Source of the DNA: Clavaria fumosa
Taxonomy: Eukaryota > Basidiomycota > Agaricomycetes > Agaricales > Clavariaceae
NCBI GenBank assembly: GCA_951802425.1
Contig: OX637794.1
Coordinates: forward strand, 1,550,001-1,614,000
Reading direction: 5' to 3'
DNA: 64,000 bases
Shown: positions 1-64,000 of the stretch, one piece after another
Layout of the letters: every line of letters starts with the position of its first letter
Numbering within the stretch: the first letter of the stretch is position 1
The notes under the pieces: generated by a model
Seen by the model: only the letters and a program-made list of their open reading frames with translations
What the model was told of the DNA's origin: nothing
The model's database searches: none
Translations under genes and position numbers: made by a program

Positions 1-2324
1 ACAATTTTTTTGGGGGTCACATATGAAAAACGTGAAAGTTTTACTGTCTAGAAACTGTTACAGGGGGTAATGACACATATACAGCGGTCAGAGCCTTTAA
101 CAGATTGAAAACTCGTCAATTAACCATAAGACTCAGTAGTGGAATTGGACGAAGAGACTGAAGACCTACTCCTCATCGGGGAGGAAGACCTCCATATTTG
201 CGGCCTGGTAGCACCGACATGGAGGCCCGAAGCGGTGAAGAGGCCACACGAAGGTGACCCGTCGCCGTGGCCCAATACGGTGGATCTTTCTTCGAAGAAT
301 CCGATGAGTTCCCCAGGACGTCACGAAGCTCGCTTGTTGACGGAGTCAGTAAAGGCATGAGAATGCAAAGAGGGAGAGCCGGCGGATTGAGTAAAACGTT
401 TGAGAGCATCTGGAGTTGCACTGAGAAGCCTCATCGCCGAAAAGGAGTGAGAAGTCAGACGATTTTGTACGGTGTCTCCACATTCGTGAGAGGTGATTCA
501 GGGCGAGTGTAGGTCAGCATCCAGGTCACCTTGTTGTAGCAGGGCCAAAATTGTCAGGAATGCTTTGAACAAAGAGAGAAGGTAGAGACATACTCAGGTG
601 AGGCTCGTAGGCGACTTACACTTGTAATGTTGACTTGCTCAGGCTATTGCTCCTGCTCGGCCAGATGTCCGTGCATTGCCCTTCCCATTTACGGTGGATG
701 ACGGACTGACACCCCCACACGTGCCTACAATAACGATGACAAAAACAACCATTACGGTCGGTCCAACTGCATCACGATGTCCGCTAGGGTGATGGTGAAC
801 GAAAGCCGACCACGCTTATGAGCAAGGGGGCCAGCAGTGTCGGGAGGTGCCAGGACGCCGCTACGTCTCCTTGCCAGTCATTGACATCAACCCCAGGACT
901 CTCGATATCCCATTGAATTTGATTGTAAACATAGATATTCCAGACCAGGCGAGGCGCCTTGGGACCTTCGCATGTGACGAACAATCTCCCACTTCCAGTC
1001 GACAAGCCCAAATCATTGTATGATGGGGAGATCCTACCAAGATTTTCCTGAGATTTTTCCGCTTCGACAAAGCACCTCTTGAATCGCCTCCAACACTCTT
1101 CAAATGGTCAGCGCGCAGCTGCGCCATGCGTTATGCCTAAGGTCCGCTCACTCAATCTGTACCATGGGCCAGAACAGGAGCCAGACATCGGACATCGGAG
1201 CTCTGCCAAAAGTGGGGAAATGATGCTTCGTGTATAATGCCGATGCATAAAAAGGAGATACGTATTAGTGACCATTCTTTTGCATGGAAAAATAAACCAA
1301 AGCGAGATGAAGAACCAACAGTCACATGGAAAAGAACCAGTACAAAAGGAGAAAAAAAAGGACAAATATTCATTGGCATAGACCGTTGGCATAGATGACA
1401 CGCACAAAGGTGCGATCCTTCTGTGTGTCTTCCTGTTCAAAGACTATGGGGCTTCGTGTTCAAACACTATAGGGCTTCGCCGTGCCGAGATGTCCATGCA
1501 CCAGTAGCCGTCGCACTACCAGCTCGAGCAACTTTTGTCGGTGCAAGCACCTTCAAGTTCACTGACCCCAGATACCGCTGCCATTCATCGAGCAGGGGGT
1601 GCCAGTAGCGGCTCGGAGGTGCCAAGTAGCGAGCAGGATTGGCTGTGAGCAGGGGTGCCAAGCAGAGGGTGCCAAATGGCGTTGGTTGCGACCCAGGGGT
1701 GCGAAGTGGAGACAGGTGGTATTGCCTGCAAGCAGGGGCAAACCAGCAATGAGCAAGCCACACCAGGCAGTGTGGGCAGTGAGCAAGTTAAGAGAAAGGG
1801 TGAGGTGTGATGACGAGGCCTACACATTCCCATGATCTGCGTTCCCGGGCTCGAGTACAGCAGACATGTTGGAGAGTGGTGTGCGGAGTCGGAGTAAAGC
1901 CAACCAAAAAGAGTCATTCCGATTATGTAATCTGTTGAAAATAATGTATTCCGAATAAGCGAACTTCCAACAACTTCCATGTCGGATATGAGAAAACCAT
2001 ATTTACACGAAGTGTTACAGGTGTTCGTATTGGCAAACAGCTAGTGGAGTAATGTACACATGCGGCACCAAATTTACAACCACACAACACTGCAAGATAG
2101 GATAACGTCATCTGACATGCCGCGTATTCCGATTTCCGTGGCTTGTTCCGTTGCTGATTTACTGCCCAGGAATGACAGGAACAGGAATGACCAGGTTGAA
2201 ACCTGGTGACATAGTATCAATGTTGAAGGTCCTTGTGCGCCTACCAGCCAGTGAGAATTGGTTCGCGGCGATGACTGGCGCTGTCACGAGGATCTAAACC
2301 CAATAACTCATTTTTCACATCTGC
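1..2324. other. No recognisable gene
   Basis: I find no exon chain or family motif here on either strand. Short open stretches exist, for example a minus-strand one around 784-1011, but none joins convincingly to a neighbour across splice sites. The only structure I see is the degenerate G-rich motif array described separately at 1590-1790. This could be eroded transposon sequence or the 3' flank of the MFS gene that ends at 2325. Confidence 0.4.
1590..1790. repeat. Degenerate short-motif repeat
   Basis: A GGTGCCAA-like octamer recurs at irregular spacing, often preceded by AGGG or CGGA and interleaved with GAGCAGG or GAGCAAG blocks. About seven imperfect copies fall within 200 bases. It is not a clean tandem repeat and no coding signal accompanies it. 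Confidence 0.4.
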
Positions 2325-4354
2325 ACCCGTGGCGGCACCCGACTTATTTGCCAGTAAATCGGGGATCCAGCCAATGAGATGCTCATCATCACCACAACCC
2401 AAAAGTGGCCACCGAGCAGGCCCCTGTCCACAGAGAGGACGAACATAGTGCTACGTTATGGGTAGTCAATCAATTAAATAGGACGCAGAAAGAGACAGCC
2501 AAGAGAAGCACCTCACGAACGTGGGCGCAACACCTCGCGCGATGCACATCGCACACATCATAATGCCGTTCGTTGCCCAAGATTCCCCTCTGGCGCAAGC
2601 GCCTTGCTCAGCATGACAGACAGCCTTTCCAATAATAATTCAAATAAGCAAAGAAAAAAGGCGGCTTCCTTGCGCAGCAGACTCACGCAAACGGGAGGCA
2701 CGCAACACGGATGAGCGCCAACACACCAAGAATGCCCGCCCATAGAAATGCTGGGGGCGCGCCGCTACGTGCCACAAGATTCAAGAATGGTAAAGAAGCG
2801 AACGCCAAAGGCCATAAGAGCATGCATGCGCAGAAAAGTGGCCCGCAGGAAAACCGCGCAAGCAGCGCGCGCAGCACGAACATCACGGATATCAATCCCA
2901 AGATGCCCGCCACTAGCATTGCGTACCCAATGCTCGAGGTCTAGTTAAGAAGCAAAAAGAAAAGGGTGAACACAGGAGAGGGCCCGCACAGCCGGGCAGA
3001 CCAAAAGAGTTTCTAAAGACTCACAGAAAAACCGAGTCCACCAGATGTAATGGGTGTGTAGCAGAAGAGCGCAAATATGACATCAAACGAGGTGTTCATG
3101 AAGTTGAGCAAGAATGCTGAGATACACAACGAACGGAGGATTGGAACTGACAATACGTCAAAGAAGGTTAGCAAAGGTTTTTGCTGTTGCTGTTGCCGTT
3201 GATCATCGCGGCTGGAATCGCCCGTCTCCACAGTGCCATATGAATGTCGATCGCTTTTCACCGTGTCTCGGCGCTTGCTAGGGAGGGTCTGGAAGGGTGA
3301 TAAAGCGTTCGCTCTGCGAGTAGTCAGAGCAACGAAATTAGGAAAGCCCGCACCTCTTCTAAGACGACATAACACGCAGTGAAGCCAAGCATCGCGATAA
3401 CAAATGTTAAGAAACAGGGTAGAAAATAAGGGTACACCCGGAAAAAGTGGAAATCGAATAGCTTGGGGAACTGTTTCGCCGGATTAGACAGCGTGCCTCC
3501 AATAGGTGGCCTGAAATTATCTTGCCAGTCAAATCGAGACGGAAAAATCTTCACTCTTCCAAGACGAGGAACGCACCCAATTATGTTACCGAACGGCCAA
3601 GCTAAACCGTAAAACGAGATGGCCATAGCTTCATTCGAAGGGTTTGTCATTTCCCCAAATACGGACTGCAGCACGGGGGTGTTGCCAGCAAACATCCCAG
3701 CTGTCAGAGGGAATGGGTGAGTTGGACATTTGAGCATTTTGAATTTTTGAGAGCGCACCGATGAATCGAGTGATCATGAGGCCGAGGAAAGACCTTGACA
3801 GCCCAAACAAGAGTGTCGACACGCCGAGTCCTGCTAGCCCGACAAGCACGACGGGACGTCTGCCCACAATATCTGTGACGGAAATTTGGATACAGTCAAA
3901 CTTGGAACGCCTGGAATGAAATGATTGTCGCACGCACCAGACACGCGAGCGAAGTGATATAGTGAGAACAACTGAGAAACAGCAAACGTGCTTTCCTGGA
4001 AGATTAAGAGACTTCAGAAGGGAACAAACATTGGAGAAGAAAAAAACACACGAGAATGCCGCTATAAAACCCGACCTGCGAAGGGTCATCCGCAATGTGG
4101 AGGCTCGCGACAAGCTCGTTCACATAGGGAAAAGCCTGGGAGTACGCGACTGGGTCGACGAGCCTTATCCAGCACAACGCCGCCAGCTGTGCGCCAAAAG
4201 ACGCTGACTTGTGAGGGCGGTTCCCCGAAGACGATGTGCAGCTCGTGTCGCCATCGTGCGAGATGAGAGATCGACGCTCCTGTGCCTCGCTGTTAGAGCC
4301 CAAATCATGGGCGGCGCTTTGGCCAAAAATTGGCGAGGACTCTTGGGCGATCAT
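2325..4354 (-). CDS. MFS transporter, upstream-copy paralogue, with one frame break
   Basis: This is a multi-exon major facilitator of the fungal tetracycline/ZIF-like group, a plasma- or vacuolar-membrane drug or metal/H+ antiporter type. The first exon carries the RLVDPVAYSQAFPYVNE helix. It is followed by the family signature DIVGRRPVVLVG near 3870, then GMFAGNTPVLQSV (about 3690), the PYFLPCF helix (about 3400) and SFDVIFALFCY (about 3080). The last exon (about 2325-2440) encodes LGGHFWVVVMM and ends at TGA 2325-2327. I chose ATG 4354 because the longer open frame to 4510 adds no conserved residues. The LSVMLSKALAPEGN exon must shift by one base near 2576-2578 to reach the conserved TNGIMMCAMCIARGVAP stretch. 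This is either a sequencing slip in a GGG run, a real lesion, or a use of a later acceptor that drops about 14 residues. It is a tandem paralogue of the gene at 5247-7288. The substrate is unknown. Confidence 0.8.
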
Positions 4355-5246
4355 GAAGGGCGGGGAGTCAAAAGCTGATTTTTCTATCTTCCATCTTCCA
4401 TCTTCCAAAACACGAGTGTCTTTATGTCCTGTGAATACATGGGGAACCAAACCCCAACTCGATTCATCATCGAGTGTCTTTATGTGTAGTAGGGGTCTAA
4501 AGCGTGACAACTCCTGATCACGCCTATGTTGATAAAGGTTGGATTCTGTGAGAACTGGCGATCGTCACCAGTGACGACGCCTCCACAGACCTTGCTCCGT
4601 TTCCTGCTATGTTTTTTTACTGGTGGATCTGCCACCAACAATCACGTCGGGATTCGGGAAGCATGCAAACGTGTGACATGAGATTGTCGGCGGCCCGGTA
4701 TCTTATCGGATGTGATGACCAAACATTACCAAAGGCCCAGAAAAATATCTAGACTTGCTTCATGTAGGTTATACAGTGACTTAAAACTGTTGCAATGCAA
4801 TGGTTTGACATTTTGAGTTAAATGAAGTAGCCACTTAAGGTTCCTGGTGTGACCATACTAATTGTACCAGTAAAACAAACAGCTGTAAAGTGTTCTTGGT
4901 CTGATTATTCAGCTCAAAAGATCCAGCCCAATACTCGGTGACCGCCGTGGTCTCCCCTCGATCGGTGTCACACACCCCCCGCCGGCGTGTCTTCAGGAAT
5001 ACAGTGGGAGTAACCTGGCAGAGATCACATAATACGCAATGTAAAAACCATATCTCCTGAGATAAAATACCTTCTTTAGAGAAGTGCAAAATGCATTTCC
5101 TGGGAGCGGACATCGATGGCCATCGTCTCGTGTACGTATGCAAAATTTATAGCTTCCCTAGCAACAAAGCAATCGGAGCGACGAACGCAAAACCATAAAA
5201 TCCCTAAAGAAATGTCTTCCAAGGAGCATAAAACAACCATCTGCAT
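4355..5246. other. Intergenic region between the two MFS genes
   Basis: This 0.9 kb stretch separates the stop of the second MFS gene from the start of the first. Both genes read on the minus strand, so it should hold the promoter of the 2325-4354 gene. I see no conserved coding frame, RNA gene or clear TATA box. Confidence 0.4.
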
Positions 5247-7288
5247 TTACAGGTTTCTGACCTTCGCCAGATCCTTCGCCAGTAGGCTACCACGCCGACA
5301 GATGAGCACCATCAAGACAACCCACATGTGTCCACCGAGCAAATCATTGTCGATCGAAAGTGCGAAGCTCGAGCTGTTATCGGGCGCCAAACGCCATCAA
5401 TTTCCCATGGGCTAAGGACACATAGAACGCCATACCTGACGAACGCCGGGGCGAGCGACCGCGACAAACACATGCATCCTTGTACAAGCCCGTTCGTCGT
5501 GCCGAGCCAGCTAGGACTTGTGTGCTCCTTGACCAGGATCATGCTCACACTGATTTAGCAGGACGCCAATGAGTAGAATCAGTCCGTGTGGGCGCACGAT
5601 ACGGGGTTGTTTTTGCAATCAGGAGACGGATGCAACATGTGGAGAGACCACTCACGAGAAAGAAAGCGCACCAAACCTGCTCAACATGAGGGTCATGCAA
5701 ATCCCACTCCACAGCATTGTCTGTGTCCCCGTGCTCATCTGACCGGTACCCACATTGAGGCCGTTCCGTGCAACAAGATTGAGTAAAGGCATTGTCACGA
5801 AAGCATATGGCCACAGTGCCATCGTGAAGTTGTAAATTCGCAGCGTGTCAAACCTACGCATCAGATACGGCATGATGGTGATTTGCATGAATGCTGCAAC
5901 TGTTCCGGCAATGGCGAGTGAATAGCCAATTTGCGATGCCTAGGGGACAAATTAATTTTTAGAATGAGTGATGTAATAGGGGGAAGATATGGCAAGCAAT
6001 GAACGTACGGAGAAGCCCAGGCCACCTAAGTGAATAGGAGAGTAGCAGAAGAGGACAAACACAACGTCAAACGATGTGGAGATGAAAGCCAGCACGCATC
6101 CAGAAATGCAGAGCGCTCTGATAAATGGAGTAGCCAGTAGCTGTTTGACTGATGGTGGTTGAACGGGCATATCCATATTGTTCGTAGCCCCGTAAGATGC
6201 AGAGAAGCCTTTTTCCTTCTTTGCACGAGTTTTAGTTGGCAAAGTCTAGACCATTGTCAGACAGATTAGATAGGCTTAGATAAAAGATTACTGCACCTCT
6301 TCAAGGAAGAGATAACCAAGGATGAATCCGAGAATCGAAATTATAGCCACGACGAGGCAAGGTAGGAAATAAGGGTATTCGCGGAGGAACTCATAATTGA
6401 AAATATGTGGATGTTTCGTGGCCGCGTTCGCCAGTGACCCACCTATCAGAGGGCTACGGGCAAGATTTGCAGATAAGCGCTGTACCTCAATCGCAAAAGG
6501 GCACCTGCGCACCCGATGATGGTACCAATAGGCCAGAACAGGCCATATATGGAGAATATAATTGCTTGATTGGTTGGATCTGACAGTTCACAAACCACAG
6601 AGTGCACAACAGCAATGTTGCCCAAAAATAAACCAGCTGGAGATGGAATGAGTTTGAGCAACAGATTTTCGTGGGAGAGCTGACCAATGAAACGAGACAC
6701 GAGAGTACTATAGAGTGATTTTGATACACCAGATGTGAGGGAGGTTATCGCAGCTCCGGTCGCTCCGATGAGTAGGACAGGTCGACGGCCAATTTGATCT
6801 GACCGCACGTGAGGGGAAGCAGTTTCAGGGATGCTAGCGATAAATACCAGAGACACGAGCCCATGGGTAAATAGAGAACAATTGTGCGATCGCGAAAGCG
6901 CTCTCCTGAGCCGCATATGCCAGGGTCAATGGAAGGTCATTTGGTTGAACAACTTTACTGACGACTAGACCGCTATAGAAGCCTATCCGCGTGAGATCGT
7001 CTGTTACGCGTAGATCGAGAATAAATTCATTGATCCAAGGGAATATTTGAGTAAAAGCGATACTAAAGCAGCACATCAGCGTCTAGAGTGCATGGCGGCA
7101 ACAGGGACCTACGGCTCTACGAGTCTGACGCTACATAAGGCAAACAAGGCGACCCTGGGGACAGGTGTAGCGAGATGTATTGACGAGGACTTTTGCGCCT
7201 CGAGCGCATCATTGTCACGGATAAGAGGACATGATTCAGTAAATCCGGCAGACTCTGGAGGATCAACCGGCGCTCGTTCAGAGGCCAT
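5247..7288 (-). CDS. MFS transporter, tandem paralogue, intact
   Basis: A second minus-strand major facilitator of the same subfamily as its neighbour. Exon 1 starts at ATG 7288 with a hydrophilic N-terminus ending in LCSVRLVEP and is followed by a GTAGGT donor. The next exon begins IAFTQIFPWINEF. Later landmarks are DQIGRRPVLLIG (about 6790), GNIAVVHSVV (about 6610), PYFLPCLVV (about 6350), SFDVVFVLFCYSP (about 6050), MALWPYAFVTMPLLN (about 5790) and LGTTNGLVQGCMCLSRS (about 5480). The final exon gives LLGGHMWVVLMVL and a basic tail with stop TAA 5247-5249. All exons join in frame, unlike the neighbouring copy. The expected fold has 12 membrane helices. Family knowledge suggests proton-coupled efflux of small molecules or metals; the sequence does not give the substrate. 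Confidence 0.85.
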
Positions 7289-8450
7289 GCAAAGAGAGGG
7301 ATTTCGGAGAAGATATCGTACAGGAGGGCGACTTAGAGCCTTTTATGCTCATGTGCGGAGTTGATGGGAAGCGGGATAGGATTACAGTGAGGATGCGCAC
7401 GGGATGCAGTTGGTGTTTACGTTTTTACTTCATTGATTGCGCGGATAGCCAAAGCATGGGATCTGTGAGAGAGCTTACTCCAGGTAGGATTTCCTAGTCT
7501 GGGTGCGCGATTTGCGGGCTGACCGCCGATGATCTAGGGTCCGTCGGGTAATGAACTCGGCGTCTTGCGTGTTCCTCCCCAATCTGGTGGTGGAAGAGAA
7601 GGTGAGCGGAGCCATGTGCATCGTATAAACGTTGAGGGTAATGATTGGTAAGCAACACAACAAAATGTGTGTTGAACATTGTTGACATCATTACCGTATA
7701 TAGAAAATTTGATGACAAATCATGACCCAAGTAGCATTGCAGGTTGATGCTCAAGGTGTTTTCGTCAAATGCGCAGTCCCTCTGCTCTCTGGCTGGCTGG
7801 ACATATTTGTTTTAACCGCCGCAGGCGTATTATAGGGCAGATGATACGATTATGATGAACCTTCAAAGAGTAACACCAGCTTTGCAACCCTCTTGACTTC
7901 GGGGACGAGAACCCGCCTTTACCGACACAAACATGTGGGGCAGTGGAGCGATTCGTCTTCCATTTGATGGTTTTGTTGAAAGGGGATAGGAACCCGTTGA
8001 CGTAGGTAGGCCATTGAGGCTCGGACAGAGTAAACACAGGAGACACAAGCTCGAAGCCTAGGCGAAATGTCTCGGGCGTATGGTGCGTCTTGAGTGATAT
8101 TCCACACTTGATAATTGTGAGTGGATATTGGGAGATAACATATCGGCATCACGGGCATCACGGCCAGTGGCTGCGAAAGTGGAGACAGACTATAAGCGGA
8201 ATTGAGGCGAAACGCTAGCTTAACTTAGATGTAGTAACGAGTATTGCTCAAATCATGTACGCGGATCCATCTGGTCACGTGAGGGTGGCAATTTGCAGTG
8301 CTGCCATCACGTGAGCAAGCTGCTGTAAGTGGCAACCCAAGGGTCGTGGTCACAACGCGTCCTTTGTCCTAAGTCAGCAGCGGTTTCCTAGCCATCTCAA
8401 CGCCGCCAAACACCTATTACTTTTGGTTCCGTATTGGCTGACGGTCAGTC
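7289..8450. other. Divergent intergenic region containing a gene relic
   Basis: The region lies between the start of the second MFS gene (minus strand) and the start of the M24 peptidase gene (plus strand), so it includes both promoters. The only coding-like content I can support is the decayed amidoligase segment at about 7795-8150. The rest shows no conserved frame. Confidence 0.4.
7795..8150 (-). pseudogene. Amidoligase-like gene relic
   Basis: Reading the minus strand gives LGFELVSPVFTLSEPQWPTY (about 8060-8000). A stretch ending in NRSTAPHVCVGKGGF follows (about 7950-7910). In a different frame comes PEVKRVAKLVLLFEGSS, which runs into TAA at 7850-7852, and then SYHLPYNTPAAVKTNMSS. The order ELVSPVF, H-x-x-VG, then an amphipathic AKLVLLFE helix and a Tyr-His-x-Pro-Tyr element matches fungal members of the Amidoligase_2 family (ATP-grasp-related enzymes that form amide bonds). 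At least one frame shift (around 7910-7930) and one stop break it, His-x-His is changed to His-x-Cys, and no start exon is visible. It is probably non-functional. The family call rests on motif memory, not on a search. Confidence 0.55.
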
Positions 8451-10146
8451 ATGGAGAAGGAAGTCCCGATGTCGAGCCCAACGCGTTCCTTGCTTCCCAA
8501 GGTGAGTCTTGCAGATTCGCGCCAGGGTGATCGCTAATCGCCCGCTTGTCTCAGCGCACATTGTCCGTGCTGACGTTGGCGACCCTCTGTCTCTACTTTA
8601 CCTTCCGCCCATTCACTTTTGCACTCTACCTTCCATCTCGCGTGTCCGACACCTCCGACAGCCAAGTTCCTCTCTCGCCGCCATCCTTCGACTACTTGTC
8701 GGCGCACTGCGCCCACCTTACCCCGCTCCCAGCCCCCACATATCACACGCGTCTAAATCGGCTCGCAGATATGCTCCAGTCTCTGCATGCCGTCGCATAT
8801 ATCGCCGAGCCCGGCGCGAGCGCACAGTTCTTTGCGAACATCTCGCTCGATGCGTGGGGCCTTTCGGAGAGGCCGTTCCTGCTTATCGTTTCCCCGGACT
8901 CCAGGCACCGAGTGAATTTGCGGAATCCGCGCGTGAAAGTTGCGATCCTCACCCCCGCATTTGAGACTTCGCGTGCGCAACTGCTCCCCATACCCTTGCC
9001 CGACGGCGCCTCCGTCACGTGGTTAGAATGGACGGACGACACCAATCCGTACGAGGTCGCCATCCGCGGGCTCGGACTCACTGCAAACTCGAGGAACAAG
9101 GTGATATACGTCGAGGGCATGATGCGTCACTTTATTGTCGAGGGACTGCAGCACGCGGCAGGAAAAGGCGTGGTGATCCGCTCTGCCCCTCACCGGCTCA
9201 TGAGCATCAGGGAGAACAAATCACATCAGGAGCTGGACTTGCTAAAATGCGCGAATGAAGTGCGTCTTGATCCCTTACACGATTTTATCGCATTCAAATA
9301 CCTTATCCCGCCCAGGTCACCCTCCTAGCTATTCGGGCGGTCCGCGAACATGTGCGCATTGGGATGCGCGAATCGCAGGTTCGGTCGCTCATGCTCAACG
9401 CCCTCTCTACGGCGGGCCTGACGTCTCCTACGGTACACGTGGCGTTTGGCGGTGCGTCCTGAGGCTCCTACTTCTGCGCGAGCGGCATTACTCACGAACC
9501 AAAAGAAAACACCGCGCTCTCACATGGATCTGGCACGGACCGCCCGCTGGGCGAGGCGGACCTCGTGCTTGTGGACTGCGGAGGGAGGCTGCACGGATAT
9601 TGGAGCGACGTGACACGGGTAAGCGCAAGGTCTTGTGACCCGCCGACTGCATCCCTCACGAATAACAGACATACGCCTTGCCCGAGTCGAAAATCCCCGA
9701 GGAGCATTTGACGCTCTGGGCGCACGTCTACCTGGCGCAGACGCTCGCGTCGTTCGCGGCGCTGTCGGGAGTGCGTGCGAGCGCGGTGGATGAGGTTGCG
9801 CGAGCGCACGTGAAGGAGGCGGGTTACGGCTCGATGGTACACAGACTAGGCCACGGTACTATTCTTGTTTTCCCCTTTTGAGTCTGTTTCTGATTTCGAC
9901 GGACGGGATGGTTTATTTCCTTTCTCTCCAGGGATCGGCCTGTCCGTGCGTGAGCCGCCATATCTCCGCAGCGGTAGCGGGGAGATCCTGCGGCCAGGAC
10001 ACGTCTTCTCAAATGAGCCAGGGATCTATCTCCCTGGTGAGGTAGGTGTACGTCTCGAGGACTGTTTTTACATTGACGAGCATGGCTGGCCCATCTGGCT
10101 GACGGCGGGCGTCGGCGGTCAGGCAACGAGCGCACTCGACCCATGA
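8451..10146 (+). CDS. M24 metallopeptidase (Xaa-Pro aminopeptidase/dipeptidase type)
   Basis: This gene encodes a creatinase/aminopeptidase-P family enzyme that removes residues next to proline using two metal ions. I place six exons at 8451-8501, 8555-9259, 9316-9451, 9506-9618, 9669-9855 and 9932-10146, giving 468 residues. An N-terminal hydrophobic segment (VLTLATLCLYFTF) suggests a signal anchor and a secretory-pathway location. The catalytic half shows ENTALSHGSGTDR, then the Asp ligands in LVDCGG and SDVTR. It continues with the His of HRLGHGIGL and the Glu ligands in FSNEPGIY and VRLEDCFY, so all five metal ligands are present. The C-terminus GVGGQATS is also family-typical. A TGA at 9460-9462 looks in frame at first, but it falls inside the 9452-9505 intron, whose removal creates the expected FGEN. 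The gene diverges from the MFS pair. Confidence 0.9.
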
Positions 10147-10575
10147 TGGTCGAAATTGCAAATTCCCTTGTAATGTCTCATCTTGGCGGAAATGTTGTAT
10201 GTACACTCTTATTAGCGTCAGGGCACGATTCCGTTGCCTAGCCCACCTTGTACGGCCTCGGATCATTTCGGACTTGTGCTTGTTACCAGTTCCTTGACCT
10301 CTTGTACCACATGACAATTTGGAGAAGGAGACAGTACTGTATTGGAAACTAAAAAAAGACAACCCAAGTTTCGATGGCTCATCTACCGACAGACAAGGCT
10401 AAACAAACAGAAGCGTACGGGTATACAGAGGAGGGACCAGAAGTACAGGTGGATTTTCGGATACATTTCATACTGGAATAGATAAGGCATGACCTTCCAA
10501 TGACAGGGGGGAAAGATGTAAAGCGTCGGATCGCAATGGTCAATCCATGCAGAGAGCAGATGTGGAGAGAAGAAA
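10147..10575. other. Convergent intergenic region
   Basis: This is the 3' flank shared by the M24 peptidase gene and the convergent hypothetical gene ending at 10576. I see no conserved coding frame or RNA gene in it. Confidence 0.35.
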
Positions 10576-11440
10576 CTATGCGACCTCGATCTCCCCCGGG
10601 GAAGGAGGCGGCAGAGGAGCGATGGCGGGGGACAACGGCACAGAGGGAGATCGGCGAGGTGAGGGTTGAGCCGTGTGGTGGTAAGAGGGATGGCGCTGGA
10701 ATGGATTACGAGTGTGGGTTCTGGAGATGGGCGATGCTGTGCACGGATGTGAGTGGCCATGACACCAGAAATAATGGGAGAGCTGAAGACTGACAGAGAG
10801 CTCCCGAAGTGTAAGACCTGGTCGAGTGCGTGGGGTGGCCGAAGTCACTGTCCTTTTCCATCTCAGAAAGATCGGAAGGTGGAGGGCTGCGCGGAGAAGA
10901 CCCTGGGAGCTCGAACTCGTCTACATTCAAGAGCCCAGACATTTGCTGGAGGTGAAAGTGAAACGCGGGGACAGAATTAGCGCCGCGGCGAAGTTGGTTG
11001 GTAGGTAGACGCGATTGCGCTACTGCCTCTCTGCATTCTCGGCGGGTCGGCGAGGGTGGGAAGAATGAAGGCCTGAGGATCCAAAGGAATTCTTCGAGTG
11101 CTTCGGTAGGTAAACTAGAACTGAGCAAGGGGAAGATCGAGATTCGAATCATGACAAACGCAGCGACAGAAATCGAATTTCACCCAAGATGGGATACGTC
11201 AAAACGGAAGCATCAGCAAATGGGAATAGCTTACCGAGAAGACGCTCGAGGCGAGAAGCCGCCGTCAGTAGGGGCGCCGGCGGGGGATTCAGGCAATACA
11301 CCAATATCGACGCTAGTGCTTTCTACATTGGGGTCTTCTAATTTAAGCTGACCAAACTGTTCTGCGGGAGCAGACGTAAGACGCAGAGGAATGGGCCTTG
11401 GAGCGACGAGCTTGCAGGTATTATTCTTTGCTGGTAACAT
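10576..11440 (-). CDS. Small proline/serine-rich hypothetical protein
   Basis: I do not recognise a family. Three minus-strand exons join in one frame. The first runs from ATG 11440 to a GTAAGC donor after SPRASS. The second starts after GAATGCAG near 11045 and contains MSGLLNVDEFELPG and DLSEMEKDSDFG. The third begins after CCATCTCCAG near 10704, is rich in Pro, Ser and His, and ends PPPSPGEIEVA before TAG at 10576-10578. The product would be about 165-170 residues, hydrophilic, with no membrane segment, and looks disordered. Frame compatibility across two plausible introns is the only support. It could also be a chance structure in low-complexity DNA. Confidence 0.4.
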
Positions 11441-11652
11441 GAAGACGTGAATTATGCGTTGGAGATGATATGGTGAGGGGAGGATGGCAAGAAACGTTTT
11501 TGTCGTCGCAGCCCCAGCGTGGTTTCAAATAACGATTTTCTTATGTAATGCAAGCTCGGCCGAAGACAAGGCTGAAACGGGGCAGTCTCAACGAGTCCCG
11601 ACCGACGTACTGTACTATGTCTCCTCAAAGTATACCGTATCGATAGCTTTGT

Positions 11653-12138
11653 CTAGAGTGAGCGCAGGGGCGGCGCATAGGTGGAAACGGTCAAACCAGT
11701 GACCACCTCATCCAACCATCTCCATCTCATCAACCAATCGTCCAACCTTTCCCTCTCAAAAGTCCCAAAATTTCAACTGCCGTCGTCGAGTGCATCTGTA
11801 GGGCCTGCCCACAGATAGACACATACATCCACCAGTTCCCCGTCTTCCCCTACGGCGCGCGCCAAGGTCCTGTCGTACGCTTCCCCTTCGAAATTATCGA
11901 GCTTGTTCCACTCCTGGGAAACACGAGGAAGCCATCCACTTTGGAGTCCACGTCGCGCATTAGAGCAGGATAATCGGATCCACGGACGGGGCGACGCGTA
12001 AAGCCATACACGCGTGCCTTTTTCCGCTTGGAAAGGACGGATGTAGCATTTTCAGACGACCCATGCGAGGAGAGGGGCGGCCGTAAGGGTACCATATAAG
12101 ATTGGCGGCGAGGATTGCTGTTGATTAGCACTGGCCAT
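11653..12138 (-). pseudogene. Gamma-glutamylcyclotransferase/AIG2-like pseudogene
   Basis: Three frames together spell a typical small cyclotransferase-fold protein. From ATG 12138 the first frame gives PPILYGTLTAAPLLAWVV, the YGTL nucleotide-loop-like motif of the family. A shift near 12055-12062 leads to VYGFTRRPVRGSDYPAL and VDGFLVF. A second shift in a TTTCCC run near 11916-11922 leads to NKLDNFEGEAYDR, which contains the conserved acid of the family, and then VYLWAGPTDALDDG. A TGA at 11773-11775 then sits where relatives have Trp, because NFGTFERERLDDWL continues in the same frame afterwards. None of the shifts can be removed by an intron of normal size. Three independent lesions argue for a dead gene and not one sequencing error. 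The intact enzyme class degrades gamma-glutamyl-amine or -peptide compounds. Confidence 0.75.
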
Positions 12139-13573
12139 GATAATGGTCTGCGGTGAGTGTGTTAGGCGGTCAATGGCTTGTTATGATTTGTTCTCAAATT
12201 TTTCTTACTAGGAACGAGCCGACGGGAGAGCCTGGCAGTACTGACCCGGTGATACTGAACTGGCTGCCCAAGCAAGTCCTAAGTTGCCCCTGCGCTTAAC
12301 TCGGTCTTACTTGTGTCCACGATGCACCCCTTGCTTGGATCCCCGACCGAGCGGACTAGTAATCGCAGGCGACAAAATTGAGTACAAGTCTTGAGGGCGC
12401 TTTGCCCGTATTGCTACGCCCCGACTACATGCGCGCGCTCTTCCGAAGGATTGCAATACTCCTGCATCCCGGCCTCGACAAGTAAAATACTGGCTTTTCT
12501 GTTCAGAGCTAGCCTTCCATAACGCATATACCGCCGGAAGTCATGCATATACTATGGAACTGTCCAGACGCGGACGCATGTCCGCCCGCGCAGCATTTAT
12601 ATCGTCTCGATATTTGCCACACGATAACGATGGCGCTTGCATCCCATTGTTTCCGTCTCCGTGACATTATATCCGCTGAATGTGCTCAACCACGAATGTC
12701 ATTCCGCTGTGCTGTGGATATCCAGAGCGGTAGCGATGTTCTCGTGTACGCCAAAGGCAGGGTCAGGCGGATGATCAGGCCTGGCAAAACGACGGATGGT
12801 AGGTTGTGAGAGGAAGCGTATAACCTGCATAAGCCTGTAGTCGCTCCGGTCTGTCGCTCCGGTCTGTCCTCTTCTCTTCAGTGACTCGACTCCAAAGAGT
12901 TTCCCTCTCATACGATGTTCCTGCTTCTAGATACCGTCACGGCAGCAATCAGAGCGGGCAGTGTTCCGGGTACGTTGCGTGGTTGTCGTGTGTGCGTGCG
13001 TAGGGCTGACCTGGTCTCCAGTCTGCACATGTGGCGCAGGAAGAATCTTTCGACTTCATGAATCTGAGGTCGATGTATAAAACTGGTTCAATCAAGTCAT
13101 AGCCCATACCCGAGTGGAAACGCACAGGAGGTCAGCATATTGCGCGGCAGAAATGTCTGTTGGAACTAATGAGGCGACTTCGGATGAAAGGTGATAGTGC
13201 CAAAGAAAAACAATGGGTGGAACAGGGAGGCTGCGATACGGCAAGATGGCCCGTGACTTATCATGCCCGTAGCCGCTGCGTTCGCACATGAATCAGCGAT
13301 GGGGTGACATTTTGAATAAAGACTGAACATCGAGGGATGGGCGAAACTGGAATTCCTTGAGTTTTGCACCCTAGGTAAAAGTCCATGAATCCGGTGTCCA
13401 GCTTGAGAAAACGAGACAACTTGATTCAATGACAGTTCAAGTGGACGGCTACGTATGTAGTACTCTGTTTCAAAATTTCTTTGCATTTATCGAAAGAGTA
13501 GACTGGTACCTGGTGTCCCTCGTCTAACGCATAATCATCGCTGGGCTGTATCATAACCGGATTAAAAAAACCG
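12139..13573. other. Intergenic region without recognised gene
   Basis: This 1.4 kb stretch lies between the cyclotransferase pseudogene and the 3' end of the ING gene. Open stretches at 12543-12809 (plus) and 13166-13486 (minus) show no family motif and no joining exons. A 12-base direct repeat, CGCTCCGGTCTG, occurs twice in tandem around 12842-12866. Nothing else is evident. Confidence 0.35.
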
Positions 13574-15170
13574 CTATTTTCTCCTTCCTTTCCTTCCTGC
13601 CGCAGCACTCGCAGGCGTCGTAGCACCGGCAGTCGTCATTGCTGTCAAGGGTTCAGCTACTCCCGGATTATCCACGCCAAATCCCTTGCTGGTGCACTCT
13701 GCACAGTAATATATGTCGGGTAACGGTGCCTTGACATTGACACACGTAATGTGGAACTGTTGTAACAAGGTAAAAAGGAATCAGCCTGAGTTAGATGAAA
13801 GCAGACAAGCAGACAGTGCGCATGCGCGTGTGTACATACCCACTGATAAGGACAATCTGGGTTGTCGCAAGCAATCATCTGATCAGAGGATGACATCCAC
13901 AAGGTCAAGCTTTGTATAAGAAAATAGAAAGGGTGTAACAAAAGCGCTGACCTCGCCATGGCTCATCTCCTGGCAAATGCAATAAATGCCCTTGTCTTCT
14001 GCCTCCTCCTCAGCACCCTCCGCCTCTTCATCATCTTCACCTTCCGCATCCATGTCCAAGTCTTCGTCCTCCTTGTCAGCTGCAACGGCGGCAGCGGCAG
14101 CGGTCACTGCCCCGCGTCGCCCTGCACCTCTCAGGTGCACCTGCTGAGAGAGTCGCGACCGCGCGTACGGCGCCGACGACCCTGATGCTGCGTGCACCGG
14201 CGGCGTCGGCGTCGGCAGCCGTGAGTGCGCTCCTGAACCCAGCTTCAGAGAGCCTTGCGCACCAAATTTGCGTCCTGTCGGTAAATCAATACAGAGATAG
14301 CGCAAGATAAATACCATCCAAAACAAATGGAAAGGCACACACTCTTCTGGGAAGCGGCTCCGATGGGGCTCGAGTCCCCCGACGCCGTCGACGGAGAAAG
14401 CGCAATCTTCAAACTCTCCGTAATCTGCGCCACTGGACTACCATCCAAAGCCAACAAAGGATAAAAAGGTCAAAAAAATCAACTGTTGGGCGAATAGACA
14501 CGCACCCAAGGATGGGGCCGCCGCCGACGGGTAAAGTAGTAGCACCATCCAAGCCGGGAACATCACCCTGGAGGATGCTCACTTTCGTCAGCTCGACGTC
14601 GAGACGTGCGCGGGCACGCATCAGCAGCGATACGAGTCGCTGCGCCAGCGCGACCTTTTCCGCCGCCAGTCGGTCCACCTCCATGTACGCCGAGTCGATC
14701 TTAGGCAGCAGCGCCTGGTCCTTTGCTTCTGCGGCTCCTGTGACCGGTGTCTCTGGGGGGACCCCGTTCTTGCCGCCATGTTGCGGTGCGTCCCCGAGCG
14801 GAGACTGTGGCGAGGGCGGAACCGGAGTGGTGGGAGACGACTGGCGGAGGGCGTGTCGCGTGTACCGGTTGCAGTCCCTTGCGATTTGTTGTTGAAGCTC
14901 TGCACGACCACGCGTGACGATGACGATGATAACGATAATGATAAATAGAGGGGAAGGGGGAGAATAAATGGAAGAAAAACCTTGCAATCGCTTCTCTTTG
15001 ACTTGTATCTCCTGCAAAAGGTGTCGAACCTCGCTTGGAAGGCTGTCGAGGCCTGGGATCAAAGAGATGCAACTAGCATGAAGGGCGGCGTGGCGAGCTA
15101 GGGGAGAACACTGACTGGAGATGAATTCTGAGGCGATTGCCGCTGCCTCTTCGAGGTTTGAAGCGCTCAT
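13574..15170 (-). CDS. ING-family PHD-finger chromatin protein
   Basis: This is an inhibitor-of-growth type histone reader, a subunit of acetyltransferase or deacetylase complexes such as NuA4 or Rpd3. The start at 15170 gives MSASNLEEAAAIASEF. After an intron come LDSLPSEVRHLLQEIQVKEK and ELQQQIARDCNRYTRHA, the ING N-terminal helical domain. A long low-complexity linker follows, with basic and acidic patches including a run of Glu/Asp near 14020-14080. The PHD finger is assembled from three exons: IYCICQEMSHGE, MIACDNPDCPYQW, and FHITCV plus IYYCAEC. This supplies the Cys4-His-Cys3 zinc ligands. The aromatic and acidic residues that read H3K4me3 (Tyr of IYCIC, Met/Ile-Ala-Cys-Asp, Trp of YQW) are present. 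The tail is basic (GRKGRRK) with stop TAG 13574-13576, as in ING proteins with a polybasic region. It faces away from the left M13 gene across 445 bp. Confidence 0.9.
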
Positions 15171-15615
15171 TCCTGGCTCTAGACAGTGTCTGGAACCAGC
15201 TTTATGGGACCCGACAGCTTCGGCCAAAATCACGTGACACGAACAACAGGCTTGCTTCAGTCAGTATTCACTATCAGCCACCCCCACACTTCGATCTCGT
15301 TTACAGCTCTCAGCGCCCTACATACTTAACATTTTACCTCGTGTAGATTTTAACGTGATGCGTCTGGTGTCTCGGCTATCCGTGCCTGCTACCGAATGCA
15401 ACATGCGTGTATCAGAACAATCAGGGCTGTCTGTTGTAAAGGCCATGCACTTTCCAGGACGCTTTCATGAATCTGAATGCACACGTGATGTGAAGAACCT
15501 CCGCACCGAGGTTGAAGCAAGGCGAGGTCAGCGCGCTGCACTGTTGACAATAAGCTGCGCTGTGCATTCGTACCGACCACCTTGCTGCTCACACTCTCGT
15601 CTCTAAAGAGCTACT

Positions 15616-18600
15616 ATGGATGAGCCGAGGCGCTCGACAGACGATGGTGAAGCCTTGGTCTGTCAGACTATACCCTGGCGTCGAACTGACTGTCTTAATT
15701 CTAGAACGAGATCCCCTTCTGGGTGACCACGTACAAGAATCACCCCCGCCCACCTTTCTCGAACGAGTCGCCGCTGTAACGCAAGAGCCCTTGACTCCGC
15801 TTTCACAGTTCCTTTTTATTGCTGTAATTGTTCTGCTCTTATTGAGCTCTGTCTTCATCGGGCTTTGGGCTGGAGTCAATCACAAGTTGAGACTAGAGAA
15901 AGAGAAACACGGCGATGGCGGGACTACTACACAAACTACTACCACTACCACTACCGTCATCCCGTCGATAACGACACATACAACGACGCAAGTTATGACG
16001 ACTACTTGGGCATCGACTGAAACAACGACAACAAGAACCACCGCCACGACAGTAATCCCAGCTCCCACTCCATCACCAACACAGGAAGTGAGTTAAGTCT
16101 CTTTCCAGTCGGGCTTCTAAATCGATTGCGTTGGCTTTCAGGTCTGCCTGTCTTCGCAGTGCATCCTTCTATCGGCGTCAATCTTATCTAGCATCGACAT
16201 CTCCCAGGATCCATGCGAGAGCTTCTATGACTTCGCCAGTGCGTTGCAGGAAAATATCCGAGTCGTACTACGCTAAAGATACTGGTATTAACAGATGGCG
16301 GTTGGCTCAATTCCCATGTTTTGCCTTCTGGCAAGGCCTCGTGGGGAATGTTCGAAATACTCGCCAACCAGAACGGACGACTGATACAAGAGATACTGCA
16401 AGCCAATTCTTCTATCTCCTCAGCACCGCACCATCCATTATCCCTTGAGCAGCTGGATTACGATGCATCTATTCTCAGCAAACTACGTGGACTATACAAC
16501 TCTTGCATGGATGAGAAACAACTCAATCATCTAGGGCAAGACCCATTGATACGCGTAGCCCGAATTGTGAGGAAGCTCTTTAGAGAAAAAGGAACGACAA
16601 TCGAACCTCAAAGTGAAGATGAAGATGAAAACATTCCTGTTGCCCAAGATCTTAAGGGAACCGGCTTGACTGCAGCCGTCGCCTATTTACATTCGAGAGG
16701 TATATCCTCAAGTCATTATTAAAGAGTAGAGCTGAGTGACGCTGTGCACACTAGGCATTGACGCTTTATTCGGCTATGAGATCGAGGGTGATTTGAAAAA
16801 GGATCCAAATCTATTCACACTCTGGTTCTTGCAGCCTCTTCTTGGCCTTCCATCCAAAGTAAGTACTATTCGTATAGGAGATCTTTGCAACAGGAAGTGA
16901 TTGGATCGTTATTGTAGGAATACTATAAAGACGAAGCTGTAGTGGAGCTCTATCAAGCAACTATAGAACGTCTCTTGTTCACACTTTTAGAAGGCATGGA
17001 AGATGAACTTGCGCCGACGCAGACGCCAATTTCCAAGAAAGAAAATTTGTTACAGCCGGTGGATTCACCAGTTTCCGAGACATGGCCTCCTTGGCCATGG
17101 CCGCCGTGGGGCAAGGACGGCGACGAAAAAAAAAGACACACCAATAACACTCAACGTGCGCGTGAATTGGCTAAGGAGGTGCTCGAGTTTGAGAACAAGA
17201 TCGCCAAAGCTAGCATGAACCACCGGTAAAACGCATCTACATCTCCCTCATGGATCATCTGACGGTACTCCGGGACCAGCGATATCATATCCGTCGACCC
17301 GCTTGCTACATACAACCCAATGCCGCTCTCGAACCTCTCCACGGCGGTGCCCCAAATTCACTTCGGGGATTATCTTTCCGCATTCTATCCACACTCCTTT
17401 CCTGCTGAAGTCATTGTGGCTCAGCCGGCTTACTTTGCTACTCTCCCGTTCATCCTGGAAGACACTGGTAACGATACCGTCGAGGCGTACCTCCTGACGC
17501 GTGCTGCTCTTCAGCTTGCGCCCTTACTGAGCCCTGAGACAGAAGCTTGGAAAGCTGTGCGCGCGCTCAATGAGAAGCTGGGCGGGCTCAAGAAGGGCGC
17601 AGTTGTAGATCGCGCAGAATTTTGTGTGGAGCACGTCGAGCGCGCCATGGGTTACGCTGTGGGCAGATACTTTGTGCAAATGAAGTTCCCCGAAAAATCG
17701 AGAGAGAAAGTTACGAAAATTATCACAGGTGGGGGTCGCGTTTCCCAATCAGAAACTGCCCAATTGACTGAGCTGTACAGACGTTGTGAAGTCGTTCAAC
17801 GAACGCCTGCCCCTTTTGAAATGGATGGATGAGGAATCCGCCACAGTGGCTGCAGAGAAGGTGATGAGCCAGCATTTCCTCGTTTAAGCAGCGACTGACC
17901 GACCGTAGGCTGATGCAATCCGAGTCAAAGTTGGATTCCCGCTTTCTCCGGACCTCCGGGATCCAAAGAGCATTTACATGTTTTACCTCCCGCTCAAGAT
18001 CCGTGACGACGCGTTCTTTTTGAACTTACTCACAGCTGCGTGCGTTTTGTCCCCTACAGAGTTAGGTGACATTTTCGCTGACTAAAGCACCTCAGCTCGA
18101 TTGAGGTGTCGAGAGAGTGGCTGCAATTAGGAAAGAGGCGGAATCCGGACAGCTGGGATCTTGCCCTCTCAACCAAGGCACTGTTCCCATCAACTTGGAG
18201 GATGTTCCCCTCAACCGTCAACGCCGAATTCATACCTCCTGCCAATGAGGTGTGAACTTCCCCAAACTCTCCGCTTTCGCTTAAATTCCTTGTCAGATCG
18301 TGTTCCCCGCAGGAATTCTTCTGCCACCCTTCTTCTCGCAGGAATGGTGAGACTTTATCATGTGGTTTAGATTATTTAGCTCATTGATCATGCTGTCTCC
18401 CTAAAGGCCTGGGTATATTTCATATGGGGCGTTCGGGTCTGTCGCCGCCCATGAGTTGACGGTATGTCTTCTCCGTGCAAATGTCCCCGTGATACTTCAA
18501 TTTCTATCTCAGCATGCTTTCGATTCAAGTGGAAGGTTGTACAATCAACACGGGAAGCTAGAGAAATGGTGGTCAGACTCCACCTCGGAAGGGTTCAAAG

Positions 18601-19357
18601 TCAGGCAAGATTGTATCGAGAAGCAATTTTCAGGTATGCATATCACCCCGCCTTGAGTATGGTGTTAACGACAATGATAAGAGTACACGGTCGATGATGG
18701 GAAAGGAGGCCACATTCATGTCAATGTACGTCGTCTTATTCTCGTTGTGGCATTCGTCGTTTACATGTGAATAAACAGGGTAGTCTGTGCGTGCTGTCGC
18801 TTGATATCAACTACGCCGTGAGCTTCGCTGATCCCTGCATACTAATAGAACCTCTGGCGAAAACATTGGCGACTCTGGTGTCATTCATAGCTACAACGCT
18901 TGGAAAGCTCAGTTCCACACTTCGCTCGAGGCTGGAACTGAGTATCTTCTTCCCGGATTGAACTTCACTAGGCGGGTCTTTCGCTCCTTCTCTCGACTCG
19001 TCCTTTGCTGAAGGTAGAGCCACGTAAAGAGAGCAACTTTTCTTCGTCTCGTTCGCGAGAATCTGGGCCGAGAAGAGCACCCCTGCCAACGATGTGAGTC
19101 CGAACGATAGCTCTTGCTCCTTGGTCTGACCACAAGGGTTTCAGGTACGAAGTGTATTCACGGACCCACATTCGCCGCCCAGACATCGTGTAGATGGGAC
19201 GATGCGCAACATGCCGGAGTTCGCGAAGGCATTCCGCTGTTCTCCCAATGCCAAGGTGAATTCCTTTGTCTGTCTGAGTGATTCATGTGTTCGGCTCACG
19301 AAGCGAGAACAGCTGAATCCGCCTATGGAGAAGCGCTGTCTCTTCTGGCAAGATTGA
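15616..19357 (+). CDS. M13 (neprilysin-like) zinc metallopeptidase, left copy
   Basis: This is a type II membrane endopeptidase of the neprilysin/endothelin-converting-enzyme family. Exon 1 is short (15616-15646, MDEPRRSTDD). Exon 2 has LLGDHVQESPPPTFLERVAA, one membrane helix (FIAVIVLLLLSSVFIG) and a Thr-rich, probably O-glycosylated stalk. The ectodomain starts with Cys-containing LSSQC and DPCESFYDFANGGW. Later exons carry RELAKEVLEFENKIA and PQIHFGDYL. VNAEFIPPANE (18216-18248) and IVFPAGILLPPFF follow. The zinc site is split by an intron as HELT at 18450-18461 and HAFDSSG from 18513. GENIGDSG supplies the third ligand Glu, and HRVDGTMRNMPEFAKAF is the substrate-pocket element. The C-terminus LNPPMEKRCLFWQD is the standard M13 ending, with TGA 19355-19357. 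Compared with the right copy it has 27 extra in-frame bases just before VNAEF. All exons join in frame, so it is probably active. Confidence 0.9.
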
Positions 19358-19470
19358 TGGGGACAGAAATGTGCAGGATCGCAACACTGTTGTTAACTTA
19401 TTATTATCAGATACAATCGTTTTGTGATGTACGACCCGGGCGTCGAGGTGGTTCGCGTAAAGCAAACACT

Positions 19471-19573
19471 CTAGATTTCAAGAACCCCTTTTGTGCTTGG
19501 CACATCGTCCCCTCCCGTTTTCTCTATTGCTTGACGGATCGCCAACGCCAGAGCCTTGAAAGCGGGCTCAGCG
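19471..19573 (-). pseudogene. Duplicated last exon of HIS3
   Basis: The minus strand here repeats the 103-nt final exon of HIS3 (20784-20886). It has the same CAG acceptor and reads [20 protein letters not shown], ending in a TAG at 19471-19473. It differs from the functional exon by a Ser to Pro change and by Ile instead of the last Met. Part of the preceding intron is present to about 19630, and nothing of the other exons remains. It is a 5'-truncated by-product of the inverted duplication and cannot make a dehydratase. Confidence 0.85.
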
Positions 19574-19640
19574 CTGCGATTCTGATTGGCCAAGAATTGC
19601 ACGGAGGGTAACATTCATCCCACTGTGCTTCGCGTACCAG

Positions 19641-20024
19641 CAATGAAGTCACGTTGTATCCTGGTTGCATTCACAAGATGCTTTGATTGATCCGGACGAT
19701 CTCTACTCATATTGAGCCAAACCGAGTCCCGTATCTAATCTTTGATACATTTGAGAGGTGTGCCTAGTCGTAGCTTATTCTATAGAGTGGGCATAAAGAC
19801 ATTATTATATGTACCAGCCTGGCATCTCATCTAGCATTGCTTGTAATCAGTTTGATCATTTCGTAGTATAGTCATTTTGTGACGTTGTAGGCGGGTGCCT
19901 GCACGGAATGTTACATGGACGGCGGGAAAGTTGATGGCGGGCACATTGACGGCGAGTAGATAAAGGTTACGGTCACACCCTATTATGAGGCCAACTGTGG
20001 CTGATCGATCACTTCTGCAGGAGG
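19641..20024. promoter_or_regulatory. HIS3 upstream region in the repeat centre
   Basis: These 0.4 kb are single-copy and lie directly upstream of the HIS3 start. They contain three near copies of a TGACGGCGGG-like decamer between about 19918 and 19957. I find no perfect TGACTC element of the Gcn4 type and no clear TATA box. The promoter role is inferred from position only. Confidence 0.4.
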
Positions 20025-20886
20025 ATGTCCCAAGACGCGTCGGCTGTGCCCTCAATGGCTCGATGCGCCACAATCTCGCGGAAAACCAAGGAAACTGATA
20101 TCCATGTCAACCTAGTCCTGGACGGTGCATCTGGTTCGAGTTCAGAGTCTGTTCTCGACATCTCCACAGGAATTGGATTCCTAGACCATGTGGGTGGCAT
20201 CCCTTGCAATGTTTTGTGCGCTCGGGCCTTCACCGTCCATGAATGTAGATGTATACGGCGCTTGCGAAGCACAGTGGGATGTCCCTGCAGATGAAGTGTC
20301 AAGGCGACCTTTGGATCGACGACCATCACACTGCAGATGAGCATCTGGCTTTTGTTCGCACATTTGCCCGCGCCTTTGCCTGACATTGTCATTACAGGAC
20401 AGCGCACTCGCTCTCGGGGCTGCATTCAAACAGGCCCTGGGTGAGATCAGGGGTATTCGCAGGTACGGGACCGGCTTTGCCCCGCTAGACGAGGTAAGCA
20501 GCCCTCCCTCTCTTTCGTTGCGCGTCTCAACCATACCGGGTTTCCCAAGGCGCTCTCTAGAGCAGTCATCGACATCTGCTCGCGCCCATACTGCGTGACC
20601 AATCTCGGCCTCAAGCGCGAGAAGATCGGCGATCTCTCAACAGAGATGGTCAGTCATGTCTTCCATTCTTTCGCCATGGCGGCCGGCGTGACCCTCCACG
20701 TCGACGTTCTACGAGGCGAGAATGACCATCACCGGTACGTGAATGTCACCCTCCGCGCGATTCTTGGCCAATCAAAATCGCAGCGCCGAATCCGCTTTTA
20801 AGGCTCTGGCATTGGCGATCCGTCAAGCAATAGAGAAAACGGGAGGGGACGATGTGCCAAGCACAAAAGGGGTTCTTGAAATGTAG
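20025..20886 (+). CDS. HIS3: Imidazoleglycerol-phosphate dehydratase
   Basis: This enzyme catalyses dehydration of imidazoleglycerol phosphate in histidine biosynthesis (EC 4.2.1.19). It is cytosolic and manganese-dependent. Exons are 20025-20189, 20249 to about 20337, 20398-20493, 20550-20734 and 20784-20886, or about 212 residues, normal for fungi. Key motifs are [15 protein letters not shown] then [14 protein letters not shown], the metal-binding [34 protein letters not shown], and [16 protein letters not shown] with [16 protein letters not shown]. The tail [14 protein letters not shown] is the usual IGPD ending. The junction after DDHHTA lacks a GT donor where the family needs one (see findings). 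The last exon lies inside the right repeat arm while exons 1-4 are single-copy. It converges with the right M13 gene, with about 107 bp between stops. Confidence 0.9.
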
Positions 20887-23800
20887 AGTTTGCCTTACGC
20901 GACACATCCTCTATGCCCAGGTCGTACATCACAAACCGATCGCGTCTGATAATAATAAGTTAACAACGATGTGCGATCCTGTTCATTTCCCCATCAATCT
21001 TGCCAGAAGAGACAGCGCTTCTCCATAGGCGGATTCAGCTGTTCTCGCTTCGTGAGCCGAACACATGAGTCACTCAGATAGATAAAGGAATGCACCTTGG
21101 CATTGGGAGAACAGCGGAATGCCTTCGCGAACTCCGGCATGTTGCGCACCGTCCCATCTACACGATATCTGGGAGGCGAATGTAGGTTCGTGTATACCCT
21201 TCGCGCCTGAGACCCTTGTGGTTAGACCAAGGACTGTGTGGGAGCAAGAGCTTTCGGACTCACATCGTTGGCAGGGGTGCTCTTCTCGGCCCAGATTCTC
21301 GCGAACGAGACGAAGAAAAGTTGCTCTCTTTACGTGACTCTACCTTCAGCAAAGGACGAGTTGAGAGAAGAGCGAAAGACCCGCCTAGTGAAGTTCAATC
21401 CGGGAAGAAGATACTCATTTCCAGCCTCGAGAGAAGTGTGGAATTGAGCTTTCCAAGCGTTGTAGCTATGAATGACACCAGAGTCGGCAATATTTTCGCC
21501 AGAGGTTCTGTTTGCATGCAGGGATCAGCGAAGCTCACGGCGTCGTTGATATCAAGCGACAGCACGCACAGACTGCCCTGTTTATTCACATGTAAACGAC
21601 GGATGCCACAACGAGAATAAGACGACGTACATTGACACGAATGTGGCCTCCTTTCCCATCATCGACCGGGTACTCTTATCATCGTTGTTACTATAACACC
21701 ATACTCGGGGGCGGAGTGATATGCATACCTGAAAATTGCTTCTCGATACAATCTTGCCTGACTTTGAACCCTTCCGAGGTGGAGTCTGACCACCATTTCT
21801 CTAACTTCCCGTGTTGATTATATAACCTTCCACTTGAATCGAAAGCATGCTGAGATAGAAATTGAAGTATCACGGGAACATTTGCACGGAGAAGACATAC
21901 CGTCAACTCATGACCAGCGACAGACCCGAACGCCCCATATGAAATATACCCAGGCCTTTAGGGAGACAGCAGGATCAGTGAATCACATAATCTAACCCAC
22001 ATTATAAAGTCTCACCATTCTTGCGAGAAGAAGGGTGGCAGAAGAATTCCTGCGGGGAACAGCATCTGAAAAGGAATTTGAGCCAAAGCAGTGGGTTTAG
22101 GAAAGTTCACACCTCATTGGCAGGAGGTATGAAATCGGCGTCGACGGTTGAGGGGAACATCATTGAGAAGGGAATATGCCAGCTGTCTGGATTCCGCCTC
22201 TTTCCTAGTTGCAGCCACTCTCTCGACACCTCAACCGAACTGAGGTGCTTCAATCAGCGAAGATATCATCTGACTCTGCAGAGGAGAAAACGCACGCAGC
22301 TGTGAGTAAGTTCGAAAAGAACGCGTCGTCACGGATCTTGAGCGGGAGGTAAAACTTGTAAATGCTCTTTGGATCCCGGAGGTCCGGAGAGAGCGGGAAT
22401 CCAACTTTGACTCGGATTGCATCAGCCTATGATCGGTCAGTCGCTGCTTACATATGCGAGAGGAAACGCCCTCTCATCACCTTCTCTACAGCCACTGTGG
22501 CGGATTCCTCATCCATCCATTTCAAAAGGGGCAGGCGTTCTTTGAACGCCTTCACAATGTCTGTACAGCTCGGTCCATTAAGCAATTTCTGACTGGGAAA
22601 CGCCGACCCTTACCTGTGATAACTTTCGTAACTTTTTCTCTCGATTTTTCAGGGAACTTCATTTGCACAAAGTATCTGCCCACAGCGTAACCCATGGTGC
22701 GCTCAACGTGCTCCACGCAAAATTCTGCACGATCTACAACCGCGCCCTTCTTGAGCCCGCCCAGCTTCTCATTGAGCGCGCGCACAGCTTTCCAAGCTTC
22801 TGTCTCGGAGCCCAGTAAGGGCGCGAGCTGAAGAGCAGCACGCGTCAGGAGGTAGGCCTCGACGGTATCGTTAGCAGTGTCATCCAAGATGAACGGGAGA
22901 GTAGCAAAGTAAGCCGGCTGGGCCACAATGACTTCAGCAGGAAAGGAGCGTGGACCGAATGTGGAAAGATAATCCCCGAAGTGAATTTGGGGCACCGCCG
23001 CGGAGAGGTTTAAGAGCGGCATTGGGTTGTATGTAGCAAGCGGGTCGACGGATATGAAATTGCTGGTCCGGAATACCGTCAGATAACCCCATGAGAGAGA
23101 TGTAGATGCGTTTTACCGGTGGTTCATGCTAGCTTTGGCGATCTTGTTCTCAAACTCGAGCACCTCCTTAGCCAATTCACGCGCACGTTGATTGTTATTG
23201 GCGTGTCTTTTTTTGTCGTCGTCATCCCTGTCCCACGGCGGAGGAAGCCACGTCTCGGAAACTGGTGAATTCACAGACTGTAACAAATTTTCCTTTTTGG
23301 GAATTGGCGTCTGCGTCGGCGCATGTTCATCTTCCATGCCTTCTAAAAGTGTGAACAAGAGACGTTCTATAGTTGCTTGATAGAGCTCCACTACAGCTTC
23401 GTCTTTATAGTATTCCTACAATAATGAATCAATCACTTCCTGTTGCAGGGTTCTCCTATGCGAACGGTACTTACTTTGGATGGAAGGCCAAGAAGAGGCT
23501 GCAAGAACCAGAGTGTGAGTAGATTTGGATCCTTTTTCAAATCACCCTCGATCTTAGAGCCGAATAAAGCATCAATGCCTGATGTGCACAACATCACTCA
23601 GCTCTACTCTTTAATAATGACTTGGGGACATACCTCTCGAATGTAAGTAGGCGACGGCTGCAGTCAAGCCGGTTCCCTTAAAATCTTGGGCAACACGAAT
23701 GTCTTCATCTTCACTTTGAGGTTCGATTGTCGTTCCTTTTTTCTAAACAGCTTCCTCACAATTCGGGCTACGCGTATCAATGGGTCTTGCCCTAGATGAT

Positions 23801-24964
23801 TGAGTTGTTTCTCATCCATGCAAGAGTTGTATAGTCCACGTAGTTTGCCGAGAATAGACGCATCGTAATCCAGCTGGCCAAGAGGTAATGGATGGTGCGG
23901 TGTTGAGGAGATAGAAGAATTGGCTTCCAGTATCTCTTGTATCAGTCGTCTGTTCTGATTGCCGAGTGTATCGAACATTCCCCATGAGGCCTTGTCAGAA
24001 GGCAAAACATGGGAATTGAGCCAACCGCCATCTGTTAATACCAGTATCTTTAGCGTAGTACGACTCGGATACATTCATAAAACGCACTGGCGAAGTCGTA
24101 GAAGCTCTCGCATGGATCCTGGGAGATGTCGATGCTAGATAAGATTGACGCCGATAGAAGGATGCACTGCGAAGACAGGCAGACCTGAAAGCCAACGCAA
24201 TCGATTTAGAAGCCCGACTGGAAAGAAATTTAACTCACTTCCTGTGTTGGTGATGGAGTGGGAGCTGGCATCACTGTCGTGGCCGTGGTTCTTGTTGTCG
24301 TTGTTTCAGTCGATGCCCAAGTAGTCGTCATAACTTGCGTCGTTGTATGTGTCGTTATCGACGGGATGACGGTAGTGGTAGTGGTAGTAGTTTGTGTAGT
24401 AGTCCCGCCATCGCCGTGTTTTTCTTTCTCTAGTCTCAACTTGTGATTGACTCCAGCCCACAGCCCAATGAAGACAGAGCTCAATAAGAGCAGTACAATT
24501 ACAGCAATAAGAAGAAACTGTGAAAGCGGAGTCAAGGGCTCTTGCGTTACAGCGGCAACTCGTTCAAGAAAAGTGGGCGGGGGTGATTCTTGTACGTGGT
24601 CACCCAGGAGGGGATCTCGTTCTAAAATTAAGACAGTCAGTTCGACGCCAGGGTAAAGTCTGACAGACCAAGGCTTCACCGTCATCTGTCGAGCGCCTCG
24701 GCTCATCCATAGTAGCTCTTTAGGGACGAGAGTGTGAGCAGCAAGGTGGACGGTACGAATGCACGACAGCGCAGCTTGTTCCAACTTTCAACAATCCTCC
24801 TTGCCTTGCTCCGACCTCCGGCGCGGAGGTTCGTCACATCACGTGTGCATTCGATTCATGAAATTGTCCTGGAAAGCGCATGGCCTTTACAACAGACAGC
24901 CCTGGTTGCCCAGTATGAGACCCGACTTATACGATAGTGGTAATTGAATGAGGTTGCATTCGGT
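20738..24964 (-). repeat. Right arm of large inverted repeat
   Basis: This is the reverse-oriented partner of 15391-19640. It begins inside the last intron of HIS3 and ends at GTTGCATTCGGT (24953-24964), 76 bp before the MSS51 start codon. It contains the last HIS3 exon and the complete right M13 gene with its promoter. The central unrepeated spacer between arms is about 1.1 kb, which makes the whole structure a 9.6 kb imperfect palindrome. Confidence 0.9.
20994..24710 (-). pseudogene. M13 zinc metallopeptidase, right copy, frame-broken
   Basis: This is the inverted paralogue of 15616-19357 with the same exon plan, from ATG 24710 to TGA 20994-20996. The membrane helix (FLLIAVIVLLLLSSVFIG), Thr-rich stalk, zinc site HELT|HAFDSSG (about 21920 and 21850), GENIADSG and the C-terminal exons are all preserved. 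In the exon near 23740 an AGAGAAAAAGG of the left copy is AGAAAAAAGG here, one base shorter. The frame then runs into a stop within about 25 codons, before the catalytic domain. The left copy's VNAEF is VDADF here (about 22139-22147), replacing the Asn that contacts substrate backbone in this family. Loss of function is the simplest reading. A homopolymer sequencing error at 23737-23742 would leave an intact but altered enzyme. Confidence 0.8.
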
Positions 24965-25040
24965 GATGTAGATGGGATCTGCGCGCTGCGCGAAGCCGTT
25001 GGACAACAACCGCAAATAAACTCTGCCATTAGACAGGTTC
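24711..25040. promoter_or_regulatory. Divergent promoter of right M13 copy and MSS51
   Basis: The two start codons are 330 bp apart and face away from each other. The first 254 bp belong to the repeat arm, so the M13 copies share most of their promoter. The repeat edge at 24964 leaves only 76 unique bases before MSS51. No TATA box is evident. Confidence 0.5.
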
Positions 25041-26888
25041 ATGTCTCCCGCGTTGGTCACCGCGATCAGACCATCCGTGCGGTTGTTGGCCAGCGCCCGT
25101 TCTCGTCGACAATGTCTCGGCGTGAACCGCGGTCTCGCGCGTCGCCCGTTGGGCAGTCTGTTCCAGAGGATCAAGGAGAAGCTCACTCTAAAACGCGATC
25201 CAACGCCCACGCTTTCCCCGGAAAACCTCTTCCATCCCTTTTCTAAGTCGCCTTTCCCCGCTATCAGGGAGCGCGGCGAAGCCATTAAAAAATTGGCGCC
25301 TTGTCCGGTCTGCGTCGCTGAGAGCCCTGACGTGTACACGTCGCCCAAAGCGGTCACCTTCGAATGCCCGGAGTGCGGGTGGCCCACGCACTGCTCCGAA
25401 GAGCATTGGGCAGGAGACGAGGAGCATAAGAAGTACTGCTCGAGACTGCGAGAGGTCAATGAGGACGACCATGACTTAAGAAGCGGACGGCGGGTGTGGG
25501 AATTCGAATTTCCAGGTGCGCCTTGGTGTACCCAAACGCTGTTCGCTCGAACTTGCCTTGATCGGTCCGGTCCACAGGCCCGCAGCCATTTGAGGAAACC
25601 ATCTCCTTTGCCAACTGGGACGTGTTCTGGTACACCCGACAGTTCCCGTCGATGGACACGGAGCGTTCCCGACGGCACGTCAGCAAGGTGCTCACATACC
25701 CACTCACCATCGGATCCGTTCTCCACCAGTACAGCAGCCTCACCACCAGCAACCAGCGCGTCACGCCTGAGGGGAGCCGGTCGCTAGCTGGTGCGCCGAC
25801 CCGTTTTTATTCCTTTTTTGCGATTTGAAAAAACCCACCCGTGAATGAGGTCCTTAGCGCTTCGTTCCACGCTGCACGTACCGACCGGGGCCCCGGAGGC
25901 CAACGACGCTAAGCTGGGCGAAGTCCGTGTGTTCGTTCTCGGTGCACGCGCCGAGTCCTCGTTGCCGCCGCATTGCTGGGACCAACTATCCCTGCTATTC
26001 CCCTCCGCGCACTTACATGTCCATTTTGTCGGACCGCAGGTAGCATTGCCGAAGGCCGCCGCGGAGCCGCCGTCAAAGGAATCTCTGTCTGACAAGACAA
26101 AACCGCCCATACCTGACGCCTCGACTAAGCCTGAGCCTACGACAAACACAAGTAAGGACCATACTGCATCGTCTCAAGTGGATGTTTCTTCAGCATCGAG
26201 CCTTGCCAATACCGCATCGTCGTCGTCGTCAGCTGCAGCCAATGCCTCCCAACATGGCCCCTCTACAGCAGTTGCGGAGACGGATAAGAAATCCTCGTAT
26301 ATTCCAAACGTCTACGAGCCAGCGACTCCGGCACTCATAGCGCAACATAAATGGACGCGCGATTCTATTCAGCGCTACGGAGTTCCTTCGTATACGAATC
26401 CATACAAGATGGAGCTGACGCTCAGCGGCTTACGGACAGACTACATGCAGGTGCACGAGCTATTCCAAGAGACGTACGACCCGTACTCGGACGTGTTCTT
26501 CTTCTTCTCGCCGGGGTTCGGGTTCCCCTCACCAACAAGCGTGTCCGAAGAGACGGGCGAGCCGATGCTGCAGATCGCGTCGCCAACGGAATGGGGCCCG
26601 GTGCTGCCCGCACTGCTGGCGACGAAATGTGCGATCTTCGTGACGGGGTTTTCTCCGGCGGACGTGGAGCGAGACGTCAAGTCGCTGTCGGCTGCCCCGG
26701 GCGTGGCTGGACAGTTTGACTGGATCGTCACGCCAGGTCCGAACCCTTTCGGGAGCGAGAAGTGGGAAGTGGCGGATTTTGACCCTAGGGTGATGGTCAA
26801 GGTTAACTGGGGGATCTGGGGGATCAGAGGCAAGAGTCGAGACATCAAGGAGAGGAAAGGATTTGATTGGCTTCGCTTGAAGGGCTGA
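25041..26888 (+). CDS. MSS51: Mitochondrial COX1 mRNA translational activator Mss51
   Basis: Mss51 couples translation of mitochondrial COX1 mRNA to assembly of cytochrome c oxidase at the inner membrane. Three exons (25041-25515, 25578-25790, 25858-26888) give 572 residues. The N-terminus is basic and Ser-rich, as expected for a mitochondrial presequence. A zinc-finger region follows: CPVCVAESPDV, then ECPECGWPTHCSEEH and HKKYC, a MYND-like Cys/His set. The family core is FANWDVFWYTRQFPSMDTER, VLTYPLTIGSVLHQ and LRSTLHVP. The C-terminal half has the DYMQVHELFQ and VFFFFSPGFG segments, and ends in NWGIWGIRGKSRDIKE. A Ser/Thr/Ala-rich insert of about 90 residues (about 26080-26290) separates the core from the C-terminal domain. 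ATG 25041 was chosen because it begins the presequence and lies just outside the repeat arm. Confidence 0.92.
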
Positions 26889-27765
26889 TTCTTTGCTGTT
26901 TCGGATGCGAACGACCGTCAGCACTTTTCTCTGTACTGTCCAGCCGTTAATCCCCGTCATCGCATGTAGAGAGACTTGGATTGGTTAGACCTACAAAGAG
27001 GAAAGGAAGAAAATGAAGGCGAGAGCGCTGCCCAAGCCATTACCGTGTGGGACAGATCACCCATAAACGTCGCCTGATGTTCAAAAGAGCCACTTGGACT
27101 CGAGATGAGGAAGGAGTACCACAAGACCACGAGACATTTTTGCGAGGACGTAAACGATGAAAATGACTTCGTAGGTTGGATCCGTAATTGTTACTCGTAA
27201 TGATGTCAAAGCTAAAAGTGACCCATCACGTGCTCTTTGGCTCCTTACGTTCCAACGCTCCGACTCAGTGCTCCTGCTTCTTACGTTTGCCACATCGATC
27301 TTCTCACAGCTGATCAAACTACTACCCCACCCTCTTCGTCATTGGCCCTGCTGACATGCTGAATGGAGTTATCTGGGGCCCAGGGACGAAGCTGGTAACC
27401 CACAACGTTCTGATGTATCTCTCAGAGAACTTTGTATAAGACTGTCATGCTGCACTCGGCGTCCGCAGACCGCTCGGGGTAAGTTTTCTATCCACACATT
27501 GTCATGCAGCACAGAAATTTACTATACAGTACAGTAATCTCTTCTGCTGTTCCATAAGTCTGAGGTCTTACGTAACCGCAGTTATCAGCAATCACTTTAC
27601 GTCATCATGAGCAATTTGTGCGTTCCGCTTTTCCCTGATTGGCTGCTCAGATTCAGATATGGCTTTCTCTTGTTATCACCAATGTATAAAAGCACCCCTT
27701 GCTTCTGTCCGCTGCCTTCGCCTCTCTTTCTCAATCTCGTCGCATAATTGTGTACCTTAGACGCG
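26889..27765. other. Intergenic region upstream of the Cu-ATPase gene
   Basis: This 0.9 kb stretch contains the MSS51 3' flank and the Cu-ATPase promoter, including a TATAAA at 27685-27690. I see no conserved coding frame. Confidence 0.4.
27685..27690 (+). promoter_or_regulatory. Putative TATA box of the Cu-ATPase gene
   Basis: A TATAAA followed by a CT-rich stretch lies 76 bp upstream of the ATG at 27766. A pyrimidine-rich leader directly after it is common in fungal promoters. There is no experimental support in the sequence itself. Confidence 0.4.
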
Positions 27766-30700
27766 ATGCGAGTCAAAACATCCCAAGATCTTCCCCCCAC
27801 AAGCTCGCTGATCGGCCTCGACAGGTATGCTGATCTCTAATCATCTTCTGCTCCCTCTCACACTTTACAGCCGTATTCATCGCGCGCTGAATGCTTTGTT
27901 TACAAACAAGCGGCCAACTCCGATCAACCAGACGGAAACATCTTCTACACAGACACGAAACTCAGCCCAGCGAACAATTTCCCCGTCTCAGACGAAGAAT
28001 AGGAAACTCGAGGGTGCCATCGAGGCCAGCGAAGATGTATTTACCGAGGCTTCAGCCGGACCTCTACGGGTGACTCTTTCCATCGGTGGAATGACATGTG
28101 CAACTTGCTCTAGCACAATTGCGAATGCTCTCTCGAACTTTCCCGGCGTCACTCAGCCCTCTGTGAACCTCCTTACAAACACAGCCACGATGATAGTCGA
28201 ACGAGAAGACTTAATCGCCGGTGCTGTGGACCGGATATCAGAGATTGGATATGATGCCCAGCCGCACAAGGTTGAGTCCGTCAACCCAGTCAACGATAAA
28301 AAGCGTCGAGAAATGACGAGGACCATCTGCCTCAAGGTCGATGGCATGTTTTCACCGTGAGTCTCGATCCCACTGCCGTTGTTCTCGTTGCCTACTCATC
28401 GCCGTCTGCAGCAATTGTCCCGAACGGGTCATGGCTTCCCTGAACGCTTTCGGTTCAAGAATTACGGTCCTGAAAGCGTTGGGATCATCGAAAGATATTC
28501 TCCTTCAGCTTTCCTACCAGCCTTCTCCTCCCGACTTTACTGTGCGGCGTATCATTGCCGCAGTCGCCCAAGCCAAGTCACCGCCATTCCAAGTGTCTCT
28601 TCATCAACCGCCTTCACTCGAGGAACAAGCACGAGAAGCGAAGCGTCGCGAACAACGAGACTTGCTCTGGCGCATCGTCGTCGCCTTTCTGATTGCCATA
28701 CCGACCTTTGTAATTGCGATCGTGTACATGAGCTTGGTCAAGCACGGCAATCACGGGAAGGCCTTCCTGATGGAACCAATATGGGTCGGCAATGTCTCGA
28801 GATCGGACTGGGCGCTGTTGCTCCTTTCGACGCCTGTGATGTTCTACAGCGCGAACGTTTTCCACCTCCGGGCAATGAAAGAGATATATGTCATGTGGAA
28901 GAAAGGAAGTACTACACCCCTTCTAAACCGCTTCATTCGTTTCGGGAGCATGAATCTATTGGTAAGAAAGTATGTGGTCGCCCTACATTCCCATGCTTAC
29001 CCACATTCCGTGCACTTCAGCTGTCCACCGGTGTTTCAGTGGCCTACGTAGCGTCATTCGCTCTCATAGGTCTCGCCGCCGTAGAGCATCCGGCCAAGGA
29101 TGGAGGCGGACGTACGACCACTTACTTTGACTCGGTCGTTTTCCTGACATTGTTTCTCCTTGTCGGTGCGTCCCGTCTCGCGCATTAAGACGTTCGTTAT
29201 TTGATGCTTGAAAAGGGCGCTGGCTGGAAGAGTACAGCAAGACGCACACTACAACCGCTATCAATGCCCTACGCGCGCTTCGCCCTGCCGAAGCCCACCT
29301 TCTCGTAAGCGACTGTTCCGATACGGTGCAGCGCCGATCCTCCGCCAGCGACATCGAAAAGGGCGACGCGGACCTGGATGACGAATGCCTGACCGCACAA
29401 CCGGGCTTTAGGGTTCAGAAAATAAGCCCCGACCTCCTCGAGATCGGCGACGTGGTCAGGGTGCCCAATGGCTCTATGCCGCCTGCTGACGGCACGATCA
29501 TTCGGGGTGAAGAGAGTGCCTTTGACGAGAGTTCGTTGACGGGCGAGTCAAAGCCGGTCCGGAAGAAGGTCGGTGACGCGGTGTTCATGGGTACGATCAA
29601 CAAGGCGAACCCGGTCGACGTGGAGGTGACTGCGATTGACGACGGAACCATGTGAGTCGCCCTTTCTCATACACAATCTAGGTCATCACTTAAAGTTAAT
29701 TGCTCAAAGGTTGAGCAATATCATCAATGTCGTGCGCGACGGGCTGTCTCGGCGGGCACCAATTGAAAGGATTGCGTCCTTCATTATGGCATACTTTGTC
29801 CCAGTGACTACTGCGCTGGCCCTTATTACTTGGGTAGTGTGGCTCAGTCTGGGACTGTCTGGGAGACTTCCTGCTAGCTATCTGGATATCAAACTTGGAG
29901 GGTGGGGTAAGTGGCATCATTTGTTTGAACAAAAAAAGTGCTGTATTCAATGCGTACCATGACCAGTTGTTTGGTCTCTCCAGTTTAGCATTGCCGTTTT
30001 CGTCGTTGCATGTCCCTGTGGAATCGGTTTGGCCGCACCGACGGCGTTGCTCATTGGTTCTGGCCTCGCGGCCAAGTTCGGTATCTTGACTCGGGGTGGC
30101 GGTGAAGCCTTCCAAGAGATGGCGCAGGTTGACGTCATGGTCTTTGACAAAACGGGGACCCTTACCGAAGGCGGCGAACCGCGCGTATCTGACGTGGAGA
30201 TTCTTCCGTTTGGTGCAGACGGCGCGCGGTGGGACCCACAGCTTGTACTAGGCATTGCGGCAGAGCTGGAATCGGTCTCTTCCCACCCGCTAGGCGCCGC
30301 CATCCGGAAGCACTGCCAAGAACAGCGCGCCCTGCCCGTGAATGGGACGGCCTTCGAGGAGAAGCCGGGGTTTGGCCTCAAGGCCTCGTTCGACGCACAC
30401 CAATGCACCGCGATTATAGGAAACGAAGCCTGGATGTCGGAGCACCGTGTTTCGATGGATGAGGACGTGTTGCGGCGTTTGTTGGTGTGGAAGCGCGATG
30501 CCAAGAGCGTCGCCGTCTTGGCGATTCGGCTGGAGAGCGGCGGAGAGGCCCAGAGATTGTATAGGACGGCCGCCGTCTTCGCGGTCGCGGACCCGCTCAG
30601 GCCTGAGGCGAAGGCTGTAGTTGAGACCTTCCAGCGATTGGGCGTGTCCACTTGGATGATATCGGGCGACAATGCGTTGACGGCACAGGCCGTTGCACGC

Positions 30701-31499
30701 TCTGCGGGCATCCCAAGCTCGAACGTCATCGCGGGGGTGCTTCCGCACGAAAAGGTCCGTAGAACCGGTCTTTCTCTCACGCCCTGGCTCATGTGTTCTC
30801 TCAGGCTGCCAAAGTTCAATGGTTGCAGAAACGTGGTCGCGAGCGGAAGCTTTCGCGATGGAGATCGTTCTTCGGCAGAAGCCAGGTAAAGGGCCGTTGT
30901 ATTGTGGCCATGGTCGGCGACGGCATCAACGACGCTCCGGTGCATCAGTTTCGAAATCTACTTTGTATACGTCGTACTCACTCACCAATACAGGCCCTCA
31001 CCGTCAGCGACGTTGGCATCGCTATTGGCTCCGGCAGTGAGTCCCCCTTCTCGATGTGCCTACTAGATTTCTTATCCTGCTTCCCAAATAAGGCGATGTC
31101 GCGATATCCAGCGCATCATTTGTGTTGATGTCTGCGAACCTCCGTAGTCTGCTGACGCTGCAAGATTTATCGAAGACCGTCCTTAGACGGATCAAATTCA
31201 ATTTTGTGAGCGAACGTGATTTTCTAGCGGCCCTACGCCCCTTTGCTGACTTATTGCCTTCGCAGGGATGGGCTATTGTATACAACGCCCTTGCGCTGCC
31301 GGTGGCGGCAGGCGTTCTGTACCCGGCAAAACACATCCGTCTGGACCCTGTCTGGGCATCGTTGGCTATGGCGCTGTCGTGAGTATATTCCGTCCAATTC
31401 TCTTTGCAATTTGGGTCTTTCTGAGCCGTGCCAATTTGCAGGAGTCTCTCCGTTATGTGCTCTTCATTGTTGCTCAAGCTGTATAAGAGCCCAAGTTGA
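27766..31499 (+). CDS. Copper-transporting P1B-type ATPase
   Basis: This is a heavy-metal P-type ATPase that moves Cu+ across a Golgi/secretory or plasma membrane using ATP. The N-terminal region has one canonical metal-binding domain (IGGMTCATCSSTI, about 28085). A second domain carries MFSPNCPERVM in place of the usual M-x-C-x-x-C. Membrane segments follow, for example LLWRIVVAFLIAIPTFVIAI. Next come the actuator motif FDESSLTGESKPV (about 29520), the copper-binding membrane motif ACPCGIGLAAPTALL (about 30007), the phosphorylation site DKTGTLTEGG (about 30145) and the SSHPLG site for ATP adenine contact (about 30276). ISGDNALTAQAVA, MVGDGINDAPALT (split by an intron near 30940) and IGSGSDVAISSAS complete the P domain. 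The final exon gives LSVMCSSLLLKLYKSPS with TGA 31497-31499. It resembles the fungal CPCGIGLA subgroup, which is commonly annotated as copper ATPase and relates to CCC2 and CRP1. I leave the gene symbol open. Confidence 0.92.
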
Positions 31500-32737
31500 A
31501 CGTGTAGCCAGCCGGAGTAGACGCGAATATGTTTGGGAGATGTTACTGCGTCATAAAAAGGTGTTGGCCGTTGTTCCTTCTTCGATGTGTTGAAATGAGA
31601 AATAGTTGGGATGGGCCCTGCAATTAGTCCGCTCTCGTTCCGAGCCGTTTTTCCGCAGACGGACCTCGGAGCCGCATGTCGTGCTGTGCTGAACCCTTTG
31701 TATGCTTGAGCAGTCAGTCTCCTCCGCATTTCAAGTTGATTGCAAATCACCTTTGGTCGTTATGCAATTTTATTACTGTAAAATATTCATGCCACGACAA
31801 GCCCGGCATGGTGAATTCTTAACCCATTTCTACATTTGAAACTGTGCTGTACTGTAGATCCAATGACAACGGGACGAAACGGCTTCTCCTCCCCGCATCT
31901 CGTGGCTCCATCCTTTCTCTTCAGGAAGACCGTCGTGACGAGTGATGGCTAAGAGGTTGGCAACGAGAATGCATGCTCGTTGCATTGAGGAGTCCGAGGA
32001 CTCGGAGGCTCCAAGCGAACGGATGCGATTAGCGGTGGCATTCGGGTAGAAAGGGTCGTCGAGGGACGCATGATTGACAACGGGATACAATGCCAGTATC
32101 TATGTGGGTACCAAGATGCCCACTACTACATGGCTGTAATACTATTACTGTCAAGACATCTGCCACAAAACCGTGTTGCCACGTGTCGACAACCGGTCAC
32201 TGATCATCAATGTCGATTAACACCAAATGGTAGAGAGACCGTCAGCGATTAGTACGCTAGCATAGTAGCTTTTTCCATTCGTGTGTGTGTATTTCTCAAA
32301 GACACGACGAGTACAAGGCGGAATACAATGAGTGCCGTAAATGGATGTTGTTGTGGGCTACCTTGCCTTGCTTGTGGCTTAGGGGCTGCAGCTCCGGGTT
32401 CCGATTCCGGCAATAGCCACCACCATGGAAACCGCGAGATGGCTCTTCAACGGTCAATCAAGAGCATCGATACGTGACGCCTCTTGGATTCGGATTTTTA
32501 CAGGTAGGGCCATCCATATACTGTCGTCTTCTCTACTCCGGTCTTTTCGCTCAATCGGTCTTCGTTTCTCCAGCTTTCTTCCTCGCACCTCGCTGCAGCG
32601 CAAGCGCTGGTCTACGCGTTGACCGTGATAATTTTTTCCTCGCTTCAGTTCCATCTCTCTGCGAGAGTCCACTCTTTTCACCATTACCCAAAACACACTG
32701 GTCTCTGGCCTGATTCAACGTCCTTCCCACTGGTGCG
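31500..32737. other. Intergenic region without recognised gene
   Basis: This 1.2 kb stretch holds the Cu-ATPase 3' flank and the tetraspanin promoter and leader. A short GT run lies at about 32281-32290. Small open frames around 32283-32622 show no family motif. Nothing else is evident. Confidence 0.35.
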
Positions 32738-32830
32738 ATGGCTTTCTCATCTCTCCTCTCATCTCTCTCTCACACTCCGCTCCATGCACTTCGTTCAGTC
32801 CTCAAATATCCCCACTCACTATTCTTCAAC

Positions 32831-33840
32831 ATGGTATCCCGACGACTCATGGGCGTTTGGGCGTTCTTTGACTTCTGTCTCCTCGGCACCGGAATTGTTA
32901 CCTTGGTCTTGTCCATCGTGTGGCGAGCACCGGATCTGTTAATGAACATGATCTTCGGCACACATGAACTGACAGGTAGTACTTTTCCTCCGGCTCTCTT
33001 TCATCACTGCTGACATGCTTCTCCCACTGTGCCTCTCTCAGCTGGAACGGTCTTAGGAATATCTCTGCTCGTCACTTTCGCCTTTTCAATAGGTGCTATC
33101 GTGCAGAGAAACCACGTCACGATAGGACTCGTAATTCTAAACTGGCTCCTCATCATGGACTCTATAGGCATCCTTCTCCTCGCCACCGTCATCTGGTTCT
33201 TCACGCTCAGGGAGCGCGACAACTTGCATGCCGTGTACACAACACTAAGTCCAGAGAGTAGGATCACCCTCCAAGACAAGGTTCGCCCGTCCACTACAGG
33301 ATTGTTACTTCATGGTTACTAATTGTTTGTGCTATCCTAATGCTTAGTTTCGATGCTGCGGCTACTTCAACTTGAGCGATCTCGTCGAGTTCGGAGGCAG
33401 CTTTTGCAAGGACCCTTCGTTCATCCAAAGTCCGGCATTTCTTGGGAATGACAGCGGCCTTTCGTCTGCATGCGTTGGGCCTATAGCGTCTGCCGCCGAC
33501 CAGTTGATGAACCATGTCTTCACGTAAGTCGCTTGTCTGTTCTCACAGGACGAAACATTCTAACGCATTCACGCTGCAGAACGGTGAGAAAGACTCTCAA
33601 GTCCTTTTTCTCCCTTTTTCTCTGCCCATACTCACCCGGCATGCATACAGACTTACGGATTCATGGCCGTTATTGTCGGGTTAATCCTGACTTCGTTGTG
33701 TGTGATCAACAAGGTGCGTCATTGACAGACAATCGACTTCGATAGCGTTCTGATGATCGGCCCCTCACTTATTCCAGCGACTCGAAGATGAGCGATTCAA
33801 GAAAATTGATTCCAAGCGCGGAGGCAAAGGTTTCGTCTGA
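32831..33840 (+). CDS. Tetraspanin
   Basis: Four-helix membrane scaffold protein. I place six exons at 32831-32975, 33042-33280, 33348-33523, 33580-33583, 33651-33713 and 33778-33840, giving 229 residues. Helix 1 is FFDFCLLGTGIVTLVLSI, helix 2 VLGISLLVTFAFSIGAI, helix 3 IGLVILNWLLIMDSIGIL and helix 4 GFMAVIVGLILTSLCVI. The large loop begins FRCCGYFN, the Cys-Cys-Gly hallmark, and has two further Cys (SFCKDP and SACVG). The exon of only four bases (AACG) between the third and fifth exons is needed to keep the frame into TYGFMAVIVG. An in-frame ATG at 32738 would add 31 residues. I prefer 32831 because tetraspanins begin just before helix 1. Fungal members act in hyphal polarity and, in some plant pathogens, in appressorium function. 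Confidence 0.85.
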
Positions 33841-34121
33841 GCGAGACCTGCGAATCCCACCTGTTTAACGTCATATCTCTCCCTGGATCCTTTTCGCCTC
33901 TCCCAATTTTTTTTCTTCTCGCATTCCGATTTTTGAGTGGAGCTTGTGGTTGATCTACACCGTACATACATCTCGTCGTCGCAATAGTTATAGTGGACTG
34001 GACGTTTAATCAGGCCGGATCGCTTCTACGTTCGTTACCGCATGCCATTATGTAACCCCATTGCATTGCATTGAAATAATTTCAGCTGGGAGGCTGCGGC
34101 CAGATCACGAGGCTTAAGCGC

Positions 34122-35366
34122 ATGCCTCGAGCGCGAGCGCGAAAGAAGTGCGTCCCCGTCACTCGTAGCAGCAGTCTGCTGTCCGCCGCGGCGAACGGCA
34201 GTGCCACCGCCACGCCTGAGCGCACGCGCAAGCTCATCCGCCGTTTCCATCTACTGCTCAAGAAACGAGCCCGGCTGGTCACTGCACAGCGAGGTCCCAG
34301 CGCGCGTGACGGGGCCAGCGTCTCGCGGGACGACCACTGCAACGGCAGCGAGGATGACGAGGGGCGGGCACGCGAGCTGAGAGAGGTGGAGCGCGAGATG
34401 GATGCCCTCGGCGGGCTGAGCGCCTACCAGCGCATGTCATGCGCCGGCCAGGGGCGCGACCGCGGCGGGTCTACTGAGAAGGTGCTGATCGGATGGCTGA
34501 GGGAGCTGCGCGCGGCCGGTTGGCCGAAGCCCGGATCTCCCTCGAAAAGCGGTCGCCAGGATGCAGGCATCGAATCGGAGAGAGGCGCGAGCGGCCTATG
34601 GTGCGTTTTTGTGCGTGCTCTTTTCGCTTGGATGTACGTCTCCCGTGGGTTAGGTATAACAGAAATCCGGCGACTCGGTCGTCGCCTCGCGTGCTGCGCT
34701 TGCTTGAGGTGGGCGCGCTCGAGCCGGATAGCTACCAGTCGTGCCGCGCGTGGATCGAGTGCACGCGCATCGATCTGCGCTCCAGACACCCGGCCATACG
34801 GGAGCAGGATTTCTTTCTCATGGACGAGGCGGAACACAGGGGCAAGTGGGACGTGATTAGCCTCAGCTTGGTGCTGAATTATGTTCCGGACCCGAGTGGT
34901 AGAGGTGAGTGTCCCGACTATTCATTCCCTCTGTTGCCTCGTGAGGTGTTGCACGTCTGACGGCGTCAACGAAGGTCGGATGCTTCGTATGGCACACGAT
35001 ATGCTCTCGCCCGAAGGCTATCTTTTCCTTGCAGTGCGTTGTATCTCCGTCTGACTCCTGGACGACCTTTTTATGCGCCCCCATTTGACAACGCTTCACT
35101 TGCAGCTTCCCTTACCCTGCGTGCTCAACTCGCGATACTTGACGCCGTCTCATCTGGAGCACCTTATGGAGTTTGTTGGCTTCGTCGAGGTCAGGCATCG
35201 ATGGAGGATCGGAGGGAAAATGGCGTATTGGATGTTTGGCAAAAGGGATGGGGAAAGTTCCGCCACTGTTCGCTCACAATTATCGCTTGTAGGGGAAACG
35301 TTCAGGAAAAAGACGGTGCTTCGAAGGGGTAGTTACAGGAACAACTTTTCTGTATTGGTTGAGTGA
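34122..35366 (+). CDS. BMT2: 25S rRNA adenine-N1 methyltransferase Bmt2
   Basis: Nucleolar S-adenosylmethionine-dependent enzyme that methylates N1 of an adenine (A2142 in yeast) in the large-subunit rRNA. Exons are 34122-34600, 34654-34904, 34975-35033 and 35106-35366, giving 349 residues. The N-terminus is very basic (MPRARARKK), fitting nucleolar import. Family blocks are LGGLSAYQRMSCAGQGRDRGG, EKVLIGWLRELRAAG, then the SAM-binding RLLEVGALEPDSY. IDLRSRHPAIREQDFF, KWDVISLSLVLNYVPDPSGR and GRMLRMAHDMLSP follow. LFLALPLPCVLNSRYLTPSH and GGKMAYWMFGK complete the C-terminal half. The joined frame across the 34601-34653 intron gives YNRNPATRSSPRVLRLLEVG. Base composition of exon 1 is notably GC-rich compared with neighbouring genes. 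Confidence 0.9.
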
Positions 35367-35400
35367 CTTGAATGGATCGACTTTTTTAAGTTAAAAAGTT

Positions 35401-35498
35401 GGGCGATGGGGGAATCGAACCCACGACCTCTGGATTGCAGCTTCACAAGCTGTCATGCTATGAGACCAGCGCTCTGAAACCAACTGAGCTAATCACCC
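35401..35498 (-). tRNA. tRNA-Met(CAT), elongator type, with intron
   Basis: Read on the minus strand, the acceptor arms GGGTGAT and ATCGCCC pair with one G-T. The D stem GCTC/GAGC encloses AGTTGGTTTCA. The anticodon stem CTGGT/TCCAG ends in the T-T mismatch known from yeast elongator tRNA-Met, and the loop is CTCATAA with anticodon CAT. The T arm is GTGGG-TTCGAAT-CCCCC-like. A 23-nt intron (35436-35458) interrupts the loop after position 37, leaving a 75-nt mature tRNA. It lies 35 bp after the BMT2 stop and 104 bp before the D-lactate dehydrogenase start. Confidence 0.9.
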
Positions 35499-35602
35499 GT
35501 GTAATTCACCTCCGTTAAGGCCATCGCTCTGAGACAAATGAGTCGGAGACGACCATCGTAGTGCACCTGACATAAGCGCTTTCAAGAACTTACTCATTCA
35601 CT

Positions 35603-38076
35603 ATGCTTGTTGGATCATTCCTGAACCGCCGCGTGCATTCCCTACTGCTCTCCAGTTGTCTCAGGCCAGTGTCCAGGCGAGCGGTGCTTCAGCTGCAACG
35701 AGCACGTTCGGACTCTCCGGCGTATTCGCCATCGCCGTACACCGCCCAGAGGGTCGCGTTGGCAGTGGTCGTAGCGTTCGCCGTGGGGACCCAATTAGGA
35801 GCGAAACTGAGTAATGGCAAAAGCTCTATGACACCAGCAACGGCGCATAAAGTAGCTGGTGAGACAAGGACGCGTGCTGAAGACGAATCTGTCGCGTTCG
35901 CTTCGAACTACGCCTCTCCTGAACAGCTCGCGCTTGCGATAGAAGATCTACGCAAGCTTTTTCCGGGCCCCGGCCAGGTGGACACCACGCCAGAGGTCTT
36001 GCAGACTTATGCGTCTCCCGAGACGTCGCATCACCCCCCGTCCTCGCACGCCGTCGTCGTGCACGTTCGGAGCACGGACGACGTTGTCAAAGTTGTGAAC
36101 ATCGCCCGGGCGTACAGGGTTCCCATCACCCCGTACGGCGGCGCGACGAGTCTGGAAGGCCACATCGCTGGGGTAACGTATCGTGTGTCGCTTAGCACAC
36201 GTCCGCTGCTCGCAGAATGGGGTGTCCTTTGTTCAATATTCTGCATCACAGCATCCTTCTGGAGATATTTGCATCGACTTGTCGGAAATGAACCGCATCA
36301 TCGAAATCCATGGTAGTGATGATTTCGTAGAGGCTGAGAATTGAACTCTAAATACGCACTTGGTCAAGAGGATGACGCAGACATCGTCTGTGAAGCTGGA
36401 ATTCAATGGGAAGACATCAATCGCGCCCTACAAGAGAAAGGCATTCCACTCTTCTTCCCCGTGAGCCTACTGTCGACTGGTCCTATCAATCATTTTCTCT
36501 AATATTTTTGAATTGGCTTATAGTTGGATCCTGGCCCTGGTGCAGTGAGTGTCCTTGTCGTTGTACTTGCATTTGCTGAGGCTCCCTGCGAAGACCATTG
36601 GAGGGATGATTGCAACTGGCTGTAGTGGCAGTGAGAGCCTCTCTGACGTTCCTCTTGTTCATTCTTTAACCCATAGCACAAGCAAACGCTGTCAGATATG
36701 GAACTGCCCGAGGAGAGTGGTTCCTTAATCTTGTACGTTGGAGTGGAGTTCAATCTCGTTGCTTGTGTTTAAGTACATTCTTTCAGACGGTGGTACTCCC
36801 CTCGGGAAAGGTAATCAAAACCCGCAGAAGGGCTAGAAAATCATCCGCCGGTTTCGATTTGGCCAAATTATTCGTTGGGTCAGAGGGTACCCTGGGAATT
36901 GTGACTGAGGGTGCGATACATCTTCTCTTCTGCAGAATCCCTCGCTGAATGTTAATCTCACCAGCCACACTTCGTCTCGCCCCAAGATTACCTACAAAAG
37001 TTGCCATAGCGCAGTTTCCGGGTGTGCAAAACGCTGTGGATGCAGTGCAAGAGATTCTGACTAGCCCGTATGGCACCCATATTCGTGGGTGTTCATTTGC
37101 TAAACAAAACCCAAGCATGCAACTTTAACAACCCCTTCTTCGACTTCTTCAATAGAATGCGTGGAATTGCTTGACGACGATAGTGAGCGATCTCACCGTG
37201 ACTATAGTCGAGATCTCATTACTGACACGTGCGATAAGTGATGAAAGCCATCAATAGCGGCGGTGTTGTTGACGTACCTTATCCTATCGAGGATACTTTG
37301 TTCTTCAAAATACAAGGCGATGAAGACTCCATCCGCAGGACGGCTGAAACCATTCAGGAAATTATCAAGAAATATGGCAGCCGAAAGTTTGAATTTGCGG
37401 CCACGGACGAAGCTGCGGAGACTATGTGGCAGAATCGAAAGTACGCGCTCATTGCGACACTGTCTTCCATGCCAGGCTATCGAAATGTACCTACAGACGT
37501 GTGGTAAGTCCTTGGTCACTTCAGGCCGTTCTACAAGTGTCACCGTGCTCTAGCGTTCCCGTTTCTTGTTTACCACAATTGGTGTATGAGACGAAGAAAG
37601 ACTTCGCGGAACACAATATTCAATCTACTATCCTTGGTCACGTCGGAGACGGTATTTATCCACTTTATGGTCGAGTGTTAATTTCCACCTGACATCGTGC
37701 TATCCATAGGCAACTTCCACGCTATGGTCCTGTTCAAAGATGATGTAGAATTGGAAAGAGCGGAGGCAGCTGTCCATCGGCTTGTCCAACGAGCTATTTC
37801 CCTCGATGGAACATGTATAACAATTCTCCATTTAATTCTGTCCGCTTTGCCTGATCTCGTTCGTAAAAGGTACTGGAGAACATGGCGTAGGTGTCGGCAA
37901 GAGAGAGTACCTAATCGACGAGCTAGGTCTGGAAACCGTGAAACTCATGAGAACTATCAAGAAAGCCATAGATCCGCTTAACATCTTCAACCCCGGCAAG
38001 GTGTTGTGCTTTGCTGACAATATCTCAGCCGTTCTGCTCACTTGACATTCAGCTGTATCCTGATCTTCCTGACTAG
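35603..38076 (+). CDS. DLD1: Mitochondrial D-lactate dehydrogenase (cytochrome c)
   Basis: FAD enzyme of the mitochondrial inner membrane that oxidises D-lactate to pyruvate and passes electrons to cytochrome c (EC 1.1.2.4). The N-terminus is rich in Arg and Ser ([13 protein letters not shown]...SRRAV), followed by a hydrophobic stretch ([16 protein letters not shown]), as expected for an inner-membrane presequence. The FAD domain shows [33 protein letters not shown] and [14 protein letters not shown]. It continues with [26 protein letters not shown] and [21 protein letters not shown]. The C-terminal domain has the substrate and flavin residues in [13 protein letters not shown] and [15 protein letters not shown], ending in [17 protein letters not shown] with TAG 38074-38076. 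Many short introns break it; the exon after GHIAG starts at CATCCTTCTGG, giving the expected GHPSGD. Confidence 0.92.
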
Positions 38077-38286
38077 GCTTATGAAAGGATAACAACACCA
38101 AGTATAGAAGCAGGGATGGAATCTACCGCATTATGACTGTATATATATGTAGGGAAGGTTGAATACCACCTTCCCAAAATGTCATGTGAACGGGTACAAA
38201 ACATCAGATAAATCGGGTTGCTCACATACTTAGCGGCGTCACTCAATCCCCTTAGGGGTTCATTGTTATAGTACCATCGCCTTAGG

Positions 38287-40895
38287 ATGCGGACACTCTC
38301 GATACTGCACTGGAACGACGTTTACAGGATCGCTCCTCAGAAAGTCTCTCCAACCACCAGCGACACCATCGATGTGACACAGTTTGCAACCCTCCTAGAC
38401 ACCCTTCGCTCGAGTTGGCCTCTGCGAGCGGATGGAAAGAGAGATGGGCTGAGCCTGTTCTCCGGAGACGTGTTCTCTCCTTCCACGGAGTCCTCGGTGA
38501 CGAGAGGGAGCCATATGGTACGCCTTCCAGGTTCGCTCGCTCGAGCAGATCGATGCTCATTACTGTGAATGTAAAGGTTCCAGTCATGAACGAACTCGCG
38601 CCTGATGTATCCCTGACTGGTCCGTTTTCATTGTGCCGCTTCTTTGGTCCGTGTTTGATATGCTTGAAGGCAATCATGATTTTGATTTTGGTTGGTACTT
38701 TATTTCGCCCTACCATTACGGGAATTCTGAGTGGCCCCCGCAGGTTACCCTCATCTCACTAAGCTCATCAAAGATACAAAGTTTGTGAGGAAAGCAGCAT
38801 TCTGATCATATTGAGACTAATGTGTCTAAAGCCCTGGCTATTAAGCAACGTCATCGACACTACGACGATGAAAGTCCCAGAGTGTCTCAACGAATTCCAC
38901 ATTCTCGAGCGAGCCGGGGTTCGTGTGGGCGTGATCGGTCTTATAGAGAGGTGATATTCTCAATCAACGACCTTGCGCCTTGCGGTTCTGACCTTTGTTG
39001 ACGCTAGGGACTGGATTGCCACAGTGCCTTCTTGGCCAACAAGTTTTGAATATAGAGATATGACGGATGTTGGGATGAATCTTTCGCGGAAGCTGCGCGA
39101 TCCGGAAGGAGAATATAGGTGCGACGTCATCATCGCCTTGACACATGCGAGGTTTGTCGTCCATTCGTTTCCCAAACGTAGACCCGCTTTCTAAAGAGGC
39201 TTTTCAGACTACCAAATGTAACGTTTTTCCCTACAGTAAGTTATGTCTCTGAATCACAGCGCGCAGGACATATCACTGGCGAAAAGTCTTTTTGCCCTCT
39301 CCCCTGCGTATCAACGCGAGACACCAACCGCGGATCGGCATGGTGTTGACGTCATCCTGGGTGGTCACGATCATTTCTATTTTGCGTCCAAAGGGGTGAC
39401 TTCATGGGAAGGTTTCGACGTTACTCAGACAGTCTTAGGCTCAGAGGAGGACTGCGGAGATGTCTTGGTAGTGAAGAGCGGGTGTGATTTCCGATACCTC
39501 AGCCAATTGACTCTTGAATTAGAAGCCACCCCAGAGGGCAGTGCCAGAAGAATGATAATCAAGAAAATTGACGGTGAGACTGCAATGACATTGGGACTGC
39601 CAGTGGTGTGCTGATATTCACTTGAAGGGAAACGACATATCACCATGCCAAATTCCAAATCATCGCAGGTCATGGCCGATATATTAAAGTCACTCCTTTC
39701 GAACGTTTCTCTTGCTCTCAAAGCTCCCGTCTGCAAGACAGCTGTAAAGTTAGATCTTCGTTCAGAAACGATCCGGCTTGAGGAGTCGGCGGCCGGAAAC
39801 TGCTTCGCAGACATCTTCCGCTATTCCTATGATGACGCGTTGCGCTTGAAAGGCTTGGGAGGCGCAGACGGAGTTCTCATTTGTGCTGGTGCTCTGCGGG
39901 GTGATTCTGAATATGGACCTGGTATGGAGACCCTTTCCTCTGACACGAGCTTTTGTAAATGGTGTGGTGCACAGGCGAAATTACGCTGGGGGATATCCTC
40001 GAGATCTTGCCTTTCGAAGATCCGCTTGTCGTCCTCGAAGTGGATGGGGAGGTCCTGTGGGCAGCACTTGAAGCGGCCTTATCAAAATGGCCGGCTCAGG
40101 AGGGGTGAGTGCCGTCGTGTCCGTGTATATCGGGAAATTAAATCATAACATATTTCACAAGCCGCTTTCCGGTTGTGTCGGGCATTCGTGTCACTTGGGA
40201 CTCGCGCCGGCCTCCTGGCCAGCGTGTCAGAGGCGTCTGGCTTGTGAAAGAAACTCAATCGGATGGCGACTCTGCGTTTTCTTCTAGAGAAGATCTAAGC
40301 ATTCCAAATCAGGAGGAAATCAAGCGCGAAATTGGAGGGCGCTATTACAAGATAATAACCAGAGAATATTTGGCACGGGGACACGATGGGTTTTCATCGC
40401 TGCATGGTAACAAATATCTTGTAAATGACGAAGAAGGCCAGATCATGAGCGCGATAGTTCGGAGATACTTCCTGGCAAGTTTCATGTGCAATCGAATGAA
40501 ATTAACTCACAATTGGCGTATAGGGTGCTCAATATGTGAAGAGGATGTCGATGGAAATAGATAATCGAGAAACGAGTGTGTTACACACTGACACCTTGCC
40601 AGCAGTTTTACGAGAGAAAGCGAGACAAGAACGTCGGCGTAACAAACCCGCCAGGGCTGGCTCAAACGCATCACAGAGGTGGAAGCTCGCCATAGATTGG
40701 GTCTGTTCCCGCTCAAAGCGGCATTACCAAGATCATCTTGGGGTTGCTTGCAGAGAACATATGAGCGAGGTTGATTGTTTCAACGGAGAAAGGGTAAGAG
40801 CCGGAAGGTCTGGCACTGGCCCCACGGCACATGGCGATTTGATCACTATAAGTCCTACCATAGATGGTAGACTTAAGGACGAGGCAAGGCAGTGA
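38287..40895 (+). CDS. 5'-nucleotidase/2',3'-cyclic phosphodiesterase family protein
   Basis: Calcineurin-like metallophosphatase with a C-terminal 5'-nucleotidase domain (UshA-type architecture). ATG 38287 begins MRTLSILHWNDVYRI, carrying the first metal ligands. Then come LFSGDVFSPS, TGNHDFDFG (split by an intron near 38670), LLSNVIDTT, GVIGLIERDWI, ALTHAR and VDVILGGHDHFY, so the metal site is complete. The C-terminal domain has ESAAGNCFADIFRYSYD, CAGALRGDSEYGPG, GDILEILPFEDPLVVLEVDG and VSGIRVTWDSRRPPG, with the substrate-stacking aromatic region. There is no signal peptide, so unlike bacterial UshA it is probably cytosolic. The intron at 40475-40523 begins with GC instead of GT. The basic tail after 40530 has no counterpart that I know, and an undetected intron is possible there. 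Confidence 0.88.
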
Positions 40896-40972
40896 TCAAT
40901 TAATGTGCATTGGTGAACGATCTTCGAGAAATTACCCAGTGGATCATGTGTTACAGAGGATATAAATTACCA

Positions 40973-41635
40973 TCAGAGCGTGGCGCGCAGTTGAGCATTG
41001 CCAATCGTTGGCGTAGGGGGTGGATCCAGAAACAGAACTCGCCAGTAATGGGTCATCAGACCGATGGAAGACCCAATGCCTGCGCCACCCAAGAACACTG
41101 TAGTAGCGATTAGAATGACAGGCTCTGAGACAGGAAAGGGAGGGTGCGTACAATCTACAACTGGAGCTCGTTTCCATAATAAAGCCGGAGTCATGACGGA
41201 ACAAAGGATACCACCAATGGTGGAATGGTCGGCTGCCCGTACGCGCATGGCCTGTATTAACCTGAGCATGCGCAAAGCATGGCGTGACGCGAAGACCATA
41301 CATCGTATTCACACTTGAGTCGTCTAGTCCGCAAGATGTCTGGCTTAGATTTAGCTGCCCGCACGGACTCGACTCCAAAACCGGCTGCACAACCTACACG
41401 GCACCATAAAAGAATCAGAATGACAAGTGGGCAGAAACCCACCAACTGCACCGCCAAGCCAAGTCGTCCGGAGTACGCGCTTGGTAGACAACATATTCAT
41501 ATTCGTATGGCGCTTGAGGATCAGACCACACGCGATGTAGCACGGGGGTACCAGTAGGGAGCAGGCTTGGTAACCCACTGTCATTGCATGTCGGACGAGA
41601 AACGCTTTGTCCTCGTCCGTCGTTGTCGCTCTCAT
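40973..41635 (-). CDS. Small membrane protein of unknown function
   Basis: I do not recognise a named family, although the layout resembles short membrane proteins common in Agaricomycetes. Exons join from ATG 41635 (MRATTTDEDKAFLVRHAMTVGYQ) through a glycine-rich helix (LGGAVGGCAAGFGVESVRA) to ILRTRRLKCEYDVW. They continue as LIQAMRVRAADHSTIGGILC, VMTPALLWKRAPV and a second glycine helix, VFLGGAGIGSSIGLMTHYW. Stop TGA is at 40973-40975. The product is about 150 residues with two to three short Gly-rich membrane segments that could pack as a hairpin. The stop is 77 bp from the convergent 5'-nucleotidase gene, and the start is 143 bp from the divergent acidic-protein gene. Confidence 0.65.
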
Positions 41636-41778
41636 GGTGAGTGTGAGCCACACCGCGGAATCGCGTACCGCGCACGAGCCACCTGACGTAAGCGGAGCCT
41701 AGTCATTAGAGTTCCATTCGCACCCCTCCTCCTTTTGCTCTTGACCGGCTTGACCTTCCAACGTTGTCCACCGCAACA
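41636..41778. promoter_or_regulatory. Short bidirectional promoter
   Basis: Only 143 bp separate the start codons of the membrane-protein gene (minus) and the acidic-protein gene (plus). The plus-strand half has CT-rich and CCTCC stretches before the ATG. No TATA box is visible. A shared promoter is inferred from spacing. Confidence 0.45.
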
Positions 41779-44577
41779 ATGTCAACGGCTACACTTGATA
41801 CACAAATGCTTGACTTTGACGTTCCTATCGACCGCGACGTAACTATGCATTCTTTGGGGACTCCAATGGATGACGATTCTCAGAGTCAGAGAGTGCCAAT
41901 GGATGAGGAGCCTTACGATGAAGCGATGGAAGACGAGCAAGAATATTATGATGTTGAAGTGTACGATGTTCCACAGATCCCAACGCCACCAGACATCGAA
42001 CTACTTCCTGCGACGTTGGACGAGGAACTACAAGACCAACCAGATTTTGGGGTGTTTTCCTTGCCGATTCCTACAGATCCTTCCGCATCAGCGGCCCCTG
42101 TCGAACATCCTGTCGAACATCTTGTGACCTCTTTCGTTGCAGAGACAAGCCATACAGATCAAATTGATATCCCTCCGGTTGAGGCTGCGCCTTCGCAGGA
42201 ACCACCTTCTGTTCCTGAAATTCTCCCGGTTGAACGCTCATGGGAAGTAGATCAGGATCCAAACGCTCTTGAAGTTGCACCCGTTCAAGTCGAGAAAGGG
42301 ATTGTATACCCCGCCGATAACTCTGAGGTTGGCGAGCCGGAGCTTCATGCCCATCATTCTGACGTGCATCGCACGACGACTTCCTTCGGGACTAATGACG
42401 AGGATGGCGAAACTCCTGTTGCTACCCATCAGGAACTCAGCGGTGATCCGCATGAGATATCGGAAGGGGTCTTCATTGACCCACCTCCAGCTGTTCTTCT
42501 CTCATTCTCCTCTTCGACCTCCAACGAACAAGAATGCGCGTTTTTCAATCAACCCCTTGCTACCCCTCGCTCGAATACCCCAGCCCAAGTTCTGACACTT
42601 TTCTTACATAATCGTCCCACGCTGTATTACGAGCCGCTCGCGCATGTTTTCAAAGCGCTGAGACAAGACGCCCTGTTCGCCGCTAGGCTCCCGGATGCCG
42701 TCGAAGGCGAGTTGGTGCTGGATGCTTACGACATAGCGCTTGTTATATCTGAGGTTTGTACTCTCAAATCTTTGAGTCTCCTTGAAAACTTAAAGTTCTC
42801 ACACAGGATAATATTTATGCCCGTGAAATCACTCTGCACGATTTGAATGTGATCCACGATGGATTAGAGCTTCGCGGTCCACTAAGGGTACAACTAGGGA
42901 CCGTGTTGCCCAGGTTCATTACTCGGTATCATTTATTGCAGGAGCGAATCAGTATTGCGGCCAATACGGTACCTGGAGAAGCATACGACGAGCGCAGTGA
43001 AGGTGAGTACTCGTTCCCATTTTTCAGGCTTATATTCAACGTATTTCAGCGCAATACCACGAAGAAATCCAAGCCCTTGAGGACGGAGGACACGACACAG
43101 AAGAAGACCCGAAGAACGACATCGAGGATCAGCACCAATCGCACCCCCCAAGCCGCGAGTCAGACTCAAACGACGACATCGATGGTCAGCACGAATCTCA
43201 CTCAAGCCACAAGCCAGAGCCGTCTGCAGATCAAGTAAACCTTAAAGGTGAATCCGAATCTCTACCGGACGATCAGCATGGGGACGTAGGAGATTCAGTT
43301 CCGCTCGAAGCCGCGTCCCCCCAGAAGGGCGCTGACATAACATCCAAAAGTGATGAGGGGCGTCATGATGCGCATTTAGACACCGTCCATGCTGGCGACG
43401 AAGGCGCTGTTGCGCGTGAGGGGAATGTAGTGTCTCCGACGGAGGGCGTTGGCTCCGATAATCCTGATGAACCCGGTATAGTTCATCACCCAGATCAAAT
43501 ATCGGAATACGACAATCCAGAGGATGACTCTGAAAATTCTCACGACCCCGATGTTCATCCACTAGAGCATCCATCGGAGTACGACAATCTAGAAGAGGAT
43601 GGCGTGCACGCTGATGAATACAATGATCTGGCCTCTGAAATTCATGAAGAAGGCGACACTGTTGGGGTTGGGGACGGTGAACACCACGAGTTGTATAGCG
43701 AGGGCCACGACAATGACGAGGGCCACGAGGATGACGAGGGCCACGACAATGACGAGCCTGAGAATGGTCAAATTGAAGTCGTGACAGCAGAGGATTTTTA
43801 CAAGGGGCACCGGGTTGAGGACGCAGAGTATGACGATGGAGCCAACTCGTTTTCGCGTGACCTAGCAACTCCACAGGTACAAGAAACAGCTGGTTCGTAT
43901 TCATTCTATAACGTCCATCGTCTATGTGACTTAGCTTTCCGGCTTTATAGAGAGTCATCCCGCGAGCTCTACCGCGCCAGCTGCCGACGGAGAAGTAGAA
44001 GATGGTATGCTAAAACCTATTCTGATTGCGAGTTGCCTTCTCACATGGGTTACCTCTCAGACTATCACCCTGTCGTCCCTGTTTCCCGCAATGCTGAACA
44101 TCTCCAGGGTGTAGATGAGTCGGATTTGAATTTCCTTGCCATGTTGGAACGTGAAGCAGAATTGACTGGTTTGTGATCGTTGCCTCAACTGGCCTCTTAT
44201 GTTGACTTTTTTTTTTAAGATCCAGATAATATAGCATCAAACGTGAATCTCGAGGCATCTCCTGAGGCATCTCCTGAGGAAGCCGGACTTGACCTCACCA
44301 CACCTTACGTGGACTGGGACGAGGATTTCGATGGTGAGGGCGAAGGTGACCCGTCACTTACGTGGGATCTGCAAGACGATCTCGGCGCAGTTTCTCCCCA
44401 GAGCTCTGTCACGCTCTCTTCCACGAAAACAACGTCGAAAAGGATATTTGAGGAGATCGACGAAACAATTTACGCCTTGCCGTCCAGTCCATCTGGTTTG
44501 TTTGCGCCTTCTTTTACATATATCAAACCCTAACAGAATTGATCGTAGATTCTAAGCGTTTTCGTACCAAAATCTGA
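41779..44577 (+). CDS. Large acidic, probably disordered protein of unknown function
   Basis: No family I can name. ATG 41779 starts MSTATLDTQMLDFDVPIDRD. The first exon is very rich in Glu, Asp, Pro and Ser. A more ordered segment follows around 42580-42990, with PAQVLTLFLHNRPTLYY, ALRQDALFAARLPDAVEGEL and GLELRGPLRVQLGTVLPRF. Another acidic, His-rich region contains three tandem 18-nt units (43700-43753) and SEYDN repeats. Later segments are SFYNVHRLCDLAFRLY and VDWDEDFDGEGEGD. The last exon ends SDSKRFRTKI with TGA 44575-44577. A conserved helical block inside acidic tails, with a basic C-terminal tip, suggests a nuclear chromatin- or transcription-related factor. That is inference only. 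Confidence 0.75.
43700..43753 (+). repeat. Three tandem 18-nt coding repeats
   Basis: Three consecutive copies of an 18-base unit of the type GAGGGCCACGACAATGAC encode EGHDND, EGHEDD and EGHDND. They are in frame within the acidic protein, so changes in copy number would not break it. Confidence 0.8.
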
Positions 44578-45056
44578 CGCTTCCATTCACCATGATCGAA
44601 GACTTTTATCCATGTACAGATCTGCCTGCCTCGCTGCCTACCCGGCTCCGCCAGCGCTTGCTGTGCGTTTCCCATTGGTCATTCCCTGCATCTGTCATGC
44701 AAGTATTTGGTCCCATTCATCACATTGAAAAGGCTAGGTCGTTCTCTTCACTGCATCTCATGGATCATTTTTTCCTTCTCCACGTCATGTCTCACTTTTC
44801 CCCAATTCTTGTGTGCTTGCTAATCCTTTCAGTTCGTGAGCGACGGTCAAATCTCGGTGGGAAGATGTCGGAGCAGGTGTTTGCGTGACGAAAGTTATGA
44901 TGAAAGGTTGGGCCGCTTATTTCTGTTCGCTCGAGGAAGTCGCCATGTCTGTACATAGCTTGCTATGGAGTGCATTCCAAGTACAGTAGTCATGAAGCAA
45001 AGCAAAACTTTTGAAGCAAAACTTACTTGCGCATGCCGTGAACACCTGCCACCGAC
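44578..45056. other. Intergenic region
   Basis: This is the 3' flank of the acidic-protein gene and the RPC82 promoter. A 98-codon open stretch at 44592-44888 lacks family features and starts 15 bp after the previous stop, so I read it as 3' untranslated sequence. Confidence 0.4.
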
Positions 45057-47226
45057 ATGACGGATGTTGAGACTGCTCGCCTATGTACCCAGATCATACA
45101 CTCGCACTTTGGTCCCTTGATAGCCGTAAGCGTTTCCTTGCAGACCACCCTCTGATGTGAGCTGAGGCGATGAGCGGACATTAGACAGTTGCAGAGGCCC
45201 TATTGACCCGCGGACGTCTTTCCGTTGCCCAGATCATCCGTTTCACTCGTTTGAAGCCGCGCACAGTTCGAGCCGCCGCTCTCGTCTTAATACAGCAGAA
45301 CATCTTGTGGCATGATCATACCGACGACGAAGCGGAGGTTCTTGAGATCAACGTTGACGAATGTCTCCTGCGATTGAGGTTTGGGCGATACTTGTGGCAG
45401 GCCGAAGGGCTCTTCGGAAAAGCTGTTGCGTGCAACCCCTTCGCTCAATGTGTCTCTCCGTGACGAATTATCTCAGGGCGCACAAATCATACAACTTGTC
45501 CTGGACCATGGAAAGCTGCGCCCACCAGCCATCATCTCTAAATTATCGCTGCGCGACCCCAAAGGCATGTCTTCGGACGAAATACCATGGTTCCCGATCT
45601 TGACTCTTACTGTGACAGAATCGTCTGTCTATGTCGGAGCCTTGCACAAGCTCGTCACGGAGCACTACCTCAAGCCGTCCACCATCCTGTCGCACGTGTC
45701 ACCCACCGACCGGCGCATCAAGTATGAAGCAGAAGAAAAGGCAAAGATCGCAGGTTTTCCTACGGCTAAACAGATCAGGGAGGCCAAGGAGGCGGCTGCG
45801 GCCCGTCTACGGCGAGTCGAGCAAGAAGAGGAACAGATAGGTCTGGTGAGCTCCTTTTACTTGGCAAAACGCGGAGACATCACTCAGCTTCGACTAGAGA
45901 CGGGTCAATCAGCTCCCCGGATACCGTTTAGGAAAGGTGAATGAATACCTTTAGCTTCATCGAGGGAAGCTTACTCATTGCCCGCCTTGAAGCGCAAAGC
46001 TTTGGACGAGGATGTCGTCGATGTTCGTTTTCCCCGCTTGTTGTGGAATAACACCGTTGCCTCATATTTATCATCAGGATGAAGTTCACTTTCGCGTTAA
46101 TTTTGATAAATTTAATGTCCATATACGAAACAAGGTAAGGTTTTGACCTTTCGCCTCAATTCTTCGTTCATGATCATTACAAGCTCATAGAAGCGGCCGC
46201 GAGAGAGCGGTTCAACAACTCCACTGCACTTGTAATGAGAGCGGTGCTTAAGGCCACGGAATCGAAGCAGAGGGACGTCACAGAAGTCCGCTCAGGTCGC
46301 ACCCGCTGTCCCCTTTTTGATGACCTGTTTCTGAAACGTTCAGTAGAACCAACCTCGATACAGCAGATCACGACACAGATACCGAACGATTCAGATCTGA
46401 GTGTTGGGTTAGTTTTTCGCTCGTCTCAGCGCCCGAGTCTCGTCAGCCTCGTCAAGGAGTATCTCGCTTTGCTCGCCGTGTCTGACAACCCAACGCCCGT
46501 GGGCAGGGCAGGCTCGTTCGTATCTCTATCATCTTCCAAAGTACAAGTTGAGTTTCATATTGTGGCTCGGCGACTCCGTCGACGGCTTCTGGAAGCTGTT
46601 ACCAGAGAAAGACATGGCACCTCCGGAGTGAGGATCCTGCGACTGTTGTTAGATTCCGGGAAAATGGATGAGAAACAGGTTAGTGTAAAGCTTGGCTGGT
46701 GAACGCTTTCCCTTTCTCGAAATCGAGAATAATTTTTGTTCTGCCTTAGATCTCCAAAGTCGCTATGATGTCGGCGAAGGACGTCCGGTCAATGCTTTCC
46801 GCTCTTTCTGCTGACACTCTGGTCAGCGTCCAAGAGGTGCCAAAAAGTTCTGACCGTAATCCAACCCGCACTTTTTATCTATGGTTCGTGAAAAAGAAAA
46901 AGTCTTTAATACCTCACTTCATTCCTTGCAGGTATGTTGACCTACGCAAAGCGTACTCTGTGCTGCTGTGCTCCTTCCACAAGATGTTGTACAATATCAG
47001 CATGCGGCGGCAGGCCGAGTCAGACGATCCGATGGTGAAGGCGGTGCTAGAAAAGAGAGAGCGGAGTGATGTTAGCCAGGACGAAGGCCTTCTCACGAAA
47101 ATGGAGCGCGACATCTTGAAGGAATACGAGAGCAAGCGAGAGAAGCTCACCGTGTTGGAAAGTCGTGTTGAAGATGCGGTGTTCATCCTCAGGGATCTGG
47201 GCGCTGTGGACTTTGAGCAAGACTAG
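45057..47226 (+). CDS. RPC82: RNA polymerase III subunit Rpc82 (C3)
   Basis: Subunit of the Rpc82-34-31 initiation subcomplex of nuclear RNA polymerase III, which helps open promoters of tRNA and 5S genes. ATG 45057 gives MTDVETARLCTQIIHSHFGPLIA. After an intron whose acceptor is CATTAG come TVAEALLTRGRLSVAQIIRF and KPRTVRAAALVLIQQNILW, the first winged helix. Further blocks are QIIQLVLDHGKLRPPAIISK, ALHKLVTEHYLKPST, VHFRVNFDKFNVHIRNK, ERFNNSTALVMRAVLKATE and HGTSGVRILRLLLDSGKMDEK. KVAMMSAKDVRSMLSAL and FYLWYVDLRKAYSVLLCSFHKMLYN follow. The C-terminal coiled segment ESKREKLTVLESRVEDA ends at DFEQD with TAG 47224-47226. It has the usual four extended winged-helix segments. The first 21 codons of the gene form a separate exon. 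Confidence 0.9.
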
Positions 47227-47927
47227 ATTGTCAGGCGCAGGCGCTCGTGCTAATGTCTTGAATAGACATCGTGGGGGCGCCGCGTGCTCAGGTGCTAAAG
47301 CTCTCAGTACTCAGTTCTCAAGGGCTCAACCCCTTTTTTATAACCGAGACGCTGTGAAGGAAACGATAAGCAAGATACTGAAGCTCACTGGCATCAAAGC
47401 GCGGCATACTAGTACCTACGCAAGTACGATGATGTACCGGATGGTTCGCTGGTGATACCGTCTCAGAACTTGACATACTGTATGATTCTGTCGCGCGAAG
47501 AAACTTGTAATTTTCAAATGTGCATTTCTTTGCACAAAACGATGCAACCCAGAAGGATACTAGTACCACCACGTGCACCATATCGGCCTCTCTCCTGCAT
47601 TTCCAGCATTTCCAGCAGAGTTTCCTGCGTACTGTATTCTACGCTGCTGATGGCCGTGATCCATGTTGTGCCCGCCGCAGTTGCGCATTCGAACTGAATA
47701 AACTTGTGTTGAACTAATGTGATTCTTTTGGGTCTAGCCAATGAGTTGCCGTATGTCTAGTGGGTTTCAGACGACCTTCCAACATTATCTATGTAATCTG
47801 CTTTGCTGCATCGACGTCCAATTTGTCAAGACTTAACGATTCAGCATGGCCCCTGAAACGTCGGACCCCAAATGCTATACTGTACAGTAACACGACGTGT
47901 CGCCCTCGCCAACATTCCTTGTGGACA
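47227..47927. other. Intergenic region without recognised gene
   Basis: This 0.7 kb stretch holds the RPC82 3' flank and the promoter of the metallophosphoesterase gene. I see no conserved frame, repeat or RNA gene. Confidence 0.35.
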
Positions 47928-49007
47928 ATGGCCCTGACGGAACGAGAGGAACCCACGGCCATAGTGTATAGCGATTACGACAACATCCCTGCCCATCCTG
48001 GCAATGACTGGACTCGCTTTGTGTGCATGTCTGACACGCACTCGCGTTATAACTTTGTTGTACCTCCTGGAGATATACTCCTGCACGCCGGTGATATGTG
48101 CAGCAGGGGAAGTACCAATGATATCGCTGCGACGATGGGATGGCTCGGGTCCATGCCGCACACGGCGAAAATGTGAGTGTCGCTCCAATCGCTCCATTTT
48201 CTGTGACTGACTTGGCTCAGAGTCATTGCTGGGAACCACGATGTATGCTGCTTGAAGCCATCCTTGGTCACAGGTTCATGTGCTGATCGTTACAATCACT
48301 GTAGCATTGCCTTGACAAGATGCACCATCGTTATGTACGCGACGTTTTATTGACCCACACGCTACTCGACTCATCCAACGTTATTATGCGTTATTATGCC
48401 AGAATGAAGCTGCGAGATCCCTTGTTCGAGGACAAGAAGCACTAGAAGCGGGAATCTTTTATCTAGAATACGAAGCAGTAGAAGTCACCACAGTCTCTGG
48501 ACGACGGTGGAAGTTCTTCGGTTCTCCTGTGCATATCTATTCTTGCAGTCGTCCCTCATACTTGGCACTCAATACTTCGACACCCGGTACAGGCTGTCCC
48601 TTATCATTTCCCGGGCGCTTTCCAGTACTCAGACCCTGACGTAGCCACGGGTAAGACGTCCCGATTCCCTAGATCCCTTAAAGTCAAACATCTGAGTTTC
48701 GGGCCCAGAAATCTATTCGCGCATACCACACGACACCGAAGTTCTCTTGACACATACCCCTCCGCATATGACTCTGGATTTCGCTGCCAAAGGGAAGCAT
48801 GCGGGGTGCCCGCATTTGGCCACTCGTCTCAGGCAACTTCACCGTTGCCGTTTGCACGTGTTCGGACACATCCACGAGGCTCGAGGGGCGACGCTTACGG
48901 AGATTGGCGAATTTCTACCAGATCTTGGCGAGCAGGCATTACGCGTGGATGTAAATGGGGCGCTGTATGGCAACCACAAGCCGATTATTGTTGACTTGAG
49001 GAACTGA
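47928..49007 (+). CDS. Calcineurin-like metallophosphoesterase (MPPED/239FB-like)
   Basis: A single-domain phosphoesterase of the group that includes animal MPPED1/2, which hydrolyse phosphodiesters with two metal ions. ATG 47928 gives MALTEREEPTAIVYSDYDN. The metal-site motifs appear in order: FVCMSDTHSRY, ILLHAGDMCSRG, VIAGNHDVC (after an intron near 48175-48222), LLTHTPPHMTLD and LHVFGHIHEARG. Middle exons encode RSLVRGQEALEAGIFYLEYEAVEV and RRWKFFGSP, both typical for the family. The region between KFFGSP and AFQYSDPDVAT (about 48530-48650) lacks the usual Trp-containing loop and its splicing is uncertain. The protein has no signal peptide. The C-terminus is DVNGALYGNHKPIIVDLRN with TGA 49005-49007. 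Confidence 0.88.
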
Positions 49008-49724
49008 GATCAGCCGCTTCACAATGGTGATTCACATATAGGAGGATTAACATGGGTTCATCATACAATCAAACAAACATTGAACATGATACATTTCTCA
49101 ACTTCCACGGGCATCCATTTCACAAGTAACCCACGTTTCCACCGAAGGTTATTCAGCACACCGGCATGCGAATGCTGTGCATGATCTCGTTGTTTCTATC
49201 AGCACTTACAATCGCCGGACGAGCATGAGCAGCTAAGCTGATAGGTTAAGGGGGATGTCCGTCACGAGACCTAAGAATGAGCGACTGACTTCTTGCAGGA
49301 GCAAGATTGGTTTTCACAGCCCTGTTGACGCGGAGTCAGCACGAAAGCACATTAAAGGTCAAGATTCACACGCACGGCCATATTTGCAGTTTCGTCGGAG
49401 TTTCGCTGAACGAGGCGAGTGAATGAAGTGTTGTATGCAAAGAGGATAATGCCAAGAAGCGCAGGCTTCAGCGATAACGCAGCTCCACGTTATATAGGCG
49501 CTGTGTTTGTATTTATTGAATTTGCTGTACTGTGCCTCGTGACAATGTGCCGCATGGGTCCCGCCACAGCCTCGGACCGGATCACGGCGTCGGACCGGAC
49601 TACGGACCTGAATGAGTCAGCATTTTCATGACAAGCCTGCCGAGTTGCCGAAGCGCGTTGGTCGTTGTTTTGCCCTGCTGCTCCTCAACGCAACGCTTAA
49701 CAGGACGATCTCTCAGTCTCAGCA
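49008..49724. other. Intergenic region without recognised gene
   Basis: This stretch includes the SPT16 promoter. A GTCGGACCGGA-like unit occurs twice, about 17 bases apart, at 49570-49602. No coding frame with family features is present. Confidence 0.35.
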
Positions 49725-52700
49725 ATGGCGACGACTGTTGAGTTGAACTTCAAACTCTTTAATGCTCGTCTTAAGAAAGTTCTTGAGACCTGGAAAGTGG
49801 GTGTCTACCTAGCTGCTTCACATGATTCGACTTGACCATCTTTCTTCAGAGCGCCACTGCAAATGACGAATACGGTGCCATTGCCGAAGCAGATGCTCTG
49901 CTGCTCCTTGCAGGTGATCTGGCGGGCGAAGATGAACCCATCCGAAAAGGAATCGCGTTCCAGGTATCTACCAACAAATTTGGACGCGTTATGGTCTCAA
50001 ACTACTTTTATAGACCTGGCTTCTCGGATATGAGTTCCCATCTACGTTCATCTTGTTCCAGAAAGACAAATTATGCATTCTCTGTTCAGCTTCAAAAGGT
50101 ACAATTATCCTTCTACTCCACATTCCCTCAATATTTACACCGACGCGTTTGTCCCCAGCTCGAATCCTGTCTCAAATCAAAGAACGAGACACCGTCGTTC
50201 CGCTCGAGATCTTAGTCCAAGCCAAAGGGAAGCAGGCCCCAAGCGAGGCACTGATACAGTTCTCGGAGCTGTATCTTTCGAAAAGACGCGTTGGCACCTT
50301 TGTGAAGGAGGCACCTTCAGGGAAGCTCGTCACCGAATGGGACCGCCTTATCGATAAAGCTACCACGAGACCCGAACACGTGGATATGGGGCCCGCCGTA
50401 GCAGGGTTCATGGCGGTTAAGGATTCGGAAGAATTGGTCAGTCGAAGTCACCCAATCTGCAGCACCCGTCTCGTTCGTTTCCTGATGCAAGCGGCGCTAC
50501 TAGAAAATCATGCAGACCGCTGCTGATCTAACATCTACCTTGCTCGTGCACCACATTGCTGTAAAATTGGAGACGATACTTGACAGAGAGACGAAGATAT
50601 CTCATGAGGCGTTCGCTTCGCAAATCGAAATGCGGCTCGGCTCCGGAGAAGGGGATCATGCAAAAGGGCCAGACATGCGGGTCTGGGGCAAAGGGCGAGG
50701 ACTCAATGACGTGCGTTGTTGCTCAACGCGCAGATTGAAGCCGCTGCTGAACTGAGGGCACCATGCCAGGTCGACTGGCCCTCTGCTGAGTTTTGCTATT
50801 CGCCAATCATCCAATCGCAGAACACGCAATCTGGTTATGACCTCAGATTCACTGCAGAGTCTTCAAAAGATAACATGGCTCATAAAGGCGTACTGCTTGC
50901 AGCCGTTGGCATTCGCTACAAGGGCTATTGCTCCAATGTTGCTCGAACGTTCATCGTCGATCCCACGAAGGTATTGCGTGATGCTAAACTGTGGAAATCT
51001 CGCTCATCGATGGGATAGGACCAAGAAGCAATATACAACCTTCTCGTTTCCATGCAAACGCACCTCCTCAAAGTGTTGACCCACGGTGCGATGGCTCGTG
51101 ATGTCTACCACCAGGCTGTTGCTTTTGTCAAGGAGAAGAGGCCCGAAATCGAGAAAAATTTTGTCAAGAATGTGGGGTTCGGGGTAGGCACGGATGCATG
51201 CGTCCATCTGTGTCATTGAATGACGTGACCTTGTCAGATTGGACTGGAATTCCGCGACTCGGCCTACTTGTTGTCTCCAAAGGTCTCCCGCGAAATCAAG
51301 ACAGGAATGGTGTTCAACCTTGTCCTTGGGTTTTCGGACTTGGTTGATGACGATGGCAAGAAGTAAGGATCCCGTTCCATGCCCACCATGCCTTACGTTC
51401 ACACGTTCCTGCTTAGATACGCCTTACAACTTGTAGATACTGTCAAAGTGGAGAAAGACGAAGCGGTTCTTCTGACAGATGGAGCCAAGTCGTCCAAGGA
51501 CACGCTCTTTTTTCTGAACTCTGGTGGAGCAGACAAGCCCGCCAAGAAACCACCTGTCGCGCCGCTCCTCAAAGCCAATGGTTCTCCGCTTAAGAACAAG
51601 ACGGTCGCTGGTAAAGTATTACGTACCAAGACGCGTAGCGCCGCCCAAGAAGATGTCATACAATCTACGGTCGCCAAGATAGCAGAACATCAGAAAGAAC
51701 TCCATGCGGCACGGCAGGCTGAAGGTTTAGAGAAATATTCAGAAGGAGGGTCGGGCGGCGCGGGTAAAGAAGGAAAGAGCTGGAAGCGGTTCCAGAGCTA
51801 CAAAGGCGAAGCTGCGCTGCCCCCACAAGCAGAGCAACTGAAGGTCTGCAATTATTTTAGCGTCACCTATCTCCCGCGGTATTCTAACGAGGCCAACCTT
51901 TAGATATATGTCGACCGCAAAGCCCAGACGATTGTACTCCCTGTCCATGGTTTTGCCGTCCCATTCCATATCAACACAATCAAAAACGCGTCCAAGAACG
52001 ACGAAGGCGAATTCACTTACTTACGTATCAACTTTCAGACGCCTGGCCAACTCGCGGGTAAGAAGGAGGATACGGTAAAACTCTCGATCCCAATTTGATT
52101 GTTACTCATTACTGCTTCTAGCCCTTCGAGGACCCTGACGCGACATTTATCCGCTCCGTTACCTATCGTTCACCTGATGGTCACCGATTCGATGCCGTAG
52201 CCAAACAGATCACCGAGCTGAAGAAGGAAGTAAACAAGCGAGAACAACAGAAGAAGGAGATGGCGGATGTGATTGAGCAAGACGTGCTGCAAGAACTGAA
52301 AGGACGTCGACCCGCTAAGCTCCCCGAAGTGTTCGTACGTCCTGCCTTGGACGGCAAGCGGTTGCCCGGCGAGGTCGAGATACATCAAAATGGGCTGAGA
52401 TATCACTCGCCGATGGGCTCACAAAAAATTGGTGCGTTTAAATCGCGATCCCCTGGAGATTCCAACCTCATCTTTATTCAGATGTTCTATTCAGCAATGT
52501 CAAACACCTATTCTTTCAACCATGTGATAAAGAGCTGCTAGTCATTGTTCACCTGAACCTCAAGTCTCCTATCATGATTGGAAAGAGAAAAGCGCACGTG
52601 AGTCACCATGCCTCTTTCATTATTCGTCGCTCAAAGTTTACAGGATGTCCAATTCTTCCGTGAAGCCACCGATGTGCAGTTCGACGAAACAGGCAATCGA

Positions 52701-53862
52701 AAACGGAAGCATCGATATGGGGATGAAGATGAAATTGAGATGGAGCAGCAAGAAAGAAAGCGGCGGCAAATGTTGAACAAGGAGTTCAGACATTTTGCGG
52801 ATAAAATTGCAGAGGCTGCCTCATCCTTTGTAAGACAAGTCTCCTCCGCACTGCGCTCGCCGCTATCACGCCAGCTAACGAGTACTATGCCAGACTGGCG
52901 ACACGCTCGAGGTCGACAGTCCCTTCCGCGAACTCTCATTTGAAGGCGTGCCCTTCCGTATGAGCGTTCGCCTACAGCCTACGACAGAATGCCTCGTTCA
53001 CCTCACCGATCCGCCATTCCTTGTTGTCACTCTTTCTGAGATTGAAATCGCGTCGTTGGAACGCGTGCAATTTCATCTGAAACAGTTTGACATGGTATTT
53101 GTGTTCAAGGATTTCACGAAATCTCCGTTGCATATCAACTCGATACCAAGCACCCAATTAGACGATGTGAAGAACTGGTTGGAGTGAGTGTAAAAATCCC
53201 GATTTGCGTAGCTGATTGACGGTGAAATGCTCGGCAGCTCCGTCGACATCCCTCTGAGCGAGGGACCAGTCAATTTGAATTGGGGTCCAATCATGAAGAC
53301 GATCAACGACAGCCCATACGAGTTCTTCCAGGAGGGCGGATGGTCGTTCCTTGGTGGACCAGCTGTTGGGGAAGAAGTTCGTGCTGCTTTCCTGTTTATG
53401 CTAATTCTGAGGCACTAAACTACGCCTGTCCTAGCAGAGCGAAGGTTCTGAGCGATCTTCTGAATCCGAATTTGCAATCTCGCCCTCGGAGGAATCGAGC
53501 GTGGATGAGAGTGGAGAGGGAAGCGATCCGAGTGAATCCGATTACGACGAATCAGCCTCTGATGACGACTCCGGTGAGTTCAGTTGCATTTCCACTCTTT
53601 CTCCCCTTCTCTCCCCGACGAGCAAATAACGGATATGTTGAACGATCTGTAGATGGTGAAGACTGGGATGAGCTTGAAAGGAAAGCTGCCAAATGTGAGT
53701 ACTCATTCGGGACGTTGGATTGGAGTTCATGGCGGACTCTTACGTCGCGTATATGTAGCGGATATCAAGAAGGCCGAAGGGCAGATCTCGGACGATTCGG
53801 GTGACGACCGCCGAACGAATAAAAATCGAACGAAGAAAAATCAGGCGAAGGGCAAACGTTGA
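49725..53862 (+). CDS. SPT16: FACT complex subunit Spt16
   Basis: Histone chaperone that, with Pob3, reorganises nucleosomes during transcription and replication in the nucleus. ATG 49725 gives [20 protein letters not shown]. The aminopeptidase-like N-terminal domain has [37 protein letters not shown] and the [20 protein letters not shown] block. [32 protein letters not shown] and [16 protein letters not shown] follow. The metal ligands of true M24 peptidases are absent, as is normal for Spt16. The middle domain includes [46 protein letters not shown] and [46 protein letters not shown] and [19 protein letters not shown] come next, then [14 protein letters not shown]. The C-terminal tail is highly acidic ([17 protein letters not shown]) then basic, ending KNQAKGKR with TGA 53860-53862. 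It has more than ten introns and no visible lesion. Confidence 0.93.
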
Positions 53863-54575
53863 ACGTCGAACGTTGAACCCCCGTGAGAAACGCCTCGATT
53901 CGCTCTGATTGTGGTCAATAGATTTCAATCGAGTCCAAATTCTGTCCACACAATCAATGAAGTCGGGCGGATTCTGCTCGATTTTTATTGATTCCAATTG
54001 CATGTAATCGAAATGAACGTTGTTTCTCTCCATTGCTACTGATTGCTACTGACACGTCTCCAATCTTCGTCAATGATATACCTTGCCGACTTCATTGCCT
54101 TCCCTTTGTTACCCTTTCCACCTGTCAGTCAAATGCGAATCCTCCCATGTATGCATCGTTGTCATGTCGACCGTCTACTCGCCCCTGCATTCTTCGAAAG
54201 AATGAATGTCAGCAACAGCAAAGATGGGCTAATGGAATGATGGCACAGAAAGGCAGGGTTTGCTTATCATATCGACACCGACGGTTTTAAATTCACCTTG
54301 TCTAAAACTCGGAGGTTTTCCACTGAACACTAATGGAATCACTTGTCGAACTTGTAAGTCGACATCAGTGTATACAGACAAATGGAAATCCCTTTCTATA
54401 AGGTGGCAGCAAGAATGAACTCTAAGAAGGAAAGAGGCTTGCTAATTTTGCAATTACAGTTGCGTTTCAACCTCGATTGAGTCTTCGTCTTCGGATCTCG
54501 ATAGGGGTGAAGGCTGCGCCGAAAAGCCAAATTTACCCGGCTCGTGGTGTCAGCCTCCTCTCCGAACCTCCAGCA
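53863..54575. other. Intergenic region without recognised gene
   Basis: AT-rich stretch between SPT16 and the first alpha/beta hydrolase gene. A 10-base unit TTGCTACTGA is directly repeated at about 54033-54053, and AACGTCGAACGTTGAAC-type short repeats lie near 53860-53880. No coding frame is convincing before ATG 54576. Confidence 0.35.
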
Positions 54576-55989
54576 ATGTCCAAAGGTGTCCTCTCTGGCG
54601 ACACCGACATGGCATCTCTGCCGTCATTCTTTGATGCCTCTACATGTACACGCAAAGGCCTCTGCCCGATTGGGCGCAAGGATGACCCCTCGATCGTGAG
54701 CCATTCGTTGTACTACGAGCAGCATGGGAACGGCCCACAGAGAGTTATCTTCATCATGGGGTACGCGCCCTACTCTTATATCGTCGATGAAGGCCGCTGT
54801 TCTTACATGCAAGCATTGCAAACATCAACAATAGGTTGAACGCTACTTGTTGGGCGTGGAAAGACCAGGTTGAGCGCTTTGGAAGAGACAGCGAGTATTC
54901 GGTCCTTGTTTTCGACAATAGGGGCGTTGGCAACAGCGACGCGCCCATCGGTCCATACTCGTGCGCGGATTCTTCGTTTTATTTTACAATAAGGATCCTG
55001 ACAAAGAGTGCGGTAAGGACAAGCGATATGGCAGAAGACTCCATCGCGTTGCTGGAGTATCTAGGCTGGACCGACGGACGGGACCTCCATGTCGTGGGGA
55101 TCTCCATGGGCGGCATGATTGCCCAGGGTACTGTGTCTCTCAAAGATCCCTATCCTGTATCCATTTGCTCAATATTTTATGCACAGAATTGGCTTTACGT
55201 ATCCCATCACGCATACTCTCCCTTACGCTTGCTGTGACGCGCGCAGAGGCACCCCCGTGGACTGATCACCGACCTGTGCGTTGTTCTGCTTCGAATCATC
55301 GTTTCCACTTTCTGACGTCTGGCGCAACAGTTGCGAAGCCTCTTCTCCATAATTCGGTCTGTCGCGTACCGTGCTCTGTTCTGCATCGTAAAAATTCAAC
55401 GCCTTGCGCAGAATCATGCTCTTGAGAGATCCGTATGCCAGGATTCCTTTAGCGCTTTCTAAACTCTTCCCGGAAGCTTGGCTCGACGCGAAAGCAGAAG
55501 GCGACCCGCGAGGAAGGACCAACAGGCAAGTACAAGCCGAGGTATGCGTTCTTTTTGTCTTCAGCCCCATCGTCGAGATCAAATGCATTGTTTTGATAGC
55601 TCTATGTCCAACGCATCTCGTGCACGCGTCCACAGACGCTCGTTGGCGCGTTCTCGCAGTTATGGGCGGGCAGTACGCACTATCTCTCTCATCAGCGGCT
55701 TCAAATGCTCGGGCAGGCGATGCCGAAAGTGCTGGTGATTACGGGGGACGATGACGCATTGGTGACACCTATCTGCAGTGAGCGGCTTGCAGAGGGACTA
55801 CGTGGCGGCGCGAAAGAGACAATGGGCGGCGTGGACGGGAACAAGAATATGGCGAACCACATTGAGCTGCTGATTTGGGAGAAGACGGGACACGGGATAC
55901 ACGCTCAGTGGCCTGAGCGGTTCAACGCGACGCTGGAGAGAGTATTCCGGGAGGGGACGAAGGCGGCGAAGGACGGAATGGTGTCGTGA
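54576..55989 (+). CDS. Alpha/beta hydrolase, first tandem copy
   Basis: An alpha/beta-hydrolase-fold esterase or lactonase-like enzyme. ATG 54576 gives [20 protein letters not shown]. Conserved features are [17 protein letters not shown], then [12 protein letters not shown] with the oxyanion loop and [15 protein letters not shown]. The exon [17 protein letters not shown] precedes the nucleophile elbow [12 protein letters not shown] (Ser). The lid region includes [20 protein letters not shown] and AWLDAK, then [10 protein letters not shown]. The C-terminal core has [20 protein letters not shown] and [14 protein letters not shown] (acid), with the catalytic His in [14 protein letters not shown]. 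Stop TGA is 55987-55989. All three catalytic residues are present. The substrate is unknown. The exon around 55225-55400 is unclear and may include an unspliced intron. Its paralogue follows 310 bp downstream on the same strand. Confidence 0.82.
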
Positions 55990-56299
55990 ATGGTGCGACA
56001 GTACTTTATGTTCATCTATTGCAAGGATAGCGGCCATCAACACTTATCAATCTTGGGCCCTAACCAAGTTGGTTTGCGGGAAAATTGAGGCTGGACTCTG
56101 AAATATATGTTTTTGTGAGCACAAGGTATAGGGTCCGAGCGACTATGTCTCGCGTCTCAACTCTATTTACACGTGACCGTTACGCGCGCCAATAATCCTC
56201 AATGGAGCAGCCCTTGATGCGTGTTATTAATAATCGCGGACTACGAGAGCGGCAGTCATCCCCAACCTTGACCCGGGCAATCGAGTGCGTCGAGTGGAC
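55990..56299. other. Spacer between the tandem hydrolase genes
   Basis: 310 bp that should carry the promoter of the second hydrolase gene. No coding frame or motif is recognised. Confidence 0.35.
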
Positions 56300-57772
56300 A
56301 TGTCGTCAATTGCCCTCGGCTCTAACGACGACGACGCGGTTGCTCGTCAAGACCTCGACATCATCGGTGCCTTCACAGAGTTCTTTGACTCATCGACCTG
56401 TGTCCACAAAGGTCTTTGTCCTGTAACGAAGATACGCCACCAGCAGCTCGATGTACTGCCCCCGCAGAGCCACTCGCTCTACTTTGAGCAGCATGGCACT
56501 GGTCCAGAAAAACTGCTCTTCATCACCGGGTGCGTCCCTTCCGAAACGAAACGGTCGACGGCGGCCGGCTAGCTAAAGCGGATATCGTTCGCAGACTGAA
56601 CAGCAGCATGTTTGGCTGGAAGGAACAAGTAGATTACTTCGGAAGCCACGGCGGCTACTCTGTCCTTGTTTTCGACAATAGAGGCGTCGGGAACAGTGCG
56701 ACTCCCAAAGGCCCATATACGTGTGTAGTCGTCTTGTCGCTGATTATTCCATGCCGGCTGACGCGTTAGCAGCACGAGTGGCATGGCGGAGGACGTCATT
56801 GTGCTTTTAGATTCGATCGGTTGGACAGAGCCGCGCAGTGTTCACGTAGTAGGCATGTCTCTTGGAGGCATGATCGCGCAAGGTAGATGTTGTGTGCATT
56901 GTTACACCAATGAGAACAACAACATATTTCTATCTCATCAGAGCTGGCGACCAGGATACCCGATCGTATAATATCCCTCATGTTGGCCGTGACCACGCCT
57001 GGTGGAAGAGTATGGAATAACTTTCCATCCGTTTGTTTTCTTCGTTTCGTATTACACGATTGAAAAGATGACTTAAACGTCTCATTTTTAGTGGAGAGGA
57101 GTCGTTGCCTTAACGAGGCTCGTGACTTGCTACCGGAATTCATCTGTTTTTGACTGATCAAATGATAGATTGCTAGCCGTGTCGGATCCAGCCATCAAGA
57201 TACCCATTCTTCTAGACGTGTCGTACCCCGCTTCCTGGCTTGATGCACCTGCAAACAATGACAAGAAAGGGAGAACAAATCGACAAGTGCAAACAGAAGT
57301 GCGCCTCCGTTTTTGTTCAGGCAATTCAAGTATCATTCTGAGGCGTTTCCTGACCGCGTGGTAGCTCTACCGGCACCGCATAGCGTCCACCAGGCGCCAG
57401 ACCCTGGTCGGATCCGTGTCCCAGATGTGTGCCGCGCTCACGCACTATGTGTCACCTGTGCGCCTGCGGAGTATCGCGCTCGACGTATCGAGGGTGACAG
57501 TGGTCACGGGAGACGAAGACTGGATGGTGCATCCGAGTGGGAGCGAGCGGGTCTGGGAGGCGCTTGTCGGCGAGGACGCTCGCACTGAGGTAGGGAGGAA
57601 GGTTCTGGCGTTCGGGGGCGTCCTTGGGAACGTGGAGCTGGTCAGGTGGGAGGGGACGGGCCATCCGATACATCTTCAGTGGCCTGAGAGGTTCAACGAG
57701 TTGCTCGAGCGGATGGTCAAGGATGCAAGAGAGATAATTGACGCGATAGATGCCACGACCCAGGATATTTAA
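56300..57772 (+). CDS. Alpha/beta hydrolase, second tandem copy
   Basis: Paralogue of the preceding gene with the same exon plan. ATG 56300 gives MSSIALGSNDDDAVARQDLD. Motifs are [69 protein letters not shown] and the Ser elbow VGMSLGGMIAQ. The lid exons carry LAVTTPGGRVWNNFPS, WRGVVALTR, then LAVSDPAIKIPILLDVSYPAS and [12 protein letters not shown] 57-nt intron then leads to LYRHRIASTRRQTLVGSVSQM. The acid is in VVTGDEDWMVHP and the His in WEGTGHPIHLQWPERF, with stop before 57773. The join between VVALTR and LLAVSD (about 57118-57170) has no clean GT donor in the right phase. It may use GC or may carry a small defect. Confidence 0.8.
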
Positions 57773-57999
57773 AGTATGCTCGAGCGTTCTTGCTTTTTCC
57801 TACCGTCGGTACTTTGTATGTGGATAATAATTTTTTTCTCCGCTGGTTTGACACAGAGGTGTACGATATTGGATATGCTCCCCTTGTACCAGCGATGAGC
57901 AATCCAGAACAGGCGGGTCAAATTGAAAATGGCGCCGTCCACCGACGGACGAGCGCAAGTACGACGTGGGGAATGTCTCCACATCTCTGGCCCTCCCCT

Positions 58000-58413
58000 C
58001 TAGCGCTCCTTGAGCAGTGCCTTAAACCTCCCCTTAGCGCCCTTGACGAGCGAGCCGAGAGTCTTGCTTGTGACGATGGGCTCAATGCGGAGGTTGGCGG
58101 GCCACGAACCGCGTGCCTCGCTGTCCCTTTGTCGGGCGGTCATGACGTCGATAAGCGTGCGCCGCTGCCGCTGCAGCTCGTGGAAGGAGGGCGGGGCAGG
58201 CACGATGTGGACTCTGCGCGCACTGTTGCCGCTGTCTGGGGACGCGAGAGCAGCAGCGGTTGTAGTGTTGGCGATGGCATCAGCGCCTGCTGTCGTCGAA
58301 GGGGTGGAAGAAGAGGGTGTGGGTAATGATTGAATTTGTGGTGGTGTTGGAGAGCGAGCGAGTAAGGCGGCACGGGGAATGAGCCGGACGAGGAGGGTCG
58401 GGGAGGGCTTCAT
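58000..58413 (-). CDS. Small basic protein, probably mitochondrial
   Basis: Single-exon frame of 137 residues from ATG 58413 (MKPSPTLLVRLIPRAALLARS) to TAG 58000-58002. The first 20 residues have Arg and Leu but no acidic residue, as in a mitochondrial presequence. A Ser/Thr/Pro-rich linker follows. The C-terminal 60 residues look conserved and charged: FHELQRQRRTLIDVMTARQR, then WPANLRIEPIV and SLVKGAKGRFKALLKER. I do not recognise the family. A role in mitochondrial translation or assembly is possible but not shown. It shares a 157 bp divergent promoter with HRQ1. Confidence 0.65.
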   Translation of the reverse strand: MKPSPTLLVRLIPRAALLARSPTPPQIQSLPTPSSSTPSTTAGADAIANTTTAAALASPDSGNSARRVHIVPAPPSFHELQRQRRTLIDVMTARQRDSEARGSWPANLRIEPIVTSKTLGSLVKGAKGRFKALLKER

Positions 58414-58570
58414 GAGAGTGATGGATGGAGTGCAGAGATTTTTGGAGGGCGTGATATCCACGTGACTGTCGCGGAGACTTCTGCGGTCACGCGTTGATGA
58501 CTTGGGTATAGGATGGATTTTGCAATCGTCTCTCAGTTGCACGCGGTGCTTGCTGGCAAAGCTGTTTAAG
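58414..58570. promoter_or_regulatory. Short bidirectional promoter
   Basis: The start codons of the small mitochondrial-like protein and HRQ1 are only 157 bp apart and point away from each other, so the two genes must share regulatory DNA. It contains a CACGTGAC site at about 58458-58465, an E-box-like palindrome. No TATA box is visible. Confidence 0.5.
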
Positions 58571-61500
58571 ATGAAGCGCAAGTCTGCTGCGTTGCTGACG
58601 CCTGAAGGAACCGGTGAAACGTCCTCAAAACCTCGCAAGCGGAGTCAGAAGAAGAAAGGTCCTGAATTGCTTGACACAGAGGGATGGCCGGACTATTTCA
58701 AGTCTGTGAGTCCGGCGACGGTTGATCGTCAGCTTAGAATATCGTTTCACTGAAGCCAAGTGCAAAGTTGTTCAAGGTGAGATATAATAAACGCGTGAAG
58801 GCAGGAATAAATCCCCAATGAACATGGATGTCTAGGTCTACAAGGTCCGGACACCATAGCCCTAAGACGTCTTTCTGTCTTTGTCACTGAACCAGGGAGC
58901 ACAGGCTTTGAATACAGTCCTGGCTTTTGTGTCCTCTCGCAAACATCTCGCAACCACTTTTCCTGTTGTGCGCTCCTCAGTTGAAAGGCTCCTCAAGCAA
59001 CCTTTGGAGCTCGCGAAAGTGGCAGAATTGAAGTGCGTTGGCTGGCTTTCTACGTGTTTCGTCGCCTTTCTGGTCATTTTGATGCTTGCTAAACGGTGCT
59101 TCGAACATTACCGGTAGAGCCCTTTTGCCGGACTTGATCAAGTTTTCGTATATACCTAAGAACGACGCCCGTATTAATGGGGATGCCCAGAATAATCGTA
59201 CGTCCCGTACCTTTTGGCCGTGCAATTCGGAATTCGAGCGTTACTAGTGCCCTTGACGGGCGTCCTGGAGGAAGAGGAACATGTTCTCGTTCTCGAATTC
59301 GCGGAGAGATCAAAAGGAAAGCGTGCGGACCATCCTGGGTATCTCCATGTTCTCAAATAGTGTTTGTGGTTCTGACTGACTGTATCTGTTGGCTCGGCGT
59401 GGGACACCAGTTCAGACTTCAGCAACCCACCGGCGTTGTCGCCTCTTGACGTTAAAAAGCTCGTCGAGAAACGAAACCACATGTTTTCTCAGGCGGTCAG
59501 CGAGTTGCGTAGGCTCATTTTGTGTAGCTTTTCGGATTTTGGCTGAAGGCTGTGACCAGGCTTTTGCGCGCTACCTCGCCGCCCGACGATCCGGTTGCGT
59601 TGCTCCAATCTGCTGGACATGACCACATCCCTGTTAACCCATCCTTGGTGGAGTCAGGGCGGACGTTGTCCGTCCCTTTTGGTAGCGCCCAGGCGAGCAC
59701 TGTTGTTCCTGAGTGGAAAGAGCGGCCCTCGGTGGATGATGTCATCTTGGAAATCATGGGACAGGATTGGTACAGGGAACAAATTGTCGACCGAAGAACA
59801 GTAGAGGCGAAGCCAGCGCAGTTCGGTAAAAAAAACTCAACAATAAGCGAAAATCCAGGCATCTCCTGATCCCACGTTTCTTTTTCAGCCAAGTTGGATC
59901 CACCGTTGTCGCCCACAATCGCGCAGGCTCTAAACGACTCGAGAAGGATCACCGAATTGTATGCACATCAAGTAGCTGCTCTTAGTGCCATCTCGAGAGG
60001 GCAGCACGTTATTGTCTCCACAAGCACGGCTTCTGGAAAGAGTGTCATTTACCAGGTCGTTGAACTCTTCTTTTGACTTTGGTTCCCTGCTCATTCGCTT
60101 GGATTACGTAGGTGCCCCTCCTCAGATATTTAGAAATTGACCAGAGCGCGACTGCAATCTTCATATATCCGACGAAGGTGCAATTGAAAAATCTCAGCAC
60201 ACCGTAGAAAGAGAGGAGCTCTCTGACAATTTGGCCAGGCACTTGCCCAAGACCAACGAGCAATGCTTGAACAACTGTTGTGGTCATGCTCAGGTTTGCA
60301 GCATATCAAAGTTTGCGAATCCTCTTGATTTTTGCTTGTGCCCGGCCTGAAACATGATGATGTAGGTTGCCACTTATGATGGAGATACCCCACAAGAAGA
60401 CAGAGCCGGTATGATGCCCTAACCAATCCGTTGTGGTTCTGACGCTTCTGGGAGCAGGTATTCGTGAGATATCTTCTGTCATCTTCACAAACTTCGTAAG
60501 TCTATTATGGTGGCTCGGTGGTAATCGACATGTGTCCCATACGACTGTTTTTTGCAGGACATGCTTCACGCCTCCATTCTCCCGCATGAAGAATTGTGGC
60601 GACGGTTCGTTGGAACTATATCCGTCATCCGACCAACAGACTGAAGCGCTGTCAAAGATTTTTGAGAAATTTAAAACTTGTTGCGGTGGATGAGCTGCAT
60701 TACTATAATGGCATTTTTGGATGGTAAGAGATTCATTGTTTTAATGTCTGGTTGGATCTGATTATGATACAGCCACGTTGCCCAAGTACTGCGCCGATTT
60801 AGGAGAGTATGTGCAGCGCTCGGAAGTCAGTGTCCCTTTTAACCGTATCTCAGCCAAGTGATCCAATTTCTGGGTGTAGACACACAGTTCCAGTTCGTGT
60901 CCTGCAGTGCAACCATATCGAACCCCAAGCAGCACATGAAGAATGTGTTTGGAATTGACGTCAGTAGCCCGGCCGTCTACTGCATGCTGCTCGAGCACTT
61001 AGAAGCCAGCAGGATATCGATGTCATAACGGAGGATGGAGCGCCATCCGGGAGGAAGGACTTTGTCATATGGAATCCTCCACCAATTGATACCCTGAAGC
61101 CGACGAGTATGGGACGGCGAAGTGCCATCTCTGAGGCCACCGGTTTGATGAGATATCTGATGAAGCGAGGGATACGAGTTATTCTTTTCTGCAAGGTCTG
61201 GATCATAATAACGCCTTTGCTAAGAGCTTAATGTATTTTCATAGATCAGGAAAGTCTGTGAGTTGGTGAGCTAGACATTCACGCCTTCCGTCTGTTGTCG
61301 ACTCAACGAAGATATAGGCAATGAAGACTATTCGGACAGATTTGAGCGCAGAAGGTCGCTTGGATGTGTTGGAACGAGTCATGGCGTACAGAGGAGGTTG
61401 GGCGATTAATGCCACCCGTCTCTTATTGAGCTGACCATCGTTGAGATAAGGCTACTCCCAGCAGGTTTGTTGTATTACAATTCAACTCATTATCATGTTC

Positions 61501-63558
61501 CTTAAAGCATTACAGGATCGTAGACGGATAGAACAGCAAGCTTTCTCTGGTAATCTACTTGGAGTCATAGCTACAAATGCGCTCGAGCTTGGTGTGGATA
61601 TTGGAGTCTTGGACGCCGTGATCATGCTCGGCTTTCCACTTTCGATCGCCAGTTATGTGAGTTTGTCCTTTGTGCCGCCCGACTTACGTGTGAAACATGA
61701 TCCCCTCCCTAGAGGCAACAAGCAGGCCGAGCGGGGCGCAGGGCTCGCGACGCCCTTGCTGCTCTTGTGGCCGACTCTTCGCCTATTGACCAACATTACG
61801 TTGCACATCCTCACGAGCTCTATGACACTTCCCCAGACGATATCCTCTTGGACTTGGACAGCAAAATAATCATGGAGGCTCATCTCCAGTGCGCTGCTCA
61901 GGAGATGCCACTGTCTCCAGATGATGAAGTCTACTTTGGGCCGCTGACAATGAACCTGTGCGAAACTCACCTCACAAGAGACAATGACGGATGGTAAGAC
62001 CTACCGATTTCCATGCAGAGTCACCCGGTGATCTCTTCACATCCCAGGTTCCATCCGCACCCAAAATACTTACCTTACCCTGCCAAGTTTGTCCATTTGA
62101 GAGGTGCCCCAGAGGAGAAATACGTCGTTGTTGATGTCACGAAAGAAGGATTCTCAGGAAACCCCAATATCATCCTCGAAGAAGTAGAATTTTCTCGGGC
62201 CCTGTTCGAGCTCTACGAGGGTGCTGTGGTCAGATCTTCGTTTTCTCTCATTTTCAGACGAATTTCATATTTGGCGGTCTAGTTCGTGCACCAAGGTCTC
62301 ACGTTCATTGTAAGTTGTTGATTATCCGATATTCAGTCACGATGATTGATTCAGAAACTAGGTCAAAGAACTGAGTCACGATGACAAGTTGGCCAAAGTC
62401 CTTCGAGCCGAAATCAGTTGGATCACTACCCCAAGGTAAGCCCAATTGAATAGGCCCATTCAAGTTGGCTAACGCAACAAGTCTAGAGATTTCACGTATG
62501 GTTGCTTCACCCTCACTGCAGTCGGTGCATCTCACGAAGGTCTATACAGAGACATCGACCCTGTCCGAACTCACAGGATCAGAGAGATTAAAAATTCGCC
62601 CCATCGGGCTTTCTTCGGTCGTGAGTAAATAGCAATGGCACGGGGCTCATCTGCTGAATCGTTCCGCTAGATGTAGAGGTGAAAACGGTTGTCTTCGGTG
62701 TGTTGTCTTTTGCTTAATTAAACGTACATGTACTGACAAACTGCGTAGGGTTCTATAAAATACGGTACGTGGCTCCGCTCGAGTTCCCATATGAAGCCGT
62801 GTAGATATCCGCCATACAGGAATGGCATCATCCTGGATGTCGTCGACCTGGAAACTGAACCCTGGTTGCGTGAAACCACGGGAATGTGGATTGACGTTCC
62901 TAATCCCATTCTGCGCCTGTTGATATCCAAAGGCATCAATCCCGCCGCGGCAATCCACTCCGCGGAACATGCATTCCTAAATCAATTTGCGCTAGCTGCG
63001 GACCTGAAGACAGAATGCAAGGCGCCAGAGAAGGAATACAGCACAACCGAATCAAGCAGAAAGAGGCCTGCCCGGTGAGAACATTCAAGGGCGAAGTCCT
63101 GCGCACTCATTTTGGTTAGGTTGATATTTTACGACTGCATCGGAAAGGGCGGTGGTATTGCCTCCAAAGCATTTGATCATGGTAAAACATATATACACAT
63201 ATTCTACCAACGATATTTATGACCTCTGTCTAGCACATAGCACGTTTCGTCTTGCCCATGAAGTAGTTGAGTCATGCGTGTGTGGCGATGGATGCAGTAA
63301 ATGTACGGGTTTTGTTCCTCCTCTCCTACATGGCTGACCATCAATGACCCAGGTGTTCAAAGCGCAGCATGCAAAGAAGGGAATAAGGTATGGTCCAAAA
63401 TTGGGGCACAGGTCATCCTGCAGTCCATCCTCGGCCTCGAGATAAACGAGGATGCAATCCCGATGGGGCAGGAATTCTACCCGTTCGAGACGGTCGTGGA
63501 GGCCCCGAGCGTCAAAGTTGTGGAGGGTGGCGTGACTGTGGAATTGAGTGGCAACTAG
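58571..63558 (+). CDS. HRQ1: RecQ-like DNA helicase Hrq1
   Basis: 3'-5' DNA helicase related to human RECQL4, acting in genome stability and crosslink repair in the nucleus. ATG 58571 starts a basic N-terminus (MKRKSAALLTPEGTGE). Short exons then encode PSAKLFK, VYK and ALNTVLAFVSSRKHLATTFP. Blocks before the motor are LPDLIKFSYIPKNDARI, EHVLVLEFAERSKGK and PLDVKKLVEKRNHMFSQ, with RPSVDDVILEIMGQDWYREQ. The helicase has ELYAHQVAAL, Walker A STASGKSVIYQ (about 60022), IFIYPTKALAQDQRA, TYDGDTPQEDRAG and ISSVIFTNFDMLHAS. The DExH box VDELHYY (60686), SCSATISNP, ATNALELGVDIG and QQAGRAGRRARD (61714) complete it. The C-terminal DUF1998/MZB region holds the zinc Cys in CVCGDGCSKC and SAACKEGN and ends EGGVTVELSGN, TGA 63556-63558. 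About 20 introns are needed, several bounding very short exons. I see no lesion. Confidence 0.9.
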
Positions 63559-63582
63559 CGTATGCCTTCCCACATTTAGGGG

Positions 63583-64000
63583 TCAAGCGAGCGGATCGAA
63601 GACGGCCCAAGCGGGATCACTCTTCGTCAACTTCATCGGTCCAGGATTGGGTTGTACAGGCCGCGCATTTGTGGGTGTCAACACGCTGGTCATGCTTGGT
63701 GGAGGCACCTGCTGCGGCGACATGAATTGTGAGACGGCGGGGTTCGGAAATAGTCGCGCATTTGGCACTTGAGAAAATGTGGACGAGATAGGCTGGGTTG
63801 CACTCGGGGTGATGTTGTAGTTCGGCATCGATGTAGGAGCGAGAGGTGCAAACGGCGTCGATGTAGACAGCGTTGTAAAATGTGTTCCCGAGGCGTTACC
63901 ACGGGTTTGAACGTTCGACGATGTGTGTCGTTGAGCACCCAATTTTGACGGTCGCAAAGGCGGATCAGAAGATGGCCACTTGGGAGAAGAGGGCAATGAC
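63583..64000 (-). CDS. C-terminal part of a convergent gene, cut by window edge
   Basis: An open minus-strand frame enters from the right edge and ends at a stop at 63583-63585, 24 bp from the HRQ1 stop. It is rich in Pro, Ser, Thr and Asn, with SMPNYNITPSATQPIS and a tail KSDPAWAVFDPLA. The final FDPLA and the NYNI element recall the tails of SCY1-like pseudokinases, but this is weak evidence from a disordered tail. The start and any domains lie outside the window. Confidence 0.4.
   Translation of the reverse strand, partial: SLPSSPKWPSSDPPLRPSKLGAQRHTSSNVQTRGNASGTHFTTLSTSTPFAPLAPTSMPNYNITPSATQPISSTFSQVPNARLFPNPAVSQFMSPQQVPPPSMTSVLTPTNARPVQPNPGPMKLTKSDPAWAVFDPLA

Follow-up and report, generated by a model that had tools for sequence, protein, structure and literature searches.

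An inverted duplication of an M13 peptidase gene around HIS3 in the fungus Clavaria fumosa

The stretch of Clavaria fumosa DNA analysed here (hereafter the window; 64,000 nucleotides, C1:1550001-1614000, within a 5.29 Mb contig) holds a 9.6 kb imperfect palindrome, in which two arms of about 4.2 kb, each carrying an M13 metallopeptidase gene, enclose the promoter region and first four exons of the biosynthetic gene HIS3. The inverted repeat is confirmed, and it very probably goes back to an old, single and local inverted duplication of DNA. Because the edge of the duplication lies inside the last HIS3 intron, inversion of the centre should be harmless. As inverted segmental duplications go it is ordinary in kind, though its geometry is interesting, and it is made up of three parts:

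15391..19638, + strand: left arm, comprising outer flank, left M13 gene (M13-L), M13-HIS3 intergenic region and a copy of the HIS3 tail (BLAST core 15418-19617; outermost 12-mer weak; inner GGTACG placed by eye)
19639..20733, no strand: unique centre with the HIS3 promoter region and exons 1-4 (self-BLAST, shuffle-scored homology search)
20734..24964, - strand: right arm (BLAST core 20740-24908; inner edge placed by eye)

Self-BLAST of the window returned a single long inverted pair, 15418-19617 against 24908-20740, with 91.9% identity over 4225 columns, which bears out both the palindrome with its reverse-copy arms and the by-eye identity of 90-95% given in the original prediction. An ungapped repeat search breaks the same pair into 15 blocks of 86-100% identity, while an alignment with cheap gaps extends the match to 15391 and 24964 with several indels in the outer flank; the outermost 12-mer (15391-15402) is weakly supported, its score being reached in 11 of 1000 shuffles. 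Used as a query against the 48.8 Mb genome (17 contigs), the right arm was found in at least two places, namely the left and the right arm. Similarity confined to the M13 exons, which had been named beforehand as counter-evidence, is excluded, since the M13 introns are 90.2% identical between the arms and the region past the M13 stop 90.5%. Exons, introns, flanks and HIS3 tail have thus all been copied, so that the copying took place at the level of DNA. The centre between the arms is unique in the window self-BLAST, and the repeat is a DNA-level inverted gene duplication in that introns and flanks are copied and the outer flanks differ. The latter belong to unlike genes that show no self-match within the window (E 1e-5):

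13600..15171 (approximate), - strand: left neighbour, an ING-type gene (Pfam PF12998, E 3e-7; ORFs; span by eye)
25041..26888, + strand: right neighbour, an MSS51-like gene of 3 exons and 572 aa (gene model; homologues with PF13824 and PF20179)

These observations also bear on whether the palindrome could be an assembly artefact, produced by a read folded back on itself or by a second haplotype joined in wrongly. The frameshift beside an A-run in one M13 copy (see below) could be a sequencing error and would fit such an origin. Yet a fold-back would give near-identical arms, and here 8% of positions differ; moreover, the outer flanks are different genes, the centre is unique and the window lies inside a large contig, all of which make an artefact very improbable.

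With inverted tandem segmental duplications and disjoined palindromes the locus shares multi-kb reverse copies, a short unique centre and copied introns and flanks; it departs from both in that a housekeeping gene supplies the centre with its 5′ portion and both arms with its terminal exon. The geometry is also that of the foldback inversions and inverted duplications of yeast, which, according to parts of two sources, are fresh events in yeast test systems, disease and cancer (PMC7467729, PMC10622511), whereas the one in Clavaria is old (dS 0.09). No account of an inverted HIS3/M13 duplication was found among the matches listed from a mostly open-access literature represented by the beginnings of abstracts.

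The two peptidase genes occupy most of the arms:

15616..19357, + strand: M13-L, complete predicted M13 metallopeptidase gene, 19 exons, 920 aa (gene model, Pfam, motifs)
20994..24710, - strand: M13-R, second copy, 19 exons with matching intron borders and a 1-nt deletion in exon 4 (gene model, arm comparison)

The expectation of a whole M13 gene in each arm holds for the full extent of the gene, with 19 exons on either side, but not for its condition, M13-L being intact and M13-R frameshifted. M13-L matches PF05649 (E 3e-86) and PF01431 (E 6e-58) and carries the motifs HELTH and GENIGD; HELTH and GENI are present in both copies. The M13_N and M13 domains (left copy) together with HExxH and GENI place the genes in peptidase family M13. 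Of the 18 introns of M13-L, 17 have GT-AG borders and one GC-AG, and M13-R keeps all 18 borders. By eye, M13-L begins with an N-terminal membrane anchor followed by a Thr-rich stalk. The nearest solved structures are those of endothelin-converting enzyme 1 (ECE-1; 3dwb best, E 8e-92) and neprilysin, with which it has both Pfam M13 domains, HExxH and GENI in common, whereas the Thr-rich stalk distinguishes the fungal form of Clavaria. Its closest full-length Agaricomycete homologues among the matches listed are about 49-55% identical. A profile search of the genome for M13 gave at least four matches among five scored candidates, all of them exons of M13-L or M13-R.

The lesion in exon 4 of M13-R is a 1-nt deletion beside an A-run that shifts the frame upstream of the catalytic domain, and it is either recent or an assembly error. 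This frameshift had not figured in the original prediction. The other three coding indels between the copies measure 6, 9 and 27 nt, so that three of the four are multiples of three. Comparison with 115 of the 120 homologues listed (five were dropped by length) identifies the 9-nt gap as a loss in M13-R, the three residues concerned being present in 98-99% of the 115, and the 27-nt difference as mostly an insertion in M13-L, eight of whose residues are matched in none of the 115.

Between the two M13 genes, dS is 0.092 and dN 0.034, giving an omega of 0.37 (bootstrap 0.27-0.54), and the introns of the two arms diverge by a K2P distance of 0.107. For the stop-to-stop intergenic region between M13 and HIS3 the divergence is about 0.152 and for the copies of the last HIS3 exon about 0.061, both with borders three bases off; the value for the 5′ flank, 0.21, is inflated by poor gapping, and this flank was realigned with several indels. 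A dS of 0.09 points to a duplication of moderate age. Simulated unconstrained copies with 5% change acquired 4.6 stops on average and were free of stops in only 1.3% of 2000 cases. M13-L has no stop codon in its whole 920-codon reading frame, and none occurs in M13-R when read in the register of M13-L (12 codons at gaps and 5 at the lesion being omitted). Since it lacks an in-register stop, M13-R has probably been selected for most of its life; the pairwise omega and the absence of other stops suggest that purifying selection acted on both copies through most of the time since the duplication. At the 29 columns where the copies differ and conservation is 70% or more, M13-R is changed at 14, M13-L at 11 and both at 4. 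Judged by these columns, both copies have drifted about equally from the consensus, and because both carry changes at conserved positions, neither is certainly functional.

As an alternative to simple ageing, the arms might be held together by ongoing arm-to-arm gene conversion, which the original prediction had raised as an explanation for their similarity. Differences per intron range from 1 to 10 across the 18 introns; five (introns 1, 2, 12, 14 and 16) differ by only 1-2 bases and seven by 8-10, as patchy conversion might leave them. This heterogeneity is barely significant, with intron differences being near uniform along the arms (variance, p = 0.039; longest identity run, p = 0.44), and the exons by themselves yield p values of 0.16 and 0.23. 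When all columns from 15600 are taken, a set that mixes exons and introns, none of 2000 shuffles attains the observed variance, and p is 0.043 for the longest run. Clear-cut conversion tracts were not apparent. Neutral divergence of 0.09-0.11 speaks against continuing exchange as well. According to parts of two sources, palindromes of the Y and X chromosomes that are kept by conversion have arms more than 99% identical (PMC3723533, PMC8981503); the Clavaria arms resemble them as large inverted repeats but, at 91.9%, fall short of the identity of about 99% that marks conversion-maintained palindromes and are unhomogenised. Continuing homogenisation is thus not supported by the alignments, and a palindrome maintained in this way is improbable; old, partial conversion between the arms is possible.

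As first proposed, the only copy of HIS3 that was found lies across the right arm's inner boundary:

20025..20886, + strand: HIS3 (imidazoleglycerol-phosphate dehydratase), 5 exons, 212 aa (profile search, Pfam, gene model)
20337..20395, + strand: HIS3 intron 2 with AT-AC borders, within the Glu codon of HHxxE (gene model, homologues)
20735..20783, + strand: HIS3 intron 4, containing the inner edge of the right arm (self-BLAST, gene model)

The genome search placed HIS3 in at least one location, this copy being the only one found (3 exon matches), and its best homologues among the matches listed are 85% identical. Pfam PF00475 is matched with E 1e-57, scored on a model without the Glu of HHxxE. 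That residue is a metal ligand. If only GT-AG introns are allowed, intron 2 is left without a donor and the protein without this Glu. Reading the intron as AT-AC (ATGAGC...CATTAC, 20337-20395) instead yields HHTAEDSALALG and a protein of 212 aa, and HHTAE then appears, which together with the IGPD domain is in keeping with an imidazoleglycerol-phosphate dehydratase. HIS3 would hence be whole if intron 2 is spliced as AT-AC.

Homologues lend weight to this reading. At the site of the HHxxE Glu, the 120 HIS3 homologue entries listed have Glu in 62 cases, Asp in 57 and Gln in one; the 62 entries with Glu are uninformative about their own intron type. The residue after the Asp, readable in 56 entries, is D, N, K or E in 48 and I, T or M in 8. 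The former group is what would be expected from GAT followed by AAG or GAG, or from a GT after ATAA or ATGA wrongly taken as the donor, while the latter would need a different donor. These entries lead us to infer that HIS3 has this AT-AC intron widely among Agaricomycetes and that the intron is often mis-modelled. As like borders recur in homologues, an AT-AC intron is preferred over a lesion, and a HIS3 broken by loss of the intron 2 GT donor and of the Glu was rejected on the same ground. As regards a possible U2-type intron that can do without the minor spliceosome, a U2 snRNA was found in the genome, and the search for U12 gave no match here or in any control genome. The dependence of HIS3 on an AT-AC intron is a further point absent from the original prediction, and no account of such an intron in HIS3 was found among the matches listed, again in mostly open-access literature and the beginnings of abstracts. 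An AT-AC intron running through the HHxxE Glu codon is relevant to annotating histidine biosynthesis in mushrooms.

The same gene model speaks to the concern that recombination between the arms might invert the centre and so threaten histidine prototrophy. Both arms contain HIS3 intron 4, from 20740 on, plus exon 5. Since both end in this way, an inversion by recombination between them would give exons 1-4 the exon 5 of the opposite arm. When the centre was inverted in silico, a full 212-aa HIS3 resulted at all six crossover points tried, with a tail identical to the present one in four cases and differing by 1-2 residues in two; the feared loss is therefore not borne out as far as inversion is concerned. 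Speculatively, and with a rather low probability, HIS3 may be an invertible gene, in which the promoter and exons 1-4 form a cassette that works either way round and whose orientation may be polymorphic in the species or its relatives. If so, a flip would silently swap the C-terminal exon, and with it the promoter context next to the gene. The locus provides an example of an essential biosynthetic gene enclosed by an inverted duplication at little risk. It could also gauge the frequency of arm-to-arm inversion in a fungus, for which it is suited in that PCR can tell the two orientations apart and the fitness cost should be small.

Two features of the left arm are relevant to how the HIS3 tail was copied:

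19471..19573, - strand: orphan copy of HIS3 exon 5, frame still open (gene model, inversion analysis, sequences by eye)
19616..19633, - strand: 18-nt exact match to HIS3 exon 2 (20264-20281), within the left copy of intron 4 (shuffle-scored alignment)

Compared by eye, the orphan exon differs from the live one at 6 of 103 bases, including Ser-Pro and Met-Ile changes. Its Pro sits where all 114 readable homologues have Ser (6 of 120 were unreadable), and this change at an invariant residue suggests that the orphan exon has not been used lately. The 18-nt match scores 36, compared with a best of 28 in 200 shuffles. In the left copy of intron 4 the insert is preceded by GGTACG and followed by TGAATG, two words that adjoin in the live intron, and the simplest reading is a 15-nt insert templated from HIS3 exon 2. 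Such a scrap of exon 2 within the left intron 4 copy would make replication template switching a likely route. It is possible that the match is instead the scar of a deletion between exon 2 and intron 4; a specific candidate, a 456-bp deletion in the left HIS3 tail, was superseded, because the words flanking the insert favour templated insertion. The unique centre contains no further HIS3 homology, the best score there being 19 against a shuffle mean of 18.5 and maximum of 28.

Gene order in relatives bears on which arm is the newer one. M13, HIS3 and MSS51 are linked in most of the Agaricomycetes compared: among species present in both match lists, M13 and HIS3 lie on one contig in 33 of 35, M13 and MSS51 in 51 of 55 and HIS3 and MSS51 in 30 of 35, and all three do so in 20 of 23 shared listed species. 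The counts draw on 105 M13, 92 HIS3 and 115 MSS51 entries among 120 matches listed for each, contigs of equal size being taken as the same contig; entries that named no organism, a single HIS3 entry lacking a contig and two entries of Lentinula aff. detonsa were left out. The stop-to-stop intergenic region in both arms argues that HIS3 and M13 were a convergent pair originally. This part of the predicted ancestor stands, while its order is uncertain; similarly, the predicted reverse copy of last HIS3 exon, M13 and promoter is upheld in its content at the DNA level, while the side that is newer is uncertain.

Given an ancestral order M13-HIS3-MSS51 with convergent M13 and HIS3, it is the left M13 that has kept its old place, while the right M13 has been added and HIS3 has been turned. 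In this scenario, to which we give slightly less than an even chance, HIS3 was flipped by recombination between the arms and now uses the tail of the newer one. The order is seen in the locus tags of Hohenbuehelia grisea (M13 013522, HIS3 013523, MSS51 013524), and the M13 and MSS51 tags are exactly two apart in five more species (Fibroporia, Ephemerocybe, Amanita phalloides, Tricholomella and Tricholoma furcatifolium). The shared contigs of M13 with HIS3 and with MSS51 in most listed species, the survival of HIS3 in silico and the position of the frameshift in the copy counted as new agree with it. On the other hand, HIS3 is directly shown in the middle only in H. grisea, and tags carry no orientation; the M13 and MSS51 tags are adjacent in Hericium, and in Panaeolus, Volvariella and Amanita polypyramis a distance of 32-47 tags separates HIS3 and M13. 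Between M13 and MSS51 the tag distance is four in Panaeolus, five in Psilocybe cyanescens and about a hundred in Amanita inopinata. The Pro of the orphan exon 5, too, counts against this scenario.

If the local ancestor was HIS3-M13-MSS51, by contrast, the left arm is new, inserted with the ING gene on one side and the HIS3 promoter on the other, and nothing has been turned, HIS3 having never moved. Exons 1-5 of HIS3 form an unbroken series with the right arm alone, and from such an ancestor this course requires the fewest events, although the gene order of H. grisea is against it. We regard it as about equally probable as the addition of the right arm, and likewise just below an even chance.

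Either way, one local inverted duplication remains the preferred account, even though the gene order of relatives tells against a single duplication by implying an added inversion, of HIS3 or of the HIS3-M13 pair. The mechanism, direction and order of events that we infer from the demonstrated duplication, copy states, divergence and in silico safety of the flip would be as follows. A segment beginning in HIS3 intron 4, and including exon 5 as well as the convergent M13 gene with its promoter, would have been copied in reverse across HIS3, presumably by replication template switching that left the exon 2 scrap in the left intron 4 copy. Purifying selection would then have acted on both M13 copies for most of the time since, until M13-R acquired a recent frameshift, unless this is an assembly error, whereas HIS3 would have stayed whole and would survive an inversion of the centre.

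Finally, a self-comparison of 264 kb, comprising the window and a further 200 kb, ranks the palindrome first among several self-matches. Three copies of a 2.2 kb unit, in which one reading frame weakly matches MFS transporters below the Pfam cut-off, lie 11-28 kb to the left of the palindrome, two direct and one inverted, at 91-94% identity, and a direct 2.0 kb pair of 88% identity lies between copies of this unit. Local duplications of both orientations thus recur in this stretch.

M13, HIS3 (imidazoleglycerol-phosphate dehydratase) and the MSS51-like gene to the right of the palindrome constitute an old neighbourhood that is linked in most of the Agaricomycetes compared. Among the matches listed, M13 and HIS3 are linked in 33 of 35 species, M13 and MSS51 in 51 of 55, and HIS3 and MSS51 in 30 of 35, as counted from protein lists with contigs of equal size taken as one contig.

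Within HIS3, one predicted intron would interrupt the Glu codon of the HHxxE motif:

window 20337-20395, + strand: HIS3 intron 2, predicted AT-AC intron

This Glu is missing in 58 of 120 homologous HIS3 database entries among the matches listed, and the residue following that position is compatible with an ATRAG donor in most of the readable entries that lack it (48/56). Taken together, these sequence patterns suggest that the same AT-AC intron is probably widespread in Agaricomycetes HIS3 and mis-modelled in database entries. At its C-terminal end, HIS3 here reads ...STKGVLEM (window 20880-20886), while ...STKGVL is the end of 117/120 homologues among the matches listed. Both M13 copies share a GC-AG intron (window 18972-19029; partner 21384-21328).

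Other repeats occur nearby. A 2.2 kb unit that may be an MFS transporter gene is present in three copies (91-94%, one inverted), none more than 28 kb from the palindrome:

window 2213-4427: 2.2 kb unit
contig 1547665-1549882: 2.2 kb unit
contig 1537054-1539244: 2.2 kb unit

Further out, a 3.5 kb inverted match (85%) joins contig positions 1510208-1513718 and 1648746-1652253 across a distance of 135 kb; at each of its two ends it overlaps self-matches with 126-base offsets, the pattern expected from tandem arrays. Besides the palindrome, the sole self-match of the window at E < 1e-5 is a short repeat in direct orientation, whose copies align at 78% across 89 columns:

window 54848-54936: first copy
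window 56609-56696: second copy
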